The position numbers were made by a program, and so were the translations under genes. 64,000 nucleotides of DNA, taken from IMG/VR virus record IMGVR_UViG_3300047483_000537, positions 32,600 through 96,599 of that record; one strand, 5' to 3'. Position 1 is the stretch's first letter, and each line of letters begins with the position of its first letter. This stretch comes from a virus. Shown one piece after another: positions 1 to 64,000 of this stretch. The notes under the pieces were generated by a model, which saw only the letters and a list, made by a program, of their open reading frames with translations, did not search any database and had not been told where the DNA came from.

Positions 1-215
1 GTATTACAATCCCACACTCTGTTGGAGTCATTGATTCCGATTATCGTGGAAATTTAAAAGTTTTGCTAAAAAATATTTCGGAAGATCCTTACCTTGTTCA
101 GGAAGGTGACCGAATCGCACAGCTAGTCATTCAACCAGTCCAGCTTGTGGACTTTGTAGATAGTTGGAATGACACAAAACGTGGTACTGGTGGATTCGGT
201 TCCACTGGACAATAA
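1..215 (+). CDS. dut: dUTPase, C-terminal part (truncated by window edge)
   Basis: The reading frame starting at base 3 is open from the window edge to a TAA at 213-215 and ends in GTGGFGSTGQ, the glycine-rich motif V that closes the active site of trimeric dUTPases. The upstream stretch DSDYRGNLKVLLKN and GDRIAQLVI match the family's motifs III and IV. The enzyme hydrolyses dUTP to dUMP and PPi, keeping uracil out of phage DNA and feeding thymidylate synthesis. It lies 16 nt before the ribonucleotide reductase, so the two form a nucleotide-supply unit; the ThyX gene elsewhere in the window would use its dUMP product. The N-terminal half lies outside the window. Confidence 0.9.
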   Translation, partial: ITIPHSVGVIDSDYRGNLKVLLKNISEDPYLVQEGDRIAQLVIQPVQLVDFVDSWNDTKRGTGGFGSTGQ

Positions 216-231
216 ATAAGAAAGATCATTA

Positions 232-2199
232 ATGACAGCAGTTTCAACACGAGCACAAGTAATTACACGTCGTACGTACAATCGCCCTACATCAGACGAC
301 GGAAAACAATTTGAAACATGGGAAGAAACGGTAGCCCGCGTTATTGACCACCAACAGTGGTTATGGGAACGAGCAGTCGGACGCGACTTAAATGACGTAG
401 AATACGCAGAACTTTACGATCTTGAGCAACTGATGCTAGATCGCAAAGTTTTAATGAGCGGTCGCACACTTTGGCTTGGTGGAACTAATGTTGCCAAAAC
501 CCGTGAAGCATCCCAATTTAATTGCTCGTTTACACACGTTGAAACAATCTATGACGTAGTTGACGTCCTATGGCTGTTATTACAAGGTTGTGGTGTTGGC
601 TTTAAGCCAATTGTTGGAACACTAAATGGTTTCTCAAAACCGATCAAAAATATTCGTGTAGTACGTAGTACTCGCACTGAAAAGGGCGGAAATGAGTATA
701 ACACAGAAACATTTGATGAAGAAACAAAAGTCTGGACTATCCAGGTTGGAGACAGTGCAGAAGCTTGGGCAAAATCTATTGGAAAGTTGCTTGCGGGTAA
801 GTATCCTGCTGATACTTTGGTACTTGATTTTAGCCAGCTACGACCAGCAGGTGAAAGGTTAAAAGGTTATGGATGGATTAGCTCTGGAGATTCGGCAATT
901 AGTACTGCTTATACTGCTATCGCCAATATACTTAATGGGCGTGCTGATAGCTTGCTTACTCGCATGGACATTCTTGACATTGTTAATCATCTGGGTACCA
1001 TTCTATCTAGTCGCCGCAGTGCTGAAATCGCACTATTCGACTACGACCAACCGGAATGGGAAGAATTTGCCGTAGCCAAAAAAGATTGGTGGCTACATAA
1101 CAATGCACACCGTACACAATCCAATAACAGCTTGGTATTTAAAAAGAAACCACTAAAATCTGACCTAGAACGTATCTTTGGTATGATGGTTGAGGCGGGC
1201 GGAAGTGAGCCAGGATTTATCAATGAAGTTGAAGCATTACGTCGCGCTCCATGGTTCAAAGGTGCAAACCCTTGCGTGGAAATCTTACTTGGTAACAAAG
1301 CTTTTTGTAATCTTACCGAGACCGATATTGCTAAGTTCAAAGGGGACACAGCTGGTTTACATAACGCAATTAGACTTGCAGCCCGTGCAAACTATCGTCA
1401 AACCTGCGTTAACTTGCAAGACGGAATTCTTCAAGAATCTTGGCATCTCAACAACTATTTCTTGCGTCTTTGCGGAGTTGGCTTAACTGGTATTGCTATG
1501 CGTCCAGATATGGGTGCTTATGATTACGAGTACTTGAAGCGTACCGCTACTGGAGCAGCTATCGGTATGAGTTTAGAACTAGGATTGCCAGCTCCTAAAA
1601 ATGTAACTTGTATCAAGCCATCAGGTACATTGTCAAAAATCATGGATACCACAGAAGGTGTTCACAAACCTCTAGGAAAGTACATTTTCAATAATGTTCA
1701 ATTTAGCAAGCATGACCCGGTGGTTGAAAAACTACGTGAAGCGGGTTACCGTGTTATTAATCATCCTGTTGATGATTCTGGAGTGCTTGTTACGTTTCCG
1801 GTAATGTGGGACGGAGTTCCGTTTGACAAAGTAGATGGTAAAGAAGTTAACATTGAATCAGCAGTTGTACAGCTTGAGCGCTATAAATTGCTACAAACAT
1901 CCTGGAACCAGCAGAATACTTCGGTAACTATTAGTTACGATCCAAGTGAAGTACCTGCAATTATTGATTGGTTGCTAGACAACTGGGATTGTTATGTTGG
2001 TGTGAGTTTTATTTACCGCACAGACCCAACCAAGACTGCCAAAGACTTGGGTTATCTATACCTTCCACAAGAAGTTGTAACCGAGCAAGACTACAAAGAG
2101 TATGTGCAAGAACTAAGTTTAGTAGACTTGAACAATACCAATAGTTTTGATGAAATCACAGACGCAGAGTGTGCCACAGGTGCATGCCCTATTAAATAA
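232..2199 (+). CDS. nrdJ: class II (adenosylcobalamin-dependent) ribonucleoside-triphosphate reductase
   Basis: Reduces ribonucleotides to deoxyribonucleotides for phage DNA synthesis using a cobalamin-generated thiyl radical. Every key cysteine of the monomeric Lactobacillus-type enzyme has a counterpart: C98 in QFNCSF and C359 in AFCNLTE (the reducible pair), C348 with E350 in NPCVEI (radical site), and a C-terminal relay pair C647/C652 in CATGACPIK with the same five-residue spacing. At 655 residues it is shorter than the usual ~740. No NrdB-like subunit or NrdD glycyl-radical tail is present, which fits class II. B12 must come from the host. Start chosen at the ATG 16 nt after the dUTPase stop. 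Confidence 0.92.
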   Translation: MTAVSTRAQVITRRTYNRPTSDDGKQFETWEETVARVIDHQQWLWERAVGRDLNDVEYAELYDLEQLMLDRKVLMSGRTLWLGGTNVAKTREASQFNCSFTHVETIYDVVDVLWLLLQGCGVGFKPIVGTLNGFSKPIKNIRVVRSTRTEKGGNEYNTETFDEETKVWTIQVGDSAEAWAKSIGKLLAGKYPADTLVLDFSQLRPAGERLKGYGWISSGDSAISTAYTAIANILNGRADSLLTRMDILDIVNHLGTILSSRRSAEIALFDYDQPEWEEFAVAKKDWWLHNNAHRTQSNNSLVFKKKPLKSDLERIFGMMVEAGGSEPGFINEVEALRRAPWFKGANPCVEILLGNKAFCNLTETDIAKFKGDTAGLHNAIRLAARANYRQTCVNLQDGILQESWHLNNYFLRLCGVGLTGIAMRPDMGAYDYEYLKRTATGAAIGMSLELGLPAPKNVTCIKPSGTLSKIMDTTEGVHKPLGKYIFNNVQFSKHDPVVEKLREAGYRVINHPVDDSGVLVTFPVMWDGVPFDKVDGKEVNIESAVVQLERYKLLQTSWNQQNTSVTISYDPSEVPAIIDWLLDNWDCYVGVSFIYRTDPTKTAKDLGYLYLPQEVVTEQDYKEYVQELSLVDLNNTNSFDEITDAECATGACPIK

Positions 2200-2212
2200 C
2201 CTTAAATAAAAT

Positions 2213-2398
2213 ATGAACGATCTAAAATTCAACCTATCCGATCTAACTCTTGACGAAGTAAATGCTATTTTAGCAGGCTTACAAGAATTGCCAGGTAAAA
2301 TTTGCAATCCAGTATCACAAAAGATTCGCCAACAGGCCGAAGCTCAGATACCAAAGCAAGAACCTTCAATGCAAGACTTAGCTCAACCAGCTGAGTAA
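2213..2398 (+). CDS. small conserved phage protein
   Basis: A 61-residue acidic protein starting 13 nt after the reductase stop and probably co-transcribed with it. The N-terminal part (NLSDLTLDEVNAILAGLQEL) resembles a family of short helical phage proteins of unknown function that carry an 'L-x-x-x-E-V/T-N-x-I-L-x-x-L' pattern; the second half is Gln/Pro-rich and probably disordered. It ends just before a terminator. No enzymatic motif is visible. Confidence 0.6.
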   Translation: MNDLKFNLSDLTLDEVNAILAGLQELPGKICNPVSQKIRQQAEAQIPKQEPSMQDLAQPAE

Positions 2399-2412
2399 TT
2401 AGCCAAACAAAA

Positions 2413-2440
2413 AGCCCCTGTATAGCAATATACAGGGGCT
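2413..2440. terminator. bidirectional intrinsic terminator between convergent genes
   Basis: An 11-bp perfect stem (AGCCCCTGTAT / ATACAGGGGCT) with a 6-nt loop is flanked by A-rich sequence on the left and a T run on the right, so it can terminate both the rightward dUTPase-reductase transcript and the leftward PhoH transcript, whose last gene ends at 2447. Confidence 0.9.
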
Positions 2441-2446
2441 TTTTGT

Positions 2447-3085
2447 TTACAGCGGTGTATCTTCTGTGCTATCTTCGTCATCAACGTTTTCGTAATCTAC
2501 AACGTCTTCTGGTGCTAGTTCGCTGAATACTAAAACTAATATATCACGATATGGTTGTTCTACAAGATGTAAATCTAACAAATAAGTATCTAAATGATTG
2601 TTTCGTAACAACTGAGCATGGTACATAAACTGACCAAAAGCATCCAGTGATTCTGAAATATTTTCGTTAGCATAATTTTCTAAAGTTTGTGCTGCAGCTT
2701 GCAGCATTACCTTGGGTACTTGAGATTTTGTAACTGTTAGCAATCTAATTGCTTTGGCTTCACGTGCTCGCATAATCTGGTTGCGTTTTGCAGTACTCCA
2801 AGAGTAACCACCGTCACCACCCCATAAGTCCCAAGCTACTCTGCCTTTACTTGGAAAACCTTCTTCACCACTGCGAAAACCAGTTGCTTGTTTGTCTGGC
2901 TCGTGTCGGCTAAAAAAGCTGTACATTCGTAATACAACGCTTTCTGATAGTGGCTCACGGTCTTTTAGTTGATTAGCACGAGCCAAACCAACAAGCGTAC
3001 CGCCAGGCTGACCTTCGTCTTTCCACTTTAAAGCACGTTTGGCAGCACTTGCCATGCCCGTTGTTGGTTTGTATGTTTTTGCCAT
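2447..3085 (-). CDS. conserved phage protein with 'SSHEPDK-WALWGGD-like' domain
   Basis: A 212-residue protein. Residues ~10-100 hold a pattern I recognise from phage proteins of unknown function: a basic AAKRALKWKDE, GGTLVGLARA, then LSESVVLRMYSFFSRHEPDK and SKGRVAWDLWGGDGGYSWS. Such modules occur alone or attached to head-maturation proteins. The remaining half is helical and ends in an acidic tail (YENVDDEDSTEDTPL). It lies 9 nt after PhoH and is the last gene of the leftward unit, before the terminator at 2413. Function unknown. Confidence 0.65.
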   Translation of the reverse strand: MAKTYKPTTGMASAAKRALKWKDEGQPGGTLVGLARANQLKDREPLSESVVLRMYSFFSRHEPDKQATGFRSGEEGFPSKGRVAWDLWGGDGGYSWSTAKRNQIMRAREAKAIRLLTVTKSQVPKVMLQAAAQTLENYANENISESLDAFGQFMYHAQLLRNNHLDTYLLDLHLVEQPYRDILVLVFSELAPEDVVDYENVDDEDSTEDTPL

Positions 3086-3094
3086 ACTAGTCCT

Positions 3095-3853
3095 TTAATT
3101 ATTATAAGCTAAAATAACTTGCTTACACATTTGTGATCTAACAATATCTTCATCACGAAAACTAACGACACTAACTCCTTCAATATGTTGTAAACGCTTT
3201 ACAGCGTCCATAAGACCTGAATCTGAAATGTCTGTTTGTTTTGGATCTCCTGATAGGATTACTTTACAGTTTTTTCCGATGCGTGATAAGAGCATCTTGA
3301 ATTCTGTTTTGGTTAAGTTTTGGGCTTCGTCTACAAGAATAATACAATTCTCAAAACTAGCTCCACGCATAAACCCCAGCGGTTTAGGATCAATATCTTT
3401 AGCCCTCAAGGAATATTCATAAAAACCTTTGCCAAGTGCTTTAGTAAACACTTGGTCAAAAGGTTGTAGATATGGTGCATATTTCTCGTCCAGCTCTCCT
3501 GGCAAGAATCCCATACCGCGTCCTGTTTCTACGTTAGGACGTGTTAGAATAATTTTATTTACACGTTTGTAATACAGTTCTGCTGCAGCGTAACTAGCAG
3601 CTATATATGTTTTACCTGTACCGGCGCTGCCTATGCCAAAGATAATATCTGAATCTTCGATTGCATTTAGGTACTCGCTTTGAATGAAGTTTAGTGGCTG
3701 AACTTCTTTAAACGTATAATTACGTTGAGGTATTGGTTCTGCAAACCCTTCCTCGTGCTCTTTACGCAGCCTGGCTTTTTCCTCATTAGATATGTGGTTG
3801 CCGGACTTTTTACTTGGAAATGTGCGATGTGTTTTACCACTATTTCTTGCCAT
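3095..3853 (-). CDS. phoH: PhoH-like ATPase
   Basis: A cytoplasmic P-loop ATPase of the PhoH family, frequent in aquatic phages; its biochemical job is unresolved, with RNA-related roles suggested. The 252 residues show Walker A GSAGTGKT (75-82), a LTRPNVETG segment following it, Walker B IILVDEAQ (171-178) and the SGDPKQTD sensor motif (201-208), in the right order and spacing. The N-terminal ~40 residues are basic and probably flexible. The gene has its own promoter (-35 TTGACC, 17-nt spacer, -10 TATAAT at 3895-3923) and an AAGGA ribosome site before the ATG. Confidence 0.92.
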   Translation of the reverse strand: MARNSGKTHRTFPSKKSGNHISNEEKARLRKEHEEGFAEPIPQRNYTFKEVQPLNFIQSEYLNAIEDSDIIFGIGSAGTGKTYIAASYAAAELYYKRVNKIILTRPNVETGRGMGFLPGELDEKYAPYLQPFDQVFTKALGKGFYEYSLRAKDIDPKPLGFMRGASFENCIILVDEAQNLTKTEFKMLLSRIGKNCKVILSGDPKQTDISDSGLMDAVKRLQHIEGVSVVSFRDEDIVRSQMCKQVILAYNN

Positions 3854-3894
3854 GAACTTCCTTATTTTTGGATAGACGTTGAAGTGAATATTAA

Positions 3895-3923
3895 ATTATA
3901 CCACCTCAACACCTTGTGGTCAA
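3895..3923 (-). promoter_or_regulatory. sigma70-type promoter for phoH
   Basis: On the minus strand, TTGACC (918-923) and TATAAT (895-900) are separated by exactly 17 nt. Transcription would start near 3888, about 35 nt before the phoH ATG. Confidence 0.8.
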
Positions 3924-3931
3924 TATAAAAT

Positions 3932-4117
3932 TTACTTAGCCTGTTTGTCCGGTACTTTAGTACCTTCTAACTTCTTGTGTACTTTGACGTCTTTACAAAC
4001 TTCCTTGACTTTTTTAGTTTTAGGATCGGTTTGCTCTACACAAACTTTCTTTGTTTCCGCAGCAAAAATGCTGGCGCCAAAGCAAGTTAATGCTACTGCT
4101 AAAATTATTGATTTCAT
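3932..4117 (-). CDS. small exported protein
   Basis: A 61-residue protein with an N-terminal Sec-type signal peptide (short basic start, hydrophobic core, ALA/AAE-like cleavage region near residue 20). The mature part is ~40 residues, very Lys-rich, with two cysteines flanking a TDPKTKKVKEV stretch that could form a disulphide in the periplasm. It directly abuts the next gene (end 4117, next start region 4118), so it is the last gene of the exported-protein cassette. No family recognised. Confidence 0.65.
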   Translation of the reverse strand: MKSIILAVALTCFGASIFAAETKKVCVEQTDPKTKKVKEVCKDVKVHKKLEGTKVPDKQAK

Positions 4118-4573
4118 TTAAATCTCCGGTTGAGGTGCTGGTTGAGGTGCTGGCTTACCATTAATCATACGAACTTCCATTACTGCGGTACCGTTAAACC
4201 CTGCTGTAGTAGATAGTCCTGGTGAAAAAGTAGGCTCCTGTCTGGGAGGTACATAGCTGGTTTTTGCAGCTGCTGCGGCGTTATCTTGTGCTTGCTTCAT
4301 TAATGCGATTGAAGCATCAACTTCTTCTTTACTGCCGCCTGCCAACATAATTCCCGATAACGTGCCTGTTAAAAATGTAGCAATTGGTACAATTAGTTCA
4401 AAAAACTTTTGATCAATAGGACTAATAGCATTTAGTGGTTGTGTTACAAAGATTAGGCTGTAAAGCACAACAAAAACAATTCCTGTTAGTGTAAGTGCCA
4501 AGCACACACCAATAAAGAATTTAAGACGAGCCATCAATTGCTCGTCTGTGTATAAGATAACATTATTTTGCAC
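4118..4573 (-). CDS. membrane protein with two transmembrane segments, holin-like topology
   Basis: 151 residues with two clear hydrophobic helices (about residues 17-44 and 60-80, the latter ending IMLAGG) followed by a ~65-residue soluble, Ala/Pro-rich tail. Size and topology fit a phage holin, and the gene sits in the same leftward unit as the endolysin and spanins, but holins cannot be named from sequence alone. It overlaps the upstream gene by 11 nt. Confidence 0.6.
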   Translation of the reverse strand: MQNNVILYTDEQLMARLKFFIGVCLALTLTGIVFVVLYSLIFVTQPLNAISPIDQKFFELIVPIATFLTGTLSGIMLAGGSKEEVDASIALMKQAQDNAAAAAKTSYVPPRQEPTFSPGLSTTAGFNGTAVMEVRMINGKPAPQPAPQPEI

Positions 4574-4832
4574 AAGTAACTCCTGTGGTTGGTGTGGGTG
4601 TGGCTGCCGCTGGCGTTGCCTGAGGGTCTATACGTGGGTCTCGTTGACCTTTAAAAACGTGGTCTGGGCATGTGCGAGTTACATCACAGATAGGTCGCTT
4701 GCACTGAGGTGTATCCCAGTTTTCTGGATTTTGACATGGGTAACGAAAACGATCTCCACCAAAAAATGCAAGTGCAACTGGTAGTATTAATAATACTCCT
4801 AGCCACTTAAATAGTTTTAAATCTACATTCAT
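4563..4832 (-). CDS. small membrane-anchored cysteine-rich protein
   Basis: 89 residues: a single N-terminal transmembrane helix (~residues 9-24), then a periplasmic-looking segment with five cysteines in a YPCQNPENWDTPQC-x-RPIC-x(5)-C pattern and a Pro/Thr/Ala-rich tail. The C-P-x-N-W spacing resembles short proteins I associate with aquatic phages. Two nucleotides separate it from the upstream coiled-coil protein gene; its end overlaps the holin-like gene. Function unknown. Confidence 0.6.
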   Translation of the reverse strand: MNVDLKLFKWLGVLLILPVALAFFGGDRFRYPCQNPENWDTPQCKRPICDVTRTCPDHVFKGQRDPRIDPQATPAAATPTPTTGVTCAK

Positions 4833-4833
4833 A

Positions 4834-5397
4834 TTATTTTCCTGCTAGTGGATTGTCGATTGCTTTTTGAATCTTATCATCAACACTTTTATTTAAGCGT
4901 TCTAGTTTTGTTTCTAAATCGCGCTTTAATTTGTCCATGTCATCTCTGTTACGATCTAAACTATTACGCAAGTCTTTTTGAGCTGTTTTTAAATCTTGAT
5001 CAGTTTCTCGCTGAGCCTGCTTAACGCTTCGCTCTATTTGTTCGGTTACGCTCTCATTACGACGTAGATCAGTTTTAAGATCATTTTTTATATCGCGAGT
5101 ATAGTCACTGGTTTTTTGCGAGTTTTCTTCAATAACAGCTAACCGCTTGTCAAATTCACTAAGATCTGGAGCCGAGTATTCGGCAATCTTTTTCTTCATG
5201 CTCTGGTAGTCTTTGTAAACTTCAAAAGCACCGTATAGTCCGCCCAATGTAGAGCTAACAATTGTAAAAGCTACCATTAATTTAGCAGGAGTAAATTCAT
5301 ATCCGCCAATACTAATAACGGTATCTTTACTAGCATATTTTTTAGCGGCTGCTTCTAGTTCAGCAACTTTTTTGTCTATATTTTTATCATCAGACAT
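4834..5397 (-). CDS. membrane-anchored coiled-coil protein
   Basis: 187 residues: a charged N-terminal helix, one transmembrane segment around residues 40-60 (LMVAFTIVSSTLGGLYGAF), then ~110 residues of highly charged heptad-like sequence predicted to form a long coiled coil, ending in DNPLAGK. This looks like a rod projecting from the inner membrane. It is embedded between exported-protein genes; a role in the envelope (lysis, superinfection exclusion) is plausible but unproven. Confidence 0.6.
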   Translation of the reverse strand: MSDDKNIDKKVAELEAAAKKYASKDTVISIGGYEFTPAKLMVAFTIVSSTLGGLYGAFEVYKDYQSMKKKIAEYSAPDLSEFDKRLAVIEENSQKTSDYTRDIKNDLKTDLRRNESVTEQIERSVKQAQRETDQDLKTAQKDLRNSLDRNRDDMDKLKRDLETKLERLNKSVDDKIQKAIDNPLAGK

Positions 5398-5405
5398 TAT
5401 ACCTC

Positions 5406-5816
5406 CTATTTGTTCTCAAATTTTAAATTTTTGAGATTTTCCAGCTCTCGCTCTAGTTTTTGAATTTCTATACGTTTTTTTCGCAGTTCCAACTGGTAAA
5501 GCTCATTACAATCTAGTCGATCTTTTGGAGCTCCTATTGGTATAGTAATTCTTCCGTAAACACCGACATTTCTGCTCGGATCATTTGTAGCAGTACTAAC
5601 AATAGTAGTATCTCTATTTATAACACCTACTACGCCAAACTCAACGTTAGTACTAGAACCTATAGCCATTGAGCAGTCAAGACCATTGGCACGAAAGCTA
5701 TCGGATTGATAACTACTGTACGAACCTGGTAGTGCTAAATTTAGTGAACCTGTTTGAGCATTTACTATTGAAGTTCCTAACAAGCAAATAAATAAGAGGT
5801 ACTTGTTAATATTCAT
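5406..5816 (-). CDS. exported protein with C-terminal coiled coil
   Basis: 136 residues. A cleavable signal peptide (~1-20, ending VNA-Q) precedes a beta-rich middle part with two cysteines (C48, and C-N-E near residue 103) and a C-terminal amphipathic helix rich in Lys/Glu/Leu, likely a coiled coil. The segment GRITIPIGAPK followed by LDCNELYQLELRKKRIE is reminiscent of short secreted proteins in other aquatic phages. It overlaps the upstream gene by 4 nt (ATGA), implying coupled translation. Confidence 0.6.
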   Translation of the reverse strand: MNINKYLLFICLLGTSIVNAQTGSLNLALPGSYSSYQSDSFRANGLDCSMAIGSSTNVEFGVVGVINRDTTIVSTATNDPSRNVGVYGRITIPIGAPKDRLDCNELYQLELRKKRIEIQKLERELENLKNLKFENK

Positions 5817-6202
5817 GGTTTAACTTTTGAACAAATTTTACTAGCTATAAGGCTCTGTCTAGTGTTATTTCGAAACAGTCTAGATTCTGTACATATATAC
5901 ACCACACGTTTAACATCTTGAGTTTTAACATATATATCTATATTTTTAGTCTCAAGATATTCTACACGTAAAATCTTGCTATCGGAACTAGCAAAAGTTA
6001 CAGGCCGCCAATCTTCATCAAATACACCAAGCTCATAGTAAGAAACCTCTTGTCGCTTGTTAAATAGTTCCATTTTTGTTTGCATTACTCCGTCTATAAA
6101 TGACGTCTCAAACTTAGGATAAGTAGGAGTGAACTGGTGAGCAGAAACCTGCCCACCAAATAAAAATAGTACAAACACTAATAAAGTGTAGTAAAAACGC
6201 AT
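5813..6202 (-). CDS. exported protein, chaperone-like beta fold possible
   Basis: 129 residues with a strong signal peptide (residues 1-21, ending VSA-H). The mature part contains a series of short beta strands, with KMELFNKRQEVSYYELGVFD followed by VTFASS and a late CTESRLF. This layout recalls the N-terminal immunoglobulin-like domain of periplasmic pilus chaperones, and the neighbour at 6207 has a fimbrial-subunit-like look, but the match is loose and I would not name it. Ends 4 nt inside the next gene. Confidence 0.55.
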   Translation of the reverse strand: MRFYYTLLVFVLFLFGGQVSAHQFTPTYPKFETSFIDGVMQTKMELFNKRQEVSYYELGVFDEDWRPVTFASSDSKILRVEYLETKNIDIYVKTQDVKRVVYICTESRLFRNNTRQSLIASKICSKVKP

Positions 6203-6206
6203 TATA

Positions 6207-6704
6207 TTACAGAGCTATACACTCCGCTAACACTACAGCTCGATACTCTCCTGCAGGGAAAGATTTATCGTAGCCGTATTCTGCTTTTGATGTTGCGGCA
6301 AACCAAACAGTACCTGGTACAGTTAAATTGATTTCGGTAATATTATTATATACGCGCTTGTTAGTGGTATAGGCTGACATAGCTGGATCTGTAACACGGC
6401 TTACAGTAACGGCACCTGCCCAATTTACAACATCCGTTAATCCTGGACTTGAAGTAAATGCATTTGGCGTTGTTATTGTTGCTTTGTAGTATCCTGCTTG
6501 AACTACGTCATAGCGAATAACAGCTGGAGCACCACCGTCTACGGCGGCCGTGCTTAAGACATTTGGTGTAGGGTTACCATAAATACCTACTGTATCTGTG
6601 TTAATAACACATTTAGAAGATACAACTCCACGGATTGGCACTTCGGCTGAATTTACGCCGAATGAGATAGCTAGTGCCATTGCTAATAGTATCGATTTAA
6701 TCAT
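6207..6704 (-). CDS. exported protein, fimbrial-subunit-like
   Basis: The start chosen is the ATG at 6704, giving 165 residues that begin directly with a signal peptide (MIKSILLAMALAISFGVNSA); an AGAGGA-like ribosome site precedes it and it overlaps the previous stop by 8 nt. A longer in-frame start at 6737 adds an unlikely hydrophilic extension. The mature protein begins VPIRGVVSSKCVI and ends YRAVVLAECIAL: one early and one late cysteine with beta-strand repeats, as in secreted pilin-like domains. Possible substrate of the chaperone-like neighbour. Function uncertain. Confidence 0.6.
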   Translation of the reverse strand: MIKSILLAMALAISFGVNSAEVPIRGVVSSKCVINTDTVGIYGNPTPNVLSTAAVDGGAPAVIRYDVVQAGYYKATITTPNAFTSSPGLTDVVNWAGAVTVSRVTDPAMSAYTTNKRVYNNITEINLTVPGTVWFAATSKAEYGYDKSFPAGEYRAVVLAECIAL

Positions 6705-7551
6705 TTCTTGGTCCTCTGAGATTATATTGTGACTCAACCATTGTATTATGCAACTGCTGCTGGCTTAGATTTAGTCTTTGACTATTTCGGCTGTCGGGCA
6801 GAACTTTGTCCCTATACTTTATGGTTTCTTGATAAACACCACCAGGTAAAGCTACTGTGTATAGTTTAAAATCTGGTATATTATTTAGTGCTTCAAGTGC
6901 AGCGGCTTGAGCAGCTGCTTGTGCAGTTATCAAAGAGTTGCTGCTCTTATTGTCTTTAAGCTTCTTTTCTTTCGGCTCAGTTAATCCGAAACGACGATTT
7001 GTTTCTAGGGCTTCTTCACTATCATAGCTGTACTTAGCAAATTGTGGCAATGTGTCAGAGTTTAGTTCTGGTAATTTTGTTTGCGGTAATTTATAGTTTG
7101 GACAACTTGTGTCAGTAACGGGCTCTAATTTACAAGTATCATACCTATACCCATAGCTTACAAAAGGGTCTGTGACACTGCCTTGTCCTTGAACAGTGAT
7201 TTCTCCACGACCCCAGCTTGTAACCGGAATATTATCAACTGGTACTATTTTTGTTATAGTATTTCCAGGCCTTGCTGTCCAATCGTCCACACTACGAAAA
7301 ACATATCCGTTGCCATTTGTATGAAGGTTTTGTATACTAACCACCATTGGATCTTCTGTATTTTTAACAGTAGTATATCGGTAATTAACACTGTTTACTG
7401 TTAACCCTGTGTACTGTGGAAGTACTTTGGTCATAGTCCACGATAAACCAAAAGCGGCGGCATTTGAAGTTTTATCAGTAATAGTTTCAGAGTAAGAGTA
7501 GCAAGAGCAGAACCATAAGGCCACCACCACCAAGTAGTGTTTTAGTTTCAT
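6697..7551 (-). CDS. exported protein of unknown function
   Basis: 284 residues with a signal peptide (1-21, WFCSCYSYS-E). The mature protein is beta-rich in its first half, has a Cys pair (YDTCKLEPVTDTSCPNYKLP), and then a charged helical half with an Ala/Gln-rich run around residues 210-220. Its start codon lies 65 nt inside the upstream gene in another frame, but a good GGAGG ribosome site and the intact signal peptide support the start at 7551. No family recognised. Confidence 0.6.
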   Translation of the reverse strand: MKLKHYLVVVALWFCSCYSYSETITDKTSNAAAFGLSWTMTKVLPQYTGLTVNSVNYRYTTVKNTEDPMVVSIQNLHTNGNGYVFRSVDDWTARPGNTITKIVPVDNIPVTSWGRGEITVQGQGSVTDPFVSYGYRYDTCKLEPVTDTSCPNYKLPQTKLPELNSDTLPQFAKYSYDSEEALETNRRFGLTEPKEKKLKDNKSSNSLITAQAAAQAAALEALNNIPDFKLYTVALPGGVYQETIKYRDKVLPDSRNSQRLNLSQQQLHNTMVESQYNLRGPRND

Positions 7552-8032
7552 TGCTTATACCTCCACTGTTTGTTTTGGTACTTGGCTGTAGGCCTTCATT
7601 AGCCTTCCAAGCAGCACGTGCTTCCGAACCAATCGACCCGTCAAATGGACAAGGGGTACCTGCCATCATCATAGCATCAAACACTCGTCTGTCTTGGCAT
7701 AGCGTGCTTACCGCAGCTACTTTCATACCCATGTCATAAAGTGTTTTTGATAATTTTAGTCGTTCACAATTAAGGTCCACTACTGTAGCACCAGCACTAA
7801 TACCCAGGATTTGAGTTTGTACAGCACCGGCTACACCAACAGTACACAAGTCACTATTGGCTGTATTAATAGTAGGACTAATAGCGGATGCTGGTGGTGA
7901 TTTAATAGTGCTGTTACTATCGGATTTAGTAGTAACAGTGCTATTGGTATTTACTACTGCATCTTGAGCTAATACTCCACTTGCAAATAGTACTAGAAGT
8001 AGTATTGCTACAAAATATTTAAGTTGAAGCAA
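7487..8032 (-). CDS. exported protein with C-terminal membrane anchor
   Basis: 181 residues: signal peptide (1-22, GVLA-Q), a Ser/Thr/Asn-rich linker (25-55), a helical domain with four cysteines (DLCTVG, NCERLKL, TLCQDRR, TPCPFDG) and a C-terminal hydrophobic stretch ending in eight leucines. The overall plan (export signal, cysteine domain, C-terminal anchor) suggests a periplasmic domain held at a membrane. Its last 22 codons overlap the start of the next gene in a different frame. Confidence 0.6.
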   Translation of the reverse strand: MLQLKYFVAILLLVLFASGVLAQDAVVNTNSTVTTKSDSNSTIKSPPASAISPTINTANSDLCTVGVAGAVQTQILGISAGATVVDLNCERLKLSKTLYDMGMKVAAVSTLCQDRRVFDAMMMAGTPCPFDGSIGSEARAAWKANEGLQPSTKTNSGGISNETKTLLGGGGLMVLLLLLLL

Positions 8033-8033
8033 C

Positions 8034-8660
8034 TTATCCTCCTAGTACATGCAATGCATGTTCGTAGTGTTTTTTCCGATCTTCTAGGCCGATAGTGCCG
8101 CCATTAATGCGCTTAGTTAGCATTAGAATATCACCAGCATCTGCCCATTGATTTAGTTTATTGGTTTCCCAAAACCAGCAGGCTGATTGTGCTGCACCTT
8201 CAAATGTTTCCAAGTATTCTGCAGCTTCTTCTACACTAATACCTAGTGAGGCTGCAAACCAAGTGTAGTTATCCTTGCCAGTTAACTGAATTAGGCCTTT
8301 ACCTGCAAAACGCCAGCCATCACCGGATTCTGGAGGTCCGTTGCCCATGCGATTAGCATATACTAAGTTGGCAATTGCTTGTTGCTTGTTGGGCATTGTG
8401 GCATATTTCTGTGCCATTTCATCCGTGGGAAAATACTTGGGAAATATTTTTCGTAGCGTGACTGCTTTGTAGTTTAGATTTTCACGTAGCGCAGTAAAGT
8501 TTCCGGATTCGTGAGCACACTGTGCTACAAAAGCAGCAATACGACGCGGAGTGTTAATCTCGTAGTCTGGCAGTAATTGAGCTAACGCCTGATGCCACTG
8601 TTTGACATAAGGGTTTTTAGGGATCAATTGTTGCAATTGAGATAATGTTAGTTCTGTCAC
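8034..8660 (-). CDS. endolysin, glycoside hydrolase family 19 (chitinase-like)
   Basis: 208 residues resembling phage GH19 lysozyme-like endolysins that cut peptidoglycan glycan strands. Key parts: the catalytic loop AHESGNFTALRENLNY with E51 and E60 as candidate acid and base, the GDGWRFAGKGLIQLTGKDNY substrate-binding segment (~115-133), and CWFWETNKLNQWAD near residue 160. No signal peptide, so release would depend on a holin. The two spanin genes lie immediately upstream, each overlapping by 4 nt, making a classic lysis cassette. Confidence 0.88.
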   Translation of the reverse strand: MTELTLSQLQQLIPKNPYVKQWHQALAQLLPDYEINTPRRIAAFVAQCAHESGNFTALRENLNYKAVTLRKIFPKYFPTDEMAQKYATMPNKQQAIANLVYANRMGNGPPESGDGWRFAGKGLIQLTGKDNYTWFAASLGISVEEAAEYLETFEGAAQSACWFWETNKLNQWADAGDILMLTKRINGGTIGLEDRKKHYEHALHVLGG

Positions 8661-8923
8661 TTTAGTCCCTTATGGATAAGTTGTTGTTGTTGATACCACT
8701 GCTGCCAGGCTTCTAATTTAACTACACACTGATAGTATTGTGTATAGTTACGATTAATAATTTGAGCTACTTGACTCAACGTAGGGTTTTCTGCAAGAGC
8801 TTCAAGTTCTGGGCAAGGTTGCTGGCTTTGCAGACCTGGGGGCTCCGGCCACTTCTGGGTAACGGGTACAACTGTGGAGCACCCAGTTAAAAATAGTGTT
8901 AATACTAGCAGTGCAATTTTCAT
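8657..8923 (-). CDS. outer-membrane spanin subunit (Rz1-like lipoprotein)
   Basis: 88 residues beginning with a lipoprotein signal (lipobox LTGC, lipidated cysteine at residue 15) and followed by a Pro-rich segment and a Gln-rich helix. It overlaps both the inner spanin gene upstream and the endolysin gene downstream by ATGA junctions. Outer spanins link through the periplasm to the inner spanin and fuse the membranes at the last step of lysis of Gram-negative hosts; this gene supports such a host. Confidence 0.75.
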   Translation of the reverse strand: MKIALLVLTLFLTGCSTVVPVTQKWPEPPGLQSQQPCPELEALAENPTLSQVAQIINRNYTQYYQCVVKLEAWQQWYQQQQLIHKGLK

Positions 8924-9339
8924 TTAGGTGCCTTTGCTGCTAAGTTATGCGCTGTAACAAACTCAACAGGTATCTGACAGCCTGAGTCGTGTTTTGTTAT
9001 TTCGCGGGTAATATATTCAACTGTGGCTTCACCACGTTGTTTTATAATCTGAGTTTTAGTAACTACACGCTCTTTTATAACTTCATTTACTTGTTGTGAC
9101 TTTGCTTCTGCAACTTCAACTTTATGTTGCAAATCTTTGGCGGCTTGTTTCCATACACCATTAGCATATAACAGTCCAATTATAAAAATTATTACGCATG
9201 CCAGTATACCACTAACAATTTTGACAGGCAGTTGATATGTTTTTATAGGAACCAAATGCGATAAAAAATATCCGGAAAATCCAGCTATTAATAACAACCC
9301 CCACAACCAATGTGGAAAAATTTCTAAAATCCAAAACAT
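8920..9339 (-). CDS. inner-membrane spanin-like protein (Rz-like)
   Basis: 139 residues with two hydrophobic helices (~8-28 and ~38-60) and then a periplasmic coiled-coil stretch of ~50 residues (DLQHKVEVAEAKSQQVNEVI) ending in a segment with one cysteine. Lambda Rz has one transmembrane helix, so the second one is unusual, but the position directly before the lipoprotein gene and the coiled coil make an inner spanin the best reading. Confidence 0.65.
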   Translation of the reverse strand: MFWILEIFPHWLWGLLLIAGFSGYFLSHLVPIKTYQLPVKIVSGILACVIIFIIGLLYANGVWKQAAKDLQHKVEVAEAKSQQVNEVIKERVVTKTQIIKQRGEATVEYITREITKHDSGCQIPVEFVTAHNLAAKAPK

Positions 9340-9362
9340 TTATTTTGCCTTTGTAAATTTAA

Positions 9363-10121
9363 TTACGATTTTATTAATCGTATTACCCTCCAACTTACAT
9401 CCAGCTCCCACCATTTTTCACCAAAATTGGGTCTGCCAGGAAACCGGTGATGATTATTATGCCAGCCTTCGCCCCACGAGAAAAAAGCCAATAAAGGATT
9501 ATTTCTACTATCGTCGGAGGTTGCATATCGTTGCATACCGTAAGTGTGTCCAAAAAAGTTAGCTGCAGCGCTGCCTAAAAAAACAAATGCCACTGGTACA
9601 AAGTGTCCAAAGATTACGCCGTTGAGTCCAAATAGCGCATACAAAGCCAGCACCCACACAATATGCAATGCTAAAAAATACTTGTGTAGTATGCGATAAA
9701 ACGGATCACGAAGCATTCTAAATACGGTTTTGCTGCGCGTTTTTTCGGAAGTTTTATAATTAAGCATCCACATATTTAGCGCACCGTTTTTAGGCGAATG
9801 AGGATCGCGGCTAGTATCAGAAAACTTATGATGATTGATGTGTTCAGCAACCCAGGAAATTGCACTACCAGTACCTGCCAAATGACCAAAAAACGCAAAC
9901 ACGCGCTCTTTCCAAATAGACATTTTAAAACTATTGTGGGTAAGGTACCTGTGAAAAGTTACTGCAATACCTAAACATCCATATAAAAAGTAAAGCGCTA
10001 CTGCAAGTGCCCAATGTGCTGCAGAGCCTCCTTGGTACAAAGCGTACGCAAGCATTGCAGTAGAGATCGCCCCAACAATCCTAAACTTTACAGGGGTCAT
10101 TGTAAAAAATGAATTAATCAT
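9363..10121 (-). CDS. fatty acid desaturase (acyl-CoA/acyl-lipid type)
   Basis: A membrane di-iron desaturase introducing a double bond into acyl chains. All three histidine boxes are present: HRYLTH (57-62), HINHH (94-98) and HNNHH (221-225), plus another conserved-looking histidine in FFGHTYG (191). Four or more hydrophobic segments surround them; the 252-residue length fits the short Delta-9-like bacterial form. It is an auxiliary metabolic gene inside the lysis/tail cluster and overlaps the upstream cupin-like gene by 4 nt. It could change membrane fluidity during infection; the substrate cannot be read from sequence. Confidence 0.9.
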   Translation of the reverse strand: MINSFFTMTPVKFRIVGAISTAMLAYALYQGGSAAHWALAVALYFLYGCLGIAVTFHRYLTHNSFKMSIWKERVFAFFGHLAGTGSAISWVAEHINHHKFSDTSRDPHSPKNGALNMWMLNYKTSEKTRSKTVFRMLRDPFYRILHKYFLALHIVWVLALYALFGLNGVIFGHFVPVAFVFLGSAAANFFGHTYGMQRYATSDDSRNNPLLAFFSWGEGWHNNHHRFPGRPNFGEKWWELDVSWRVIRLIKS

Positions 10122-10801
10122 TTGGTTCTCTTTATAAGATGATCTCGAATCATATCTCTGGCTTGGGCTTTTGTTTCTGGAGTTTTGATATTTAACTTTT
10201 TTACTGCTGCTTGTCGACGAGCTAACTTTTCCTTGAACACAGCATCTACAACTGTCCAGACCATAGTGCGATTTTTACCATAAGGCGTATCTGCACTGTC
10301 TCCACGCTGTAAGTATTCAGAAAAGTTCATGGTCTGTGGAACTTTGTAGCAAACACCATTGTTTTGATTTTTGCAAGTTTCACAGATTGTGGTATGTGGT
10401 TTTACATAAAACCGCCAGTTAGCCTTGCGAAAGCCATGCATAAACAGTGTAGTAGTACCAAGGCTTACACCGGTAAGTCTGTGAGTCTGTTTGTAACTTA
10501 AACGCGCAAAGTTCCACTTTTTTGTAGTACGTTGTTCCGTATAGTTAATACTTTCGGTATACTCACCTTGAAGTAGTAAACTAACACTATTCCAAGGATG
10601 GCTATGCTCGTCTTCACCATCAGGTTCTGAACTTTTAAAAATATGTATATAAGCGTTTGGTAAGTAGTCTAACCATCTTGGATTATCCATGCGATCGCGG
10701 TATAAAAGATAGTATCTATGCCAGTAAACTTTCCCATAGGCATCAACAAGTGCCTCATGCCTGCCAAGTTTTTCAAGCAGCATTAATAAAAATTTAAGCA
10801 T
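10118..10801 (-). CDS. cupin-like protein with cysteine motif
   Basis: 227 residues. Residues ~50-130 look like a double-stranded beta helix: AYIHIFKSSEPDGEDEHSHPWN (candidate metal ligands H67, H69), SLLLQGEYTES, then LTGVSLGTTTLFMHGFRKANWRFYV. This matches a loosely defined cupin-type family common in phages. A later C-x-x-C-x(6)-C segment (ICETCKNQNNGVC) could bind zinc, and the C-terminus is basic. It overlaps the desaturase start by 4 nt, so the two may be co-translated; whether they work together is unknown. Confidence 0.6.
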   Translation of the reverse strand: MLKFLLMLLEKLGRHEALVDAYGKVYWHRYYLLYRDRMDNPRWLDYLPNAYIHIFKSSEPDGEDEHSHPWNSVSLLLQGEYTESINYTEQRTTKKWNFARLSYKQTHRLTGVSLGTTTLFMHGFRKANWRFYVKPHTTICETCKNQNNGVCYKVPQTMNFSEYLQRGDSADTPYGKNRTMVWTVVDAVFKEKLARRQAAVKKLNIKTPETKAQARDMIRDHLIKRTK

Positions 10802-10803
10802 AT

Positions 10804-11310
10804 TTATTCTAAAAACGCAAAACCATATACATTGTTAAAAGCAACAATTTCAATAGCAGAATTACTGGTTTGTAAGCAACCTGGAGTGGTCACTGCTTGA
10901 CCATTTACTGTGGCAGTACCGTCACATAAAAACAGTTTGCTGCCAACTGGAAAGGATTGTGAAGCTCCGGCAGCTATATTAATAGGCAGTACATTTGGCA
11001 ACTGTTTTTGATTAAAAACATAGTTAATACACCACCACTGTGTATTTCCTACTGCAGTAAATTTAAACTGCCCTTGTCTGATAGGGTTTAAGTTTTGACT
11101 GAACGTACCTGGCGGTCTATCAAGAACAGGCAAGTTATCTGTTATAGCTTCACCTATTAATAATCCTTTAGTGTATAAAGTAATATTAGCTGCTTCTGTA
11201 CGAGAACCAGTTTTGCTTGTTGTAACAAGAAATGAATACCCATCCAGACACTCTGCTTTATGCACTTTCCAATCAAATGCTTTGTAAACGGTGTATACAA
11301 TATTAGACAT
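10804..11310 (-). CDS. conserved phage protein, probable beta-sandwich/cupin-like
   Basis: 168 residues, mostly beta-strand-prone with few charged residues. There is no signal peptide. Features such as TLYTKGLLIGEAITDN, WWCINYVFN and a late GSKLFLCDG resemble small jelly-roll proteins found near tail-fibre genes. It starts where the preceding gene (11310-11612) ends, sharing one base. Function unknown; structural or fibre-associated by position. Confidence 0.5.
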   Translation of the reverse strand: MSNIVYTVYKAFDWKVHKAECLDGYSFLVTTSKTGSRTEAANITLYTKGLLIGEAITDNLPVLDRPPGTFSQNLNPIRQGQFKFTAVGNTQWWCINYVFNQKQLPNVLPINIAAGASQSFPVGSKLFLCDGTATVNGQAVTTPGCLQTSNSAIEIVAFNNVYGFAFLE

Positions 11311-11612
11311 TACACGTCCGTTATAGTAAGATTAATTACACTAGAAGAATCATCTGGTTGAACAACTGCTGGAACTACTGTTGCAGCAACTGTGCCTGTT
11401 ATGCCTATACTAGGTACGACTACCGGCTGTGAAAGCTCTTGCCAGTAAGCGACGGGAGCATACATCTGGATAACTGCTTCAAGAGTTTCTCCTTCGTATG
11501 GCAACCTTGTTCCAATATGCATAGTTGGATGTCCCGTGGCAGAGTATACAACCTCCATGCAACGGGCTGTTGGATCGACTGAAATAATTTCGTATGTGTA
11601 TTCAATGCTCAT
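11310..11612 (-). CDS. small conserved protein downstream of the adhesin
   Basis: The start at 11612 (MSIEYTYEIISVD) overlaps the adhesin stop as ATGA and gives 100 residues; a longer in-frame start 36 nt upstream lies wholly inside the adhesin gene and looks spurious. The protein has the pattern of phage proteins encoded next to fibres (YEI-VD-x(3)-R-MEVVY-x(3)-G, then GETLEAVIQMYAP-x-YW). Possibly a fibre-associated chaperone. Translation is probably coupled to the adhesin. Confidence 0.6.
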   Translation of the reverse strand: MSIEYTYEIISVDPTARCMEVVYSATGHPTMHIGTRLPYEGETLEAVIQMYAPVAYWQELSQPVVVPSIGITGTVAATVVPAVVQPDDSSSVINLTITDV

Positions 11613-12547
11613 GCAATTGCTCCTAAGCGTGTTCCTGTGGCAAGCCACGTAATGTTTGCGTTACCAGCTACGGCAGCACCTGCACCACCGCCACTGCCTC
11701 CAGCTGTTACTGGATAGCTTGGTCCAGCACCACTTGCACCAGCCGAGCCAGCTGCACCCCAACCGCCGCCAGCTCCACCAGCACCACCTTGATACTGAGA
11801 GTTAGGTGCAGCACCAGATTGGCCACCACTACCAGCTGCAGTAGTTGTTCCAGAGCCGCCTGCGGTAGCTGATCTAGATTGTGATCCATATGAGTTACCA
11901 GCAGGACCGCCTGTGGAACCAGTGCTGCCGCTGCGGCCACCGCCACCACCACCACCGCCCCAGCCGAATGAGGCCGGATTGTTTTTGTCACCAAGTTCGT
12001 AAACTTGGCCACCACCACCGCCACCGCCACCACCACCACCTATTGTTCCGTTGTTTCGTATTGCAACAGCCACAGAAGCAATCAATGCACGTCCACCAGT
12101 TGCACCGGCACCACCAACAGAACCTTGTGTCATACCTGCAGCACCGTTGCCGCCGAAACCACCCATACCAACGATAAATCCGTTGTTTACAAGTTCTACA
12201 CCATTAGGAAACGATCCGTTAATGGTCAGAGCTGTAGTTCCAGTATTACTACTACTAATATAAACACCACTGTTTATAGTAGCAACAACCTTAGTAGACT
12301 GATTCCAGCCAGCATTTACTGCTAGTGTACGCAGGTTTGCCGCAGTTTGATTAGCGGATATAGTAAATGCAAATTGGTTGACTTTGCCATAACCACTTTG
12401 CATTGAAATAGTGGTTGTAGGGTTTGAGACTCCCAAAAACAAAACACGAACCGCTGGATCGTTCATGCTGATTGCAGCAGTAGCAGAACGCCCCAGTTCA
12501 ACGTTGACCTGAGACAGCGAAATTGCACCGGATGCTGGTAATGCCAT
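11609..12547 (-). CDS. glycine-rich tail adhesin / receptor-recognition protein
   Basis: 312 residues. The start MALPASGAISLSQVN is a phage structural-protein N-terminus I recognise. Residues ~130-300 are dominated by glycine runs (an 11-Gly stretch near residue 175, others near 200) separated by short variable segments, the build of the polyglycine sandwich adhesins that cap T2-type long tail fibres (gp38). The glycine-flanked loops are expected to bind the host receptor and vary between relatives. Placement after the fibre gene agrees. The opposite strand shows long shadow frames due to the GGN bias. Confidence 0.7.
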   Translation of the reverse strand: MALPASGAISLSQVNVELGRSATAAISMNDPAVRVLFLGVSNPTTTISMQSGYGKVNQFAFTISANQTAANLRTLAVNAGWNQSTKVVATINSGVYISSSNTGTTALTINGSFPNGVELVNNGFIVGMGGFGGNGAAGMTQGSVGGAGATGGRALIASVAVAIRNNGTIGGGGGGGGGGGQVYELGDKNNPASFGWGGGGGGGGRSGSTGSTGGPAGNSYGSQSRSATAGGSGTTTAAGSGGQSGAAPNSQYQGGAGGAGGGWGAAGSAGASGAGPSYPVTAGGSGGGAGAAVAGNANITWLATGTRLGAIA

Positions 12548-12570
12548 ATATAAATCCTTATAGCTTAAAT

Positions 12571-12593
12571 AAAAGCGGCACTAGGCCGCTTTT
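12571..12593 (-). terminator. intrinsic terminator
   Basis: AAAAGCGGC / GCCGCTTTT stem with a short loop, followed on the minus strand by a TTTTATTT run. It lies between the gene ending at 12598 and the adhesin start, so it may attenuate transcription into the adhesin and lysis cassette. Confidence 0.75.
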
Positions 12594-12597
12594 GTAA

Positions 12598-12993
12598 TTA
12601 GGCTGCGGGAGCCTCTGGTGCTGCGGGCACTTCTGCAACCGGTGCCCAAGGCATTGTGGTTGAGGTTAGTGCAGCTTTGGCTACTTCACGATCAAGTACC
12701 AGCTGAATATGTGCTTTGATACCTGGAATACGTGTTTCGTGAGCTTCAATCCACGCAATTACTTGCGCTTCTGTTAAACTAGCTAGTGGCACAAATCCCT
12801 CCGATTGAGGGTCGGGTACTGTGGTAGACTGAGGCAGTTCAAATGTTTGATCTGCTTCTGTACCTTTCATAGTCCACTCTACTTGTTTAACCGCATTTTC
12901 AATGCCGTTAATGGTAGCTGTACGTAAACCAGTTACTTTGATTGTGAATGTTGCAGTAAAATCACTTGGTTGTGGTGCTGCTTCGATTGTCAT
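12598..12993 (-). CDS. conserved phage protein of fibre region
   Basis: 131 residues. The N-terminal half (~12-50) is beta-rich (FTIKVTGLRTATINGIENAVKQVEWTMKG-type pattern), the middle contains FVPLASLTEAQVIAWIEAH, and the C-terminus is Ala/Pro/Glu-rich and disordered. Proteins with this layout are common next to tail fibres in aquatic phages; the function is unknown. It begins two bases after the long fibre gene. Confidence 0.55.
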   Translation of the reverse strand: MTIEAAPQPSDFTATFTIKVTGLRTATINGIENAVKQVEWTMKGTEADQTFELPQSTTVPDPQSEGFVPLASLTEAQVIAWIEAHETRIPGIKAHIQLVLDREVAKAALTSTTMPWAPVAEVPAAPEAPAA

Positions 12994-12995
12994 GT

Positions 12996-15900
12996 TTATT
13001 CCTTGTTTAGGAGTTGTTCAATAAGTGATTCTAAGCGCTCAATACGAGCACGAAGTTCAACGTTGTCTTTGGCTAGCTCTACGGCTGAGGCGAGTGCTGC
13101 ATTACCATACGAAACGGATAATGTCTGCATGTCATCTTTGGCAGTCATAATTGCTTGTGGAAGCAATTGTTGAAATGACTGTGCACTAACACCAACTTGT
13201 GTACTATCTTCCTCATCTAAGCGATCATAAATACCAACTTTGACTTTGGCTAAACGAGCCACATAGTTCTCTGGCATTGAACGCCAGTTGGTTTTTAAAC
13301 GCTCATCTGAATATGCAGTAATGTTTCCTGATGCAACAATCGAATTAGATATAGCACATTTGAAAACGCCGTTGTTGATGACAAGCAAACCGTGGTCGGT
13401 TAAGTTACCAGCAGCACCGCCAGCGTTGGGATGTGACCACGCCAAGCCATATAAACTACCCGTTGTTGTACCATCTGCAGGCAACTTGTAACTGTCACCC
13501 ATGGCAAACACGCCTTGATAACGTGTAGATGCATAAGCACCAACAATACCACAACCATAGTTGTCATCAATATAGAAGTTACCATTAGCACGGTTAGACC
13601 TGCCAGACAGCGCTACATAACAAGCAGCATGGTAGTTGTCGTTGTAGTAGCCGCGCAAAGACCAATAACCGCTGGCATCTGAACTCCACGTTGTCTGAAC
13701 GTTGTAACCACTATCATCTTCGTTGCGATACAGCTTGGTGACGCCCGGGCGGTTTCCACTAGTACGTGCAGTTGCATAGCTTGTGTAGTTACCTGCGTGC
13801 AACATTACGCTGTTATTTACGTACCAGTCTTGGTTTGTATAAAACGCCTTGTCGGAATAAACGTGCGTCCAACTACTATTCTGAGCACCAAAATTAACCC
13901 AACCATAAGCGGTGGTAATCCGGAGCCCAGTGCCATCACCTTGACTTAGTTTTAAGTTGCTATTGGCTAGTTGCAGACTATTATTTATTACTACATCTGA
14001 ACCACCAGCATGACCACCAATAGTCATCAATAACGCTTCGCCGCCGTCGCCATTACCGTCGTTGTTAGCGTCAGTGGTTGGTGAGTTGTTGTAGAAGCGG
14101 ATACCAGAATAAGCAGCACCAATACGAATACCAGTGTGGTATCCAATAATCAAGTCAGAGTAGTGTGGATGTGACCAACCACCGTTGGCATAGTCCTTGC
14201 CCATTGAATAATGGCTAGAGCCAAAACTATGTCCGCCACCACCAGAAAGAAAGTTAGTTCTAAGATCACCAACTGTTCCGCCGCTTAAGGGTAGAGCATA
14301 TGAGCTGTAGTTACCTGCGTGTAATACTAAGTGTGAACTATCAGTTGCATAAAAGTTACCGTCAGCGTATACACTAACAACACCGCTAGTAGACGAGAAG
14401 CCAAATCTGTAATCACCACCATTAAACTGGTACCCGTGGTAACCAGCACCACCAGCCCAAGAGTTGTTGGTAATAGTATGACCTGAACCTCCCAGATTAA
14501 GGTTGATACTCCAAGTACCTGAAGCCCCACCACCTGTTAATGTGGGTGCCCAAGTATTGTAGTTATGATCAGTTAATATGCGTTTCCATGACATCCAAGA
14601 ACCAGCATCACCATTACGGCTACGGATCGAAAATTCGTGGCCACTATATTGACCATTGATCTGCATATCATAACCGCCAGCTGGCGCACTAAATAATGGG
14701 CCAGTCCATGGCGCATTATTAGAGTATGTAAACGATGAACGTAACCAACTACCGCCTAAGAAAGTATTCGCATCTGCTCCTGGCGAACCTGGCCAACCTG
14801 TATAAGGGATTTGAACGTAATTGCTCCAATTACTTGCAGTCAATAAGCTCAGCTGATTAATAACATGAGACTTTGACGACTTGCGTGACCACCCATCACC
14901 ATTGCTGGTGATAAAAGAGTTGATTGTGGGGTTTTCGGTTTCGCCGGTGCTAAAGTTAACATGGTTGGCATAGATATATCCATTACCATCGCGCTGAACA
15001 ATGTGACTGCCAGTGACACCACTAGACCATGTTGGGAAATAACTAGTGTAGTTGTTTGCAGTTAAAACTTCCGACCAACCGTTCCAAACCCCTGTACTAC
15101 TGCGCGATCTAATCGCCATTCTATTGGTAGGGTCTGTGTCCACCCAAATTTGAGCACCATAAACAGACGTGGTATTAGCCCACGACATACCAATAATATG
15201 TCCATCATTACCGCTTGGACCTGTTGCCAGAGTATGTATTAAGGAGTTTCCTGTGCCTGGCATTGCTGTAGCAGCATCACCACTAACAACAGTTGCAGCA
15301 TTTGGGCTATATAGGTTTGTTGTAGCTGTAGCAGCAACTGACCCTGCAGAACCAGTAATATTAATAGGCCAAGTGCCTGAAGCATTGCCCCCGGTTAGGG
15401 TTGGTGAATAGCTGTTATAATTACCGGCATGTAGAACTTGATTGCCTGCTTGCTGAAGTGCAACTAATGAATTAACTACACTACCTATGGATAATGCTTT
15501 AGTATTGCCTGAAACAAAACTAAAAGTACCACCACTACTGCCGCTTGACTGAAATTGAATATTTGTTGCAGAAACTGCTGGAGTAGCGGTTCCGTCGGTA
15601 TCATAACCAGCGCGAACCCATAAAGACTGTGTACCTGTAGATGTATTTATACGTAAACCAGTTGCAGCTCCAGTAGCAATGGTTAACTCGCCAGTTAATG
15701 TTCCGCCACTTAGTGGTAAATAACTGTGAGTATGGGATGCAGGTGGATATGTATAACTATCTTTGTTCCCTGCATGAATCAAAGCACGCTGGGCTGTGCC
15801 ATCATAAAAAGACCCACCACCATAGATATATGTGCTACCTGTGCCTTTGATATAAGTACCAAGACCGCTAGTGGCGTTGTAACCAACAGTATCTGACTGA

Positions 15901-16853
15901 CCAGCAAAGTTAATTACCGATCCAGTATTAATACTTAGGTTACCTGTTAATGTACCACCACTTAATGGAAGCGCATAACTGCTGATATTACTTGCGTGAA
16001 GTACAATACTGTTGTTAACACGTACATTCCACGAAACGTCATCAGAGCGGAAGTTAAAATACGCAGCATCTGAGGTTGTGTTAACGTATTCTAAAATTGA
16101 TGTTGAAATATTTGGGTTGTGAAATACAACACCAGATTTATTGGTAGCACCGCCTGCTCCGGCTACAATTTCCAAGTAACCGTCATGTGCTGCAATTACC
16201 GCATTAGGAGCACCTGCTGGAGATCCACCAACGGTAAGTGCACGACCGCCTACGTTAACAATTGTTCTACCTGTTAGTGTACCGCCGCTTAAGGGCAAGT
16301 AGTCGTGCGTGTGCGAAGTAGAGGCAGCGTAGCTACCAACGTTACCTGCATGAACCGCTACATTGCCGTTAATAAGTAAGTTCTGAGGAGCATTTGTATA
16401 GTTATAGTGAAATAACTCAAGGTTCTCAGTTGCAGAGTTGTGATAAAGTTCCCATGCACCGTCTAAATAAACACTACTTGAGACGCTAAGATTAGACGTA
16501 TTAACTTGCTCAGTTTGAGTACTATAAGCAGTAAGAATATTGAATGGTAAACTTACGTCGCCAGTTAAACTACCGCCAGCTAGGGGTAAATAACTTGTAG
16601 TGTTACTTAGTGGGGTAAAGCCCAAAGCACCTGTGACGTCACCAGAGCTTAGTGTAACCGCACCGGTACGAGTGTTAAAGCTAGCCACTCCTGCTGCGCT
16701 GCCACCTATTTCAACAACAGCATCTGTACCATTGTTTCTTTTTAAAAACAGCTTGCCATCAAAGGTGTTGATGGCAAGCTCGCCTAAGGCAAGGTCACTG
16801 GTTGTGGGTACACGACCAGTTACATTGCTGCGCTTTATTTTTATTTCTGCCAT
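12996..16853 (-). CDS. long tail fibre with C-terminal S74 self-cleaving chaperone
   Basis: A 1285-residue virion protein. The N-terminus MAEIKIKRSNVTGRVP-ALGELAINTFDGKLFLK is the usual particle-attachment module. The shaft carries several copies of a YLPLSGGTLTG repeat and many xVLHAGNYxSY repeats, which form trimeric beta-helical segments. The end is an intramolecular chaperone auto-processing domain: SDERLKTN (S1182, catalytic Ser-Lys), VGVSAQSFQQLLP, YGNAALA and a closing coiled coil. Cleavage before S1182 would release ~104 residues after trimer folding. It determines host contact together with the adhesin. Confidence 0.85.
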   Translation of the reverse strand: MAEIKIKRSNVTGRVPTTSDLALGELAINTFDGKLFLKRNNGTDAVVEIGGSAAGVASFNTRTGAVTLSSGDVTGALGFTPLSNTTSYLPLAGGSLTGDVSLPFNILTAYSTQTEQVNTSNLSVSSSVYLDGAWELYHNSATENLELFHYNYTNAPQNLLINGNVAVHAGNVGSYAASTSHTHDYLPLSGGTLTGRTIVNVGGRALTVGGSPAGAPNAVIAAHDGYLEIVAGAGGATNKSGVVFHNPNISTSILEYVNTTSDAAYFNFRSDDVSWNVRVNNSIVLHASNISSYALPLSGGTLTGNLSINTGSVINFAGQSDTVGYNATSGLGTYIKGTGSTYIYGGGSFYDGTAQRALIHAGNKDSYTYPPASHTHSYLPLSGGTLTGELTIATGAATGLRINTSTGTQSLWVRAGYDTDGTATPAVSATNIQFQSSGSSGGTFSFVSGNTKALSIGSVVNSLVALQQAGNQVLHAGNYNSYSPTLTGGNASGTWPINITGSAGSVAATATTNLYSPNAATVVSGDAATAMPGTGNSLIHTLATGPSGNDGHIIGMSWANTTSVYGAQIWVDTDPTNRMAIRSRSSTGVWNGWSEVLTANNYTSYFPTWSSGVTGSHIVQRDGNGYIYANHVNFSTGETENPTINSFITSNGDGWSRKSSKSHVINQLSLLTASNWSNYVQIPYTGWPGSPGADANTFLGGSWLRSSFTYSNNAPWTGPLFSAPAGGYDMQINGQYSGHEFSIRSRNGDAGSWMSWKRILTDHNYNTWAPTLTGGGASGTWSINLNLGGSGHTITNNSWAGGAGYHGYQFNGGDYRFGFSSTSGVVSVYADGNFYATDSSHLVLHAGNYSSYALPLSGGTVGDLRTNFLSGGGGHSFGSSHYSMGKDYANGGWSHPHYSDLIIGYHTGIRIGAAYSGIRFYNNSPTTDANNDGNGDGGEALLMTIGGHAGGSDVVINNSLQLANSNLKLSQGDGTGLRITTAYGWVNFGAQNSSWTHVYSDKAFYTNQDWYVNNSVMLHAGNYTSYATARTSGNRPGVTKLYRNEDDSGYNVQTTWSSDASGYWSLRGYYNDNYHAACYVALSGRSNRANGNFYIDDNYGCGIVGAYASTRYQGVFAMGDSYKLPADGTTTGSLYGLAWSHPNAGGAAGNLTDHGLLVINNGVFKCAISNSIVASGNITAYSDERLKTNWRSMPENYVARLAKVKVGIYDRLDEEDSTQVGVSAQSFQQLLPQAIMTAKDDMQTLSVSYGNAALASAVELAKDNVELRARIERLESLIEQLLNKE

Positions 16854-16891
16854 ATGGCTACCTTTCGTGCTTATATAAGCAGGTGTCTATA

Positions 16892-18214
16892 TTAGTAAGT
16901 TCCGCCGTCTACTGCTGTAATTGATACTAAACCATTAACAACTGAAAAATTAGTGTTTACAAAACTTGCTAAACCTTTTACAATACTTGTTGCAATAGGT
17001 ATTGCGGTACTACCTGCTGCGGTAATTAAACCTTTTGCATTGACTGTGAAATTAGGTACAGTTACTGAGTCACCAAAACTTCCAACATTGCTGTTAACTG
17101 TTGCAAGAGTACCTACACCAGTTACGTTTGCACTACCGTCTAAACTAGCGGAAGTGTAGCTAATATCTCCAGTAATTGCAACGGTACGGCCAGTAGCCCA
17201 CTTAGTAGCTGTAGCAGCATTACCATTTAACGCACCATGTACTGTAGATACCACTAAGTCTTTGTTAAAGTTCCAACGGTCGTTAGCGCTTGTGTATGTT
17301 AAAGTTGCCCCTGCTCCAGCAACAGTTAAACCAGCACCTTCGGCAGCGGCAGCGTTAGCTGCATCTTTTGCTAGTGTAATATTAATATCTGCTACTGCAA
17401 CGGCTGTTGAGTTGACTGTTGTTGTAGTACCTTGTACTGTTAAGTTACCTGTGATAACAGCGTTACCGTCAACACTAATATTTGCGGCAGTAATGTCATC
17501 AGAAGTTAAGGTTCCGTTTACTGTAACATTGTTAAAAGTTACGTTGTCTGTTGTACCAACCGCTTGACCGATAGCAAAACTAACTTGATTATTTGTAACT
17601 GTGGTAGCAACACCAATACCACCGGCAAATGTTAGCGTATCTGTTCCAAGTGCAACAGCATCACTGCCTGTTCCACCAGCAATATTCAAGCTAGTTGAAA
17701 TAGAGGCTGTTGTAACGCCAGTCACTAAGCCTTTGGCATTTACAGTTACCACAGGGATTTGTGTTGTACTACCAAAAGTACCTACGTTGCTGTTAACTGT
17801 AGCCAATGTAATTGCTGTACTTAAATTCTGAGTACCATCAACACCGGTAAAAGTAGCAGTCGCATCACCAGTTAGTGCTAAACTACGTGCATTTAGCCAT
17901 GCAGTAGCTGTTGAAGCATTACCAGTTACATCGCCGGTAATATCTAAGAAAACGCTGCCTGCATTGTCTCGACGAACAATAGTATTAGCAGTATTTAAAT
18001 TTGTAGCTGCGTCAACTAAATCAGTATAACGCTTACCACCAATTACAACGTGATTAACTGCATTACCTGCAGTCTCGGTTCCCATACCAATGTATAAACG
18101 GTCGCCTCCGTTGGATCCGTTGTCAGCAAGTGCCGTATAAGCTAACTCACCAGCACCTAATACAGCTGGGTTACCACTAACCTCACTGCGCTTAATTCTT
18201 AAAATAGAAGCCAT
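16892..18214 (-). CDS. tail fibre/structural protein
   Basis: 440 residues. It shares the N-terminal attachment style of the long fibre (MASILRIKRSEVSG, GAGELAYTA, DRLYIGMGTE) and continues with beta-rich repeats: LATVNSNVGTFG/SFG occurs twice, each followed by PxxTVNAKGLxTxx. These repeats typify short-fibre or fibre-hinge proteins. No enzymatic domain is visible. It lies between the long fibre and a small structural gene, so it is probably a fibre part made from the same transcript. Confidence 0.7.
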   Translation of the reverse strand: MASILRIKRSEVSGNPAVLGAGELAYTALADNGSNGGDRLYIGMGTETAGNAVNHVVIGGKRYTDLVDAATNLNTANTIVRRDNAGSVFLDITGDVTGNASTATAWLNARSLALTGDATATFTGVDGTQNLSTAITLATVNSNVGTFGSTTQIPVVTVNAKGLVTGVTTASISTSLNIAGGTGSDAVALGTDTLTFAGGIGVATTVTNNQVSFAIGQAVGTTDNVTFNNVTVNGTLTSDDITAANISVDGNAVITGNLTVQGTTTTVNSTAVAVADINITLAKDAANAAAAEGAGLTVAGAGATLTYTSANDRWNFNKDLVVSTVHGALNGNAATATKWATGRTVAITGDISYTSASLDGSANVTGVGTLATVNSNVGSFGDSVTVPNFTVNAKGLITAAGSTAIPIATSIVKGLASFVNTNFSVVNGLVSITAVDGGTY

Positions 18215-18225
18215 GTTCTTTTCCT

Positions 18226-18462
18226 TTAAAATTGTCCTGACTCAACAATTTGTTGGTCTAAGAGTGTGGTTGCGGTCCATTTTTGTGTTTGATTATTGTA
18301 TACTAATAAGGACCCTTGACCTAGCTGAGCTAGATCTATATCTTGTAATTGTGCGAAGCTAGACGCACCTCTTGGGCCCAGTAGCCCAGTTACAACTGTT
18401 TGAGGACGTGAATCTTCAACAACAACTGTTTGACCTTGCTCAGTTACTACTACTCTGGTCAT
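18226..18462 (-). CDS. small fibre-region protein
   Basis: 78 residues that overlap the previous gene by ATGA. A GLLGPRGASSFAQLQDIDLAQLGQGSLLVYN-type segment, including LLVYN and KWTATT, matches the small 'connector-like' pieces preceding fibres in related phages. Probably a virion component; function not known. Confidence 0.55.
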   Translation of the reverse strand: MTRVVVTEQGQTVVVEDSRPQTVVTGLLGPRGASSFAQLQDIDLAQLGQGSLLVYNNQTQKWTATTLLDQQIVESGQF

Positions 18463-19364
18463 CTTGTAACCTCCTGAACCAGTGTTAAGTTACCTGTTAA
18501 GAACGGAACAACTAAGCCTCCGGCTTCATAGAGTTCTAAGCTGTAAACAGCTGTTGCAAAATCAAAAGTTTGAGTAACTGCTGCAGGAATTGTAATAGTT
18601 ATAGAATTTAACTCTAAGTCTATGATAATATGACCACCTGGACCGCTAGTAGTGGAGTATATAACATCTTCGCTGTCAGAAGTCTCCCGTATCTGCATAC
18701 GAGCACTATAACTAATTAAAGGCACTGGCTGATTGTACTCAACAACGCCACCATTTGTATAAGCAGTATATTGAAGACTATTTACTTGGTTGATTTCAAT
18801 CTTGTTTGCTGCTGCAGCTTGTGCTGCGGCAACAGTTGCCTGATTAGCTGTAACTGCATTTTGCCAGGTCGTATAGGAATTATTTAAATTGTGCAATGTC
18901 GGCGCAAAGTTACTTGGCACTGGAGGGCTTATTTGTTGGCCACTTGACATTATTAGCTGATAAGTTGCTACTGGTGTTAAGTTTACCCAAGGTCTGATTG
19001 TTGGGGCGACAATTTGAGCATCTTGAATTTTCATTTCGTTCCAAATGTCAAGTTGCCCAAGATAAATCTCTTCTAGTTCTTGCACATCTATAAGTGTTGG
19101 TGCAACAGCACTATAAGCTGTAGACAAATAATATGTTTCACCTACATTATTAAGCTCTTTCATACCGCCAGCACCTACTACTCTAAACCTCCAACCTAAT
19201 GGAAGGTTGTGGTTTACTGTGGTACTTATAACACAAGGAGCGCTTTTTTGAATAGCCTGAATTGGAACATAAACTTTTGTTTCTGATTCCCAACGATAGC
19301 TTTCTTGAAACGTACTGCCTTGGTAAATTTTATAATTTATTTTAGCTGGTTGCATTTTAACCAC
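18459..19364 (-). CDS. tail protein of fibre/tip region
   Basis: 301 residues. The N-terminus (INYKIYQGSTFQESYRWES-KVYVPI) and the following PCVISTTVNHNLPLGWRFRV resemble a family of phage tail proteins carrying a 'IYQGSTF' start and a beta-sandwich. A central Ala/Gln-rich helix lies near residues 165-185, and a second beta-sandwich is at the C-terminus (ISYSARMQIRE, IIIDLELNSITITIP). Likely a baseplate or tip-to-fibre connector. It overlaps the upstream membrane protein gene by 8 nt. Confidence 0.6.
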   Translation of the reverse strand: MVKMQPAKINYKIYQGSTFQESYRWESETKVYVPIQAIQKSAPCVISTTVNHNLPLGWRFRVVGAGGMKELNNVGETYYLSTAYSAVAPTLIDVQELEEIYLGQLDIWNEMKIQDAQIVAPTIRPWVNLTPVATYQLIMSSGQQISPPVPSNFAPTLHNLNNSYTTWQNAVTANQATVAAAQAAAANKIEINQVNSLQYTAYTNGGVVEYNQPVPLISYSARMQIRETSDSEDVIYSTTSGPGGHIIIDLELNSITITIPAAVTQTFDFATAVYSLELYEAGGLVVPFLTGNLTLVQEVTR

Positions 19365-19698
19365 CTCTCTTTGTGGCAGATAGCTGCTTGAACTTTACTA
19401 CTTCTTGAGTTAAGGCCGCTACTTCAGTTCGTAGATGTTGGTTTTCTACAGTTAATTTTTGTAGTTCACTATTTAATGCTATTACTTCTGAATGTAGCCT
19501 ACCCAATTCAATGCTAAGCTTTGTATTTTGCTGACTCATACGCTCCAATTCTGTATGCATGAGCGTTATAATACTAGTCTCTGCTTCGGTACTTCGCCAA
19601 TTTTTTAATATTTTTTGCGCACCTATAAAAACAGCCATTACTGCGATTGCAATTAGGCTAATAGCTTGTAGGCTTTGCTCAAAACTAGATTCTAACAT
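19357..19698 (-). CDS. membrane-anchored coiled-coil protein
   Basis: 113 residues: one N-terminal transmembrane helix (~10-30, ISLIAIAVMAVFIGA), then a ~65-residue leucine-zipper-like coiled coil and a short basic end. It is the first gene after the promoter at 19824-19852 and has a strong GGGGAG ribosome site. Such proteins near tails are sometimes host-envelope factors; no specific function can be given. Confidence 0.6.
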   Translation of the reverse strand: MLESSFEQSLQAISLIAIAVMAVFIGAQKILKNWRSTEAETSIITLMHTELERMSQQNTKLSIELGRLHSEVIALNSELQKLTVENQHLRTEVAALTQEVVKFKQLSATKRGG

Positions 19699-19823
19699 AA
19701 ACTAATTCTCCCCGTTTTATAGTGGATATAAACTACTTAGCCACTAACTTTATTTAACTGATTGTAATATAGCGCAATCCCTATTTGAACTTAAAAGTTG
19801 GGAGACTACAGACATTTTGGTAT

Positions 19824-19852
19824 ATTATAGCACAAGGGCATAGTAAAGTCAA
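19824..19852 (-). promoter_or_regulatory. consensus sigma70 promoter for the fibre/lysis unit
   Basis: Minus strand TTGACT (847-852), 17-nt spacer, TATAAT (824-829). It lies in the 194-nt gap between the terminator at 19861 and the coding start at 19698, so it re-initiates leftward transcription for the genes from 19698 down to at least 12600. Confidence 0.85.
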
Positions 19853-19860
19853 CACAAAAA

Positions 19861-19886
19861 AATACCCACCTTTTATGGCGGGTATT
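19861..19886 (-). terminator. intrinsic terminator after tail-tip genes
   Basis: On the minus strand AATACCCGCC and GGTGGGTATT form a 10-bp stem (one G-U) with a 6-nt loop, directly followed by a run of seven T residues. It closes the tail gene unit ending at 19893. Confidence 0.9.
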
Positions 19887-19892
19887 TAATTT

Positions 19893-20606
19893 TTAAAACT
19901 CTTCTAAATCAACTGAACTAGTATACCTGGTGTATTGTGCGTAGCTAATCCCATTTAAATTAGTTAACTTACCATATATACTATACATTTGCTCTCGACT
20001 TTTGTCTACATCTTCGGGAAATGCTGACACAAAAACGCAGCCAAGCTTTCCTGTGTTTTTTAATATGTTAAAAAACTCATACTTGTCTGTATCCGTTAAA
20101 TACTCAAGCGCAAATTGTAGTGTTTTGTTACGAGGTCCTGGCGTGGTATACAGATCTCCACTCTGTAGTCGTTCTGAGATACTAGTATCCGCATATCCAG
20201 CAGTAATTCCAAAAGGAATATTATGTTGAGGACTCCAATAGTTTCCGACAATAAATCTACTAACTTTTACACTTGTGCTAAAAGTTACAGTAAAGTTTGT
20301 CTGATTACTTAGTCCAGTTAGATACGCTACCACATACTTACCTCCACCATAAGCATTTTGTAAGTTTACACTAGAGCTTACAGTGGTCTCTATTACTGGT
20401 GCGAATCCAGCAACTGTCATTGTTATAGCAGAAGTATGTTCTGGTAAATAAGCTACTACTGCTACACTTCCTGAAACCGGTACAGTAGTTAAGGTAAAAC
20501 TTGTACCTGTAGAAGTCTGCGATTTGTAGTCGTTAGTAGTTGGGTGTGCAGCTGAACCAGATACCTGTGTCAACTTGTTGCTATAAACTATCCTTAAATG
20601 TGCCAT
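19893..20606 (-). CDS. tail-tip associated protein
   Basis: 237 residues, beta-rich throughout. The segment VAYLTGLSNQTNFTVTFSTSVKVSRFIVGNYWSPQ and the later LQFALEYLTDTDKYEFFNILKN-GCVFVSAFPED give it the look of a distal-tail or tip-collar protein: an early beta domain and a late alpha/beta segment. It sits between the collagen-like tip protein and the terminator, so it is the last gene of the tail unit. Assigned by position and general look only. Confidence 0.55.
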   Translation of the reverse strand: MAHLRIVYSNKLTQVSGSAAHPTTNDYKSQTSTGTSFTLTTVPVSGSVAVVAYLPEHTSAITMTVAGFAPVIETTVSSSVNLQNAYGGGKYVVAYLTGLSNQTNFTVTFSTSVKVSRFIVGNYWSPQHNIPFGITAGYADTSISERLQSGDLYTTPGPRNKTLQFALEYLTDTDKYEFFNILKNTGKLGCVFVSAFPEDVDKSREQMYSIYGKLTNLNGISYAQYTRYTSSVDLEEF

Positions 20607-20615
20607 TGTACTCCT

Positions 20616-22469
20616 TTATACACTAATACTGATAAACTTGTTGGCAAAATCTATTCTAAATAATCCGTCAGTACTAGTTATATTTAGTCCGACATTAATA
20701 GTGCCTGCGTTGATTTGGTTTGCTTCTACGCTATTAATATATGTACTATTAAGTTTCTGTGTAGTACTTAATATTACGCTACCATCAGTGGCCCTAACCT
20801 CTAGGCCGTTAGAGTTTATTTTTGCTGCAGTTACAGACCCTGTTACCAATAAGTTGCCATCAATTACAGTACCTGGAGTTACCCACTGTTGCGTGCTTGC
20901 ATTATAAGTAATAGTATATACGTAAGTTGTGCCGTTAGTGAATGTAACTGTATCACCTTCTATAGGTGTAGTAGGTATACTACCAGAAGTTGCTGCAGCA
21001 ATCAGTTGATTAGCTCTAACTGCATAGCTTGCAGCTCCTGCTGAATTTGGGGACAAAGTGTAAGTATTGACATATATAGAGCTATTAGAAAATAACTGTC
21101 GACTGCCTCTAGTACCGTTAGTACCGTTAGTACCGTTAGTGCCATTAGTGCCATTAGTGCCATTAGTACCATTAGTACCTGGAGTGCCTTGATCGCCTTT
21201 TTGTGCTAGTACTTTAGCTGTACTCCACTCAGTATTAGCTATAGTATCTGTAGTACTAGAGCTGGCAGCTGTAGCTTGTACTACCCAAATTACCGTTCCA
21301 TTACTAGCGTCAGGTATTGTTTGAGTCCAGCCACTAGGTATAGTTCCACTCAATACTGTTGTGGAAAAAGTATAAGTACTACTACCTGCAGTACTTAATG
21401 TTGGTGCTGTACTAGAATTATTATTGCGAGCATATAAAAATACACTTGCTGTGTTAATACCGTCAGTACCGTTAGTACCGTTAGTACCGTTAGTACCATT
21501 ACTACCGTTAGTACCATTACTACCGTTTTGTACTAACAATACTGGGCTAGCCCATTCTGTTGCAGCAATACTATCTGTTCCAGTAGTAGAACTAGCAGTA
21601 GCTATTGTAACGTACAAAGGATTACTTCCACTAGGAATACTTTTTGACCAGCTATTAGCTAAAGTAGCTGTTGTGATAACATTAGTAGAAAAACTATAGT
21701 CTACAGCGCCAGGGTTATCTGTGGGTGCTGCAGCAGATCGTTTATATGCATATACCAAAGCTGTACTAGATCCAGCACCTCCTGGAGTGCCGTCTATACC
21801 GTCTTGCGCAAAAAGTACCGGAGCTGACCATAAGGTATTAGAAAATTGATAGCTAAGCCCTATACCTGCGGCTAAAACTTGTGTAGTCCATAAGTATTTA
21901 CCAGCAGTTGACGAAGGTATATTTTGAGACCATCCGCTAGGCTGTCCAACTACTTGCGCAGAGTTGAAAGTATACGTGGAGTCGCCTGTAGTAGGTAATT
22001 CTGGTGCTTGGTTACTAGAGGTTCTTCTATATAGCACAACTTGAACGCTATTTATAGCATCTATACCATCTAAACCTTCTCGCAGAACTGGTATTGAAAG
22101 TATTGCTTCGCTTTGATTTACCCCAATATTACTAGTAGTTTCTGATACAATTACTTTATATTGTACGACCGTACCGGTACCCAAAGCTGTTAAAAAAGCA
22201 CTGTCTAGGTTTAATACTAAAGGATTAGTTGTGCTTGTAATATTTGTAAAACTACTCGTATTACCGAATCTATAACTCCAGGAATATGCAGGAGTTATAT
22301 ACCCTACAACATTGGCTGAAATAGTTATAGATGCAGGGGTAGGTACTAAAGCTTCTTTAGGTACTATAAGTGAAGTTGCTGCTCCGGAATCTAATGTAAC
22401 ACTAGCTCCAGTTATCCTACTAGAAGATGCAAATAGTAGTTCGTTTCTATCGTTTAATAGTTGTGCCAT
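20616..22469 (-). CDS. tail tip protein with collagen-like repeats
   Basis: 617 residues. Several beta-sandwich domains alternate with related ~90-residue repeats (SxVLYxRxNNSSxAP, then TYTFSTTVL, SGWTQTIP, LWxxQxxAAG, SAPVLFAQ). Two collagen-like Gly-x-x tracts (NGTNGTNG... and PGTNGTNG...) link them, and the C-terminus (LLVTGSVTAAKINSNGLEVRA, LNITSTDGLFRIDF) resembles the end of lambda-J-type host-specificity proteins. It should form a trimeric fibre at the tip. The tracts are encoded by near-perfect 9-bp tandem repeats and may expand or contract. Confidence 0.7.
   Translation of the reverse strand: MAQLLNDRNELLFASSSRITGASVTLDSGAATSLIVPKEALVPTPASITISANVVGYITPAYSWSYRFGNTSSFTNITSTTNPLVLNLDSAFLTALGTGTVVQYKVIVSETTSNIGVNQSEAILSIPVLREGLDGIDAINSVQVVLYRRTSSNQAPELPTTGDSTYTFNSAQVVGQPSGWSQNIPSSTAGKYLWTTQVLAAGIGLSYQFSNTLWSAPVLFAQDGIDGTPGGAGSSTALVYAYKRSAAAPTDNPGAVDYSFSTNVITTATLANSWSKSIPSGSNPLYVTIATASSTTGTDSIAATEWASPVLLVQNGSNGTNGSNGTNGTNGTNGTDGINTASVFLYARNNNSSTAPTLSTAGSSTYTFSTTVLSGTIPSGWTQTIPDASNGTVIWVVQATAASSSTTDTIANTEWSTAKVLAQKGDQGTPGTNGTNGTNGTNGTNGTNGTNGTRGSRQLFSNSSIYVNTYTLSPNSAGAASYAVRANQLIAAATSGSIPTTPIEGDTVTFTNGTTYVYTITYNASTQQWVTPGTVIDGNLLVTGSVTAAKINSNGLEVRATDGSVILSTTQKLNSTYINSVEANQINAGTINVGLNITSTDGLFRIDFANKFISISV
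21111..21179. repeat. 9-bp tandem repeat coding collagen-like tract
   Basis: About seven and a half units of AGTACCGTT / AGTGCCATT / AGTACCATT in tandem. On the minus strand they encode Gly-Thr-Asn triplets of the tail tip protein. Confidence 0.9.
21459..21527. repeat. second 9-bp tandem repeat coding collagen-like tract
   Basis: About seven and a half units of ACCGTTAGT / ACCATTACT. On the minus strand they encode Gly-Ser/Thr-Asn triplets. The unit is nearly that of the first array, so slippage or recombination between the two arrays is possible. Confidence 0.9.
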
Positions 22470-23986
22470 TAAATTAATACCCCAATCTCAATATTACCAC
22501 GTAGCCAATTAGGTTTAGCAGACACTACTAAACCAACACTTCCTGAATTTAGCCCAAATCTAGTGGTAGTTAGTGTAACAGCATCCCCAACTTGAACATT
22601 TAAAAATTTTGCGGTACATACCATTCTATATATTCTTCGTTGTGTTTTAAATAGCTGTAGTTTTTTTAATGCTACAGCATCTGCTTGCGTTTTATCAATA
22701 AGATAAGTAGATTCTAGTGTCGGTTCTACAGTAATTTCGTATGCTATTTTTGAAGCAGCATCCTTGCTTGTACTCTCTAACCATTCTGTTGAATAGAGCA
22801 CTTTATGCTGTTCAGGTATTCCGGTTAATAAGTTGTTTTGAACTGTCCAATTTTTAGCATAACCTAGTTTAACTGCTGCTATAACCGGTAGTTTTTCTAC
22901 TAATTGTAAAGAATTTAGTAGCATGTCACTATCTTGAATGTTTATATTTGCTGAAACAGGGATTTTTAAATCTACTAGTTTAACTTTCCCTGTTCGGGTC
23001 GTAGATACGATTAACCCGCTACTTTTCGCTATTTCTTGGCAAATACTTAAAACATTTTGTCTGTCAGAAATATATACGCCAACAGCTTCTGTACCCAAGT
23101 TTTGAAAACTTGTGTTATCTAATTCTGTATATTCTAATTGCTCACCGTAAAACTTTAAAAGAGTGGCAATAGTATTACTAACAGTATTTGTATATATATC
23201 TACGGCTGTAGAGTTTTGTATATTTACAGTACGTTTTACACCTTGAACAGAACATGTTATTGCGCCGACAGGTGCGCGCAACAACCTAAAACTCCCGGGA
23301 GGTATTACTACTGTACCAGAAATTTCGAAAGGCACAGGTACACCGTTATCACGCACTTCTATAATCTGCTCAACTGCCTCAGCATTTACCATGTACTCTA
23401 ATAAGGTAGGGTCTGTTAGTAAGGGAGTAATATTATGTACTTCTCCAAATACTAATGGCTTTAAATTATTACGAAACTGATTAACGGTAGTAGTTTCGGA
23501 CACTATAGTGCCTTGAAAATAATTTCCTAATAAATCTTCGCTTACAGAAGTATTGAGCTTCTGTAGTTTATCTCGTATTTTTATATTTAACTCGGATCTA
23601 CTCTTGGAATCAATATCTGCAACTACTCCATCAAAAATTAATTCAAAGTCCAATAGTGTATTTGATACTCCTGTGGCAGGTAGTGAGCCTATATAAATTT
23701 TTATAGGTTTGTTTACCCAGACATTGTCCAGCCAACTATCGTACTGTCCGGAGGAGTTCGCTATTTCAATGTCCCCAAAACTAATAGCAGCTGAGTAGTT
23801 GGTAGATATTGACTCTTCTAGCGTTATTGTACCTTTAATTACTGGTAGGTACTCTATACCGTCTACTGTTACTGCATGCGTTGATAGGTATTTAGTAGTT
23901 AGTACTCCGCCTACAAGCACTTGTACTTGCACAATAGCTATTCTAACTGTATTAGGTGTTTCTAACCAAGTCTGATAATTATTCAT
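22469..23986 (-). CDS. tail-tip hub-like protein
   Basis: The start at 23986 (MNNYQTWLETP, 505 residues) is placed 4 nt after a GGAG ribosome site; a further in-frame ATG lies 30 nt upstream but within or before that site. The protein has an N-terminal beta domain (IVQVQVLVGGVLTTKYLSTH, VTVDGIEYLPVIKG) followed by alpha/beta segments. The C-terminal FLNVQVGDAVTLTTTRFGLNSGSVGLV is the kind of tip-hub domain found in siphophage tail-associated proteins. It overlaps the collagen-like tip gene by one base. Function inferred from position after the tape measure. Confidence 0.6.
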   Translation of the reverse strand: MNNYQTWLETPNTVRIAIVQVQVLVGGVLTTKYLSTHAVTVDGIEYLPVIKGTITLEESISTNYSAAISFGDIEIANSSGQYDSWLDNVWVNKPIKIYIGSLPATGVSNTLLDFELIFDGVVADIDSKSRSELNIKIRDKLQKLNTSVSEDLLGNYFQGTIVSETTTVNQFRNNLKPLVFGEVHNITPLLTDPTLLEYMVNAEAVEQIIEVRDNGVPVPFEISGTVVIPPGSFRLLRAPVGAITCSVQGVKRTVNIQNSTAVDIYTNTVSNTIATLLKFYGEQLEYTELDNTSFQNLGTEAVGVYISDRQNVLSICQEIAKSSGLIVSTTRTGKVKLVDLKIPVSANINIQDSDMLLNSLQLVEKLPVIAAVKLGYAKNWTVQNNLLTGIPEQHKVLYSTEWLESTSKDAASKIAYEITVEPTLESTYLIDKTQADAVALKKLQLFKTQRRIYRMVCTAKFLNVQVGDAVTLTTTRFGLNSGSVGLVVSAKPNWLRGNIEIGVLI

Positions 23987-24035
23987 CATACTCCTTTCAT
24001 TATTCTTAAAAACCAATGTACTAAGATTCTTAAGA

Positions 24036-24059
24036 ATAAGGCCTCTTTCGAAGCCTTAT
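24036..24059 (-). terminator. intrinsic terminator after the tape measure gene
   Basis: ATAAGGC / GCCTTAT stem with a 10-nt loop, followed on the minus strand by TCTT and a small palindrome (ATTCTTAAGAAT). The T run is weak, so read-through into the tip genes is expected. Confidence 0.6.
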
Positions 24060-24064
24060 CTATC

Positions 24065-27000
24065 TTACTTAATTTCAGATTTTGAACGATTAATCCAAAC
24101 AGCTTCTCCGTTAGTATCTACTACTGCAGATACTACTTCCTGAGAGGCTTTCTGATTTGCGTCATAGTTACTTAATATTAAGTCACCAGTCTGCTGTTTT
24201 TGCTCTTTGCGTAATTGTGCTAATTCTTGTTTTACTTGTCGCAGTTCTTGAACTACCTGACCCATGTTACTATTTGCACTTGCTTGAGGTGTAAACATAC
24301 CACGAGTCTGATCTGCTGGATAAACCATACCTGGATAAGTAAAGTCAACAAGTTCAGGACCTAATTCACCAACTAATGTTAGCCCGCTTGCGCGTCCTCC
24401 ACGAGCTTTTTGAGGTACTCCAGCAATAATAGCTATATTACTATTAATTTCTTCTAATAAAGTAGTTTGAATACTTAAGTTAGTTAATTGAAGCTCAGCC
24501 ACACTAGCACTGGCACTGGCACTTATAGTAGCATCATCTAATTTAGTTAACACACTGTTAAAATCAGAAGTATAAGCCTCACTACTAGCAAAATAAGTTC
24601 TTGAAGCTTCTAAGAAACTTTGTGCAGAACTTGTTACTTTGCTCATAGCAACAGTATCACCAGCCACAGCTTGCGCGTAGATATCCTCAAACTGAGATCT
24701 TGCTTGAGCATATTTTTGCTCTGGCGTTAGAGTTGAACTAGCTCCAAGTAGTAAGGATTCCTTAAAATCTTTGATTTGCTGTATAAAGTCACGGAAACCT
24801 TGTGCAGCATCTTCTAAAGCTTGGCTCTGATCTTCGACAGCACTGATAACAGTACTGAAACCTGGTGCTAGATCCATTAGACTTTGGTAAGTACTAATAC
24901 CGGACAAAGTAGTTAAATCCAAGCTTTTTACAAGGGCTACAAACTCCGCTTTAGTATCTACACTAGCATAACCTAATTGAGCTAGTCTAGTTACGACTGC
25001 TTTTTGAACAGGTGCTACGCGCTCTGCTTCTGTTAAAAAGTTTTCAGCAAAGTATCTGCTTTGATCTAAAAACTCTTCTAGCCCACCGGCTGCTTCTGCT
25101 AAAGCTTCTGTTACTCCATATAGTGTTGTTAAGTCAACTGTTAAACCTAGATTTTTTACGGCTTGATTTATCTTTTCATTGGTATCAACTACACGAATTA
25201 CGGTTTCTAACATACCTTCGCCAAATTCCGCAAACTTTTCAAAGTTTCTGAATATGGCGAGACTTGCGTCATCTAGTATAGTGCCTATAATTGCACTTAA
25301 CTCTTGCTGGAATTCTTCGCCTTTTAGACCGCGTAAACTTGCGAACTCTTTGCCTACATTTAAATTATTAAGAACACTAGTTACAACATTTTCATCTATA
25401 CCTGCTTTTGAACCAACTTCAATAAATAGTTTGGTAGCGTTACCAAATATATCTTTAAAGAAGCTACTTGTAGCATCGTCAACCTCTTGGCGTTTAGTTT
25501 CAACCCAAGTACTTGTTTTACCGTACCAAGTTTTCTTTGAAACAGTTACTTGCTCAAAAAAGTCAATAACTGCCTTATTAGTATCACTAGCGAGCTGTCC
25601 GAACGTGCCTTCGATAATTAAACCACTATCAGTAATATTACGAGTAGTTTTACTACCAAAAACACCAGTTCCAAGCAATCCGCCCCCACTTTGTGTTCCA
25701 GTTACTGTACCAAACATACTGCCGCTACGCAGGCCTTCAATAGAGTATAAACCTTTAGCAGTTTTATTAATACCGGAATCAATACTTGTTAGCAAAGCTA
25801 CCATTTTATTGTCGTAACTTAAGCCATCAACACTAGTTTCACGAATTAATTCTAAGCTATTAGCAATCGACTCAGACTTAGCTTCAGTATCACCAAATAC
25901 TCCGCGACGAACCTGTATTTTTGCACCTTCACTATTCCAACCCATTGCAGTACCTTGGGTTTCTTGGCGCTGTTCTGAACTAGGTACAAATCCGCCCTTA
26001 GCCCCACCTTTACCAAACATAGCAAACATAGCAGCTACTAAAGCTGTTGCAACTGCAGGTCCGGCAATAGGCCCTAATTGACCAATAGTTTTACCGTATA
26101 TTTCTGCTGCATAAGCAGGTAATCTGCCAATAGTACCTGCAAAAGTTAAACTAGTATCTGCCGCTTCTGCCCCTGCTTTAGCTGCTGTTCCAGTAGCTAA
26201 ACTACCTAATTTTACAGCCAACTCTTTTGCATCCATAGCTAATTTAGTTATGTGCATTACTTTTTCAATACCATTAAGTATCTTATAAGCAGCTGTTTTT
26301 TCTTTGAACAGTTTTTTAGCAGAATTAACAGTTTTTATATCATCTGCTAGCTCTTGTTTAGCATTTAGTTTCTTGGTTTTTGCTAGATTTTCTTCTGCAG
26401 CGCTGACTGCGTCGTAGTCCATGGTTTCCCATGCTTTATCAACACTTGCCTGTGCTGCCTTTTCAGACTTAGCACGTTTATCTGCGTTAATAGCTACTTC
26501 AGTCATTGTTGTAGCAACGTCGCCAAGCGCAGATGCTATACGCACTGAACTTTCTGCCGCACCCTCAAAGGCACCTTTTAGGCTGTTAGAAAAATCATTT
26601 GCTGTAGTAAGTAATTGATTATATCGTTCTTGCTCTGCATTAGTTTCGCGAGTAATACCCAGAATCTGCAATAATACATCTAATGTAGCTTTTGCTTTTT
26701 TGGTGCTATTATCATAAGTATCTTGAATTTTTGTGCGTTCAGCGGTTAATTCCTTTTGTGCAGTTAGTTCGGCCTCTGTATACTGTACGGCAGAATCAAA
26801 TCCCTGCGCTTCCTTATCAAATTGTGCAATACGCGCATCGCGAGTAGCATTAAGCTCTTCTTCTTTACGCTTAATTTCCTCTATAGCTGTTTTTTGCGTG
26901 TTTTGTGCAACCACAGACTCCTTGGCAAACTCAAGCTGAGCTTTCTTTTCTGCTAGAACGCTTTTTTCTCGTAAAATATATTCGGCGGACAGCAAACCTG

Positions 27001-30000
27001 TGGCTGCTTGAACGTCCAATAATTTTTCACTAGTATCTAATTGCTGGGCCTTTGCTTCTAGTGTTCTTGTATCTGCTGTAAACTGATCGTTTATAGCTTT
27101 TACAGTAGACTTATTAGCAGCATTAATTAGTTCTAGTCTGTTCTTTAGACCTTGTGTAACAATAGATCCGGCATAAGCGGCCTCATTTGCTTCTCTAACC
27201 TGCTCTACACTTGCGATTTCTTTGTCTATATCTGCAAGCTTATTCTTGCTATCTTTGTCTTTTGTACTAACAGCTTTTTTAGACTCTTTAAAACGTTCTA
27301 TCTGCACTTCGGCAGCTAGGGCGCTCTTTTGGTAATTAAACTGCGCAATACGCGCATCTAGCGCTTGTTTTTCTAAGATAGCAGCGGTGTTAGTTTCTGA
27401 ATTTAAAGTCTTACTTACTGCTAAACGTTCTTGGTCAACTTTTAGTGCATCCAGTGTAAGCTGTAGATTCTCTCCACGTTTCTTGAAGTCTAATTGTATT
27501 AAACTATCACTTGTACTAACGTCAATTGCCTTAAATTGAGCATTAATATTTGCCAACTGTGCTCCACTTGCTTCCAAACTTTGGGCTAAGTTAAGCATGT
27601 CATTAGTAACTCCAGGTACTCCTTTGGTTATTTGTGTAACCAAGTCTGCATACATACCTTTTTGTGAACCACCTTTTTGTGCTGATTGAACCTGTTCTTT
27701 GCGCTTGTCTAAGGCGAACTGTCTGGTTGCAATCTCTTTTCCTGCTGCGTCTGCTGCGCTGCCCTTTAAGTCCATATTCTGCTTGTCACGATCTAAAGAG
27801 CTTTGCTCTAGTGCAATAGTATTAGCTTCGGTGGCAAGTATTGCAGCTCGTTGAACTTTTATTTGCTGAGCCTGTACGCTTAACATAAGCTTTTCGGCTT
27901 GTGCTCGCATTTTAATTCCGGTTTCAGTTCCTGATAGTACTGTAGCTACTGCGTTAGTAACAGTAACACCGGCTTTAGCCCACTCAGTAGATAGTTTGCT
28001 GGATACTATATCAGCACCTGTTTTAAAAACAGCTAGCTGTGCTTGGCTAACAAGCGTACTTGCATTATCTATTTGTGCACGCATGTCTAGCTGAACTTGT
28101 ACTTTTACATCGCGATTTGCTTTTAATGCAGCAATCTGTGCATTAACGTTTCGCAATGCCTGTCCAGCACTTATATTTGAAGCAGTAGCAAGTTTTGTTA
28201 GGGCAATTTGACTATTTGCAGTATCTTGCAGTTTAGAAATTTCTACGTCAATATCTGCAATAGATTTAGCTACATAGTTTAGACTATCTATGTCTCGACT
28301 AATATCTTGCAATGCAACAACTAGGCCAGTTGGGGCGTCTACATCACGAATACGTTCTGCTAAAGTTCTAATTGCTTGCAGTTTCTGTTCAGGATCTTTG
28401 AGTGCTTGGTCTAACTTAAAGAAAGCATCTACTAAACTTTGGCCATATTCGGTGGTAGGATCTTTTTGTATAAAGTTTGTTCTAAACTTTGTTAAAGCGT
28501 CTTTGGCTTTGTCAAAAGCAGCTACAACTTCGGTACCACGAGATGCACTAACTTGCATTTCGTAGCCCATTGTTTTAATGCTTGCGCTAATAAGGTCTAA
28601 GGCACGACGGCGTTCGCCTGAGCTCATTGCATCCAAAGCATCGTTAACAGCATCTACTGAACTTAAATCTTCAACTTTTAAAATATCTTGAATAGTTTTA
28701 GCAGCGGCTTTACCAGCACTAGTAGATTGATCGATTGTTTTGAATACGCGAGCTAAACCTTGCGACACTTTGTCTGATAGTTCTGACTCTACATCACCAT
28801 CCCATAGTTTTGTTACCCAATTAACAAAACGGTCGCTACCACCCATTTTATCAAGCTCTTTATAAGCGCTTTCAAATCCTTTGCGAATCTGCGAAGTTAA
28901 GTCTGCTATGGCTGTTGCTTTAGCAGCTATTGATTTAGGGTCAAATTGTTCTAATATAGATTTCTTATTGATAGCATCAATTGTATCAGATAAGTTTTTA
29001 GTAGAATCTTTGATTGCTGTTAGTGCTGTTGAAGTAGCTGCGGACTCTTCTTGGGTTTTAGACATCCAAGAAATAAGTGCTCCACCTGCGGCTACAACTA
29101 AACCAATTACTTGCAACCAAGGAGCAAATGCGTTAATAGCTGTACCAAGTGCAGCTGTCATACCAACAGCTGCATTTTTAGCCAAGTTTAAACTACGACT
29201 AAATAAGCCTAGGCCTTTTGTAGTTGTTGTTAGTGTAGTACCAGTCTTTTGACCGGACTCGTCCAATAAGTCCATTGTGGTAACTATACCATCTTTGGAA
29301 GCAGAAAACTCTTTTACAGCTTCGCGCATACCCGCCATAAACCCACGAGTACTAGAAGTATAAGCTATCTGACTACTAGCGGAACGCTGACGCGAAGCAT
29401 TGACCTCATCGTGGTATACTTTTTCATTTTGACCAATTGTAGTCCACAGAGGGTGTTGTTCGGTTAGAATAATATTGCGATCTTTTTGCGCTTTATTATA
29501 TTCTTCTTCTACCTTTTTATAAGCAGAAATGTCAACTGCAATCTGTTTGTATACTTCCGATACTTTTGTTTGTTTCTTAGCTAAATTTTCCAGATAAGCA
29601 ATATTCTCTGGAGTAATATCCACAGGGTCTAGCTGAGATATTCTTAGAGCTTCTTTATCGTACTTGGCTAACTTTTTAGCATTTGTTGCTTTTAAGTCTA
29701 CTAGCTTTTTACTACTGGCTTCGAACTTAGCAAACTCTGCTTCTGCGGCATCATCTAATGCCTGAATTCTCATTGCCATTTCGGCGCCAAGAGAAGTTTT
29801 AACGTCCTGTAGTTTCTTTTGTGAAACTGCCTTGGATTCTTCAGCAGCTTTAGCTAAACCAGCTCGAAAGTCTGAAATAGCTGGGATTGCTTGTTTTACT
29901 AGTGTGGCGGCGATACCGCTTAATACAACGGCTAAAGCTGTCGGACTAGCGGACAATAGGTTAACCAGTGGGGTTAGTCCTTTGTTAACTAACTCAAGAG

Positions 30001-30874
30001 TATCCTGAGCTAAGTTTGAAATAGTGGCAGCTAGTTTTGTATATGGATTAGTGTCAAGATCGATAGCCCCAAACTTCTTTTCAGCTTGATCTAGTACAGC
30101 ATTTGCAAATGCCTGACGTTTTTCAAAGTCAGTAACAGCACTAGCAGCTTTTCCTGTTGATTCTGCATACTTTTTAACCACGTCATCAACGCGTACAAAA
30201 ATACCCAATTCATCTAGTAATTCAGGCTCTAGTTTAGTAATACCGCGGCTGATACGACTAACAGCATCACTCATGTTAACACCAAGAGCCTGTGAAGCTT
30301 TTAGTGCAGCTTGACCCATTCGCAAAATATTTTCGCTACTCATACCACTAGAGCTTGCCTTGGCTGTTGCTTCCATGGCTTCACGTAAGCTAATAGCCCC
30401 ACCTGTTGTGTTAGCTAGTTGTTTACTTAAGCTTCCCAGAGCTGTTCCGCTTGCAGCACCTAATTGGTCTAATCCGCGTACCATGTTACTAGTATCCATA
30501 GCACCGCTTAATGCTCGAAATGCTGCACCTACAGCGAATACGTTAGCAGCGTATGTAGCATACAATCTAACAATACCGCCTAAACCTTGCGCTTGATTTG
30601 CGAAATCACGGGCACTAGCACCGGTTGTGCCTGCACTGCCACGAGCACGGCCATAGTCTTCTCCACTCATTAGTCCCTGAACACCGCTAGGCGCACCTTT
30701 TGCGTATACAGCGCGCGAGCCTGGAGTACCGCCTGCAGGCTTACTTGCGGTTTCTGCAGCTTTCTGAGCCCTATTAGCTGCCGATTCTATTTCTTGAAAG
30801 TTTTTTACAACTTTCTTGGCTGTGCCGTTATCACTAACGTTTACGCCAATATTTACAGTATTTTGTGTGGCCAT
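24065..30874 (-). CDS. tape measure protein
   Basis: 2269 residues, by far the longest gene. The N-terminal ~350 residues have the typical tape-measure module (FRALSGAMDTSNMVRGLDQL, GITKLEPELLDELGIFVRV), followed by hydrophobic helices (~330-350, ~570-600), then ~800 residues of charged coiled coil. A Gly-rich hydrophobic region and a C-terminal segment GLTLVGELGPELVDFTYPGMV-like, common at tape measure ends, close it. At about 0.15 nm per residue the tail would be roughly 340 nm. It spans the tail lumen and is ejected with DNA. A consensus promoter lies just upstream. Confidence 0.92.
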   Translation of the reverse strand: MATQNTVNIGVNVSDNGTAKKVVKNFQEIESAANRAQKAAETASKPAGGTPGSRAVYAKGAPSGVQGLMSGEDYGRARGSAGTTGASARDFANQAQGLGGIVRLYATYAANVFAVGAAFRALSGAMDTSNMVRGLDQLGAASGTALGSLSKQLANTTGGAISLREAMEATAKASSSGMSSENILRMGQAALKASQALGVNMSDAVSRISRGITKLEPELLDELGIFVRVDDVVKKYAESTGKAASAVTDFEKRQAFANAVLDQAEKKFGAIDLDTNPYTKLAATISNLAQDTLELVNKGLTPLVNLLSASPTALAVVLSGIAATLVKQAIPAISDFRAGLAKAAEESKAVSQKKLQDVKTSLGAEMAMRIQALDDAAEAEFAKFEASSKKLVDLKATNAKKLAKYDKEALRISQLDPVDITPENIAYLENLAKKQTKVSEVYKQIAVDISAYKKVEEEYNKAQKDRNIILTEQHPLWTTIGQNEKVYHDEVNASRQRSASSQIAYTSSTRGFMAGMREAVKEFSASKDGIVTTMDLLDESGQKTGTTLTTTTKGLGLFSRSLNLAKNAAVGMTAALGTAINAFAPWLQVIGLVVAAGGALISWMSKTQEESAATSTALTAIKDSTKNLSDTIDAINKKSILEQFDPKSIAAKATAIADLTSQIRKGFESAYKELDKMGGSDRFVNWVTKLWDGDVESELSDKVSQGLARVFKTIDQSTSAGKAAAKTIQDILKVEDLSSVDAVNDALDAMSSGERRRALDLISASIKTMGYEMQVSASRGTEVVAAFDKAKDALTKFRTNFIQKDPTTEYGQSLVDAFFKLDQALKDPEQKLQAIRTLAERIRDVDAPTGLVVALQDISRDIDSLNYVAKSIADIDVEISKLQDTANSQIALTKLATASNISAGQALRNVNAQIAALKANRDVKVQVQLDMRAQIDNASTLVSQAQLAVFKTGADIVSSKLSTEWAKAGVTVTNAVATVLSGTETGIKMRAQAEKLMLSVQAQQIKVQRAAILATEANTIALEQSSLDRDKQNMDLKGSAADAAGKEIATRQFALDKRKEQVQSAQKGGSQKGMYADLVTQITKGVPGVTNDMLNLAQSLEASGAQLANINAQFKAIDVSTSDSLIQLDFKKRGENLQLTLDALKVDQERLAVSKTLNSETNTAAILEKQALDARIAQFNYQKSALAAEVQIERFKESKKAVSTKDKDSKNKLADIDKEIASVEQVREANEAAYAGSIVTQGLKNRLELINAANKSTVKAINDQFTADTRTLEAKAQQLDTSEKLLDVQAATGLLSAEYILREKSVLAEKKAQLEFAKESVVAQNTQKTAIEEIKRKEEELNATRDARIAQFDKEAQGFDSAVQYTEAELTAQKELTAERTKIQDTYDNSTKKAKATLDVLLQILGITRETNAEQERYNQLLTTANDFSNSLKGAFEGAAESSVRIASALGDVATTMTEVAINADKRAKSEKAAQASVDKAWETMDYDAVSAAEENLAKTKKLNAKQELADDIKTVNSAKKLFKEKTAAYKILNGIEKVMHITKLAMDAKELAVKLGSLATGTAAKAGAEAADTSLTFAGTIGRLPAYAAEIYGKTIGQLGPIAGPAVATALVAAMFAMFGKGGAKGGFVPSSEQRQETQGTAMGWNSEGAKIQVRRGVFGDTEAKSESIANSLELIRETSVDGLSYDNKMVALLTSIDSGINKTAKGLYSIEGLRSGSMFGTVTGTQSGGGLLGTGVFGSKTTRNITDSGLIIEGTFGQLASDTNKAVIDFFEQVTVSKKTWYGKTSTWVETKRQEVDDATSSFFKDIFGNATKLFIEVGSKAGIDENVVTSVLNNLNVGKEFASLRGLKGEEFQQELSAIIGTILDDASLAIFRNFEKFAEFGEGMLETVIRVVDTNEKINQAVKNLGLTVDLTTLYGVTEALAEAAGGLEEFLDQSRYFAENFLTEAERVAPVQKAVVTRLAQLGYASVDTKAEFVALVKSLDLTTLSGISTYQSLMDLAPGFSTVISAVEDQSQALEDAAQGFRDFIQQIKDFKESLLLGASSTLTPEQKYAQARSQFEDIYAQAVAGDTVAMSKVTSSAQSFLEASRTYFASSEAYTSDFNSVLTKLDDATISASASASVAELQLTNLSIQTTLLEEINSNIAIIAGVPQKARGGRASGLTLVGELGPELVDFTYPGMVYPADQTRGMFTPQASANSNMGQVVQELRQVKQELAQLRKEQKQQTGDLILSNYDANQKASQEVVSAVVDTNGEAVWINRSKSEIK

Positions 30875-30941
30875 CTGTTCTCCTAATAGCTAAACACGGT
30901 CCTCAGCTTTAAAATTAAAACAGGGATTTATAGTTTACACG

Positions 30942-30970
30942 ATTATATCACACAGGCACAGATTTGTCAA
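30942..30970 (-). promoter_or_regulatory. perfect sigma70 promoter for tape measure gene
   Basis: Minus strand TTGACA (965-970), 17-nt spacer, TATAAT (942-947): an exact consensus. Transcription would begin near 30935, about 60 nt before the tape measure ATG. Confidence 0.9.
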
Positions 30971-30994
30971 ACCGAAATTTTTTAGCTACAAAAA

Positions 30995-31022
30995 AGCCCA
31001 CAGCATATTACTGCTGTGGGCT
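30995..31022 (-). terminator. intrinsic terminator overlapping the chaperone stop codon
   Basis: AGCCCACAGCA / TGCTGTGGGCT, an 11-bp perfect stem with a 6-nt loop, followed on the minus strand by six T residues. The stop codon of the T-domain frame (31008-31010) lies in the loop. Confidence 0.9.
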
Positions 31023-31328
31023 ATTTGCTTTGATTTTTTGCTGTATTATTTTCTGTCGCACACTGTCCATGTGCTGTAAGAAATCAAGTGCCAGTAGTAT
31101 TTCTTCGTGATCTGTTATAGTATATACATTAAATAAGTTAAAGACTATGGCATAGTCTTTGCCCATATAACCGCCACCCATCGAATCCCAGCAATCAGGC
31201 AGTATTCCGTATATAACAAAACACTGCTGCACCAAGTTTGGAAAGTCTCCAAGCTCTATGGGGATTTCTTCTTCGATAGGTTCTTGGTTTAGGGCCTCAC
31301 ACATTTCAAAATAAGCATCCTTGCTCAT
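31008..31328 (-). CDS. tail assembly chaperone T-domain, expressed by -1 frameshift (GT fusion spans 31008-31786)
   Basis: As a separate frame it gives 106 residues from an ATG at 31328. It is best read as the second half of a lambda G-GT type chaperone. The frame stays open upstream from 31328 to the slippery site at 31397-31403 inside the G gene, and a -1 shift there joins 130 G residues to 129 T residues (259 in total). The T part carries VIYGILPDCWDSMGGGYMGKD, similar to T-domains of other siphophages. Such fusions coat the tape measure protein before tail-tube assembly, and the tape measure gene follows directly. Confidence 0.82.
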   Translation of the reverse strand: MSKDAYFEMCEALNQEPIEEEIPIELGDFPNLVQQCFVIYGILPDCWDSMGGGYMGKDYAIVFNLFNVYTITDHEEILLALDFLQHMDSVRQKIIQQKIKANSPQQ

Positions 31329-31378
31329 ATGAATATCTAAGTTTTGATAGTATCTACGTAACTGATCTTTTATTACTG

Positions 31379-31786
31379 TTACTTGTTCGCTGAAAAGTTT
31401 CCCAGGTCTGTTACCTGTTCACTAATAAACGAGTCAAAGTTTGAGGAATTCTTCATTAAGTAAAGAGCATTTTCTTCTGAATACTCTAATTCAGCATCCG
31501 AATCTTGTCCCGATAAATCAACCGGAGCTAGTTGTTCAAGATACTTTAATTTTAATCCGGTCCAGCCTTTTACTGCGCTTTTAACATAAAGTTCTAAGAA
31601 CAGCTCGTCGTTTAATTCTTCGATTGGTTGACGATTTTTAAAGCTGGTTTTAGTTGACTTTTTGCGAATTGTTTGTAGCGTTTCGCGAGACAAAAAAGCA
31701 ATCTGAATCTTGAATTCAGGCATCCCTGGATACTCTACTTCAAGGGCTTTTGATGGAACAAGCAGATTTTTTAAGGAAAGTGACAT
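31379..31786 (-). CDS. tail assembly chaperone G protein
   Basis: 135 residues of mostly helical sequence with FKIQIAFLSRETLQTIRKK and LFLELYVKSAVKGWTGLKLKYL, a pattern common in gpG-like chaperones placed between the major tail protein and the tape measure. About five codons before its stop lies GGGAAAC in the correct phase for slippage, so a minority of ribosomes should produce the GT fusion. The unshifted and shifted products are both expected to be needed in tail assembly. Confidence 0.82.
   Translation of the reverse strand: MSLSLKNLLVPSKALEVEYPGMPEFKIQIAFLSRETLQTIRKKSTKTSFKNRQPIEELNDELFLELYVKSAVKGWTGLKLKYLEQLAPVDLSGQDSDAELEYSEENALYLMKNSSNFDSFISEQVTDLGNFSANK
31397..31403 (-). promoter_or_regulatory. 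-1 programmed frameshift slippery heptamer GGGAAAC
   Basis: On the minus strand the zero-frame codons are CTG-GGA-AAC, so the heptamer G-GGA-AAC fits the X-XXY-YYZ rule and nearly equals lambda's GGGAAAG. After slippage the frame continues CTT-TTC-AGC... without a stop into the T-domain frame. Confidence 0.85.
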
Positions 31787-31813
31787 ATGTAATATTTTTT
31801 ATAGTTCAGGTAA

Positions 31814-31845
31814 GAAAAAAGCGGTACCGGGGATCAGCCGGTACC
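31814..31845 (-). terminator. intrinsic terminator after major tail protein
   Basis: GGTACCGG / CCGGTACC stem with a 7-nt loop, followed on the minus strand by GCTTTTTTC. It lies between the tail protein end (31864) and the chaperone start, and probably lowers chaperone expression relative to tube protein. Confidence 0.85.
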
Positions 31846-31863
31846 TTGAAAACTACTTGCTAA

Positions 31864-33000
31864 TTAAGCAGCGTTAGTAGTGTAGTAACGAACTTCAAGT
31901 TCGTTAGCAGAACCAATTTCAAACGCTCCGCTAGCAGAGCCTTGAGCTGTGAAGTTAATTGTTGTAGAAATAACTTGTTCAGTTGCAACAGTTGGAATTG
32001 TTAATACTGCAGCCGGCATTTCGAACTCAACACGAGTAGCATTTGCAGCACCACCAACTTCTAGTTGTACAGAGAATGCTGGGTCTACGTCTGTTGTGCT
32101 ACCTGCTAACATATCTGCTAACAAGCCAGCACTGTTAGTACTACCTGCACGTAAGTAGCAATTTAAGCTACCTGAAATAGCACGAGTACCTGTAAAGTAT
32201 GTGAATGGACGGTTAACAACACCTAGGTTAGCTGGTGTTAAGTAAGTTAGGTTGTTGGCAATTGTTAAGTTACCGCCTGTGATAGCTACGTTGTAAGTAG
32301 TACCTGTACCGTCGATCTCTTTCTTTAGGGTTAGAGTGCTCAACTTGTTGGCAATAAACGGAGCAGTAGTATTTTTACCTTTAGCAGTTCCAGTTAGTCC
32401 ACCACCAAATGTTACTGTTGCGCCTGTGGTAGCTGTTAGACCTGCGATTTGGCGCAAGATAGCACCTTTACCAGCCCAAGCAACCATAGCAATAGCATCT
32501 AGGCCAAAATCAACTGTTGCTGAATCAAGAGCACAGTTGTCGATAATGTAGCTAACGCCGTCAATAACAATGATTAGACCAAATTTTTGTAATTGGTGAC
32601 TGTTAGAATTACCAGCAACTAGAGTAGCGGCACTAGTACCTTCTGCCCAAGCTGCATTTGTACCACCAATAGGGTCTGTGGCAAACAGTGCGTTCCATAG
32701 TACTGATTCTTCACAAGTGATATTTACGCCACCGTCGGCAGGACGCATGTATGTGCTCATGGAGAAATCAACTGGTTCTAGTGCAGTATTAAAACTACGC
32801 TGACCACGAACAGGTGCTGCACCTGCTTCTGTTAGAGTAACTGTTTCAGCAGTTGTATTTTGACTAAAACTAAATCCATCCAGAACCTGGATTTCACGAG
32901 TATTAGTTGCATCGAAGCCTGAACCGGCTACTACACCTGTTTCCGCATTTACGTTAGTCGTGAAAAATACGCGACTATTACGAATTAAATTAAATGACAT
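31864..33000 (-). CDS. major tail tube protein
   Basis: 378 residues, almost all beta-prone, with low charge: TREIQVLDGFSFSQNTTAETVTL, ALEPVDFSMSTYMRP, ALDSATVDFGLDAIAMVAWAG and YFTGTRAISGSLNCYLR. These features match major tail proteins with an additional inserted domain. Its position just before the G/GT chaperones and tape measure, and the strong terminator immediately after it, agree with a highly expressed tube subunit. Confidence 0.8.
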   Translation of the reverse strand: MSFNLIRNSRVFFTTNVNAETGVVAGSGFDATNTREIQVLDGFSFSQNTTAETVTLTEAGAAPVRGQRSFNTALEPVDFSMSTYMRPADGGVNITCEESVLWNALFATDPIGGTNAAWAEGTSAATLVAGNSNSHQLQKFGLIIVIDGVSYIIDNCALDSATVDFGLDAIAMVAWAGKGAILRQIAGLTATTGATVTFGGGLTGTAKGKNTTAPFIANKLSTLTLKKEIDGTGTTYNVAITGGNLTIANNLTYLTPANLGVVNRPFTYFTGTRAISGSLNCYLRAGSTNSAGLLADMLAGSTTDVDPAFSVQLEVGGAANATRVEFEMPAAVLTIPTVATEQVISTTINFTAQGSASGAFEIGSANELEVRYYTTNAA

Positions 33001-33078
33001 ATTTCATTTCCTTTTTAGTTTGGCATCTAGGTGCACTAACTAGACATTTATCTGTTGTTGGCACTTTGATGCAGAATC

Positions 33079-33516
33079 TTACATAATCTGGTATCGGACC
33101 TGTAAGTTAATTTCTCCGACCGCATAAGGGGCTAATAGCCCTTCATCAGTTGTTATAGACTGAATTAAGATTTCGGTGGTCTCGTAGCTTTTTTCTGTGT
33201 CGTAGATTAATGAACGGTTGTTGTCTATGCAATGTTCAATATCTTCTAACAGATTTTCTAGCTCTAGCTGAGCTTCTTCGCCTTTGCAGTATACTTTTAC
33301 GCAAACGCCAAGGTATCCCCAAGCAAAAGCGCCTGGCAAATATTCTCGCTGCTCGCTTCCAGGAGTCAAGTAAACACTTGGAAAGTCTTCTACTTCGTCC
33401 CAGAATTTTAGTTTAGCATAAGCGTTGTTAAACAAGTTAACTTGGTAAGGGGCACTACCATCTATTAGTTTTAACTTTTCGGTTAGTGCCTTAATAATGC
33501 TTGTTCTGCGACTCAT
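33079..33516 (-). CDS. tail terminator protein
   Basis: 145 residues of alpha/beta pattern: N-terminal helix (IIKALTEKLKLIDG), FPSVYLTPGSEQREYLPGAF, then GYLGVCVKVYCKGEEAQLELENLLEDIEHCI and a final IQSITTDEGLLAPYAVGEINLQVRY. Length and layout match lambda gpU-like tail terminators that cap the tube and join it to the neck. It lies directly before the tail tube gene and overlaps the upstream neck gene by 4 nt. Confidence 0.7.
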   Translation of the reverse strand: MSRRTSIIKALTEKLKLIDGSAPYQVNLFNNAYAKLKFWDEVEDFPSVYLTPGSEQREYLPGAFAWGYLGVCVKVYCKGEEAQLELENLLEDIEHCIDNNRSLIYDTEKSYETTEILIQSITTDEGLLAPYAVGEINLQVRYQIM

Positions 33517-35066
33517 ATGGCAACTGCCCTCATTCTATTAATTGCTTGTTGTGCGGCAATTTCGCGAATTGATTTGCTTATCAACAATTTAGGGTCACGC
33601 GATTTAGGACTAGATTGTTTACCACCATCACTAAAAGTTGCATAAGGGTTCTTCATATAAGAGTAAAAAGCAGTGATCATACCTGCACGAGATTCGCTCA
33701 TATGCTCTACTTTTGCTGAGCTAGCAAACCTACCCGTACGATAATTCAATAAACTCTTGGAATTACCGTCACCCATATTAGCGCTAATTACATCTTGTAA
33801 CTGGCTATTAATAAGGTTCTGTAAACTAATTAAGCTGGTAACAGCTCGACTATTTATAGTCTTTCCTGATAAAGAAGGAGTTACTCCACCTTTGGAAGGT
33901 TTGGATAACTGAGTCTTTACTTTTGTTTTTGTAACCGTGGTTTTTTGGTCTATAGTAGTATTACTACTATAATCTTTGATCGGCTTCTTTCGAAGAGTGT
34001 TTAGTAAGGTTTCTTCTAAATATTTTATTGCTGACTTGGAAGTCTCTAGTTCAGCTAACAATCCTGGATTGTCACGAATTGTTTTTGTAAGACCTCGTCC
34101 TATACTAAAAGCTCGTTCAAGACGTGCTTTATATAAGTTATCTTCTTGTGTTTCTGGTACGCCTACAGCTAGTCCGTGTTCTATTAGTAACTCAAATACT
34201 AGCTTAGAGCTAGAGAATTTTTTACGAACCTTTACGCGAGTAGCCGCTTGACCGGTTTCTTTGCTAAACTTTAGCTGTAGCTTTTCGAAACTTTTAATAT
34301 CGTTTGGTAAAGTTACCAAAGCCTGTATAAGTCTTGGGCTATTTTGGCCTCGCATGACTTTTCGTTCAGTTTCACTTACAACGTCTACTTCTACGTGTCC
34401 TATGTTTTGTAGCTTTGCAAAGTTTTCATTTACAAATGCCAACATACGTGACTTTTCTGAACTATCAGCGCTAGCTTCTGATTTTACTAAACCACCAAAC
34501 ATACCACCAACAGCAGCTACCGGAGCTGAATCTTGTAGGTCTTTGGATTTAGCAACTAGGGCTGCTAGTTGTTTTTTGAATACTGCGCCAAAGTTAAGAG
34601 TAGTAAACTTTGGTAGAATTAGCATAACAGACTTATTCTTTTTAGTAACATTAGTTACTATCATTGTTCTGCTAAAATTATCTGTGATAGTTTTCTTAAC
34701 AGAGCCTATGTCTGCATTACTTAGAGTAGTTAGTAAAGTATTTAACTCAGCTTGATCTATACGCACATATCTACTGTTACTACCATAATCATTAATTGTA
34801 GCGACATAAGCTTTATCTAGTAACTTAATTATTATATCTGAAACATCTCTGGTTTGAGATACTGCTAGTGCTAACTCTTGAATATACGGTTTACTCTTTG
34901 CAAGAATTCGTTCCCGTATTAGGCCTATTTCTAGCCACAACACAAAAGGTGTATTAGCATCTATATAGTCACGAAAGTCCGTGTTTTGTTTAGACAAATA
35001 GTCTTGTATGTTACTGTGATCTTCTTTTACTAGCTTACGCACCCATGTAGGTGTATAAAATGACAT
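33513..35066 (-). CDS. neck / head-tail completion protein (large)
   Basis: 517 residues. The N-terminal ~350 residues are helical and charged with no recognised motif. The C-terminal ~110 (SLLNYRTGRFASSAKVE, YSYMKNPYATFSDGGKQSSPKSRDPKLLISKSIREIAAQQ) resemble the minor tail / HK97 gp10-type neck proteins. A normal member is ~150 residues, so this is a longer or fused form. It sits between the connector and the tail terminator, which supports a neck role. Confidence 0.6.
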   Translation of the reverse strand: MSFYTPTWVRKLVKEDHSNIQDYLSKQNTDFRDYIDANTPFVLWLEIGLIRERILAKSKPYIQELALAVSQTRDVSDIIIKLLDKAYVATINDYGSNSRYVRIDQAELNTLLTTLSNADIGSVKKTITDNFSRTMIVTNVTKKNKSVMLILPKFTTLNFGAVFKKQLAALVAKSKDLQDSAPVAAVGGMFGGLVKSEASADSSEKSRMLAFVNENFAKLQNIGHVEVDVVSETERKVMRGQNSPRLIQALVTLPNDIKSFEKLQLKFSKETGQAATRVKVRKKFSSSKLVFELLIEHGLAVGVPETQEDNLYKARLERAFSIGRGLTKTIRDNPGLLAELETSKSAIKYLEETLLNTLRKKPIKDYSSNTTIDQKTTVTKTKVKTQLSKPSKGGVTPSLSGKTINSRAVTSLISLQNLINSQLQDVISANMGDGNSKSLLNYRTGRFASSAKVEHMSESRAGMITAFYSYMKNPYATFSDGGKQSSPKSRDPKLLISKSIREIAAQQAINRMRAVAI

Positions 35067-35632
35067 TACGTATAGTCCGCCACATATAAATCTAGTACGC
35101 GCTTGATATGTGCGGGGAAATTAGTGTTCATGATATATTCTAGTTGAACACTACCGCCCCCACCAGGAGTACGATTGTTGTGTACTGAGCCATCGTTTTT
35201 GCGATAATAAGTAACCAAGTCCATTACGGCTAGTTTTAAATCTTCCGGTACTGCTTCGTAACCTGCAAAATAAGTGACCTTGTATCCATTTACATAAGGC
35301 TTGAATCCTTGTGGATTAATAGCAACTACGTAGTCGCCACTTGTTGCCCAATCTGTGAACTTTGTTAGCTTAGTATAAGTTTGACCATAATCTAAGCTTT
35401 GCTGAACAGATATTACATTTGTAACTGGAGTTTCTTTTAGTAGTAAACTTCCAAAACCTCCGTCAAATACCTCAGTGCGTGCTTCGTCGTAATAGTCTAC
35501 AAACGTACGGCGGCAGTAGCTTTTCACTAACTGCGATACTTTGGGAATAATTATGTCGATTTCTGCATCTTGATTTGTGCTGGAGATATTGGCATATGCT
35601 TTGTATTCTGCACGTGTAGTTAGATTTGCCAT
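35066..35632 (-). CDS. head-tail connector (adaptor) protein
   Basis: 188 residues. The first half is helical (EYKAYANISSTNQDAEIDIIIPKVSQLVKSYCRRTF) and is followed by a beta insertion (VFDGGFGSLLLKETPVTNVISV, YKVTYFAGYEAVPEDLKLAVMDLVTYY), the standard pattern of HK97 gp6 / SPP1 gp15-like adaptors that bind under the portal after packaging. It shares one base with the next gene. Placement between the capsid and neck genes agrees. Confidence 0.8.
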   Translation of the reverse strand: MANLTTRAEYKAYANISSTNQDAEIDIIIPKVSQLVKSYCRRTFVDYYDEARTEVFDGGFGSLLLKETPVTNVISVQQSLDYGQTYTKLTKFTDWATSGDYVVAINPQGFKPYVNGYKVTYFAGYEAVPEDLKLAVMDLVTYYRKNDGSVHNNRTPGGGGSVQLEYIMNTNFPAHIKRVLDLYVADYT

Positions 35633-35651
35633 TAATATACCTCATTTGTTT

Positions 35652-35702
35652 TATAAGTGCACCTAATGCACTTATAAAACAAGACCCCGAAGGATCTTGT
35701 TT
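35652..35702 (-). terminator. double hairpin: UUCG-capped terminator plus second stem
   Basis: On the minus strand AAACAAGAUCC-UUCG-GGGUCUUGUUU forms a stable stem with a UUCG tetraloop (35677-35702), followed by a perfect 10-bp stem TATAAGTGCA / TGCACTTATA (35652-35676). It lies directly after the capsid gene, so it likely terminates most transcripts or protects the 3' end of the abundant capsid mRNA. Confidence 0.8.
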
Positions 35703-35716
35703 ATAGTTTTAAACTA

Positions 35717-37645
35717 TTAAGCTACGTAACGTAGAGCTGAAACGCCAGCACCTAGGTTAGTTGTAACTTGAGTCATACCAGTACGTAGACTTGCAACCAT
35801 AACTTTACGTTGTGTTTCAACTAAGTCTTGTGTATCGATACGTAGACCGCGTTGGTTACCAACGATGAAGTTACCTGGGTTCAAGCAGATAGCACCAGCT
35901 GCACCAGCAGCCTTGTCTTCGAATTCAGCACTTACGATAACTGGAGTGTTACCAACTGCACCGATTTGACCAGTTAATAGAGTGGCTTGGTTACCAACTT
36001 TGTCAACTGTTAGGAAGCTTGCGTCTTCTAGTAGGTCGTAGTAGTTTTCTGTGCTTACGATGTAAACTAGTTCGCTTGGGTCTAGACCCCAGGCACCTAG
36101 GTCACGACGTAGTTGCTGTAGTTTAGCAACAGTCATTTTAGCTGCATCAGAGATGTCTAGAGTAACGGCGCTAACTGCGTCATAACCAACTAGACCTTTA
36201 ACTGGGTCGGAACCAGTACCTGCACCACGTAGCATAGCGCGATCAACAGCGCGAGCAACACGACGGATCATAGCGTCACGAACGATTGGAGCTAATGCGA
36301 TTAAGCTGTCTTCGTCTTCTTCATAAGCCATGTATTCGTTTGTAGCTACTTTGTACGCATTTAGAGTAATTTCTTTTAATGCGTGTGTATCTGTGTTACC
36401 AGCAGAAGCAGTTGTACCGAACGCTGTGTTAGCCATCCATGTAGCAACACCAGCTTCTGGGTTTACAGGAATAGTCATAACGTTAGTTTGCATCGCGATG
36501 TTGCGTAGGTTAGGAGCAACAACTAAACGACGGCGAACTTCAGATTCCATGTTTGTGGAAACTTCTAGCTCCCATGTAGCGCTTGGTAGGTGTGCGCCGT
36601 ACTTTTCAACCATTTCACGGCCAAATTTAGTACCTTCGATACCTTTACCAACCATCTTGGCTAGGATAACTGCTTTTTCTTTGTCTGCATAAGACATTTC
36701 ACCGGCTTTGCCGTCTGTGAATTGCATACGTGACTTAGTGATAGCTTCTAGCTCTTTTGATTTTTCAGCAATAGCGGCTTCTAGACCAGCTAGAGCGGAC
36801 TTGCTTGATTCTGCTTGTGCTTCTAGGCGCTTCTCAATATCAGCTAATAGGGCTTCTGCACCAGTAGTTGAAGGAGTAGCTAGAGCAACTGCGGCTTTAA
36901 CTTTAGCGTCGAATTCAGCGTCTGCAGCGGCTTTAGCAGCCTTTTCAGCAGCAGCTTTTTCTTGAGCAGCTAATAGAGATTTTGTGGCTTCTTGAGCAGC
37001 AGCATTAGCGGCGTCGGCCAACATTTTTTGTAATTGTTCTGGAGTCATTTCCAATTCCTTAATAGTTTCGCTGTTTGCTTCGCTGGAGGCTTCTAGCCCA
37101 TTAGCTGAGTCGCTTTTGCTTGCAAACTGCATTTTGAAAGATTTAAATTCTTCGGCCGTGTCAAACGCCTTAGAAAGACTAAATAGTGTATTTTGATTAG
37201 CTGGCACAGACACAACAGAAATTTCGTGTAGTTCCAGTTCTTTTACAACAAACAGCTCTAAGGCTGAATTATATTCCGCATCAACGATACGGAAACCAAT
37301 GCTAAAGGCGGTTAGCACGCCGTCTTTTACAAGATTGAAAACATCCTCAGCAGCAGCAGAGATACGGGCTTTTACATATAGGCCTTTTTCATCTACTTTA
37401 TGCTCAGTCATTCTACCAACAGGTTCACTGTGCTGATGGTATGCAAGAATTACCGGATTTTTCAAGTAATTTTTAATACCAGCTTCCCACACGCTTGCAG
37501 GAACAATGTCACCATGTCTGTCGACGTCATTGGTTGAAGCGTAACCTTCGATGATTACGCTATCAATTTTTCCGTCAGCAGTAGGTAGAGGTTCACTCTT
37601 AGTAAAAGAACTGTTTAAAAACAGAACTTTATTTTTATCTACCAT
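35717..37645 (-). CDS. fused prohead protease and HK97-fold major capsid protein
   Basis: 642 residues in one frame. Residues ~25-150 are a U35-type prohead protease: GYASTNDVDRHGDIV, then AYHQHSEPVG (H72), LTAFSIGFR (S115) and ELHEISVVSVPAN (E141) as candidate catalytic residues. About 190-310 is an Ala/Glu/Lys-rich helical scaffold-like delta domain. From ~320 the HK97 capsid fold follows (RNIAMQTNVMTIPV, MLRGAGTGSDPVKGL, QQLRRDLGAWGLDPSELVYIVS). Normally protease and capsid are separate genes. Self-cleavage would have to free the capsid subunit. Portal lies just upstream. Confidence 0.9.
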   Translation of the reverse strand: MVDKNKVLFLNSSFTKSEPLPTADGKIDSVIIEGYASTNDVDRHGDIVPASVWEAGIKNYLKNPVILAYHQHSEPVGRMTEHKVDEKGLYVKARISAAAEDVFNLVKDGVLTAFSIGFRIVDAEYNSALELFVVKELELHEISVVSVPANQNTLFSLSKAFDTAEEFKSFKMQFASKSDSANGLEASSEANSETIKELEMTPEQLQKMLADAANAAAQEATKSLLAAQEKAAAEKAAKAAADAEFDAKVKAAVALATPSTTGAEALLADIEKRLEAQAESSKSALAGLEAAIAEKSKELEAITKSRMQFTDGKAGEMSYADKEKAVILAKMVGKGIEGTKFGREMVEKYGAHLPSATWELEVSTNMESEVRRRLVVAPNLRNIAMQTNVMTIPVNPEAGVATWMANTAFGTTASAGNTDTHALKEITLNAYKVATNEYMAYEEDEDSLIALAPIVRDAMIRRVARAVDRAMLRGAGTGSDPVKGLVGYDAVSAVTLDISDAAKMTVAKLQQLRRDLGAWGLDPSELVYIVSTENYYDLLEDASFLTVDKVGNQATLLTGQIGAVGNTPVIVSAEFEDKAAGAAGAICLNPGNFIVGNQRGLRIDTQDLVETQRKVMVASLRTGMTQVTTNLGAGVSALRYVA

Positions 37646-37660
37646 AATACCCCTTTGTGA

Positions 37661-38845
37661 TTATTCCTTAGCAGAGGCGGGACGTCCTCCAGTACTAGGA
37701 TTTGCTGCCGATCCAGCTATGTTAGCTGGAATTCGTAAGTCATCGTTACCAGCTTTGCTTTCATAACGTAGCTCTGTTCGAGCCTCGTTGGGGCTGATAA
37801 TCCCTGCATTTACCAGTGTTGAGTGGTAAGCTGCAATGTCTTTTAATTCAGGCTGTAGCGCACTCACAGAACTTGTGATAGCTTCTACATCGTATCCGAA
37901 GTAACGTTCAACAGCACTAATAAACTTACGATTAATTGGAAGAACAGTCTCCAAATAGAATAAACGTAAGTTAGGTGAGATGTTGGCGTTATTTCCGCCT
38001 TCTAACAAAATAGGTGGTACACCTATAGCTGTCATGATCTTTTCGCCATGAGTTTTGATTGAAACATCAAAATCCATGTCTTTGAAATTTGTTTGTGCTA
38101 GTGTATGTGGCTTTAATCCTGAATCCAGGATAACTGGACGCTTAGCACCTAGCTTGGTGTTGTATTTTTGTAACCAATACTGAATTGTTTTTTCCTTGGC
38201 TATCTGGCTCAAGGTATTTTCAGTTGTTAGTACTAAACCAAAGATAGCTCCGTTGTCAAAGAACGCTTCTTGAAATTGTTGCATAGAATATAAGATATTC
38301 ATGCTGCGTTCTGCTGGCTGCAGTCTTGATGCACCACGATAAATTGAGTCTGAACTCAAATCGCGGAAATAAAACACTTCGTCTTCTTTAAAATCCACCG
38401 CTCCGTTGTAGCGAAAGCCGCGAATAAATGTTTTTGAGTCTGTTAGGATTTCTACATTGGAGGCTGGTAGGTGATACATAAAAATACCATCAAAATGCAC
38501 AAAGGCATTACCTTCCAAAATAAAATCCGTAAAGAGTGCAGTACGAAAGTCCTGTGCGCTCTGGTACGGATTAGGGCGGAAGTTAAGTAATGTGTTCAAT
38601 GTCTTTTGACGAACACCTACAACAACTCCGTCATGTACCTTGTCTTTGATATCGTAATCAAGACTGCTACATGCGCTAGCCAATAGGTTAACAGGTCTGT
38701 TAACAGATTCTAGCTTTTTAAATGCCTGAAGGTAAGCAAGTTTGGCTTCTGTGCCAACTTGAGACCCTTCGGCTTCTGCAATTCGGGTTTGTGCCGGATT
38801 CAACTTTTCTCGTATGTTGTTCCAACCTTTTGCGATCCAGTTCAT
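37661..38845 (-). CDS. portal protein (HK97 family)
   Basis: 394 residues, the usual length of HK97-type portals. Family features: RPVNLLASACSSLDYDI early, NPYQSAQDFRTALFTDFILEGNAFV, FYFRDLSSDSIYRGASRLQPA, the FKDMDFDVS-KTHGEKIMTAIGVPPILLEG segment and the late IISPNEARTELRYE. It forms the dodecameric ring for DNA entry and terminase docking. It is 15 nt upstream of the protease-capsid fusion in the transcript. Start at 38845 is preceded by a weak ribosome site. Confidence 0.92.
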   Translation of the reverse strand: MNWIAKGWNNIREKLNPAQTRIAEAEGSQVGTEAKLAYLQAFKKLESVNRPVNLLASACSSLDYDIKDKVHDGVVVGVRQKTLNTLLNFRPNPYQSAQDFRTALFTDFILEGNAFVHFDGIFMYHLPASNVEILTDSKTFIRGFRYNGAVDFKEDEVFYFRDLSSDSIYRGASRLQPAERSMNILYSMQQFQEAFFDNGAIFGLVLTTENTLSQIAKEKTIQYWLQKYNTKLGAKRPVILDSGLKPHTLAQTNFKDMDFDVSIKTHGEKIMTAIGVPPILLEGGNNANISPNLRLFYLETVLPINRKFISAVERYFGYDVEAITSSVSALQPELKDIAAYHSTLVNAGIISPNEARTELRYESKAGNDDLRIPANIAGSAANPSTGGRPASAKE

Positions 38846-38853
38846 GGTTTTCC

Positions 38854-39285
38854 CTATATAAATCTCGCGAAAAATGAACTGTGGTTAGAGTGTGCAACAA
38901 ACTTATCACCTGAAACGTGCTTCTCACGCTGTAATTCAATCCAACGTTGCTGCTTAGGTTCGGAACCTGGTTGTGGAGCTTTCCCGTAAATGGAATGAAG
39001 TGCTACATGATGGGGATTACATAGGGTGTAAACCTTTTCATACAGCTCTATTTTATGCTCTGCAATAAATTCGTCACGAACAGCTAAAATGCCTTCGTCA
39101 GTTGATATGTCGTAACCTTTTCTATCAGCCCACGTCTCTAAGAGTATTGTGATTGAATGTAAATGGTGTAGTTCTAAGTCTTTTTCTGAATCACAGATAA
39201 AGCACATAGACTTTTTTTCGTATGCTGCCTTAGCACGGTCTCGTACCCATTTAACTGGGATACGTTTGTTTGTATTCTTGGCCAT
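38854..39285 (-). CDS. HNH endonuclease
   Basis: 143 residues with the zinc-binding HNH layout: CFIC (28-31), LELHHLHSI (H40/H41 as the general base) and a later YTLCNPHHVALHSIYG. Such HNH proteins commonly lie next to terminase genes and stimulate genome cutting during packaging in HK97-like phages. Its consensus promoter at 39315-39343 also drives portal and capsid. A free-standing homing role is the alternative. Confidence 0.8.
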   Translation of the reverse strand: MAKNTNKRIPVKWVRDRAKAAYEKKSMCFICDSEKDLELHHLHSITILLETWADRKGYDISTDEGILAVRDEFIAEHKIELYEKVYTLCNPHHVALHSIYGKAPQPGSEPKQQRWIELQREKHVSGDKFVAHSNHSSFFARFI

Positions 39286-39314
39286 TTTTAGTTGGACCTT
39301 TTGTGATTACTAGT

Positions 39315-39343
39315 ATTATACAGCGTATGCATAAAAATGTCAA
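39315..39343 (-). promoter_or_regulatory. perfect sigma70 promoter for head genes
   Basis: Minus strand TTGACA (338-343), 17-nt spacer, TATAAT (315-320). It lies in the 154-nt gap after terL and starts the HNH-portal-capsid transcript near 39308. Confidence 0.9.
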
Positions 39344-39378
39344 TACCAGAATTTTTGTTGCAGTTCTGGCAAACGAAC

Positions 39379-39407
39379 TTGAATTGCAAACGCAAATAGT
39401 GTATAAT
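39379..39407 (+). promoter_or_regulatory. possible rightward promoter, antisense to terL
   Basis: Plus strand TTGAAT (379-384), 17-nt spacer, TATAAT (402-407). No plus-strand gene follows, so transcription from it would run antisense through the terminase large-subunit gene. It is back-to-back with the leftward promoter at 39315. Confidence 0.5.
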
Positions 39408-39439
39408 AGAATTATAAAGCAATTTACAGTATCACGCAA

Positions 39440-40726
39440 TTATAGCGTATAAGTATAAAGTGCATAGCGGATTGCATCGGCCATGTGAGAGTAGTCGTCA
39501 TGTTTTGGACGTTCTTTTTGTAGACCTTCTTTGTTATCCCAGCGGTACTGGTCAAACACAGCTAGTGCATGAGTGCAGTGTGGTGCTACTTTTAAGCGAT
39601 TTTGAGCTACCAGGGTTTGTACATAGGCAATACCAGGTAACACATCTTTTTTGGCCTTTGTGCTAGCAAGATCGTAGATGTATGCCAGGTCTGATGCAAA
39701 CTGTGCTGCAGCCGAGTCAATAAAAATGGTTTCTACACCCCAACGCGCACACAGTTCACGAAACGACTCTGCGTGTTCGGCAGTGGTAGCTTCATTTTTT
39801 AAATACTCGTCAACAATCCAAAACACATCACTGACAGCGTCATAAATAATTACCACAAATGCTGTGAAATCACGATAGCCAGGGTCACAGCCAGCAATAG
39901 CTTCGCCAGTTAACCCCATCGGAGGTTCGCAAACATCGGTTTCAGCCAGCGAGTAAATCTGACCCTCAAACACTGTAAACGATGCCAAGTATTCTTGTTC
40001 AAACTCAGCACGCGACATTGACTTGCGAGCTTCGCTAACATCCGACTCAGCCATGCGAGTGTTTTCGGAATAGTCAGCTTGTAAACTAACCCACTCAGGA
40101 AAGTTGGAATCAAAACCACGATTCCAAAATTGGCTAAACCAGTTGTTGCGACCACGCGGTGTGGAGATAAAAATTGCCTTGGAGTTAGGCTTGTCTAGTG
40201 TAGGACGTAGCGCAACGTTAAACGCGGCTTCGCCATCCGAACCAAGTGCAGCCTCGTCAAAGATGATTAAGTCATACGATCTACCAACGCACGAGTCCAC
40301 AGTTGATAAACTACCCATGCGAATAGTCGACCCATTGGATAATTCAATGATCTTGTCTTTTAGGTTATCACGCGATACTTCTAAGTCAAAGTGCTTGATC
40401 AGTTTGCGTTGCAGTTCAAAACTAATACCCGATAGGTTATAGTTTGGCGACATGATTAAAACATTGCAGCCGGGGACTAAACTGACAAGTTGACCAACCA
40501 CGTTGGCTATGTAGGTTTTGCCCAGTCTGCGTGCAAGTGCAGCGCAAACAAAACGGTACTTGGGATCGTTAACGGCGTTGATTAGTGCGATTTGGGGTCG
40601 GTTGATGGTTTCGTAGATACCTAAGAGCTTTAAGTAGTTGGTAATCGGCAGTTTGATAAATCGCGAATCCGCTGGGAACTCCTCGATCACATCACAGTTA
40701 ACGTCTGGACGAGAGATAGTTAGCAT
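39440..40726 (-). CDS. terminase large subunit
   Basis: 428 residues. ATPase domain: Walker A-like ARRLGKT (65-71), Walker B LIIFDEA (153-159) and IFISTPRGR motif III (~185-193). RNase-H-like nuclease domain: D281 in GCDPGYRD, D337 in FIDSAAAQ and D417 in MADAIRYAL, the three metal-binding acids expected for headful or cos cleavage. It packages DNA through the portal. It begins in the last base of the small-subunit gene (TAATG), so translation is coupled. Confidence 0.93.
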   Translation of the reverse strand: MLTISRPDVNCDVIEEFPADSRFIKLPITNYLKLLGIYETINRPQIALINAVNDPKYRFVCAALARRLGKTYIANVVGQLVSLVPGCNVLIMSPNYNLSGISFELQRKLIKHFDLEVSRDNLKDKIIELSNGSTIRMGSLSTVDSCVGRSYDLIIFDEAALGSDGEAAFNVALRPTLDKPNSKAIFISTPRGRNNWFSQFWNRGFDSNFPEWVSLQADYSENTRMAESDVSEARKSMSRAEFEQEYLASFTVFEGQIYSLAETDVCEPPMGLTGEAIAGCDPGYRDFTAFVVIIYDAVSDVFWIVDEYLKNEATTAEHAESFRELCARWGVETIFIDSAAAQFASDLAYIYDLASTKAKKDVLPGIAYVQTLVAQNRLKVAPHCTHALAVFDQYRWDNKEGLQKERPKHDDYSHMADAIRYALYTYTL

Positions 40727-41193
40727 TACTGTACATCCCCACTAATCAAGCGCGATATTAAATGTGAATACTTTGAGCCATCATCATTGATTTGCACATT
40801 GACTTGTTTGGTGGGCGCAGTTCCAGCACGCAATTTCTCCAATTGAATTTCACGGTCTAATAAATCCATTGACATTTTATGCGATATTTGTAATAACTCA
40901 GCAATGTCTTTGGTCGAGCCCGTTTGCGATTCATGCAGCTCTTGAAACTTTTGCTTGATTAGTGCGTCCATGGCCGCGCGCATTTCAAAACGGTTGTTGA
41001 AGCCCATATCCATAAACACATGGTCAACGTATGCACGCACTTCACGGCGTGATAAAATTTCGGTGACCAGTGTGGGTGGCAGGTCCAATTCATCGGCCAC
41101 ACGTTTTGCATCTTGTAGTTGCAAGTAGCAATTGGCTACTTCTAGGGCTTCTGGGGCAATTTGTACGGTTTCTGCAGGTAGGTGTTGTTGCAT
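40726..41193 (-). CDS. terminase small subunit
   Basis: The start at 41193 (MQQHLPAETVQ, 155 residues) follows an AAAGGA ribosome site with 8-nt spacing; the longer frame from 41214 would start inside the promoter. The N-terminal part carries a helix-turn-helix-like segment (CYLQLQDAKRVADELDLPPTLVTEILSRREVRAYVDHVF), then helical oligomerisation sequence. It recognises the packaging site and recruits TerL. The G/T-rich stretch just upstream could hold that site. Confidence 0.82.
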   Translation of the reverse strand: MQQHLPAETVQIAPEALEVANCYLQLQDAKRVADELDLPPTLVTEILSRREVRAYVDHVFMDMGFNNRFEMRAAMDALIKQKFQELHESQTGSTKDIAELLQISHKMSMDLLDREIQLEKLRAGTAPTKQVNVQINDDGSKYSHLISRLISGDVQ

Positions 41194-41213
41194 AGTTTGA
41201 GTCCTTTGGGGCA

Positions 41214-41243
41214 ATTATAACATGGGTGGGTGTTGGCGGTCAA
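41214..41243 (-). promoter_or_regulatory. promoter for the terminase genes
   Basis: Minus strand TTGACC (238-243), 18-nt spacer, TATAAT (214-219). Start near 41207, about 15 nt before the terS start codon. Confidence 0.75.
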
Positions 41244-41493
41244 GTGTGATAATTTTGTGGAGGTTTGCAGGGTTGGGGGTTGATTCGGGGCGGATGTGGG
41301 CGATTGTGGACGATTTGGGCAATTTAGGGTCACGTTGTGTGTTGGCACCGTGGGTGTTTTGGGATTTTTATTGTGTAGGCCGCGTGTGTGTGGGTGCCAT
41401 GGCGTGTGTGAAAACAAAGGTCTACTAACCGCCCCTGGTCTGTGAACCAAAGTATTCATAGGGTAAACACCTAGAAAATAATCTATCAAATGC
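41222..41493. other. non-coding divergent region with strong G/T strand bias; possible packaging or origin site
   Basis: Between the leftward terminase promoter and the first rightward gene. From 41222 to about 41420 the plus strand is mostly G and T with few C or A (for example GGTTTGCAGGGTTGGGGGTT). One copy of TTTAGGGTCA lies at 41323-41332. No convincing reading frame is present. Position beside terS is typical for cos or pac sites, but no inverted cos arms were seen. Confidence 0.5.
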
Positions 41494-41521
41494 TTGCACG
41501 ACTAAAAAATCCTGATATAAT
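41494..41521 (+). promoter_or_regulatory. rightward promoter (TTGCAC-N16-TATAAT)
   Basis: TTGCAC (494-499), 16-nt spacer ending CCTGA, TATAAT (516-521) then AGA. The same CCTGN-TATAATAGA core recurs at 44346-44373 and 45738-45765. Confidence 0.75.
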
Positions 41522-41549
41522 AGATACATCGCAACAAGGAAACGATAAC

Positions 41550-41645
41550 ATGAAAAAGATTAAAGAATTTTTGGACTTGGCACTCTGCATGGGTTGCATT
41601 GTCTTGCCTTTTGTGTTATACTTTGCTTTTGTGATGAAGCCTTGA
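41550..41645 (+). CDS. 31-residue membrane peptide
   Basis: ATG at 41550 with AAGGA 9 nt upstream, TGA at 41643-41645. The product starts with a charged MKKIKEFLD stretch and continues with one hydrophobic helix (LALCMGCIVLPFVLYFAFVM), so it is a likely single-pass inner-membrane peptide. It is the first gene after the rightward promoter at 41494. Too short for family assignment. Confidence 0.55.
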   Translation: MKKIKEFLDLALCMGCIVLPFVLYFAFVMKP

Positions 41646-41679
41646 TTTTCCCTTTCCCTTAACTTTTTAGGATTTTAAA

Positions 41680-42003
41680 ATGACTGCAAAAACTGTAAAC
41701 TATACCGCTGAACAAACTGCCAAGATGGTAGCCGACTATGAGGCTGGCGTAACTGTAGAACAAATGGCTACAGAATTGGGTAAGACTGTTCGTTCTATTG
41801 TTGCCAAGCTCTCGCGTGAGAAGGTATACAAGGCTAAGACTTACGTTAGCAAAACTGGTGAGGCTGTAATTAAAAAAGATACAGTTGCCGACTACATTGG
41901 TGAGGCTTTGGGCTTGGCTGAGGCTGATACAGAATCGCTAACCAAAGCTAACAAAAATGCTTTGAAGGCTATTGCTGATTTCATCAAGGCTGAAAAGACC
42001 TGA
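41680..42003 (+). CDS. small HTH-like protein, paralogue 1 of 4
   Basis: 107 residues. Residues 1-60 (YTAEQTAKMVADYEAGVTVEQMATELGKTVRSIVAKLSREKVY) look like a helix-turn-helix of the kind that reads DNA, with the recognition helix GKTVRSIVAKLSRE. Then comes a KAKTYVSKTGEAV hairpin and a helical C-terminus with LTKANKNALKAI. It is closely similar to the proteins at 45801 and 47053 and more distantly to 48602 (minus strand). Related proteins occur in T4-like aquatic phages; function unknown, DNA binding is the likely role. AGGA ribosome site 8 nt upstream. Confidence 0.75.
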   Translation: MTAKTVNYTAEQTAKMVADYEAGVTVEQMATELGKTVRSIVAKLSREKVYKAKTYVSKTGEAVIKKDTVADYIGEALGLAEADTESLTKANKNALKAIADFIKAEKT

Positions 42004-42009
42004 TAGACT

Positions 42010-42037
42010 GTAGGGGCTTTATGCCCCTACTCTTTTC
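42010..42037 (+). terminator. intrinsic terminator after HTH paralogue 1
   Basis: GTAGGGGC / GCCCCTAC, an 8-bp perfect stem with a TTTAT loop, followed by TCTTTTCTG. Confidence 0.8.
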
Positions 42038-42042
42038 TGTGC

Positions 42043-42048
42043 TATAAT
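42043..42048 (+). promoter_or_regulatory. extended -10 promoter placed for a leaderless transcript
   Basis: TGC-TATAAT gives an extended -10 (TGn). No good -35 is visible. Only 6 nt separate TATAAT from the ATG at 42055, so the RNA would start at or next to the start codon. Confidence 0.55.
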
Positions 42049-42054
42049 ACACCT

Positions 42055-42186
42055 ATGAACACAAACACTTACATTGTATACAATATGTCGGGCGCATACT
42101 ATGATGCACTCATGAACTCATGCCCATCATGGGTTTGGACAGACCAAGAATTTGAAGATTATTTTGCAATGATGACAGGGGCATAA
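42055..42186 (+). CDS. 43-residue protein, probably leaderless
   Basis: ATG at 42055, TAA at 42184-42186. The product begins MNTNTYIVYNMSGAYYDALM and contains SCPSWVWTDQEFEDYFAMM. There is no Shine-Dalgarno sequence; TATAAT lies 6 nt before the ATG. The next gene starts 1 nt after its stop, so both may be translated from one RNA. Short acidic phage proteins of this kind are common; function unknown. Confidence 0.55.
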   Translation: MNTNTYIVYNMSGAYYDALMNSCPSWVWTDQEFEDYFAMMTGA

Positions 42187-42187
42187 T

Positions 42188-42517
42188 ATGTTTAATTTAT
42201 ACGATTATATTAAATACTTGAAATTAAAGCGGCCCGTTAATTTGCGGATTATAACCCGTAAAAATAAATGGGCAGATGCCGAATATGAGGCAGAATATTC
42301 AGATAATGGCCGACTGCTTGAACATTGCATTACTGTATACTATAAGAATAATACTCGTGATTTGGATGTATTAATCGCTCATGAATTAATCCATGCTTGG
42401 CAAGAAGAAAATAAAGCACAAGAAACACACGGGCCAGCGTTTATTAAATATGCCCGCAAAATGGAAAAACATTTCGGCTTAAAAGAAATTTATATTCCAG
42501 ATGTTGACTTAGAATGA
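42188..42517 (+). CDS. SprT-like zinc metalloprotease 1
   Basis: 109 residues. It has the SprT/Spartan signature: HELIHAW (H65, E66, H69) with a downstream HGPAFIKYARKM in which H81 is the third ligand. The protein is little more than the protease core, without the C-terminal zinc ribbon of cellular SprT. Cellular relatives cut DNA-protein crosslinks; a phage role in clearing host protein from DNA is plausible but unproven. A second SprT-like gene lies at 43746. Confidence 0.8.
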   Translation: MFNLYDYIKYLKLKRPVNLRIITRKNKWADAEYEAEYSDNGRLLEHCITVYYKNNTRDLDVLIAHELIHAWQEENKAQETHGPAFIKYARKMEKHFGLKEIYIPDVDLE

Positions 42518-42604
42518 ATACCTTTGGTTGCAAACAAAAATGAATACTTTTGTTTGCAATTTGGGGCGCCAATTATATCACATATAATTGGGGCGTGTCA
42601 AGGG
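42514..42604 (-). repeat. leftward promoter module, copy A
   Basis: On the minus strand TTGACA (596-601), 18-nt spacer, TATAAT (572-577), then TGGCGC. Downstream on the same strand (42528-42559) is a hairpin TTGCAAACAAAA / TTTTGTTTGCAA. The module fills the gap after the SprT-like gene and faces back into it. Confidence 0.8.
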
Positions 42605-42668
42605 TTTTGCGATTAATTTTTTCAATCGGGGCGATAGCGAAAATCAATCAAAATATTTGCTGTAGGCG

Positions 42669-42696
42669 TGGACAATCGGGGAAAATCGTGTATAAT
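42669..42696 (+). promoter_or_regulatory. rightward promoter for the HAD gene
   Basis: TGGACA (669-674), 16-nt spacer, TATAAT (691-696). Its downstream leader (ACACATCAACACAGAACAG) is similar to those at 44374 and 45766. Confidence 0.65.
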
Positions 42697-42726
42697 TGAC
42701 ACATCAACACAGAACAGAGGTTCAAA

Positions 42727-43203
42727 ATGGCTAAGATTACAAAAGTTTCAATTTACGACATGGATGGCACAATCGTTTGCAGTTTGCACAGATACCGCAC
42801 AATCGTTGACGATAATGGCGAACGCATTGATTTGGATTATTGGAGAGAAAACGAATATCGCGCAATGGATGATTCATTATTGCCATTGGCTGAACAATAT
42901 CGTAAAGATTTGAAGGATGAAAATACTTTTGTTATTATTGCAACTGCCCGTGTTTTGCGTGATGCTGATAATAAATTTATTCGTGATATTCTCGGTGAGC
43001 CTGATTATATTATCTCACGCATGGATGGAGATACTACTTCAGGCGGTAAATTAAAAATCGCTGGATTAACTAAGTTTTTTAATCTCAAGCCATTTCAAAA
43101 TGCTGAATTTACATTTTATGAGGATAATACTACATATTTAAAAGCGGTTTGTGACAGATTCAATATCCGTGGGGTTTATGTCCCAAGCAAGCAAGGACAC
43201 TAA
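42727..43203 (+). CDS. HAD-family phosphatase
   Basis: 158 residues with HAD motif I DMDGT (D11 nucleophile, D13), a threonine-rich motif II (VIIATARVL), a lysine region (GGKLKIAGLTKF) and an acidic motif III (EFTFYEDNTTYLKAV). The short insertion between motifs I and II resembles the phosphatase halves of polynucleotide kinases and phage nucleotidases. The substrate is unknown. GAGG ribosome site; followed by a UUCG-capped terminator. Confidence 0.8.
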   Translation: MAKITKVSIYDMDGTIVCSLHRYRTIVDDNGERIDLDYWRENEYRAMDDSLLPLAEQYRKDLKDENTFVIIATARVLRDADNKFIRDILGEPDYIISRMDGDTTSGGKLKIAGLTKFFNLKPFQNAEFTFYEDNTTYLKAVCDRFNIRGVYVPSKQGH

Positions 43204-43205
43204 TA

Positions 43206-43227
43206 TATAATCCCTTCGGGGATTATA
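43206..43227 (+). terminator. intrinsic hairpin after HAD gene (UUCG loop)
   Basis: TATAATCCC-TTCG-GGGATTATA, a 9-bp perfect stem with a TTCG tetraloop. The downstream T run is poor, so it may be a weak terminator or an RNA-end stabiliser. Confidence 0.65.
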
Positions 43228-43253
43228 ATATCAAATTAATCTGGAGAATATAA

Positions 43254-43571
43254 ATGCAACCATCACACGTTCTTGATTTTGTTGATTTTAAAATTGCACA
43301 ATATCAGCCCCGATATAATGCCAGTAAATCTAAATTTGATTCTATGCTGGAAATATATAAATCAGCATCGTGGTTTAGAAAATTTGTAACAGATAATCCA
43401 TGTGATTCAAATTGGGAATATTGGTGGGTTGGTTCTTGGATTGATGAATTAAATGAAATTCGCCGTGAAGCTGAATATAAAAACAAAATGGATTATATGA
43501 GAATGGATATTCCAGAAACTTGGCATAAACATTTTTATAAATGGGCACAAGATAATAGTATCCCATTTTAA
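43254..43571 (+). CDS. uncharacterised phage protein
   Basis: 105 residues rich in aromatic and charged residues (SASWFRKFVTDNPCDSNWEYWW, SWIDELNEIRREAEYKNKM, ETWHKHFYKW). No known motif. GGAG ribosome site 7-8 nt before the ATG. It lies between the HAD phosphatase and copy B of the leftward promoter module. Probably a cytoplasmic early protein. Confidence 0.6.
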   Translation: MQPSHVLDFVDFKIAQYQPRYNASKSKFDSMLEIYKSASWFRKFVTDNPCDSNWEYWWVGSWIDELNEIRREAEYKNKMDYMRMDIPETWHKHFYKWAQDNSIPF

Positions 43572-43656
43572 TACTTCAGTTTGCAAACCAAAAATGAATA
43601 CTTTGGTTTGCAAGTTTGCGCCAAAATTATATCATATAATTTTGGCCCGTGTCAAT
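43569..43656 (-). repeat. leftward promoter module, copy B
   Basis: Minus strand TTGACA (650-655), 18-nt spacer, TATAAT (626-631) then TTTGGCGC. Hairpin TTGCAAACCAAA / TTTGGTTTGCAA at 43581-43613. The AT core AAAATTATATCATATAATTTT is itself palindromic. Confidence 0.8.
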
Positions 43657-43745
43657 AGGGTAAACCCCTAATTTGCGTAAATACAACAAAAATAAATTTT
43701 TAAAAATTTTGTGCGTGTGGCGTGTTTTTCGTGTATAATTTCAGC

Positions 43746-44126
43746 ATGGACAAAAAAGCACTTTTAACCCTCATTCAGCGTGAAACTGTAATGATTTGGG
43801 ATTCACTTTGCGAAATTTATACACCTTTGGTTCACTACAATGAGCCAAAACTAGAACTTAACCCTTACACTTGGCGCACTGCGGGTTGCTGTTTTCAAGA
43901 AGAAAACCGCATACAATTGGGTTACAAATTTTTCAAAGCGAAAACAGAATACTTCAATTATATGATTGATATAATACTTCCGCATGAAATAATTCATCAA
44001 GCCGATTGGAATTTATTTGGCGTATCAGAAAAAAATTGTGGTCATGGTGAAAATTGGCAAAAAATCATGGTACAATATGGGCTTAAGGCTGATCCCTTTC
44101 ACTCAATGGAGATTTCTAGAAAATGA
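43746..44126 (+). CDS. SprT-like zinc metalloprotease 2, probably leaderless
   Basis: The start at 43746 (MDKKALLTLIQRE, 126 residues) is chosen because the longer frame from 43722 would cross the -10 box; TATAAT (43734-43739) lies 6 nt before this ATG and there is no ribosome site. Motifs: LPHEIIHQADW (H80, E81, H84) and CGHGENWQKIM (H100), the SprT-type zinc ligands. It differs clearly from the copy at 42188, so it is not a recent duplication. It overlaps the next gene as ATGA. Confidence 0.75.
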   Translation: MDKKALLTLIQRETVMIWDSLCEIYTPLVHYNEPKLELNPYTWRTAGCCFQEENRIQLGYKFFKAKTEYFNYMIDIILPHEIIHQADWNLFGVSEKNCGHGENWQKIMVQYGLKADPFHSMEISRK

Positions 44127-44338
44127 TTACTTTTGTTTCTTGGTTTGGTACTGTAGCAAGTATTTTGGGTTCGTTTGCAGTTGCAACCAAAATGTTTCAA
44201 ATTGGTTATGTTTTGTTTACTTTTGGTTCTTTGGCTTGGCTTTGGGTTGCGTTTGTCAAACGCGACAAGGCTTTGGGCGTTTTGAATGGCACTTTTTTTG
44301 TTGCCAACTTGTTGGGAATTTACAACAACTTTTTTTAA
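44123..44338 (+). CDS. small membrane protein
   Basis: 71 residues, almost wholly hydrophobic, with two or three transmembrane segments (residues ~5-20, 26-44 and 52-68) and a single KRDKAL cytoplasmic loop. The pattern WFGTVASILGSFAVA...NGTFFVANLLGIYN resembles short transporter-like membrane proteins seen in phages. Translation coupled to the SprT-like gene by a 4-nt overlap. Role unknown. Confidence 0.6.
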   Translation: MITFVSWFGTVASILGSFAVATKMFQIGYVLFTFGSLAWLWVAFVKRDKALGVLNGTFFVANLLGIYNNFF

Positions 44339-44345
44339 AAATTTG

Positions 44346-44373
44346 TTGCACAATCCCGAAAACCTGATATAAT
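44346..44373 (+). promoter_or_regulatory. rightward promoter (TTGCAC-N16-TATAAT)
   Basis: TTGCAC (346-351), 16-nt spacer ending CCTGA, TATAAT (368-373) then AGA. Drives the exonuclease gene at 44404. Confidence 0.8.
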
Positions 44374-44403
44374 AGAATCTTCAACAACACGGAAACCCCG
44401 AAA

Positions 44404-45102
44404 ATGGCTAAAAAACAATTCTTCGCTATCTTGGACACTGAAACCACAATCGAAAATACTGTGGCCGATTTTGCCATTATTATCGTTGACCGTCAAGGCA
44501 AAATTCATAATCAATGCGCTGTTTTGATTAATGGCCATTATAATAATTTTGAATTGTTTCACGATAAAAAAGCCAACGATATTTGGGGTTATTCTGGTTT
44601 GGAAAAACGCAAAGCCAATTATGTCAAAATGCTTGATAATGGCACACGTATGCTTGCATCAGTTAATGCGGTTAATAAATGGATTAATCAAGCCATTGGT
44701 AAATATGACCCTATTTTGACTGCATATAATCTGGCTTTTGATTTGGATAAATGTCAAAATACTGATATTGATTTGTCGGGTTTCTCTAATAAATTTTGCC
44801 TTTGGCAAGCGGCTATTGGCAATATCTGCAATAAAAAACAATATCGTCAATTTGTCCTTGATAATCATTTGTTTAATAAGCCTACAGTTAATCACAATAT
44901 GACATTTTCAACAACTGCCGAATCAGTTTGCGGGTTTATTGATGGTGAATTTAAAATCGAGCCTCATACTGCCCTTGAGGATGCACGCGATTTTGAATTG
45001 CCTATTTTGCAAGCCATTGTAAATAAGCGTGACTGGCGCGAGAAAATGACCCCATATAATTGGAAACAATTTCAAGTTAAAGATCACTTTAAAGCGGCTT
45101 AA
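44404..45102 (+). CDS. DEDDh 3'-5' exonuclease (DnaQ-like)
   Basis: 232 residues. Exo I: LDTETT (D11, E13); Exo II: AYNLAFDLDK (N109, D113); Exo III: HTALEDARD (H188, D193), completing a DEDDh active site. Such enzymes remove nucleotides from 3' ends of DNA or RNA, in proofreading or in degrading host nucleic acid. As a separate protein without a polymerase domain the substrate is unclear. It follows a strong promoter and is followed by a hairpin at 45109. Confidence 0.85.
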   Translation: MAKKQFFAILDTETTIENTVADFAIIIVDRQGKIHNQCAVLINGHYNNFELFHDKKANDIWGYSGLEKRKANYVKMLDNGTRMLASVNAVNKWINQAIGKYDPILTAYNLAFDLDKCQNTDIDLSGFSNKFCLWQAAIGNICNKKQYRQFVLDNHLFNKPTVNHNMTFSTTAESVCGFIDGEFKIEPHTALEDARDFELPILQAIVNKRDWREKMTPYNWKQFQVKDHFKAA

Positions 45103-45108
45103 TATAGG

Positions 45109-45141
45109 GGGCGATTATGAAAGGATTATATATAATCGCCC
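45109..45141 (+). promoter_or_regulatory. hairpin enclosing a start codon
   Basis: GGGCGATTAT / ATAATCGCCC, a 10-bp perfect stem with a 13-nt loop. It contains the ATG of the 37-residue frame (45117) and follows the exonuclease stop, so it could act as a weak terminator or hide the start site. Confidence 0.6.
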
Positions 45142-45230
45142 TCTGTTTGCATTTACTGGAAGATAAACGGCTTGATTCTAAAATAGATATTAAGCCATTT
45201 AATATTCAAACTCAAACGGAGATTATATAA
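45117..45230 (+). CDS. 37-residue frame coupled to the PQ-loop gene
   Basis: ATG 45117, TAA 45228-45230, where the last A is also the first base of the next ATG (TAATG). Product begins MKGLYIIALCLHLLEDKRL. A GGGG stretch precedes it. The frame could be a real leader peptide allowing translational control of the PQ-loop gene, but the start codon lies within a strong hairpin. Not certain to be expressed. Confidence 0.4.
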   Translation: MKGLYIIALCLHLLEDKRLDSKIDIKPFNIQTQTEII

Positions 45231-45478
45231 TGGAATTAATTGGATGGATTGGCGGGATTTTATTGGCATTTTGCGGATTACCTCAGGCAATAGAATCTTA
45301 TAAAACAAAAAATTCAGATGGATTAACTTGGGGGTTTTTGATTATGTGGGGCGTTGGAGAATTATTTACAATTGTTTATATTATCCCAAAATGGCATTGG
45401 CCACTCATATTTAATTATACTGCCAACATTATATTTATTTCGATTATCACATATTATAAGATTAAGCCAAAAAGATAA
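45230..45478 (+). CDS. PQ-loop (SemiSWEET-like) membrane protein
   Basis: 82 residues with three transmembrane helices. The first contains CGLPQAIESYKTKNSDGLTW, the proline-glutamine loop signature of PQ-loop/SemiSWEET transporters, and the third has the NYTANIIF pattern where an asparagine usually lines the pore. Such half-transporters dimerise to move sugars or other small solutes; a transport role in infection is speculative. Followed by a bidirectional terminator. Confidence 0.7.
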   Translation: MELIGWIGGILLAFCGLPQAIESYKTKNSDGLTWGFLIMWGVGELFTIVYIIPKWHWPLIFNYTANIIFISIITYYKIKPKR

Positions 45479-45502
45479 TAAAAACCCTTCGGGGTTTTTA
45501 TT
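45477..45502. terminator. bidirectional terminator (TTCG loop)
   Basis: AATAAAAACCC-TTCG-GGGTTTTTATT. The stem is flanked by A and T runs, so it can stop the rightward PQ-loop transcript and any leftward RNA from module C. Confidence 0.85.
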
Positions 45503-45518
45503 TTGGCCAAAATAAAAT

Positions 45519-45605
45519 GTAATACTTTTGTTTTCAAATAAAATTGAAAACAAAAGTATTACTTTCGGGGCGCCAATTATACTAGTATAATTGAGCCCGT
45601 GTCAA
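45519..45605 (-). repeat. leftward promoter module, copy C, with 19-bp hairpin
   Basis: Minus strand TTGACA (600-605), 18-nt spacer, TATAAT (576-581), then TGGCGC. Immediately downstream is a perfect 19-bp inverted repeat (519-537 and 544-562) with a 6-nt loop. RNA from this promoter would run about 90 nt to the bidirectional terminator at 45477. Confidence 0.85.
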
Positions 45606-45651
45606 GCTTTTTTTCATAGGTGTTTTCCCCTATGTTGTATTTTGGGCACAC

Positions 45652-45681
45652 TTGAAATTTTTTGGCTTTTGGGTGTATAAT
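45652..45681 (+). promoter_or_regulatory. rightward promoter, distal copy
   Basis: TTGAAA (652-657), 18-nt spacer, TATAAT (676-681) then AGAGGCTT; tandem with the promoter at 45738. Confidence 0.55.
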
Positions 45682-45737
45682 AGAGGCTTAGCAGGCGAAA
45701 AAGGAAAAGCGATAATAACCCCACAAATTCTAGGGGC

Positions 45738-45765
45738 TTGCAAGATTCCAAAAACCTGCTATAAT
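45738..45765 (+). promoter_or_regulatory. rightward promoter (TTGCAA-N16-TATAAT)
   Basis: TTGCAA (738-743), 16-nt spacer ending CCTGC, TATAAT (760-765) then AGAGGCTTCAACAC. Same class as 41494 and 44346. Confidence 0.8.
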
Positions 45766-45800
45766 AGAGGCTTCAACACACAACACAAAGGAAATTTAAA

Positions 45801-46127
45801 ATGACTGCAAAAACTGTAAACTACACCCCCGAGCAAACCACCAAAATGGTGGCCGATTATTTGGCTGGCGCTACTGCCGAAACAATCGCCGAAAATTTGG
45901 GCAAAACTGTCCGTTCGGTTGTGGCTAAATTGTCACGCGAAGGCGTTTATAAGGCTAAAACTTATGTTTCAAAAACTGGCGCTCCAGTTGTGAAAAAAGA
46001 TGCTCACGCCGATGCAATCGGCGCAATTCTCAAATTGTCAGAAAATGAAATCGAATCTCTGACAAAAGCCAATAAAACGGCACTGGAAAAAATCTTTTCC
46101 GCTTTGGCTAATTCAAAGCCAATTTAA
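45801..46127 (+). CDS. small HTH-like protein, paralogue 2 of 4
   Basis: 108 residues, closely similar to the protein at 41680 over the first 80 (identical MTAKTVNYT start, GKTVRSVVAKLSREGVYKAKTYVSKTGAPV). The last third diverges but keeps the ESLTKANKTALEKI helix. AAAGGA ribosome site, own tandem promoters, and a terminator at 46131. DNA binding is inferred from the helix-turn-helix-like middle. Confidence 0.75.
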   Translation: MTAKTVNYTPEQTTKMVADYLAGATAETIAENLGKTVRSVVAKLSREGVYKAKTYVSKTGAPVVKKDAHADAIGAILKLSENEIESLTKANKTALEKIFSALANSKPI

Positions 46128-46130
46128 ATA

Positions 46131-46150
46131 ATGGGGCTTTGCCCCATTTA
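46131..46150 (+). terminator. hairpin after HTH paralogue 2
   Basis: ATGGGGC-TTT-GCCCCAT perfect stem followed by TTAACC; weak T run, so partial termination or RNA stabilisation. Confidence 0.6.
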
Positions 46151-46171
46151 ACCCGATTAACTGGAGATAAT

Positions 46172-46423
46172 ATGCTTTTCAATTTGCCCTCATTTGCTGA
46201 TAAACCCGTGGTATTAACTTTCCTGCAACTGGGAATTAATCCACAAGATTATAATGGATTAACATTTGACAAAATCCGTCCAGAATATATTAATATTGCG
46301 GCTGATTATTTGCTAGATATTACTGGCGATTATGATTATGAGTTATTCCAGCATTATGAATGGGAAATTGATTATGTTCAGCGATTAATTAAAATCCCCA
46401 GATCCGCATTTGTTCCTGATTAA
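46172..46423 (+). CDS. uncharacterised acidic protein
   Basis: The start at 46172 (MLFNLPSFADKPVV, 83 residues) has GGAG 5-6 nt upstream; the in-frame ATG at 46139 lies inside the preceding hairpin and looks wrong. The protein is rich in Asp, Tyr and Ile with DYNGLTFDKIRPEYINIAADYLLDIT and GDYDYELFQHYEWEIDYVQRLI. No motif recognised. It is followed by a strong terminator. Confidence 0.55.
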   Translation: MLFNLPSFADKPVVLTFLQLGINPQDYNGLTFDKIRPEYINIAADYLLDITGDYDYELFQHYEWEIDYVQRLIKIPRSAFVPD

Positions 46424-46427
46424 TTTT

Positions 46428-46457
46428 AAAACCCCGAGATAATCGGGGTTTTATTTT
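46428..46457. terminator. bidirectional terminator
   Basis: AAAACCCCGA / TCGGGGTTTT with a 5-nt loop, T-rich on both strands. It ends the gene at 46423 and would also stop leftward RNA from module D. Confidence 0.85.
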
Positions 46458-46470
46458 GCCCAAAATTTTT

Positions 46471-46560
46471 GTAATACTTTTGTTTGCAAACCAAATTAGA
46501 AACAAAAGTATTACTTTTTGCTGCGCCAAAATTATACCATAATTTTGCGGCCCGTGTCAA
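46471..46560 (-). repeat. leftward promoter module, copy D
   Basis: Minus strand TTGACA (555-560), 18-nt spacer, TATAAT (531-536) then TTTGGCGC. The hairpin GTAATACTTTTGTTT / AAACAAAAGTATTAC (15 bp) lies at 46471-46514. The predicted leftward RNA ends at the terminator 46428, giving roughly 95 nt. Confidence 0.85.
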
Positions 46561-46766
46561 GATATTTTACAATTTTTTACAATTGCGTTGTTTTTTCACA
46601 ACATGAATACTTTGGTAGCACTTTTTCAGCCTGCATGAAAAATGAGTACTTTAGTACTACAGCAGCTTCGCTGCGCCAGTGGAAAACCTTCAAGTGCAAA
46701 ATCTTGATGGTTCCTGCGCCAGTGCGCGGTCAAGTGCAAATTCTTGCATGTGTGCGCTGCGCCAAT
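46561..46766. repeat. non-coding stretch with degenerate module and direct repeats
   Basis: Holds a diverged copy of the module's AATACTTTGG half (46603 onward), and two imperfect direct repeats of about 37 nt that begin CTGCGCCAGTG (46671 and 46714) and contain CAAGTGCAAA-TCTTG. CTGCGCCA occurs a third time at 46757. I see no credible gene here. Confidence 0.6.
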
Positions 46767-46796
46767 ATTATACAGTGCCAAAGCAATATGTGTCAA
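46767..46796 (-). repeat. leftward promoter module, copy E (no hairpin arm)
   Basis: Minus strand TTGACA (791-796), 18-nt spacer, TATAAT (767-772), then ATTGGCGCAGCGC. The hairpin that follows in other copies is replaced by the direct repeats at 46671-46750. Confidence 0.75.
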
Positions 46797-46813
46797 GAGA
46801 AAATTTTTTTATT

Positions 46814-46842
46814 TGAAGCGCGATCCCAAGTTTTGTATAATA
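46814..46842 (+). promoter_or_regulatory. rightward promoter
   Basis: TTGAAG (814-819), 17-nt spacer, TATAAT (837-842), 27 nt before the ATG at 46869. Confidence 0.75.
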
Positions 46843-46868
46843 TTTATATTGATTGAAAGGAATGGACG

Positions 46869-47003
46869 ATGACAGACAGCGAATTTTTCCGCCAAATTCA
46901 AGAGGACTGGTTCCACGAATTTGCTGGCGCAGAACTATCCGAAATCTTCGTGTGTACCAACCCACACATCGAAAATTTTGAATTTGACGATGTTCCCTTT
47001 TAA
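46869..47003 (+). CDS. 44-residue acidic protein
   Basis: ATG 46869 with AAAGGA 7 nt upstream; TAA 47001-47003. Product MTDSEFFRQIQEDWFHEF... ending IENFEFDDVPF, strongly acidic. An ATG slightly upstream in another frame gives no sensible product. The promoter for the next gene lies in its 3' end. Function unknown; acidic mini-proteins of early phage regions often bind host enzymes, but nothing here shows that. Confidence 0.6.
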   Translation: MTDSEFFRQIQEDWFHEFAGAELSEIFVCTNPHIENFEFDDVPF

Positions 47004-47012
47004 CAGTATAAT
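46984..47012 (+). promoter_or_regulatory. rightward promoter for HTH paralogue 3
   Basis: TTGACG (984-989), 17-nt spacer, TATAAT (47007-47012). The -35 is inside the coding end of the preceding mini-gene. Confidence 0.8.
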
Positions 47013-47052
47013 AATATCTTTAACAGCGCAGAAACCAACCAAAGGACATATG

Positions 47053-47361
47053 ATGACTGAAGCTACCAAAACCAACTACACCCCAGAACAAACCGCTGAA
47101 CTCGTGCAAGGCTACCAAGCTGGCGAGACCGTGGAAGTTCTGGCCACCCGCATGGGCAAAACTGTTCGCTCAGTGGTTGCCAAACTCTCACGCGAAGGCG
47201 TGTACGTGGCAAAAACCAAAGCTACCGGCGTGGCACGCGTCAAGAAAGCTGATCTGGTTGACCAACTTGCACACAAGTGCGGTGTGGCTCCAGAAGTGTT
47301 TGAGTCGCTGGAAAAAGCCAACCACGATGTGCTGGAGGCACTTGTGGCACGCTTGCAGTGA
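47053..47361 (+). CDS. small HTH-like protein, paralogue 3 of 4
   Basis: The start at 47053 (MTEATKTNYTPEQTAELV, 102 residues) has AAAGGA 6 nt upstream; the longer frame from 46921 crosses the promoter. The same architecture as 41680 and 45801: YTPEQTAELVQGYQAGETVEVLATRMGKTVRSVVAKLSREGVY is the HTH-like core, then a divergent basic middle (KTKATGVARVKKADL) and a LEKANHDVLEALVARL helix. GC content is higher than in the other two copies, suggesting independent histories. Confidence 0.75.
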   Translation: MTEATKTNYTPEQTAELVQGYQAGETVEVLATRMGKTVRSVVAKLSREGVYVAKTKATGVARVKKADLVDQLAHKCGVAPEVFESLEKANHDVLEALVARLQ

Positions 47362-47392
47362 TTGCCATGCCTGAGGGTCAAGAAATATTGGC

Positions 47393-47421
47393 TTGATCTT
47401 CAGGGTTAATCACTGTATAAT
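47393..47421 (+). promoter_or_regulatory. rightward promoter for a short RNA
   Basis: TTGATC (393-398), 17-nt spacer, TATAAT (416-421). Start near 47428. No ordinary gene follows. Confidence 0.75.
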
Positions 47422-47427
47422 ATATAC

Positions 47428-47562
47428 TTAGACAGTCGGGAAAGGCTTTAAAAATGACAAAATCTTTGTCGAGCCTGTTTAGCGACAGCAGCCCACCTCA
47501 CTAACCAGCAATTAGATTGCAACTATCTGTGTGCTAGCCTGTTCGCAACGACTGTTTATTTT
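47428..47562 (+). ncRNA. candidate structured RNA, ~135 nt
   Basis: The transcript from the promoter at 47393 would begin ATACTTAGACAGTCG and its 5' ACAGTCG pairs with CGACTGT at 47549-47556, followed by TTTATTTTCTC. Inside, GACAAA-ATC-TTTGTC makes a hairpin near 47455. A 16-codon frame (MTKSLSSLFSDSSPPH) starts at 47454 but may be fortuitous. The enclosing stem plus T-rich end suggest a compact RNA; no family recognised. Confidence 0.45.
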
Positions 47563-47565
47563 CTC

Positions 47566-47594
47566 TTGATTTAGTTACCGTTTTACTGTATAAT
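47566..47594 (+). promoter_or_regulatory. promoter of the large non-coding RNA
   Basis: TTGATT (566-571), 17-nt spacer, TATAAT (589-594); start near 47601. Confidence 0.8.
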
Positions 47595-47600
47595 TATTAT

Positions 47601-48440
47601 ATTGGGTGACAGCGGTGCAAAAGCAGCGTCTTAATTGTGGGAAATTACCAACCGAGCCACAGCCCCAACGAATTCGGTGTTATGCGACCAATTTGCGAAT
47701 TGGATAACAACTTAATTGCGACCGAAGCTAGTCGCAGCCAACTTAACCCTCTGATGAGCTGATGCAAGTTCAGCGAAACTCTAAACCTCAGTGCCAGTTT
47801 GCAGACACCTTCCCAATTGTCTCGCTGGCGCAGTTTAGGGTCAGGGCGAAAACCAGGAGCTAGTCTCCTGAAATGAGTAGTCTTAGTGAGCTCTCAACAC
47901 TATACCCGAGTCGCCTTATCCTGTACCGGCGTAAAATGGTCTTAATATCTAGGTTGGTAGCCTATATCTACCCGAGTAATAGCAACCCGTAAGGTGGCTG
48001 GTTACCCTACCTATAAGGGCACATGTAGGTCCTGCACGTGACCCTAAACCGTAGCCGTTTTGGCCCTCGTTACTGTGGCTCGACCCTAAGTCGTAAAAAG
48101 CGGCGCTGGCAACCCCAGTGCCACAGTGGTTGATGACCCCAACAATCTGTCCAGGTCGTGACATAAAACATCCAGGGCTGTGGAGCCGAACCCATACCAC
48201 GAGTGATACTCGAACCTCATCAGTGCAGGCGTTGGAAGCGTAGCACACAAAGTCTCACCTAATGTGGAACGCAGTCGCCAACTCAACCAAGTTGGGCAGT
48301 CTAGTACGATTTAGGGTCAAGCAGTAAGTGCAAGTGGTTCTTGCCGGTTTAGTCTTGAACAGAGCAACTAAAAACTTGTTAGTACCTGGACGCAGGCATA
48401 GTTCACGAGCCCCCAAGATTAGCTGTCTTAGGGGCTTTTG
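47601..48440 (+). ncRNA. large structured non-coding RNA, ~840 nt (GOLLD-like class possible)
   Basis: No sustained reading frame on either strand fits, yet the stretch has its own promoter (47566) and a strong terminator (48408-48440). I could place many local stems by hand: GTTAT-CCAATT..AATTGG-ATAAC (47679-47708), TGCGAC/GTCGCA (47717-47736), GCTGA/TCAGC (47758-47774), CAGGAG/CTCCTG (47854-47870), a 10-bp interrupted stem (47976-48005), GGCGCTGG/CCAGTGCC (48102-48122), CGAGT/ACTCG (48200-48212), CCAACT/AGTTGG (48278-48295) and GCAAG/CTTGC (48330-48344). A long-range TTTAGGGTCA/TGACCCTAAA pairing (47834, 48039) is possible. Size, phage location and a tRNA array elsewhere recall GOLLD RNAs; not verified. 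Confidence 0.7.
48408..48440 (+). terminator. intrinsic terminator of the large RNA
   Basis: AGCCCC(C)AAGA / TCTT(A)GGGGCT stem with a 7-nt loop, followed by TTTTGTTTT. Confidence 0.9.
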
Positions 48441-48458
48441 TTTTGCTTATTCTGCGCC

Positions 48459-48488
48459 ATTATACCAGTGCAAAACCTTTGTTGTCAA
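48459..48488 (-). repeat. leftward promoter module, copy F (antisense to the large RNA)
   Basis: Minus strand TTGACA (483-488), 18-nt spacer, TATAAT (459-464) then GGCGCAGAATAAGC. It points into the 3' end of the large RNA. No long hairpin of the A-D type follows. Confidence 0.75.
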
Positions 48489-48540
48489 GTGTGTTTTCCG
48501 CAACTTGACCCTAAATTAACGCAAACAGCACACGCAAAAA

Positions 48541-48570
48541 AGCCCCCATTAACGCAAATTAATGGGGGCT
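48541..48570 (-). terminator. intrinsic terminator of the leftward operon
   Basis: AGCCCCCATTAA / TTAATGGGGGCT, a 12-bp perfect stem with a 6-nt loop. On the minus strand it is followed by TTTTTTG. It ends the operon whose last gene stops at 48602. Confidence 0.92.
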
Positions 48571-48601
48571 TTGTGCTATTTGAGTAAATTAACCGCGATT
48601 A

Positions 48602-48925
48602 TCACGATTTAGGGTCAGATTGGGTAGCTTTTTCTAAGGCACGTTCAATCATAACTAACACAGTCTTGTTGACTTTCTCCAGCGACTCCAACAACTCTAA
48701 GTTAGCGTCTAGGAGTGTGGCAATGCGTTCAATATGCTCGGCTTTTTTCACCGGAATTTCACCACGCTTGTTTAAGTAGGATTTTTTCTGGTAGACTCCA
48801 AGGCTCGATAGCTTGGCAATTATGCTACGCTCTGGCACTTCGAGCTGAGCACTTAATTCCAGCACCGAAACGCCGGAGTTGTAATCTTGGACCATACGGT
48901 CACAAATTTCTTTGGTGTATCTCAT
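48602..48925 (-). CDS. small HTH-like protein, paralogue 4 of 4 (diverged)
   Basis: 107 residues with the same plan as the three plus-strand paralogues: an HTH-like N-terminal half (YTKEICDRMVQDYNSGVSVLELSAQLEVPERSIIAKLSSLGVYQKKSY), a linker ending GEIPVKKAEHI, and a C-terminal LESLEKVNKTVLVMIERAL helix. Identity is much lower, so it is an older branch. It is the last gene of the leftward operon, immediately before the terminator at 48541. A TTTAGGGTCA copy overlaps its last codons. Confidence 0.7.
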   Translation of the reverse strand: MRYTKEICDRMVQDYNSGVSVLELSAQLEVPERSIIAKLSSLGVYQKKSYLNKRGEIPVKKAEHIERIATLLDANLELLESLEKVNKTVLVMIERALEKATQSDPKS

Positions 48926-48935
48926 TTGGCCTCCA

Positions 48936-49157
48936 TCACAGCCAAGGTAAGTCTGGACGATCGCGAGACTCTGTGCGTCTGCGTAGACGATCTAAATCGG
49001 ATTTATGAATAACTGGAGATAACTTTTTTAAGTCCTCAGTTACTAAGTTGTATTCTAGCCGTTGTAGGCAGTACTCTAAGTGTTTAGTTTCTGCTAAACT
49101 TTTCTTGTATACTGCATATAAGTCTATGTATTTATCTACAGTATTTACAGTAACCAT
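48936..49157 (-). CDS. small helical protein
   Basis: 73 residues, largely helical and charged (KYIDLYAVYKKSLAETKHLEYCLQRLEYNLV), ending RDRPDLPWL. The preceding gene also ends in a DLPWLL motif, possibly a shared peptide for the same partner. It overlaps that gene by 13 nt. No known family. Confidence 0.55.
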   Translation of the reverse strand: MVTVNTVDKYIDLYAVYKKSLAETKHLEYCLQRLEYNLVTEDLKKLSPVIHKSDLDRLRRRTESRDRPDLPWL

Positions 49158-49963
49158 GGTAGGTCAGCCTCCATACTTGTAGAGTTAGATAAAGGTGCTT
49201 TCTCTTGTTTGAATACTTTGGATGTAACCAAAGGTTCTGGCATACCGTCCCAATCATTGGGATCTAGAATCATGTATTCTGTTCTAATACTAGGATGTGC
49301 TACCCATATTTGTGTAAGCATGGTACCTACTAATTTTGGCGCATATTGTAGTGCTGTACCCCGCATACCTCGCAAACACCAAGCACTTGTGGGGTTAAGA
49401 TATGAGCCAGCTTTTGGGCCGCTTTTTACTAACAAACCTTGGTGCTGAAGCTCAAGTAGTTGTTCCGACCCTAAACCGTAGCGAAGTGCGTGATCTTCTA
49501 GTTCATTAGTATCACTAGTAATATCTGGCTGCCAAAACATTGCTTCACGCAAATTTTTGTCCACCAGTGGAGTTGTTGCATCAATATCCCACTGGGTATA
49601 CTTAACACCCTGAAACTTCTTTGGTCCCATTAGGATTAATGGAACTAGGGCGCTATAGCTGGCAAACTCTGGATTAATCTGTGATTTAACTAAACTGCCG
49701 CGCTTTAGGCTAGTGCAGACCTTCCACAAACCCATGTGCCATGGTGTGGTAATGTTGGTTTTGGCTGTGGCATTTGCATCTACCCGACCATCCTTCCACA
49801 CTAAAGTCCAGTTGCCATAATGTGCTGCAATTTGTGGTAACATCCACGAATTATAAGCAGTAATACAATGTGCTTTTGCTAAGTCTTCGCATTGTGATGC
49901 ATTTAGCTTTGCGTATTCCTCAAAAGGAAATTCTTTTATATCATTTGAACGTAATCTAAACAT
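49145..49963 (-). CDS. uncharacterised phage protein, 272 aa
   Basis: An alpha/beta protein with several tryptophan-containing stretches (NSWMLPQIAAHYGNWTLVWKDG, THWHMGLWKV-like TTPWHMGLWKVCTSLKRG) and a helical C-terminal half (GSEQLLELQHQGLLV, LNPTSAWCLRGMRGTAL). No catalytic motif recognised; ends EADLPWLL. Its start has only a weak ribosome site and follows a long leader (49964-50278) with an unusual hairpin, so translation may be regulated. A 16-nt stretch of this gene (49467-49482) also occurs in the large RNA, in the orientation that would pair with its mRNA. Confidence 0.55.
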   Translation of the reverse strand: MFRLRSNDIKEFPFEEYAKLNASQCEDLAKAHCITAYNSWMLPQIAAHYGNWTLVWKDGRVDANATAKTNITTPWHMGLWKVCTSLKRGSLVKSQINPEFASYSALVPLILMGPKKFQGVKYTQWDIDATTPLVDKNLREAMFWQPDITSDTNELEDHALRYGLGSEQLLELQHQGLLVKSGPKAGSYLNPTSAWCLRGMRGTALQYAPKLVGTMLTQIWVAHPSIRTEYMILDPNDWDGMPEPLVTSKVFKQEKAPLSNSTSMEADLPWLL

Positions 49964-50284
49964 AATTTTCTGAAATGTTAAAAACCAGCTTCACAGTAGC
50001 TAGCGGCACTGACCCCCAAGCGGCGAGATCCCAAGGTGGGACAATTTGCTTTGTGGATTTTAATTCAATAAATTTGTGAGTATTTTAAATATAGCTTTTA
50101 AAACACAAAAAACAATACCCCCAATTTGAGCAAGCGACCAAACTAGATAATGTTCAACAATTGCATAAACTGTATAAGATTAATGTCTGGGTCCCCTCTC
50201 CCGTGACCTCCTTCTCCCCACACTAATCAATACAATTTACATTGTTGAACATTCTAGTTTGTATATCCTTTGTAATATAACTAA
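49964..50284 (-). other. long untranslated leader with 21-bp inverted repeat and perfect SD in its loop
   Basis: No gene fits here. On the minus strand the leader contains arms 50241-50261 and 50139-50161 that pair over about 21 bp with one small bulge, enclosing ~79 nt. That loop carries GGGGAGAAGGAGGTCACGGG, whose AAGGAGGT is an exact Shine-Dalgarno complement with no start codon at proper distance. Downstream, near 49990-50045, are further GC-rich segments that could form stems. Looks like a regulatory leader or an independent small RNA. Confidence 0.5.
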
Positions 50285-50313
50285 ATTATAGCACACTTTT
50301 TACATAAATACAA
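50285..50313 (-). promoter_or_regulatory. leftward promoter for the leader and 49145-49963 gene
   Basis: Minus strand TTGTAT (308-313), 17-nt spacer, TATAAT (285-290); start near 50278. Confidence 0.7.
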
Positions 50314-50370
50314 GGTGTAGATTTTAGTTAGCTTATGGAAATCGCTTTCAAACCAGAAACTTTCTGACAT

Positions 50371-50622
50371 TTAGCCCTTTAAAAGTGCTAGTGACTTGTT
50401 TTGAATATTGCTTTTGCTTAGGGTCAGGTCGAAGTATTGCTGACTTTCAAGAACTGCGAGAATTGCAAGAAAATCTTCCAATTCTTGTATTAATTCTTGT
50501 TTGTTGGTGGTTGTGCGATCTGGGTGTGAATTATTTTCACCAAAGCGGTTGATTTTGCTTACCGCTTGAATTACCTCGGCCGCTTCTTCTTGCAGTTTGC
50601 AGATCAAATATTGTGTGTTCAT
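50371..50622 (-). CDS. MazG-like nucleotide pyrophosphohydrolase, probably leaderless
   Basis: 83 residues resembling the short MazG/HisE-like fold: KLQEEAAEVIQAVSKINRFG holds the EE-x(2)-E metal ligands and ELIQELEDFLAILAVLE the second ExxD-like motif. Such enzymes split nucleoside triphosphates; phage copies may change nucleotide pools or alarmones. The -10 TATAAT (50629-50634) is 6 nt before the ATG and no ribosome site is visible, so translation is likely leaderless. One CTTAGGGTCA copy lies inside (50417-50426). Confidence 0.72.
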   Translation of the reverse strand: MNTQYLICKLQEEAAEVIQAVSKINRFGENNSHPDRTTTNKQELIQELEDFLAILAVLESQQYFDLTLSKSNIQNKSLALLKG

Positions 50623-50628
50623 AGATTA

Positions 50629-50634
50629 ATTATA
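50629..50634 (-). promoter_or_regulatory. -10 box placed for a leaderless mazG-like transcript
   Basis: TATAAT followed by 6 nt and ATG on the minus strand; a weak TCGAAA -35 at 17 nt. Confidence 0.5.
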
Positions 50635-50705
50635 CTAGATTTTATAAGTGTTTTCGAGTCAGAATTTTTGTTCTAAAATTTCTGTTTGATGCGTTCATGG
50701 TGTTG

Positions 50706-50948
50706 CTAGTCAAAAGCATGCACCACAAAATAGCCTCCAGCTGTGGTAAGCTGAGTGGAGGTTACATAGTTATAACGGTCACTGACTCGTTCGCCTGTGA
50801 TGGCAACATAGACTTCGTATTCGCTAGGCTCTGCGTCAAAGTCTGTGTGTTCTAGGAACCAACCCATGAGCTTTGAGTCTTGGTAGTCCAAATGTACTAG
50901 CTTTAGTGTGCCAGAATGTTTAAAGGCGTTCATGCCTGGGTGCAACAT
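50706..50948 (-). CDS. conserved phage protein
   Basis: The start at 50948 (MLHPGMNAFKHSG, 80 residues) is 4 nt after the previous gene's stop; the much longer in-frame start at 51137 would overlap that gene almost entirely. A second start at 50933 is possible. Beta-rich with SKLMGWFLEHTDFDAEPSEYEVYVAITGE and a final GGYFVVHAFD. No family recognised. Confidence 0.55.
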   Translation of the reverse strand: MLHPGMNAFKHSGTLKLVHLDYQDSKLMGWFLEHTDFDAEPSEYEVYVAITGERVSDRYNYVTSTQLTTAGGYFVVHAFD

Positions 50949-50952
50949 ATAC

Positions 50953-51180
50953 TTAAGTGTTCTCACTTTTTTGCTCCCATAATTTGCCACGGATACCACA
51001 GTTTGTGAACCAACCACGTTGTTTTCGCTCATCACTACAGCTGCTTCCATATGCCTCAGCTGTATTAGCAAGTGCCCAGTAGTCATTGGCGTTAACAATG
51101 GGATGTACACATCTGAGTGCTCCATAGTCCTTTTCACGTGATCGTGAGTGTTGGCACTCTTTGCAGAATTTAACTTGCAT
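50953..51180 (-). CDS. cysteine-rich small protein (zinc-binding likely)
   Basis: 75 residues with KFCKECQHSR, LRCVHP, SSCSDERKQRGWFTNCGIRGKLWEQ: C-x-x-C at residues 6-9, then single Cys, and a C...C-G-x-x-G-x-x-WE ending. This pattern recurs in phage proteins of unknown function. Overlaps the upstream gene by 11 nt. Likely binds zinc; role unknown. Confidence 0.65.
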   Translation of the reverse strand: MQVKFCKECQHSRSREKDYGALRCVHPIVNANDYWALANTAEAYGSSCSDERKQRGWFTNCGIRGKLWEQKSENT

Positions 51181-51493
51181 CTACTAGCTCCAAGAAGCGG
51201 TATAATGTCATGGTTGTAGGGTCATAGCTGGTACCATCAACGATAAACTCCATGTTTTGTGTACCATGCTCAGTTTCATACATCCACCACATCAGCCATT
51301 CGAATAAGGTGTCGCCAAGTAGTTCGGCGACAAGTTCTGTGTAAGCACCTTCAATGGGCTCTGCTAGTCCAAAAACTTGATTGTCCGACCCTAAGGCTGC
51401 AAGTGCTGTGTTAAGCATGCTCTCTCCAGCTCGTTGCTGAATATTGGCCATGCAGTAGTTGTAAGCGATTTGGTGTGTGGTTTTAATTGTCAC
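51170..51493 (-). CDS. conserved phage protein
   Basis: 107 residues, helical and acidic, with ELLGDTLFEWLMWWMYETEHGTQNMEFIVDGTSYD as the most striking segment (a 'WLMWWMYE' core). I recognise the general look from small-gene clusters of phages, without a known function. It overlaps both neighbours by about 11 nt. A GACCCTAA octamer (51387-51394) lies in it. Confidence 0.55.
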   Translation of the reverse strand: MTIKTTHQIAYNYCMANIQQRAGESMLNTALAALGSDNQVFGLAEPIEGAYTELVAELLGDTLFEWLMWWMYETEHGTQNMEFIVDGTSYDPTTMTLYRFLELVDAS

Positions 51494-51791
51494 GGATATA
51501 TCTTTCTAGTTGTTGGCGATCCAGCCAGCTATGTGCAACTGGAATACGTCCAAATAGTTCATAATTGGTTAGTGCTTGAGTCTTTTCGACTTTGGCAGGT
51601 TTAGGCGCTCCGGTACTTGAGATAACCCAGACCTGATTGCCTGGTTCGACGAAAAATCCATCTGCGGTCACACCCACAGCACGAGTGTTGAGTACGGCTT
51701 CTGCAAACTGTTCCAGTTCGGATCGCTGCACTGGTCCGATCTGTGACCACTCTAAGAGCCTGGGTGGTAGTAGGTTTTTGATATTGGTCAT
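51483..51791 (-). CDS. uncharacterised protein
   Basis: 102 residues: helical N-terminus (LLPPRLLEWSQIGPVQRSELEQFAEAV), a beta part (GVTADGFFVEPGNQVWVISST) and a helical end (HSWLDRQQLERYIRDN). It overlaps the upstream 56-residue gene as ATGA. No motif. Confidence 0.5.
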   Translation of the reverse strand: MTNIKNLLPPRLLEWSQIGPVQRSELEQFAEAVLNTRAVGVTADGFFVEPGNQVWVISSTGAPKPAKVEKTQALTNYELFGRIPVAHSWLDRQQLERYIRDN

Positions 51792-51958
51792 TTTTTTAAT
51801 TCCTCTGCACGACGATCAACATCCTTGAGATGTGCGTCCAGTTTTTTGAGCAGCTGTTCACGTTCACGGCCTTGCAGCTTATTAGCCGCACTCAGCATCG
51901 AAAAGGCGTCGCTGTTCTTGGCAAGTACATGGTGTTTGTAGTTTACATAGTTCTGCAT
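51788..51958 (-). CDS. 56-residue helical protein
   Basis: ATG at 51958 with AAAGGA 5 nt upstream; TGA 51788-51790 overlapping the next ATG. Product begins MQNYVNYKHHVLAKNSDAF and ends in a long amphipathic helix (GREREQLLKKLDAHLKDVDR). Its first 77 nt overlap the end of the gene at 51882 in another frame. Good ribosome site and ATGA coupling support it. Confidence 0.55.
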   Translation of the reverse strand: MQNYVNYKHHVLAKNSDAFSMLSAANKLQGREREQLLKKLDAHLKDVDRRAEELKK

Positions 51959-52091
51959 AATAATCCTTTAGGTCTTGAACGGTGGCATCACACCACTCAC
52001 ACTCTGGGTCACCATAAGGTCCACGCCAGGTATATAGTCGTTGTAAGATCAGCTTGCCACGCCAGTTTGTGCGAAATCGGTAGTGTTTCAT
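51882..52091 (-). CDS. conserved small phage protein
   Basis: 69 residues: FRTNWRGKLILQRLYTWRG, CEWCDATVQDLKDYY, then a cysteine-containing tail (TPCTCQEQ). The 'WRGKLILQ' plus 'DATVQDLxxYY' pattern recurs in tailed phages; function unknown. Four-nt overlap with the upstream nucleotidase-like gene. Confidence 0.6.
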   Translation of the reverse strand: MKHYRFRTNWRGKLILQRLYTWRGPYGDPECEWCDATVQDLKDYYAELCKLQTPCTCQEQRRLFDAECG

Positions 52092-52588
52092 TGTGTGCTT
52101 TTAAATTGTTGGTCTAGCCAAGGCTTGCATAGCTCCCAGGTTTTGTACTGGTGTGCAATTCCGCCTGCAGCAGTCCACTGATCACAGTTAACTGCACGAT
52201 CGTCGATTAGTATATCGCCTGGTGTGCAGCGCTGTTGCTTGTCTTCCGAATAAGGGCCGATAAACACTGGAATACCAGGAAAGTAGTACTGTGCCCATAG
52301 GACTTTGTCATATGCAGCAAAGGGCAAGTCATTGTTGTGTGGCAGTGCAGTTAAAAAGTAAAGACCCTCAATCTTAGCAGATCGGTATAATTCAAGGCAG
52401 TAGGCAACCAAGTCCTCAGCACCTGCTTTGAGTTCTAAGTCGCGAAACATACGCTGTGCAGATTTAAGTCGCCGCCAGGTTTGTTCTGGCAACCATGCTC
52501 CGTCGTTGAGTTCTGGACTACGCAAGTAGCTAACAGCAAAAGCTCGCCAGTCAGCTACTACTTCGTCCATGTCTAAGTATAGTTTCAT
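52088..52588 (-). CDS. HAD-type 5'-nucleotidase-like protein
   Basis: The start at 52588 (MKLYLDMDEVVADW, 166 residues) has GGAG 6 nt upstream; the longer frame from 52678 overlaps the previous gene. LYLDMDEV holds the HAD nucleophile (D6, D8). FLTALPHNN is motif II, and a late PGDILIDDRAVNCDQW is motif III. This order and the DMDEVLAD-like start match phage 5'(3')-deoxyribonucleotidases that recycle dNMPs. Substrate not proven. Confidence 0.75.
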   Translation of the reverse strand: MKLYLDMDEVVADWRAFAVSYLRSPELNDGAWLPEQTWRRLKSAQRMFRDLELKAGAEDLVAYCLELYRSAKIEGLYFLTALPHNNDLPFAAYDKVLWAQYYFPGIPVFIGPYSEDKQQRCTPGDILIDDRAVNCDQWTAAGGIAHQYKTWELCKPWLDQQFKSTQ

Positions 52589-52589
52589 G

Positions 52590-52880
52590 TTAGCTCCAAG
52601 TTCGGTGGGCTTCAGCAACCCACTCACACCCATCATACTCCATAACCGTCCAGTCAACATCATCTGGAATTGTGACAATTTTCAATCGGGCATATGTGCC
52701 ACCAGCTCGCTCACCTAGTGCTTTGACTGTGGCCAGCAGTCGTGGACAGTCTCTGGGAATGTCAGAATCATACTCACTGGGTTCTGCTCCTTGTTCGCGA
52801 CAAAAGCCACGGTACATTTCCATGGCTGCTTCGCTGAGGCCAAATCCGCCGTGTCGTGCATTGATTACAATTTGTGTCAT
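52590..52880 (-). CDS. conserved phage protein (IVINxxxGGFGLS type)
   Basis: 96 residues: IVINARHGGFGLSEAAMEMY at the start, CPRLLATVKALGERAGGTYARLKIVTIPDDVDWTVMEYDGCEWVAEAHRTW at the end. This combination is a widely shared phage small protein whose function is not known to me. Overlaps the upstream gene by 4 nt. Confidence 0.7.
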   Translation of the reverse strand: MTQIVINARHGGFGLSEAAMEMYRGFCREQGAEPSEYDSDIPRDCPRLLATVKALGERAGGTYARLKIVTIPDDVDWTVMEYDGCEWVAEAHRTWS

Positions 52881-53131
52881 ACAGTTTCCAGTCTGGTTGA
52901 ATGTGTGTCGATAACATCGTCACTGGGGTTGTCCAGTGGATGCAAGTATTTAGCTTGTGCAGCAAACATACTGCGAAAACTACCATTAACTGTGGTGATG
53001 ACTTCTGGTGTGATCTTCCACACATCATCAAACAGGTTACTTTCAGCTGTAACAATCTTGCCGTTGCAGTCGGCTCCCAGTGCTCCGTGCGGAACACCAC
53101 GAATCATACAAAGTGTGTTTGGTTTGATCAT
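52877..53131 (-). CDS. conserved phage protein
   Basis: The start at 53131 (MIKPNTLCMIRGVPHG, 84 residues) follows a TTGGAG ribosome site and the promoter at 53152. A beta-barrel-like N-terminal half (CNGKIVTAESNLFDDVWKITPEV) is followed by AKYLHPLDNPSDD. Similar short proteins occur in other phages; function unknown. Confidence 0.6.
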   Translation of the reverse strand: MIKPNTLCMIRGVPHGALGADCNGKIVTAESNLFDDVWKITPEVITTVNGSFRSMFAAQAKYLHPLDNPSDDVIDTHSTRLETV

Positions 53132-53151
53132 TTTTTCTCCAATTAAGCATA

Positions 53152-53181
53152 TATTATACCCCAAAAAGCAAAAAGCCACAA
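53152..53181 (-). promoter_or_regulatory. leftward promoter overlapping a terminator
   Basis: Minus strand TTGTGG (176-181), 18-nt spacer, TATAAT (152-157) then ATATGCTTAATTGGAGA, the same leader style as at 57334 and 60852. The -35 lies within the terminator stem at 53173. Confidence 0.6.
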
Positions 53182-53204
53182 GTGCAAGATAACACTTGTG
53201 GCTT
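53173..53204 (-). terminator. intrinsic terminator
   Basis: AAGCCACAAGTG / CACTTGTGGCTT, a 12-bp perfect stem with an 8-nt loop; minus-strand T run follows (TTTTTGC). Ends the operon segment whose last gene stops at 53228. Confidence 0.88.
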
Positions 53205-53227
53205 ATTTTTGTTGCGTAAAAACAACA

Positions 53228-53446
53228 TTAGTTAAACAGTTTGTTTAGTTTTTGCTCCGTCCAAGGTATGGCGATTTTACCTAGGACAAGCCAACCAAAG
53301 CTACAGTAAACAATGGCGTCTAACCAATTTCTGGGAATTACCCATTCTGTTAGCAGAATCCAAAGTGCAATTACTAGCAGCATTGCCCAAAACTGAAACC
53401 GGTTTACATAAGCGTAAATACAAAATTCATGCCAAAACTGTTTCAT
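53228..53446 (-). CDS. small membrane protein
   Basis: 72 residues with two transmembrane helices (~18-36 and ~42-60; AMLLVIALWILLTEWVIP and IVYCSFGWLVLGKIAI) and short charged ends. Overlaps the upstream gene by 4 nt. No family recognised. Confidence 0.6.
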   Translation of the reverse strand: MKQFWHEFCIYAYVNRFQFWAMLLVIALWILLTEWVIPRNWLDAIVYCSFGWLVLGKIAIPWTEQKLNKLFN

Positions 53447-53643
53447 GGACGTTCCTTGGGAAATGGCCAGTTGGGGTTGACGTCAGGAGTGTCTCCCACA
53501 CAATCACAGCTGCGGCCTTGATTGCAGTCGCCGGTACAGCCGTTGTTGCAACAGTTAATATCTAAGTGCTGGTGTGTAAACCATACCAACACACCAATAA
53601 TAGTTGCAAATGAAATAAACATTGCAATGTAGATAAGTGTCAT
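53443..53643 (-). CDS. single-pass membrane protein with cysteine cluster
   Basis: The start at 53643 (MTLIYIAMFISFATIIG, 66 residues) places one transmembrane helix at the N-terminus. The rest holds six cysteines in a dense DINCCNNGCTGDCNQGRSCDC pattern, which suggests disulphides if periplasmic or a metal site if cytoplasmic, then a Pro-rich tail. The long frame from 53880 overlaps the neighbour and is rejected. Confidence 0.55.
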   Translation of the reverse strand: MTLIYIAMFISFATIIGVLVWFTHQHLDINCCNNGCTGDCNQGRSCDCVGDTPDVNPNWPFPKERP

Positions 53644-53644
53644 A

Positions 53645-54331
53645 TTAATCCCACAAATTTTCGTAGTATTTGCCAAATAGTCGGAAGCCGTTGGTGATAC
53701 GTGCTTGTTCAACAGCCATGCCTTCGTAGTCACACTTGTAAGTGTCATTGGGGCCACTAACCATGTGGTACAGTGTAGGCTTACCGGCATCATCCCAAGC
53801 ACAAGGCTCGGTTTTAAAGTCGATAGTACCACTACGATATTTTTCTTGCCAGCTGTCGTCACACTTGCAGGAAAACGCAAAGATCATTTCATCTAGTACC
53901 CAATCCCAACGCTTGAAGTGATTGGCGTCTGTGTCCCACTCAGATTCCTTGGCAGGAGCTGAGGTGCTCTTGAGATGTTCTGGAACGTCACAGTCATCTA
54001 CGTGTGGTGCTCCATGTTTGGTAGCTTGCAATTGACGCAGCATGGGCAGTGCAATAAGTGCTAGAGTATGGTCCATGCCCCAAGTATCCCAACGATCAAT
54101 TTTTACATACACTTGGCGCTGCTTCTTAGACTCAATCCACTGACACACTCGGGTTAGCCAAGTATCCGAACCATCCTTGCGCTCAGCAAGCCAAGTGCCA
54201 AAGTCATGAACCCAGTCAGGTTTGGATTCCATGTTGTATTTGTCTTTAACTGGTTTGACCCAAAAGCAGAGTAGGTCAGCAATTTGATAAGGGCCCCACC
54301 AAGTGGTGTATTTGCCGATTTTTACTTTCAT
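53645..54331 (-). CDS. conserved phage protein (WDTWxMDHTLALI type)
   Basis: 228 residues. VYVKIDRWDTWGMDHTLALIALPMLRQLQATKHGAPHVDDCDVPEHL followed by HFKRWDWVLDEMIFAFSCK is a well-spread pattern in tailed phages of many hosts. No enzymatic assignment is known to me; WD-rich motifs and several acids could bind metal or nucleotide. Overlaps the upstream gene by 4 nt. Confidence 0.72.
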   Translation of the reverse strand: MKVKIGKYTTWWGPYQIADLLCFWVKPVKDKYNMESKPDWVHDFGTWLAERKDGSDTWLTRVCQWIESKKQRQVYVKIDRWDTWGMDHTLALIALPMLRQLQATKHGAPHVDDCDVPEHLKSTSAPAKESEWDTDANHFKRWDWVLDEMIFAFSCKCDDSWQEKYRSGTIDFKTEPCAWDDAGKPTLYHMVSGPNDTYKCDYEGMAVEQARITNGFRLFGKYYENLWD

Positions 54332-54648
54332 GGAAATAACCTCAATTGTTGGTAGACATAACAGTGCAAGTTTTCACGAGCACGATCAAATACTTCGCAT
54401 GGCTCAACCATTTCAGGCTCACAGCCTTCAACCGCACAAGCGTATTGCAGCAAGGTGTAGTCAATGTCCAACCACATGGCTTCAGCTCCGGCTTTGTAAG
54501 CCTCAAACATCCAGTAGTCACGATTGTCAGAATTGGCAGGATTGCCATAGCCGTAGACTTGTGCACGATTTGAACCCAGTTCAGGATACTGTTCTTCAAA
54601 AAACCAGCGATTAAACTCACGCTTTAAGTTAAATTTTTCACGTTGCAT
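54328..54648 (-). CDS. uncharacterised phage protein
   Basis: 106 residues, charged, with SDNRDYWMFEAYKAGAEAMW and an unusual cysteine-glutamate stretch (YACAVEGCEPEMVEPCEVFDRA). Mostly helical by pattern. Shares one base with the upstream gene and overlaps the next by 4 nt, so it is translated as part of a tightly packed operon. The 'YWMFEAYKAGAEAMW' part resembles small phage proteins with a FEAWKAGA motif. Confidence 0.6.
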   Translation of the reverse strand: MQREKFNLKREFNRWFFEEQYPELGSNRAQVYGYGNPANSDNRDYWMFEAYKAGAEAMWLDIDYTLLQYACAVEGCEPEMVEPCEVFDRARENLHCYVYQQLRLFP

Positions 54649-54854
54649 TAATAAGGTCCTTGGTGATTGTCACAAGCAGCAGTGATTTCTGTGTAGAAGT
54701 CCGCCAGAACTTTGAGCGCATCTTTGTCATCGCCGTGTTTATAGGCATTACGAATTGCATTACGAAAGTCATCTAGCAAATTGTGGTACTGCTGGGCATT
54801 AAGATACATACGAGCCTCATCAGCGTCAGCACATTGAATTTTAAGTTCTAGCAT
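54648..54854 (-). CDS. conserved small phage protein
   Basis: 68 residues: LELKIQCADADEARMYLNAQQYHNLLDDFRNAIRNAYKHG followed by an acidic C-terminal helix. This 'A-x-Y-L-N-A-x-x-Y-x-x-L-x-D-F' pattern is shared by many tailed phages; the function is unknown. Overlaps the zinc-ribbon gene upstream by 14 nt. Confidence 0.65.
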   Translation of the reverse strand: MLELKIQCADADEARMYLNAQQYHNLLDDFRNAIRNAYKHGDDKDALKVLADFYTEITAACDNHQGPY

Positions 54855-55035
54855 ATTTGTTTAATTGTTTGAGTGTTGAGAGGTCGGTAACCGGTTGGTA
54901 ATTAGACTTTGCCATTGGCACAATACAGTGCTTGAAAGCACGTGCTACTAGCTCGCCACACGGCAAGCAAGTGTGTTTGCCCAATGCCCAACGGCGTGGG
55001 TTTACGTCATCTGAACATTTTACGCAAAAATACAT
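54841..55035 (-). CDS. zinc-ribbon-like small protein
   Basis: The start at 55035 (MYFCVKCSDDVNPRRWALG, 64 residues) is placed by a CGGAGA ribosome site and the promoter at 55061. Two C-x-x-C pairs (FCVKC, TCLPCG) make a zinc ribbon; the C-terminus is helical and basic (VTDLSTLKQLNKYART). Such phage zinc proteins are widespread and uncharacterised. The promoter lies between 12-bp inverted arms, so this gene may be repressed. Confidence 0.68.
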   Translation of the reverse strand: MYFCVKCSDDVNPRRWALGKHTCLPCGELVARAFKHCIVPMAKSNYQPVTDLSTLKQLNKYART

Positions 55036-55037
55036 TG

Positions 55038-55089
55038 TTGAAGTCTCCGAAATATGAATTATTATATCACTATGGGCCGGAGACTTCAA
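55038..55089 (-). promoter_or_regulatory. promoter bracketed by a 12-bp inverted repeat
   Basis: Minus strand TTGAAG (084-089), 17-nt spacer, TATAAT (061-066). The arms TTGAAGTCTCCG (one covering the -35, 55078-55089) and CGGAGACTTCAA (55038-55049, containing the ribosome site) are perfect complements. This could be a two-site operator or an RNA hairpin when read from upstream. Confidence 0.7.
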
Positions 55090-55093
55090 ATCT

Positions 55094-55462
55094 TTATTTT
55101 CGCATTGCACGAACTAAGGTTTCAGTTAGGCTACGAATGGCTTTCTCATAACTTTGAACACGTTGACGCTGACCTGGCAACCATTCAGGTTTTAGTGTAA
55201 GAGCCAGTTCTTCATCCGTGGTAACTAGCACAGGTTTAGTGGTGCCATCTCGCCAACGAAGTCGTTCACAGTAGATGGTTACTGTTTTTAGGCTTGGAAC
55301 CATCATGGGCTCTGACCATGGTTCTTTGGCTATGTTAATTTTAACTGGATCTTGTACCGCTACACGTATAGCTCCTTGACGCTCTAGCTGCTCTAGCAGC
55401 CAAACAGGTAAATCTAATACCGTAATAGGTTCAAAATCTTTAGTGTAGAGTACAACATTCAT
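55094..55462 (-). CDS. conserved phage protein (FEPITVLDLP type)
   Basis: The start at 55462 (MNVVLYTKDFEPITVLDLP, 122 residues) is two bases after the ThyX stop; the ATG at 55480 overlaps ThyX more. Beta-rich with WLLEQLERQGAIRVAVQDP, VPSLKTVTIYCERLRWRDGT and a basic C-terminus. The starting motif is common in phage small proteins. Function unknown. Confidence 0.65.
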   Translation of the reverse strand: MNVVLYTKDFEPITVLDLPVWLLEQLERQGAIRVAVQDPVKINIAKEPWSEPMMVPSLKTVTIYCERLRWRDGTTKPVLVTTDEELALTLKPEWLPGQRQRVQSYEKAIRSLTETLVRAMRK

Positions 55463-55463
55463 A

Positions 55464-56390
55464 TTACCACTGAGCCTCATTGGGAATTAGTTTGCGGTGT
55501 TGAATCCAGCCGCGAAGGTTACCTGACCACAAGTCTGAATTAGCACTTACATGAGTAACACCAAGTTCCCAAGTTTCTGGCTCAAAACGGCACATTGTAG
55601 CGGTATCCATTGGAGTGGCCTGATGTTCAACAGGACTTGCGTGTGCAGGTTCTGATTCAATCAGTTGTTGGTAGATTTTCTGAGCCTTTTCCAGTGTATC
55701 ATCGTTCTTACGGTACGACACTTGAGCACAACAGCTAGCGCTGATAACACGGGCTTCGTCTGCGGTGATATCATCACCTTTGTTATCACTATATAACAAC
55801 TCATTATTAATAATGCTACGATAAGTATTGACATAAGGTACATGCCATTCTCCTGGGTGCAATAGTTGTGGAGCGCTAGCATCATATGCTTCACGCATTT
55901 TGCGTGCTAATTCAGCAATTTCAGGCTGTGCGTCTGCATGGTCGCGCAACCAAAAGTAGTTAGCCCACTCAGTTCCCGAAATAACCGTTTTCATAGTCAT
56001 CCAAGGCTCAGTAACACGGTTGGCAATTTGCTTGTGCAATCCAACACGATCACTCATTGCCCAAGCCCAGTGCAGTGCATCTTGCATAGCACGTTGCCAC
56101 ATAAACTTAACGTCTGCTAAGTCATTGGTAACCAGTTCTTCTTTGGCTTGCATACCTGGTTGATTTTTACCCCAGTATACAGGGCCAGCAGGTGCTGCTT
56201 TGATTTGCTCATGCATAGCCTTGACTGGAATAGCACGAGAACTCGCCGAGTTCTTTGACAACATACGATGTGTATTAAGTTCTGCTAGGATAAAGCGCGG
56301 ATACTCAATTTCCATAGTAGTCATGCGAGTGCCTTCTGGACTAACTGAGTCAGCAAGGATTCGGGCAGTAATGTGGTCTTTAAAATTCAT
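55464..56390 (-). CDS. thyX: flavin-dependent thymidylate synthase
   Basis: 308 residues. It makes dTMP from dUMP using FAD, NADPH and methylene-tetrahydrofolate. The ThyX signature appears as THRMLSKNSASSR (H41, R42, S45, S50, R52; family RHRxxSxNxxSxR-like). Further features: FxLAELNTHR before it, WANYFWLRDHADAQPEI and ISASCCAQVSYR (usual family order), and a late HASPVEHQATP. Slightly longer than typical 220-250-residue forms, similar to other phage versions. It complements the dUTPase and reductase encoded at the left end. Confidence 0.9.
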   Translation of the reverse strand: MNFKDHITARILADSVSPEGTRMTTMEIEYPRFILAELNTHRMLSKNSASSRAIPVKAMHEQIKAAPAGPVYWGKNQPGMQAKEELVTNDLADVKFMWQRAMQDALHWAWAMSDRVGLHKQIANRVTEPWMTMKTVISGTEWANYFWLRDHADAQPEIAELARKMREAYDASAPQLLHPGEWHVPYVNTYRSIINNELLYSDNKGDDITADEARVISASCCAQVSYRKNDDTLEKAQKIYQQLIESEPAHASPVEHQATPMDTATMCRFEPETWELGVTHVSANSDLWSGNLRGWIQHRKLIPNEAQW

Positions 56391-56393
56391 AAA

Positions 56394-56561
56394 TTATCTA
56401 AAACAAAAAGATTCAAGGTAAGCTTTAACTTTGGCTTCTGGTACGTCACATGGACATTGCATATCAAAGCCTTTATTAGGTGTAGTCCACCACTTGGTAA
56501 TCAATTCAGGATTACCAAGCAGTGAAAGTAGTAGCGCATTAAGGTAGTCTGTGGGGCTCAT
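56394..56561 (-). CDS. 55-residue conserved phage protein
   Basis: ATG at 56561 overlapping the previous stop as ATGA; TAA 56394-56396. Product MSPTDYLNALLLSLLGNPELITKWW continues TTPNKGFDMQCPCDVPEAKVKAYL. The 'W..TPNKGFD..P.DV' arrangement is reminiscent of short phage proteins related to the MbcA/ParS-type C-terminal domain, though far from certain. Tightly packed between the phosphoesterase and ThyX. Confidence 0.6.
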   Translation of the reverse strand: MSPTDYLNALLLSLLGNPELITKWWTTPNKGFDMQCPCDVPEAKVKAYLESFCFR

Positions 56562-57313
56562 ACTTCAATCACCTTGTGTGCATCAAATCCAACACCATCG
56601 TTCATAGCGTTGTAGTAACCATGAGGATTAGCAACCACACGAGTATCACCAAGAAGAATATCGGTTGCATCGTGCGTATGGCCAAACAGCCAAGTAGTAT
56701 CAGACATAGTGCTGATATACTCACCCAAGTTATTAGCAAAATAGTCATTGATTAAGTCCGGGCCACGAAAACGTGGTGCAATGCACTCACGTGCTGGTAA
56801 AAAGTGTGTGACAACCACAACTTTGTTGTCGCCACGCTGTTCATACTGATCTTGAATATAACCAAGATGTTGGTAGTAAGTTTTAGCGCAACGATTAACA
56901 TCAAAGTCGCGAATCTGGCGGAAGTCGTTGATTCCACGCTTGGCTGCTGACTGCGAAAACGGATTGTCTCCAAAGTTAGTCCACAGTGTACCACCAACAA
57001 ACTTAACGTCTTTGATTGTAACAGTGCCTGGGTTCAAGAAGTGCACGTTGTCGTATGCAAAGCACTTGTTTTCCATTTTAGCATTGAACTCGTCAAAACC
57101 AGTACCATAGTATTCATGATTGCCTGGCACGTAAATGATTTCAGGAAATCCTTGGTCTAGGAAGTGTTTGATAACGTCCATAGTGTTGGTGCTGCCTGAA
57201 GCAATGTCGCCAGCGAGCACAAGCACGTCTTCACCACGATATTCACTCATAGCATGAGTTTTATATGGTAGTCGAAATTCTGTGTGTAGGTCGGATAAGA
57301 GTCTGATCTTCAT
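56558..57313 (-). CDS. calcineurin-like metallophosphoesterase
   Basis: 251 residues with the full set of metal-binding motifs: SDLHTE (D8, H10), LAGDIAS (D36), GNHEYYG (N65, H66, E67), VVTHFLP and FGHTHD. Such enzymes hydrolyse phosphodiesters in nucleic acids or small nucleotides; phage relatives include nucleases and phosphatases. Substrate unknown. It has its own promoter (57334-57362) with AAGGA and the TATAATATAGGCTTA leader. Confidence 0.85.
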   Translation of the reverse strand: MKIRLLSDLHTEFRLPYKTHAMSEYRGEDVLVLAGDIASGSTNTMDVIKHFLDQGFPEIIYVPGNHEYYGTGFDEFNAKMENKCFAYDNVHFLNPGTVTIKDVKFVGGTLWTNFGDNPFSQSAAKRGINDFRQIRDFDVNRCAKTYYQHLGYIQDQYEQRGDNKVVVVTHFLPARECIAPRFRGPDLINDYFANNLGEYISTMSDTTWLFGHTHDATDILLGDTRVVANPHGYYNAMNDGVGFDAHKVIEV

Positions 57314-57333
57314 AATTTTTTCCTTAAGCCTAT

Positions 57334-57362
57334 ATTATAACAGAATAGACTGGGAGATTCAA
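57334..57362 (-). promoter_or_regulatory. leftward promoter for the phosphoesterase gene
   Basis: Minus strand TTGAAT (357-362), 17-nt spacer, TATAAT (334-339), then ATAGGCTTAAGGA. The -35 overlaps the stop region of the upstream hydrolase gene (ends 57359). Confidence 0.75.
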
Positions 57363-57844
57363 CTGTAAAAAATATGGTTTCCAATTACGGCCACCACACG
57401 TTTTTTACGATTCCAACGCGGATCTACTTGTTTGGTATGAAAGTATAGTGCACGAAAGTTTGGTAAGTGTATTGAGCGCGTTAGTACAGCTGCTGCCAGG
57501 TCTACAGATGCTTCCCAGGCTTTGCGATCTCGTATTCTTCGTGAGTTATCTAGTGTCCAAGAAAATTGTTTGTGTGCATATACTACTCCACAAACAGTTT
57601 TATTGAAAGCACCGCTAGCTACACGATTGATAGTGACTTGCGCAACTGCCAGCTGACCCTCAAGCGATTCACCTCGGGCTTCGTAATATATGTTCTTGGC
57701 CAGGCAAAATATCTCGGCTTTGGGAACCTGTGAGATTGGTATTGGTTTCACACGCAGGGTTCCAAGGCGGTCTTGGCCAAGGTTGCCCAGGCCAAGGCTT
57801 GTAAGCAGGGCTAGGGCTGCTATTCCGAGCTTTAATGTCTTCAT
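57359..57844 (-). CDS. SleB-like cell wall hydrolase with signal peptide
   Basis: 161 residues. Signal peptide (1-20, KLGIAALALLTSLGLG), then the hydrolase domain: IFCLAKNIYYEARGESLEGQLAVAQVTINRV with catalytic-candidate E55, CGVVYAHKQFSWTLD, and a late ALYFHTKQVDPRW. The family cuts peptidoglycan glycosidic bonds. Because it carries its own export signal and lies far from the lysis cassette, it could act early in infection or replace the GH19 endolysin; either is inference. Confidence 0.82.
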   Translation of the reverse strand: MKTLKLGIAALALLTSLGLGNLGQDRLGTLRVKPIPISQVPKAEIFCLAKNIYYEARGESLEGQLAVAQVTINRVASGAFNKTVCGVVYAHKQFSWTLDNSRRIRDRKAWEASVDLAAAVLTRSIHLPNFRALYFHTKQVDPRWNRKKRVVAVIGNHIFYS

Positions 57845-57903
57845 TTAAGATCTCCATTAGTGTATCGAAGCTTTGCTGCTCTAGATGCGTGCCTTGATTA
57901 TTA

Positions 57904-58167
57904 TCAAGTTTCTCCGCTAGGTGCTGGAGCAGTACTAGAATTTCGAAGCGTTTCGTATTGTTGTGTAAGTTCATTTAACTGACTCTGTAAATTAATACTG
58001 ACCTCATGTGCTTGTTGCACAGCCTGTGATAGCTGCGCAATAACATCGGCAGCCTTAATCATTAAGTTATTGGGTGGTCTATTGACCTGATAAGGATTGT
58101 TTTCCCCATCTTGCATGGTGTAACTATCTCCGTGCCGTAAACGCTGTACAAGCCAATTAATATCCAT
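57904..58167 (-). CDS. uncharacterised helical protein
   Basis: The start at 58167 (MDINWLVQRLRHGDSYT, 87 residues) is downstream of the predicted RNA start; the frame could open at 58209 but that is upstream of the promoter. A central long helix (IKAADVIAQLSQAVQQAHEVSINLQSQLNELTQQYETL) is likely a coiled coil. First gene of the leftward operon. About 60 nt without a good frame separate it from the hydrolase gene. Confidence 0.6.
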   Translation of the reverse strand: MDINWLVQRLRHGDSYTMQDGENNPYQVNRPPNNLMIKAADVIAQLSQAVQQAHEVSINLQSQLNELTQQYETLRNSSTAPAPSGET

Positions 58168-58197
58168 AATTTCTGTTAAATTTATAGTCGAAGTTAC

Positions 58198-58226
58198 ATT
58201 ATAGCCCAAACGGCTTTGTGTGGCAA
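58198..58226 (-). promoter_or_regulatory. first promoter of the leftward 48.6-58.2 kb operon
   Basis: Minus strand TTGCCA (221-226), 17-nt spacer, TATAAT (198-203). Divergent with the rightward promoter at 58272. Confidence 0.75.
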
Positions 58227-58271
58227 GTCAAAATTTATATGATCTGCGCCAAAGCACAAAAAATTTTAGTG

Positions 58272-58300
58272 TTGACGGTGTGTTACTTGAGTGATATAAT
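58272..58300 (+). promoter_or_regulatory. rightward promoter
   Basis: TTGACG (272-277), 17-nt spacer, TATAAT (295-300), 28 nt before the ATG at 58328. Confidence 0.85.
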
Positions 58301-58327
58301 AAATAATCGAATATTATAGGTGTTTTT

Positions 58328-58477
58328 ATGACATTTAGCGAATACATTACACGTCATGCTTACTACTCGTACTTAGAGTATTGCAGACAGAACTATTTAA
58401 AACCTGAAGTAGACATTGATGTAAATAAGCCAAAGCTATGTGCTTTGGTAAAATCTCCTGTTGACAAGTCTGGTTAA
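58328..58477 (+). CDS. 49-residue protein
   Basis: ATG 58328, TAA 58475-58477; product MTFSEYITRHAYYSYLEYCR..., with KPKLCALVKSPVDKSG at its end. First gene after the divergent promoter. The -35 of the next promoter lies in its last codons. No family recognised. Confidence 0.55.
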   Translation: MTFSEYITRHAYYSYLEYCRQNYLKPEVDIDVNKPKLCALVKSPVDKSG

Positions 58478-58489
58478 ATCGCTTATAAT
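58461..58489 (+). promoter_or_regulatory. perfect sigma70 promoter
   Basis: TTGACA (461-466), 17-nt spacer, TATAAT (484-489). It overlaps the end of the 49-residue gene and drives 58551-59015. Confidence 0.9.
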
Positions 58490-58550
58490 GAATATTCGCC
58501 GACCATATAAACCTGGGCCAAGTCAAATTGCCCGATACAAAGCCAACACA

Positions 58551-59015
58551 ATGCCTAAAACAGAAGACTTCACAGCAACTCAAGAACATCAAACAGTATT
58601 TGGGGAATTTCCAACTCAAGCAGACCGGGACTGTATTGTAGATACAGCTACAATACCTACAGAAACCCTTGCTGCAATCCAAAAACAGTTTGGCACAGCA
58701 CTAAAGTTTGATGGCGACAAACTGCCACTACACTTGCTGAGCACAGAAGCCATGAACCAAACAGCAGCTGTGCTGAAGTTTGGTGCACAAAAATACGCAG
58801 AACACAACTGGCGCAAGGGCTTTGCCTGGAGCCGACCCTTAAGCGCAGCAATGCGTCATATTACAGCATTTAATGATGGTGAAGATCGTGACCCTGAATC
58901 AGGCCTATCACACTTGGCTCACGCAGCCTGCTGTATTATGTTCCTTTTAGAATTTGAGAAAACCCACCCCAACCTAGATGACCGATATAAACAACCTGTA
59001 CAAACGCCTAACTAA
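58551..59015 (+). CDS. dATP/dGTP diphosphohydrolase-like protein (MazZ/DUF5664-type)
   Basis: The ATG at 58551 gives 154 residues; a frame opening at the TTG in the -35 box is rejected. The conserved part is LKFDGDKLPLHLL, VLKFGAQKYAEHNWRKGFAWSRPLSAAMRHITAFNDGEDRDPESGLSHLAHAACCIMFLLEF, which I recognise as the domain named for phage dATP/dGTP diphosphohydrolases. In Z-genome phages the relative acts with PurZ; no purZ or datZ is in this window, so ordinary dNTP-pool control is as likely. No good ribosome site. Confidence 0.75.
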   Translation: MPKTEDFTATQEHQTVFGEFPTQADRDCIVDTATIPTETLAAIQKQFGTALKFDGDKLPLHLLSTEAMNQTAAVLKFGAQKYAEHNWRKGFAWSRPLSAAMRHITAFNDGEDRDPESGLSHLAHAACCIMFLLEFEKTHPNLDDRYKQPVQTPN

Positions 59016-59211
59016 AAGGCTGACCGGAACCCGTAAAACCCTCACAGAAGCTTGCCAAGATGCAGGTATTGATATTGAAGACATTGATGACTACTTGCTA
59101 GAAGAATATTGTAAAGAGTGCTCACACTGTGGTATTTGGGGCAGTGACCATAAAACTGATCGGGATTACTTTCCGGTATGCCGAATATGCTTTGGCTTAG
59201 TAGGCCGATAA
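58978..59211 (+). CDS. small zinc-ribbon-like protein
   Basis: 77 residues overlapping the previous gene by 38 nt. An N-terminal helix-turn-helix-like stretch (RLTGTRKTLTEACQDAGIDIEDIDDY) is followed by C-x(2)-C-x(2)-C and a later C-x-x-C: YCKECSHCGIWGS and PVCRICFGLVGR. Small phage proteins with this 'C..CSHCGIWG' block are common. DNA or RNA binding is likely but unproven. Confidence 0.65.
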   Translation: MTDINNLYKRLTKRLTGTRKTLTEACQDAGIDIEDIDDYLLEEYCKECSHCGIWGSDHKTDRDYFPVCRICFGLVGR

Positions 59212-59219
59212 ATTTATAT

Positions 59220-59248
59220 TTGATCGTGTGAGTTAGTTTTGTTATAAT
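59220..59248 (+). promoter_or_regulatory. promoter placed for leaderless uvdE-like transcript
   Basis: TTGATC (220-225), 17-nt spacer, TATAAT (243-248), only 7 nt before the ATG at 59256. Confidence 0.75.
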
Positions 59249-59255
59249 TGTGGCT

Positions 59256-60293
59256 ATGACATATTTTAATCAAAACATTCAGCGCATTGGCTTTGCTTGT
59301 AAAATTCAAACAGAGCATGACAAAGCACATCCCGACTTGAATACCAAGTCCACAACCATCAGCTATCTTGCTCGTCAGACCGAAGATAATGTGCGTGCTA
59401 AGCTGTGGGATTTGCTTAACCACAATTTAAGCACCTTTTATCGTCAGCTCAAGTATGTAGCTAATCTGCCAGCACATCAGCGTATGTTTCGCATTACTTC
59501 GGACTTACTGCCAGCATATACTCATGAAGATTATATGCCGTTTTACTTTCAAAGCGACGTAGTTGCCAAGATTGAATACTACCTATCAATGTGCGGCGAG
59601 TTTGCACGTGCCAACGATATTCGTCTTAGCTTCCACCCAGGCCAATTTTGCGTGCTTGCGTCAGAGAATCCTGGTGTTGTAGAGAATTCGATCACAGAGT
59701 TCGAGTATCACTGCGATCTTATTCGTTATATGGGTTACGGCAAGCAGTTTCAAGACTTCAAGTGCAATGTGCACGTTGGCGGCAAACTAGGTCCCGCAGG
59801 TATCAAAGCTGCTATGCGTCGTTTGTCTCCCGAAGCACGCAACTGTTTAACAATCGAAAATGCCGAGTTTACTTGGGGTCTTGATGCTAGCCTTGAGCTG
59901 GTCGACACCTGTGCACTTGTCTTAGACATTCACCACCACTGGATTAACTCAGGAGAATACATTGAACCTACTGATGAACGTTTTAAGCGTGTTTGCGACA
60001 GCTGGCGCGGTGTGCGTCCTGTTATACATTATAGCGTCAGCCGTGAAGACTGCTTGGTTGAACACGACCCAACTACTAGACCAGATCTCAAGCAACTAAA
60101 GTCCATGGGTTTTACCAGTGCTAAGCTTCGTGCTCACAGCGACTACTACTGGAATCAAGCAGTAAATAACTGGGCCTTGACATTTAGTCCCGTTGCCGAT
60201 ATAATGTGTGAATCAAAACAAAAAAACTTGGCAAGCACACCACTTGCAAAGCAATGCCTTATTCAAACAGTTACCTTAATTCAAACAAAATGA
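59256..60293 (+). CDS. UV damage endonuclease (UvdE/UvsE-like)
   Basis: 345 residues, TIM-barrel repair nuclease that nicks 5' to UV photoproducts. Family features: an IQRIGFACK start, FRITSDLLPAYTHEDY, LSFHPGQFCVLAS, VHVGGKLGPAGIKAA, NCLTIENAEFTWG (catalytic acid), DIHHHW (metal ligands) and VIHYSVSRED. It would protect phage DNA in sunlit water. The start at 59256 is chosen over GTG 59250 because the -10 box is 7 nt away; translation is likely leaderless. Its stop overlaps the next ATG. Confidence 0.88.
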   Translation: MTYFNQNIQRIGFACKIQTEHDKAHPDLNTKSTTISYLARQTEDNVRAKLWDLLNHNLSTFYRQLKYVANLPAHQRMFRITSDLLPAYTHEDYMPFYFQSDVVAKIEYYLSMCGEFARANDIRLSFHPGQFCVLASENPGVVENSITEFEYHCDLIRYMGYGKQFQDFKCNVHVGGKLGPAGIKAAMRRLSPEARNCLTIENAEFTWGLDASLELVDTCALVLDIHHHWINSGEYIEPTDERFKRVCDSWRGVRPVIHYSVSREDCLVEHDPTTRPDLKQLKSMGFTSAKLRAHSDYYWNQAVNNWALTFSPVADIMCESKQKNLASTPLAKQCLIQTVTLIQTK

Positions 60294-60736
60294 CTACACA
60301 ACAACCATTTGCCGCAGGTACAAAAAATGACTCTATCTTTAAAACCAATGCTCCGTATGCCAACCAGTATCAAGGTAGCGGTCCTCGCTGGCTTTTTGTG
60401 TGCAGTGCTGGCCTCTTGCGAAGCCCAACCGGTGCCGCTCTTGCTATCCAACGCGGTATCAACGCTCGCAGTTGTGGCTCAAACTTTAACTATGCGTTGA
60501 TTCCTTGTAGTGCCAACTTGATTAACTGGGCACAAAAAATTGTGTTTGTTAATCGTGAAAACTTGTGGCAATTGGAAGATAACTTTTTAGGTCACAAAGA
60601 TTTGTTGGAACAAATTGAACAAAAGCAAATCGTCCTAGACATTCCCGACAATTACGAGTACATGGAACGTGGTTTGGTACTTCACTTTGAAACCGAACTG
60701 TTTGACGTATACAGCCCAGTAACCAAAACAATGTAA
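60290..60736 (+). CDS. low-molecular-weight protein tyrosine phosphatase-like
   Basis: The start at 60290 (MTTQQPFAAG, 148 residues) overlaps the UvdE stop as ATGA. FVCSAGLLRSPTGAALA contains the C(X)5R loop with C38 and R44 and the following S. Phage relatives of LMW-PTP have been seen with the same 'VCSAGLLRS' signature. The late segment LDIPDNYEYMERGLVLHFE replaces the usual DP dipeptide region, where D is probably in IPDNYEY. Substrate unknown. Confidence 0.75.
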   Translation: MTTQQPFAAGTKNDSIFKTNAPYANQYQGSGPRWLFVCSAGLLRSPTGAALAIQRGINARSCGSNFNYALIPCSANLINWAQKIVFVNRENLWQLEDNFLGHKDLLEQIEQKQIVLDIPDNYEYMERGLVLHFETELFDVYSPVTKTM

Positions 60737-60742
60737 CAATAA

Positions 60743-60815
60743 CCGTCTGTGGTCTAACGGATAAGACAAGGGTCTTCTACACCCTGAGATGTGGGTTCGA
60801 TTCCTGCCAGACGGG
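60743..60815 (+). tRNA. tRNA-Arg (UCU)
   Basis: Acceptor CCGTCTG / CAGACGG, D-arm GTCTAACGGATAAGAC, anticodon stem AGGGT / ACCCT with loop CTTCTAC (anticodon TCT), T-loop TTCGATT. CCA is encoded at 60816-60818. Confidence 0.92.
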
Positions 60816-60828
60816 CCAAATTTCAAAC

Positions 60829-60869
60829 TTGAACATTTGTTTAAATCAGCTTATAATATAGGCTGATTT
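60829..60869 (+). promoter_or_regulatory. promoter with -10 inside an 8-bp palindrome
   Basis: TTGAAC (829-834), 17-nt spacer, TATAAT (852-857). AAATCAGC (843-850) and GCTGATTT (862-869) flank the -10. The leader GGCTGATTTGGAGA is repeated at 61430. Confidence 0.75.
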
Positions 60870-60878
60870 GGAGAAATT

Positions 60879-61091
60879 ATGAATAAAGTTCTTTTAGACC
60901 TGCTTAAACAATCAACTGTGACCAAGTATCGTGGCATGGGTGAGATTGATGAACTTGACCAAAAGAAGTTCGCTGAACTAATCGTTCGCGAAGCTGCCAG
61001 TCTAGTTGCTAGTGCACAGATTACAAAAGACGGACATACTTGGCGATCCGCTGACTATGTTGTCCTAGAGCATTTTGGAGTTGACAAATGA
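60879..61091 (+). CDS. conserved small phage protein
   Basis: 70 residues with GGAG upstream. FAELIVREAASLVASAQITKDGHTWRSADYVVLEHFGVDK: the 'FAELIVRE...LEHFGV' ending is a widespread small phage protein of unknown function. Helical N-terminus. Overlaps the next gene as ATGA. Confidence 0.7.
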   Translation: MNKVLLDLLKQSTVTKYRGMGEIDELDQKKFAELIVREAASLVASAQITKDGHTWRSADYVVLEHFGVDK

Positions 61092-61420
61092 GTAGTTACA
61101 CACCAGACGTTTGGGTCGTCTTAGAATTTGACGCACCGCAACTTGAAAAACCAATGCGTAAAGTCTTTGCGGGCTGGTACGGTGGTTACACCGGAAGCAA
61201 TAGTTGGAAACTTAATTCGGGCATTACTGAAGTACGCATTGACGACCAAGGCCACTATGAGTTTGATGGCTATAGTGGTAGTACTTACTACTGCCACTTC
61301 AATAACTACCATATGAGCAGCTTAATGCAAGGAGTTCTAGCCAATTGGTTAAAAGAAGCCGATCTGCGCGGCGATACAACAATCAGAATTTTGAGTATTG
61401 ACGAGATTGTTAAAACTTGA
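61088..61420 (+). CDS. conserved phage protein (VFAGWYGGYTGSxSWKLNSGI type)
   Basis: 110 residues, beta-rich: DVWVVLEFDAPQLEKPMRKVFAGWYGGYTGSNSWKLNSGI, then YEFDGYSGSTYYCHFNNYHMSS and a helical MQGVLANWLKEA end. I know this pattern from tailed phages of many hosts; function unknown. In the 58-61 kb small-gene operon. Confidence 0.7.
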   Translation: MSSYTPDVWVVLEFDAPQLEKPMRKVFAGWYGGYTGSNSWKLNSGITEVRIDDQGHYEFDGYSGSTYYCHFNNYHMSSLMQGVLANWLKEADLRGDTTIRILSIDEIVKT

Positions 61421-61426
61421 TATAAT
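61398..61426 (+). promoter_or_regulatory. rightward promoter
   Basis: TTGACG (398-403), 17-nt spacer, TATAAT (421-426), then ATAGGCTGATTTGGAGA, identical to the leader at 60852 onward but without the left palindrome arm. Confidence 0.82.
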
Positions 61427-61447
61427 ATAGGCTGATTTGGAGATATT

Positions 61448-61648
61448 ATGGCAGGCTATTCACGCGACTTTTTAATTGACGCTTTTATGTCACGATACAT
61501 TTGTTGCACTCTTATTACTATAGAGCAACTTGTAAATCTTGAGCAAATGGCAAACGATCTTTATGATCGAGTTGGTCGCGATAGTTTCCGTACATATGCC
61601 AGCTTAGATGCTGAAGCACTCAGAGTCTATAAAAATAGTGTTGACTGA
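61448..61648 (+). CDS. conserved small phage protein
   Basis: 66 residues: YSRDFLIDAFMSRYICCTLITIEQLVNLEQMANDLYDRVGRDSFRTYASLDAEALRVYK. The 'SRxFLIDAFxSR...LExMANxLYDRVG' pattern is shared among phages; helical; function unknown. The stop overlaps the -35 of the promoter for the tRNA region. Confidence 0.7.
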   Translation: MAGYSRDFLIDAFMSRYICCTLITIEQLVNLEQMANDLYDRVGRDSFRTYASLDAEALRVYKNSVD

Positions 61649-61669
61649 TTGTGGTCTTTGTTGTATAAT
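61641..61669 (+). promoter_or_regulatory. promoter of the tRNA/structured RNA region
   Basis: TTGACT (641-646), 17-nt spacer, TATAAT (664-669). Start near 61676; no protein gene follows for over 900 nt. Confidence 0.85.
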
Positions 61670-61675
61670 TAGTTC

Positions 61676-61923
61676 TTTAAATAATATAATTGCCCGTTTG
61701 CATCACTGACTTGCTCCCTAATGAGTTATATGCTTCGTAAAATGCGATTACCAAGGTAGTTGGTGGTAGTTGTGGTTATCAAACTTGAGGACTGTCGTCC
61801 AATAGTAGCAAGACTATATGAGCCACTTAGGGGTGGCACTCATATAAAAGCACATACTGTTCCGCCCTCTAGTTGGGGAGATAGCGACTAGCGTTGATGG
61901 ACTGTTTAAGTGTGCTTTTATAT
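61676..61923 (+). ncRNA. structured RNA segment upstream of the interrupted tRNA
   Basis: No coding frame. Stems visible: ACCAA / TTGGT (about 61752-61766), GGAC-TGTC-GTCC near 61790, ATATGAG / CTCATAT (61816-61822 with 61839-61845), and a perfect 14-bp pair CATATAAAAGCACA / TGTGCTTTTATATG (61841-61854 with 61911-61924). The last two share 61841-61845 and so exclude each other. The right arm ends on the first base of the tRNA. Function unknown. Confidence 0.5.
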
Positions 61924-62088
61924 GGGTCGGTAGCTTAACTTGGTTAAAGCGCAAATCCGGACTACAAACCCTTCACCTAGTAGCCTCTCCTCTGCCGCAA
62001 GCACGAAGGTAACGGTGGGCTGAATTCGAATATACGCTTATGGGATTGTAGAATTTTAGAGAAGCAGGTTCAAGCCCTGCCTGACCCA
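61924..62088 (+). tRNA. interrupted tRNA, Tyr-like (GUA) with ~89-nt insertion in the anticodon loop
   Basis: Acceptor GGGTCGG (61924-61930) pairs with CTGACCC (62081-62087), discriminator A, encoded CCA 62089-62091. D-arm GCTTAACTTGGTTAAAGC; T-arm GCAGG-TTCAAGC-CCTGC. The half-stems CAAAT (61952-61956) and ATTTT (62053-62057) with loop TTGTAGA (62046-62052) give anticodon GUA. Removing 61957-62045 leaves a 76-nt tRNA. In the insert CTACAA-A-CCC (61962-61971) pairs with GGG-A-TTGTAG (62042-62051), covering the anticodon. One C-T mismatch at the stem base and a short variable loop (unusual for bacterial Tyr) leave doubt. Confidence 0.55.
61957..62045 (+). other. putative intron-like insertion in the tRNA anticodon loop
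   Basis: 89 nt, far below the size of group I introns and lacking their core motifs as far as I can see. Its 5' part pairs with the anticodon region. Boundaries are inferred from the standard 76-nt length and could shift by a few bases. Confidence 0.45.

Positions 62089-64000: not shown

What the first reader, a model, noticed from the sequence alone, without database searches (positions are those of the whole stretch)
42514..48488. Six leftward consensus promoter modules placed against the direction of the genes
Copies at 42514, 43569, 45519, 46471, 46767 and 48459 each carry TTGACA-N18-TATAAT on the minus strand followed within 0-3 nt by TGGCGC. All six spacers are 18 nt, while most other promoters here have 17. 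Four are followed by 12-19 bp hairpins built from the same CTTTTGTTTGCAA-like words. All neighbouring genes are on the plus strand, so RNA from them is antisense or free-standing. In copies C and D a bidirectional terminator would stop it after roughly 90 nt, giving a small hairpin RNA. This could be a phage sRNA family, a transcription-interference device, or repressor sites (the AT cores are palindromic).
Basis: seen in the sequence. Interest (0 to 1): 0.78.

Follow-up and report, generated by a model that had tools for sequence, protein, structure and literature searches.

The report
Opposing promoters heading phage gene units
In a family of freshwater T5-like bacterial viruses, most units of probable first-expressed genes start with an almost perfect host-type promoter that points the wrong way and is followed by a hairpin, which suggests the virus uses opposing transcription to fence off or shut down these genes.

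Summary
The window is part of a 96.6-kb phage record; all six exact TTGACA-N18-TATAAT matches lie on the minus strand at 42.5-48.5 kb, none on the plus strand. In 80 relatives the minus strand carries 310 exact copies and the plus strand 2. Upstream of transcription-unit heads, agreement with TTGACA+TATAAT+GGCGC is bimodal (48 of 61 PNK-like genes match 17/17); operon-internal genes mostly lack it. The elements carry UP-like A-tracts, TGn-10 in 71%, a GC-rich discriminator, a covarying palindrome across the -10 (TTT/AAA 93/93, ATT/AAT 15/16), and a near-perfect hairpin just downstream in 71% of distinct sites (125 arm sequences). The block lies where T5 keeps its pre-early DNA; gene units are shuffled around the elements. 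Best reading: a multi-copy array of strong antisense promoters, working like lambda pO, that insulate or shut off rightward pre-early units. Promoter identity is well supported; the function is inferred. A trans-acting sRNA family is less likely (terminator within 120 nt in only 41%; no RNA-strand bias in arm mismatches). The exact patterns used were not found in T5's terminal repeat or in 84,980 bacterial species. A covarying hammerhead ribozyme lies beside the array.

The parts
42572..42601 (-). Leftward promoter A (TTGACA-N18-TATAAT), palindrome over the -10, GCGCCA at 42566-42571
42528..42559 (-). Hairpin at the start of the leftward transcript of A (TTGCAAACAAAA ... TTTTGTTTGCAA)
   Evidence: z -3.67
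43626..43655 (-). Leftward promoter B, palindrome CCAAAATTATAT/ATATAATTTTGG, GCGCC at 43618-43622
43581..43613 (-). Hairpin downstream of B
   Evidence: z -4.06
45576..45605 (-). Leftward promoter C, palindrome CAATTATAC/GTATAATTG, GCGCC at 45570-45574
45519..45562 (-). 19-bp hairpin downstream of C
   Evidence: z -8.29
45477..45502 (-). Terminator-like stem that would end the leftward RNA of C at about 90 nt
46531..46560 (-). Leftward promoter D, palindrome CAAAATTAT/ATAATTTTG, GCGCC at 46523-46527
46471..46514 (-). Hairpin downstream of D
   Evidence: z -6.82
46429..46453 (-). GC stem with T run on both sides, probable bidirectional terminator after D
   Evidence: fold; read by eye for the T runs
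46767..46796 (-). Leftward promoter E (second class: no palindrome, GCACTG word in the spacer), GCGCC at 46759-46763
46660..46750 (-). Degenerate repeats of the TTTTGCACT / CACTGGCGCAG words downstream of E
48459..48488 (-). Leftward promoter F (second class, GCACTGG in the spacer), GCGCC at 48454-48458
41214..41243 (-). Related, sense-oriented leftward promoter of the small terminase gene (TTGACC-N18-TATAAT, discriminator TGCCCC)
41490..48490 (.). Block read as the pre-early (first-step-transfer) region by synteny with T5
   Evidence: inference

Best explanation
Each element is a strong sigma70-type promoter firing leftward, against the genes. The set stands at the heads of rightward transcription units in the probable pre-early (first-step-transfer) block of a T5-like phage lineage. 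Shown by sequence: near-invariant hexamers 18 bp apart, UP-like A-tracts, TGn-10, GC-rich discriminator, covarying palindrome over the -10, a hairpin at the start of the leftward transcript, one strand, one block. Inferred: RNA polymerase starts near GGCGC and makes a hairpin-led antisense RNA. Where the upstream unit ends in a bidirectional terminator (C, D) the RNA stops at about 90 nt; elsewhere (A, B) it runs antisense into the upstream gene. By opposing rightward polymerases it insulates each unit from its upstream neighbour and/or shuts the pre-early genes off when these promoters dominate, much as lambda pO opposes pR. I put promoter identity at about 0.85 and the interference or insulation role at about 0.45-0.5.
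For: Exact copies 310 minus against 2 plus in 80 relatives. Unbiased anchors: -10 is TATAAT in 308 of 375, -35 is TTGACA in 308 of 368, spacer 18/17/16 = 308/26/1. Bimodal perfect-or-absent conservation upstream of unit heads and near-absence upstream of operon-internal genes. In 185 of 331 plus-plus gaps of at least 120 nt and 0 of 372 gaps under 60 nt. UP-like A-tracts, TGn-10 in 175 of 248, sense promoters weaker (28 of 196 score 12 or more of 13; note that the leftward set was selected for perfect hexamers). Fixed 18-bp linear spacing while the palindrome loop varies from 3 to 8 nt fits a DNA promoter, not an RNA motif. GC-rich discriminators against GC-poor ones in the sense promoters. 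Precedent: lambda pO opposes pR transcription (PMC3985674).
Against: No RNA data. No rightward-terminator deficit that would clearly call for insulation (32% with a terminator before the element, 42% in gaps without it). 146 plus-plus gaps of at least 120 nt lack the element. The covarying palindrome has no role in a plain promoter, and the N18 spacer is not the sigma70 optimum. The last copy (F) is not at the head of a rightward gene.
Confidence: 0.5

Rival explanations
1. A family of small hairpin RNA genes acting in trans (on host or phage RNAs or on a protein); the promoter exists to make a 60-90 nt RNA.
For: Hairpin right after the predicted start in 176 of 248 distinct sites; mean folding z -4.1; terminators within 120 nt enriched, 41% against 16%; C and D have the full promoter-hairpin-terminator layout.
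Against: Most sites lack a nearby terminator; 125 different arm sequences; mismatches in arms show no strand preference (G.T 11, A.C 13); the E and F class has no such hairpin of its own.
Confidence: 0.15
2. DNA-binding sites: phage regulators such as the D5-like proteins, of which the block carries several paralogues, bind the palindromes or GCACTGG words and repress or roadblock transcription; the promoter look is secondary or the promoter is itself the target.
For: D5-like family f0 with 203 members in 81 sequences; palindrome or repeated word inside the promoter spacer; intergenic sites of one orientation resemble stoperators (PMC9283540).
Against: Palindrome arms covary instead of keeping one sequence and the loop varies from 3 to 8 nt; the most constant bases are exactly the two sigma70 hexamers at 18 bp.
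Confidence: 0.15
3. Recombination cassettes: conserved intergenic modules that let units shuffle by homologous recombination, with the promoter carried along (PeSL-like).
For: 70 different gene-family pairs flank the element and unit order differs between relatives.
Against: Shuffling does not need perfect hexamers with variable surroundings; the arms differ between copies within one genome, which reduces homology; the promoter points away from the gene it precedes.
Confidence: 0.1
4. Extra leftward promoters for the late (terminase) operon that lies directly to the left.
For: Same direction; the terminase promoter shares N18, TGn and a GC-rich discriminator in close relatives; the terminator scan lists no leftward terminator between promoter B and the terminase gene.
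Against: C and D face strong terminators; the operon has its own promoter; copies stay tied to early unit heads when these are reshuffled.
Confidence: 0.06
5. Site-specific single-strand nick sites (as in T5), with GGCGC plus hairpin as the recognition site.
For: T5 nicks are annotated in the minus strand, directly before GCGC, and the terminal-repeat nick is followed by a perfect palindrome.
Against: The published consensus R/GCGCRGG (PMC3517423) is not met: GCGC is followed by AGA, AGC, AAA or CCC in the six copies. T5 nick sites have no promoter hexamers there, and share a GTAA element about 30 nt upstream that I do not see here.
Confidence: 0.03

Closest known systems
Lambda promoter pO and the OOP antisense RNA
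   Same: A leftward promoter just after a rightward gene makes a short structured RNA and opposes rightward transcription; pO mutation raises pR transcription past pO (PMC3985674).
   Different: Lambda has one copy; here six or so per genome, with near-perfect consensus, a palindrome over the -10, and no conserved RNA sequence or universal terminator.
PeSL (promoter early stem-loop) cassettes of T4-type phages
   Same: Repeated intergenic promoter plus stem-loop modules in a region of gene shuffling (reported by Arbiol 2010 and Comeau 2014, as cited in PMC4503421).
   Different: As I know them, PeSL promoters point toward the downstream gene; these point away from it.
Stoperators of cluster A mycobacteriophages
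   Same: Many intergenic sites in one orientation relative to transcription (PMC9283540); the plus-strand word TGTCAAG recalls the stoperator core (from memory).
   Different: Those are 13-bp asymmetric repressor sites; here the constant bases are two sigma70 hexamers 18 bp apart and the phage shows lytic T5-like content.
T5 pre-early region and its sigma70 promoters
   Same: Same genome position by synteny; T5 is transcribed by host sigma70 polymerase, and its promoter classes differ mainly in the discriminator (PMC7472727).
   Different: No exact or GGCGC-bearing copy in the T5 stretches scanned.

Membership tests
sigma70-type promoter | TTGACA and TATAAT at 16-18 bp | tested here: met
sigma70-type promoter | conserved across relatives while surroundings change | tested here: met
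sigma70-type promoter | starts RNA in vivo or in vitro | not testable with these tools
   no expression data
OOP-like antisense promoter | opposes a rightward unit, near the 3' end of the upstream gene | tested here: met
OOP-like antisense promoter | short RNA ended by an intrinsic terminator | tested here: inconclusive
   41% within 120 nt against 16% at random spots; C and D yes, A and B no
OOP-like antisense promoter | lowers rightward expression | not testable with these tools
   needs reporters or infection data
PeSL cassette | repeated promoter plus stem-loop between shuffled genes | tested here: met
PeSL cassette | promoter reads into the downstream gene (definition from memory) | tested here: not met
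   the element reads the other way
trans-acting sRNA family | RNA-strand-specific structure conservation (wobbles on one strand) | tested here: not met
   G.T 11 against A.C 13; small numbers
stoperator | 13-bp asymmetric repressor site as the conserved unit | tested here: not met
   two hexamers 18 bp apart plus GGCGC are the conserved unit
T5 single-chain interruption | R/GCGCRGG | tested here: not met

The most novel reading that the evidence does not exclude
A dedicated antisense transcription system confined to one genome block: a promoter class marked by N18, TGn and a GGCGC discriminator is switched on after first-step transfer and closes the rightward pre-early units together, with the self-complementary -10 region acting as part of the switch. 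This would be a mechanism for the unexplained shut-off of pre-early genes in T5-like phages.
Probability: 0.2. Interest if true: 0.82.

Novelty: new variant of a known kind. Interest (0 to 1): 0.62.

Why it matters
How T5 switches between pre-early, early and late transcription with host sigma70 polymerase is stated to be unknown (PMC7472727). Here a whole phage lineage keeps its most consensus-like promoters pointing against its probable host-takeover genes, at the heads of most units. If they act by opposing transcription, this would be an array-scale use of antisense promoters in a lytic phage. The module is compact enough to test in E. coli reporters.

Tried and rejected
Nucleotide match to named phages: none; exonuclease tblastn in named phages: none. 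Element in bacterial genomes: 0 with the one pattern used. T5 A2 protein against the block's D5-like protein: no similarity. T5 nick-site reading: consensus not met. Insulation by replacing missing terminators: only a weak difference. A hairpin tied exclusively to the element: not exclusive, since gaps without it also hold hairpins when the whole gap is scanned. Coding on the minus strand downstream of the promoters: the listed ORFs are short, while Pfam and PHROG matches support overlapping plus genes. Window scan with 2 mismatches: at chance level. Rfam at gathering score: tRNAs only.
Full report
WHAT THE WINDOW IS. The window is bases 32600-96599 of a 96.6-kb virus record. Gene content is T5-like: tape measure, portal and terminase genes on the minus strand, D5-like regulators, thymidylate synthase and tRNAs. 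The large terminase is about 50% identical to that of 113-117 kb Vibrio phages. In T5 the order is terminase, a few genes, terminal repeat with pre-early genes, a 1-kb 'injection stop signal', then minus-strand early genes. Here it is terminase (39.4-41.2 kb), a plus-strand block (41.5-47.4 kb), a 1-kb non-coding stretch (about 47.4-48.45 kb), then minus-strand genes. I therefore read the block as pre-early, first-step-transfer DNA. This is synteny, not proof; no terminal repeat is visible in the assembly.

OBSERVATION. All six elements are present as described. They are the only exact TTGACA-N18-TATAAT matches in the record, all on one strand. The sixth lies between a plus-strand non-coding region and a minus-strand gene. 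A seventh, weaker N18 promoter (TTGACC, 41214-41243) stands in sense direction before the small terminase gene.

CONSERVATION. Eighty relatives of the block's exonuclease gene were fetched. They hold 310 exact N18 copies on the minus strand and 2 on the plus strand. In twelve long records searched whole, the copies cluster in one block (gene maps); one record has a single copy on the opposite strand. To avoid counting only what was selected, I anchored on parts. With TTGACA and GGCGC fixed, the -10 is TATAAT in 308 of 375; with TATAAT and GGCGC fixed, the -35 is TTGACA in 308 of 368; spacers are 18 (308), 17 (26) and 16 (1). Taking 320 bases upstream of given genes regardless of match, agreement with the 17 fixed bases is bimodal: PNK-like gene 48/61 perfect, SprT-like 37/52, f14 14/17, exonuclease 22/65, but PQ-loop 2/55 and f7 1/48, which are mostly operon-internal. 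The elements are in 185 of 331 plus-plus gaps of at least 120 nt and in none of 372 gaps under 60 nt, between 70 different family pairs. So they mark heads of transcription units, and the units are shuffled between relatives. Two patterns found 88 and at least 120 viral stretches; of 70 newly fetched loci, 69 encode a block or terminase-region protein. One pattern found nothing in bacterial genomes.

ANATOMY. Going leftward: A-tracts at UP-element positions, TTGACA, often CGGGC, the spacer, TGn-TATAAT (TGn in 175 of 248), 0-3 nt, GGCGC. In most copies the -10 is one arm of a palindrome whose other arm lies in the spacer. The outer arms covary: TTT with AAA 93/93, ATT with AAT 15/16. The loop varies from 3 to 8 nt while the hexamer distance stays 18, so the fixed quantity is linear promoter spacing. 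A second class (E, F) has no palindrome but a GCACTG word, and E is followed by degenerate repeats of that word. Just past GGCGC (median 3 nt) comes a near-perfect hairpin in 176 of 248 distinct sites, median arm 12 bp, with 125 arm sequences; the same test finds 19 of 248 upstream of the -35 and 6 of 248 in shuffled sequence. The first 60 nt fold with mean z -4.1. Mismatches in the arms are G.T 11 and A.C 13 on the leftward strand: no strand preference. This fits selection on DNA or on both RNAs and gives no support for a leftward RNA family as such. A leftward terminator within 120 nt is found in 41% against 16% at random spots.

SENSE PROMOTERS. Rightward promoters are also there, divergent from the elements, but weaker (28 of 196 score 12 or more of 13), with GC-poor discriminators (35% against 69%). 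T5 early and late promoters are said to differ mainly in the discriminator, and a T5 protein acts at that region (PMC7472727). A timed promoter class is therefore plausible here; that is inference.

MECHANISM. Best supported: strong opposing promoters that limit rightward transcription, as insulators between shuffled units and/or as a shut-off of pre-early genes. Shown: promoter sequence, direction, placement, conservation, palindrome, hairpin. Inferred: activity, timing, RNA length, effect on the genes. Lambda pO is a tested precedent for an opposing promoter lowering rightward transcription (PMC3985674). A weak point is that gaps with the element do not clearly lack rightward terminators, and hairpins are not exclusive to them.

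NOVELTY. Promoters, antisense promoters and promoter/stem-loop cassettes are known kinds. An array of near-perfect promoters aimed against most units of a phage's early region, with a covarying palindrome in the promoter, was not found in the literature searched; that library lacks most subscription journals. I file it as a new variant of a known kind.

SIDE FINDING. The adjacent 1-kb non-coding region contains a hammerhead ribozyme motif of type I layout (window 47747-47846, cut expected after 47842). The core is nearly invariant, and stems II and III covary in 13 sequences (30 cells with two-sided changes against 10.1 in shuffles; 91% of cells paired against 24-44% when slid). Rfam gives only a sub-threshold hit. 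The core with stem II is in 60 loci (overlapping contigs included) and one pattern finds 42 viral stretches.

LIMITS. No expression data, no isolate, host unknown, relatives not independent, ORFs called by a simple ATG rule, paralogous and orthologous copies pooled in the logos, overlapping contigs possible among loci.

Noticed in passing
window 47747-47846 (+), inside the non-coding region about 47410-48445: Hammerhead ribozyme motif: CTGATGA core, stem II, GAAA, stem III with a 60-nt insert, GUC cleavage triplet, stem I. Stems II and III covary in 13 relatives; Rfam gives only a sub-threshold hit.
   Followed up: partly
window about 47410-48445 (+): A roughly 1-kb non-coding region, present between the same genes in 28 sequences including the window, in the position of the T5 injection stop signal, with repeated TTTAGGGTC / GACCCTAAA words; probably one large structured RNA.
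   Followed up: partly
window 41680-42003, 45801-46127, 47053-47361 (+) and 48602-48925 (-): Four paralogues of one small protein family in or next to the block; two of them (41680, 45801) match the D5-like regulator family.
   Followed up: no
intergenic regions right of each element, for example 42602-42690, 43656-43735, 45606-45676: Between the leftward and rightward promoters lie interchangeable sequence types (TGTAACA-N12-TGTTACA palindrome, CGATTG palindrome, TAGGG...CCCTA hairpin, AT-rich tract) that appear before different genes in different relatives.
   Followed up: no
window 46600-46750: Array of degenerate direct repeats (TTTTGCACT / CACTGGCGCAG words) downstream of promoter E, also in relatives; they look like the promoter with its TATAAT removed.
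   Followed up: no
window 61924-62088 (+): Rfam tRNA match spanning 165 nt (35.6 bits) that ARAGORN does not call: an interrupted or unusual tRNA.
   Followed up: no

What the first reader, a model, noticed from the sequence alone, without database searches (positions are those of the whole stretch)
61924..62088. tRNA interrupted by an 89-nt insert in the anticodon loop
The two halves give a complete 76-nt tRNA with acceptor, D, T arms and a TTGTAGA anticodon loop once 61957-62045 is removed. The insert pairs with the anticodon region (CTACAA with TTGTAG), as pre-tRNA introns of archaea and eukaryotes do, and is far too short for a standard group I intron. If spliced, this is an unusual phage tRNA intron; if not, it may be a tRNA-shaped RNA with an extended arm.
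Basis: partly seen in the sequence, partly recalled or inferred. Interest (0 to 1): 0.75.

Follow-up and report, generated by a model that had tools for sequence, protein, structure and literature searches.

The report
Phage tRNA-shaped RNA that may self-pair
A family of phages encodes an RNA with the body of a tRNA, but its decoding loop is replaced by a conserved branched structure bearing two self-complementary loops that evolve so as to stay self-complementary, which suggests that copies of this RNA stick to each other rather than being spliced into a working tRNA.

Summary
The element is real: 61924-62091 has a tRNA acceptor stem, D arm, T arm and CCA, interrupted by about 89 nt. It is most likely not an intron-bearing tRNA. 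Twenty distinct homologues (25 IMG/VR contigs, same place in the tRNA island) plus one distant homologue show that the 'anticodon' strand TTGTAG is one strand of a covarying helix. U33 and the anticodon are not conserved, no uniform excision gives a decoding tRNA (at most 8 of 20), and the genome already has a normal tRNA-Tyr(GTA).

The insert is a conserved three-way-junction domain: 97% of cells pair, 23 of 40 pairs show two-sided changes, covariation 0.40 against at most 0.07 for slid controls. Two loops hold 6-nt palindromes that stay palindromic while changing sequence: TCCGGA/GCCGGC/GCTAGC/GTCGAC (GTGCAC in the distant homologue) and TTCGAA/TTGCAA (GTCGAC). This is the signature used to support intermolecular symmetric kissing loops in OLE and GOLLD.

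Best reading: a non-decoding, tRNA-bodied phage RNA that homo-dimerises or oligomerises through two loops. Biological role unknown; expression untested. Rfam knows it only as a weak tRNA hit; related phages carry GOLLD in their tRNA islands.

The parts
61924..62091 (+). whole tRNA-bodied RNA gene, 168 nt including encoded CCA
   Evidence: Rfam RF00005 35.6 bits; family model R1 166.8 bits; 20 distinct homologues
61924..61930 (+). acceptor stem 5' strand GGGTCGG, pairs with 62081-62087
   Evidence: 100% of cells paired, three pairs with two-sided changes (helix 1)
61933..61950 (+). D arm (GCTT/AAGC, loop with GG)
   Evidence: 100% of cells paired, two pairs with two-sided changes (helix 2)
61953..61955 (+). 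weak remnant of the anticodon stem (A-U rich), pairs with about 62054-62057
   Evidence: 84.7% of cells paired (helix 3)
61956..61961 (+). K1: 6-nt palindrome TCCGGA in the internal loop; proposed intermolecular self-pairing site
   Evidence: palindromic in 20/20 homologues as four different sequences; GTGCAC in L037; unpaired in the predicted fold
   Evidence: 94.4% of cells paired, 7 of 9 pairs with two-sided changes (helix 5)
61974..61976 (+). helix F 5' strand core (of TTCAC 61972-61976), pairs with 62015-62017
   Evidence: 3 of 3 pairs with two-sided changes, 93.3% paired (helix 6)
61993..62003 (+). apical hairpin H, TGC-CGCAA-GCA, loop contains conserved GCAA
   Evidence: all 20 homologues have a 3-5 bp stem around a loop holding GCAA, with stem sequence varying
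62018..62038 (+). hairpin J: GGC 62018-62020 / GCT 62036-62038 closing a 15-nt highly conserved loop TGAATTCGAATATAC
   Evidence: 100% of cells paired; CG to GC two-sided change in 8 sequences (helix 7)
62025..62030 (+). K2: 6-nt palindrome TTCGAA in loop J; second proposed self-pairing site
   Evidence: palindromic in 20/20 homologues, TTCGAA or TTGCAA; GTCGAC in L037
62064..62080 (+). T arm GCAGG-TTCAAGC-CCTGC
   Evidence: 100% of cells paired, two pairs with two-sided changes (helix 9)
62081..62091 (+). acceptor 3' strand CTGACCC, discriminator A73 and encoded CCA
   Evidence: A73-CCA present in all 20 homologues

Best explanation
A non-decoding, structured phage RNA built on a complete tRNA body (acceptor, D and T arms, CCA), in which the anticodon loop is replaced by a conserved domain: an internal loop with palindrome K1, helix E, a three-way junction with helix F (ending in a GCAA hairpin) and hairpin J whose 15-nt loop holds palindrome K2. 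SHOWN by comparison: the secondary structure, including helix E that contains the supposed anticodon; conservation of both palindromes through sequence switches; fixed place in the tRNA island. INFERRED: the RNA is processed at its ends like a tRNA (RNase P at the 5' end, 3' maturation), is not spliced, and pairs with other copies of itself by symmetric K1-K1 and K2-K2 kissing contacts. Two different two-fold contacts per monomer would allow either a doubly bonded dimer or a closed or open oligomer displaying tRNA-like elbows. UNKNOWN: the biological role. A scaffold or decoy that engages tRNA-binding proteins, comparable in setting to GOLLD and ROOL, is only a guess.
For: 20 distinct homologues plus a distant homologue L037:5023-5210 at the same place in the island with the same architecture. 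Pair counts: 97.1% of cells paired, 23 of 40 pairs with two-sided changes, covariation 0.399 against at most 0.071 when slid and 0.149 when shuffled. The same pairs appear on a MAFFT alignment that was not fitted to any structure. Of 162 six-column windows only K1 and K2 are palindromic in 20/20 sequences, with 4 and 2 different palindromes; the next best window is palindromic in 10/20 with a single sequence. K1 and K2 columns were unpaired in the model that produced the alignment, except that K1's first base was in its anticodon-stem remnant, so the palindromes were not imposed. At least 7 K1 and 3 K2 changes by parsimony on the UvdE tree, all keeping the palindrome (weakly resolved tree). 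Adjacent central bases (CG to TA, CG to GC) covary, which cannot be an intramolecular pair; PMC12286853 uses this same argument for OLE L9.3 and GOLLD L21a. Against splicing.
Against: No expression, processing or dimer data. A 6-nt palindrome could instead be a DNA or protein-dimer site. K2 has few variants and its 6-mer duplex is weak (-4.1 to -4.5 kcal/mol), while K1 is stronger (-7.5 to -11.7). K1 type is partly linked to the first pair of helix E, so the number of independent K1 switches is uncertain (at least 4 from five variants including L037). Single-strand folding energy of the window element is not unusual (z -0.17). Homology of L037 rests on synteny and architecture more than on sequence score (35 bits, within the range of ordinary tRNAs).
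Confidence: 0.7

Rival explanations
1. An intron-containing tRNA-Tyr(GTA): the 89-nt insert is removed by protein enzymes or by an unknown self-splicing RNA to give a 76-nt tRNA.
For: Complete tRNA halves with CCA; in the window alone, excision after T61956 leaves loop TTGTAGA with U33 and GTA. Phage tRNAs with conserved 'enigmatic introns', including tRNA-Tyr(GTA), are reported in Lak phages (PMC6784885).
Against: The loop strand covaries with the insert as helix E. Best uniform excision gives a stem of at least 4 bp plus U33 in only 8 of 20 homologues, and then with anticodon ATA. The insert would lie 5' of the anticodon, unlike canonical 37/38 introns. Normal tRNA-Tyr(GTA) in the same genome and in relatives L024, L016, L040, L051, L037. 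No PF01974 endonuclease or RtcB in 23 records. No group I or II match. By contrast the Lak-B1 element leaves an intact CTGTA loop on a 5-bp stem (read by eye).
Confidence: 0.08
2. A tRNA-like structured RNA with an extended arm that works as a monomer (for example as a decoy for tRNA-binding proteins or a defence nuclease), the palindromes being binding sites for a symmetric protein or coincidental.
For: The tRNA body is as well conserved as the insert. A host protein dimer could select for palindromic loops.
Against: Palindromes switch between different sequences while staying palindromic, which fits base pairing better than a sequence-specific protein.
Confidence: 0.17
3. A DNA-level element: the palindromes are sites for a recombinase or endonuclease inserted into a tRNA gene, and the tRNA is dead.
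For: tRNA genes are frequent targets of mobile DNA (general knowledge); both palindromes are perfect in DNA.
Against: Acceptor, D and T arms keep covarying, and helices E, F and J covary as RNA; no uninterrupted relative was found at this place; the whole 168-185 nt unit is inherited together.
Confidence: 0.05

Closest known systems
GOLLD, ROOL and OLE RNAs (PMC12286853)
   Same: GOLLD and ROOL are phage-encoded, unknown-function RNAs often near tRNA islands; homo-oligomeric with kissing loops; palindrome-switching covariation at self-pairing loops in OLE and GOLLD. GOLLD lies in the tRNA island of the related Vibrio phage 234P1.
   Different: Here about 168-185 nt rather than several hundred, built on a full tRNA body, no match to the GOLLD model in the own genome or any of 22 other member records; oligomerisation not demonstrated.
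Lak megaphage tRNA introns (PMC6784885)
   Same: Long conserved inserts in the anticodon region of phage tRNAs, including a tRNA-Tyr(GTA).
   Different: The Lak-B1 and Lak-A1 examples keep a normal CTGTA loop with U33 and a 5-bp stem and carry a nested T-arm-like hairpin (read by eye); here there is no conserved anticodon loop.
tmRNA, including permuted tmRNA (RF04321)
   Same: tRNA-like acceptor and T arm attached to another domain; also phage encoded, and present separately in this phage.
   Different: No tmRNA model match, has a complete D stem, no G3-U70 alanine pair, no tag reading frame identified.
tRNA (RF00005)
   Same: Acceptor, D and T arms, A73, CCA, tertiary-contact bases.
   Different: No conserved anticodon loop; anticodon arm replaced by a three-way-junction domain.

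Membership tests
tRNA (decoding) | acceptor, D and T arms with CCA | tested here: met
tRNA (decoding) | 7-nt anticodon loop with U33 and a conserved anticodon on a stable stem, directly or after excision | tested here: not met
   at most 8 of 20 homologues for any uniform excision; presumed loop strand is part of helix E
archaeal or eukaryotic-type tRNA intron | splicing endonuclease available | tested here: not met
   no PF01974 in 23 phage records; many are partial; host unknown and not tested
archaeal or eukaryotic-type tRNA intron | spliced product in vivo | not testable with these tools
   needs tRNA-seq of infected cells
group I or II intron | match to intron core models | tested here: not met
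   no match in Rfam scans at gathering or E up to 10
tmRNA | match to tmRNA models with tag sequence | tested here: not met
   no tmRNA match at this place; the phage's tmRNA is elsewhere
GOLLD | match to RF02032 | tested here: not met
   none in G000 or 22 other member records; found in non-members G021 and G022
homo-oligomeric phage RNA (works like) | palindromic loops that switch sequence while staying palindromic | tested here: met
   K1 four variants, K2 two variants, 20/20 palindromic; L037 gives a fifth and a third
homo-oligomeric phage RNA (works like) | physical homo-oligomer | not testable with these tools
   needs native gel, mass photometry or cryo-EM

The most novel reading that the evidence does not exclude
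A new class of phage RNA: a tRNA-bodied monomer whose anticodon arm has become an oligomerisation domain, so that the RNA assembles into a defined multimer displaying tRNA-like elbows, a compact counterpart of GOLLD and ROOL in the same kind of tRNA island.
Probability: 0.5. Interest if true: 0.88.

Novelty: new variant of a known kind. Interest (0 to 1): 0.74.

Why it matters
If true, a tRNA scaffold has been turned by phages into a self-assembling RNA. It would add a small (about 170 nt), easily synthesised system to the few natural RNA-only homo-oligomers, next to a tRNA island as GOLLD and ROOL often are, and make the open question of what such multimers do for phages testable by mutating 2-6 bases. 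It also cautions that long tRNA predictions in phage genomes can be structured RNAs and not introns.

Tried and rejected
Spliced tRNA-Tyr: rejected by comparative data. Group I/II or known ribozyme or riboswitch: no Rfam match at E up to 10. tmRNA substitute: rejected, the own genome also has a permuted tmRNA. Pattern scans of 84,980 bacterial and archaeal genomes gave only four chance matches that the family model does not recognise. DNA search of 50,697 phage records found only ordinary-tRNA similarity outside the element. Two early pattern scans were too narrow because they demanded a G that GC-type members lack; repeated correctly. L029:7309-7464 looked like a member but is a tmRNA end by sequence, supported by the permuted-tmRNA match in its record. 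Lak 'introns' examined as possible distant members; not the same arrangement. Single-sequence folding energy is uninformative (z -0.17).

Full report
Observation. The window lies in a 96,599-base virus record of a tailed phage. Its large terminase is up to 50% identical to that of T5-like Vibrio phages, one of which is filed under Demerecviridae, and it has a T5-type tail completion protein. It carries a tRNA island that runs over the record ends.

Homologues. A search with the neighbouring UvdE protein and DNA patterns found the same element in 25 IMG/VR contigs, giving 20 distinct sequences of 164-185 nt. In the loci whose tRNAs were listed it lies downstream of tRNA-Arg(tct) and upstream of tRNA-Pro(tgg), Leu(tag) or Tyr. 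A covariance model built from 14 of them scores the members 113-182 bits and ordinary tRNAs at most 56. It was not found in bacterial or archaeal genomes by pattern. Several relatives, among them records of 90-124 kb, show no member at this level.

Structure. On the alignment of 20 sequences the named structure pairs in 97.1% of cells, 23 of 40 pairs have two-sided changes, and the covariation score is 0.399 against 0.149 (shuffled) and at most 0.071 (slid). This alignment was fitted to the model, which favours the structure, but the same pairs were read off a MAFFT alignment made without structure. Helices: acceptor, D, T; a weak A-U rich remnant of the anticodon stem; helix E, whose 3' strand is the supposed anticodon TTGTAG; helix F with an apical GCAA hairpin in all 20; hairpin J with a nearly invariant 15-nt loop.

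Not a spliced tRNA. Every uniform choice of excision was tested on the 20 sequences. The best gives an anticodon stem of at least 4 bp and U33 in 8, and then with anticodon ATA. The strand TTGTAG is replaced together with its partner (CTGTT/AACAG, ATAC/GTAT). The own genome has a normal tRNA-Tyr(gta) at record position 7956-8037, as do five relatives examined. Neither tRNA-intron endonuclease nor RtcB was found in 23 records, while both controls rang.

Two palindromes. K1 (61956-61961) is TCCGGA, GCCGGC, GCTAGC or GTCGAC; K2 (62025-62030) is TTCGAA or TTGCAA. Of 162 six-column windows these two alone are palindromic in all 20 sequences. A distant homologue at the same place in the island, L037:5023-5210, has GTGCAC at K1 and GTCGAC at K2 in the same architecture (read by eye). 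By parsimony on the UvdE tree K1 changed at least 7 times and K2 3 times without leaving the palindromic state; the tree is poorly resolved and recombination would inflate these counts, so at least 4 K1 changes is the safe statement. Neighbouring bases cannot pair within one molecule, so this covariation points to pairing between two copies. The cryo-EM paper on OLE, ROOL and GOLLD makes the same argument for OLE L9.3 and GOLLD L21a (PMC12286853).

Mechanism. Shown by comparison: fold, conservation, palindromes. Inferred: tRNA-like end processing, no splicing, K1-K1 and K2-K2 kissing contacts giving a dimer or a larger closed or open assembly. Biological role unknown; a scaffold or decoy engaging tRNA-binding proteins is a guess.

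Relation to known systems. GOLLD lies in the tRNA island of the related Vibrio phage 234P1 and in two non-member relatives, but in none of the 23 member records. Permuted tmRNA is common in the group, own genome included, so this RNA is not a tmRNA replacement. Lak megaphage tRNA introns (PMC6784885) keep a normal anticodon loop in the two examples looked at and therefore differ.

Limits. Everything rests on comparative sequence analysis; no transcript, processing or binding data. Most records are fragments, so absences are soft. The literature search covered open-licence PMC papers only, so an earlier description elsewhere cannot be excluded.

Noticed in passing
62428-62608: 181-nt spacer closed by a 17-bp helix (TATTGTTGTGGCCTTTG/CAAAGGTTACAACAATA), 96% conserved in L016 and L018, 84% in L024, 82% in L176, about 68% in L052 and L074: probably another structured RNA.
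   Followed up: partly
63153-63267: 115-nt spacer closed by a long helix that starts at the upstream tRNA's CCA; closing helix covaries in five relatives.
   Followed up: partly
61842-61923 and 62089-62233: Flanking spacers also fold into closed structures with 14-17 bp stems; the upstream one is 92-95% conserved in eight or more relatives, the downstream one only in L028.
   Followed up: partly
63268-63407: Further spacer with a long closing helix, about 80% conserved in L013 and partly in L021.
   Followed up: no
G000 record 9458-9845 (outside the window, L169): Permuted tmRNA with tag ANDQVYALAA; RF04321 found over its cut-off in 33 of 49 related phage records.
   Followed up: partly
L229:21203-21623 (Vibrio phage 234P1): GOLLD RNA in the tRNA island of a T5-like relative; also in non-member records G021 and G022.
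   Followed up: partly
L232 and L233 (Lak-B1, Lak-A1): Lak tRNA-Tyr inserts begin TACAG right after CTGTA, making a 10-nt palindrome CTGTATACAG across the anticodon, and hold a nested T-arm-like hairpin.
   Followed up: no
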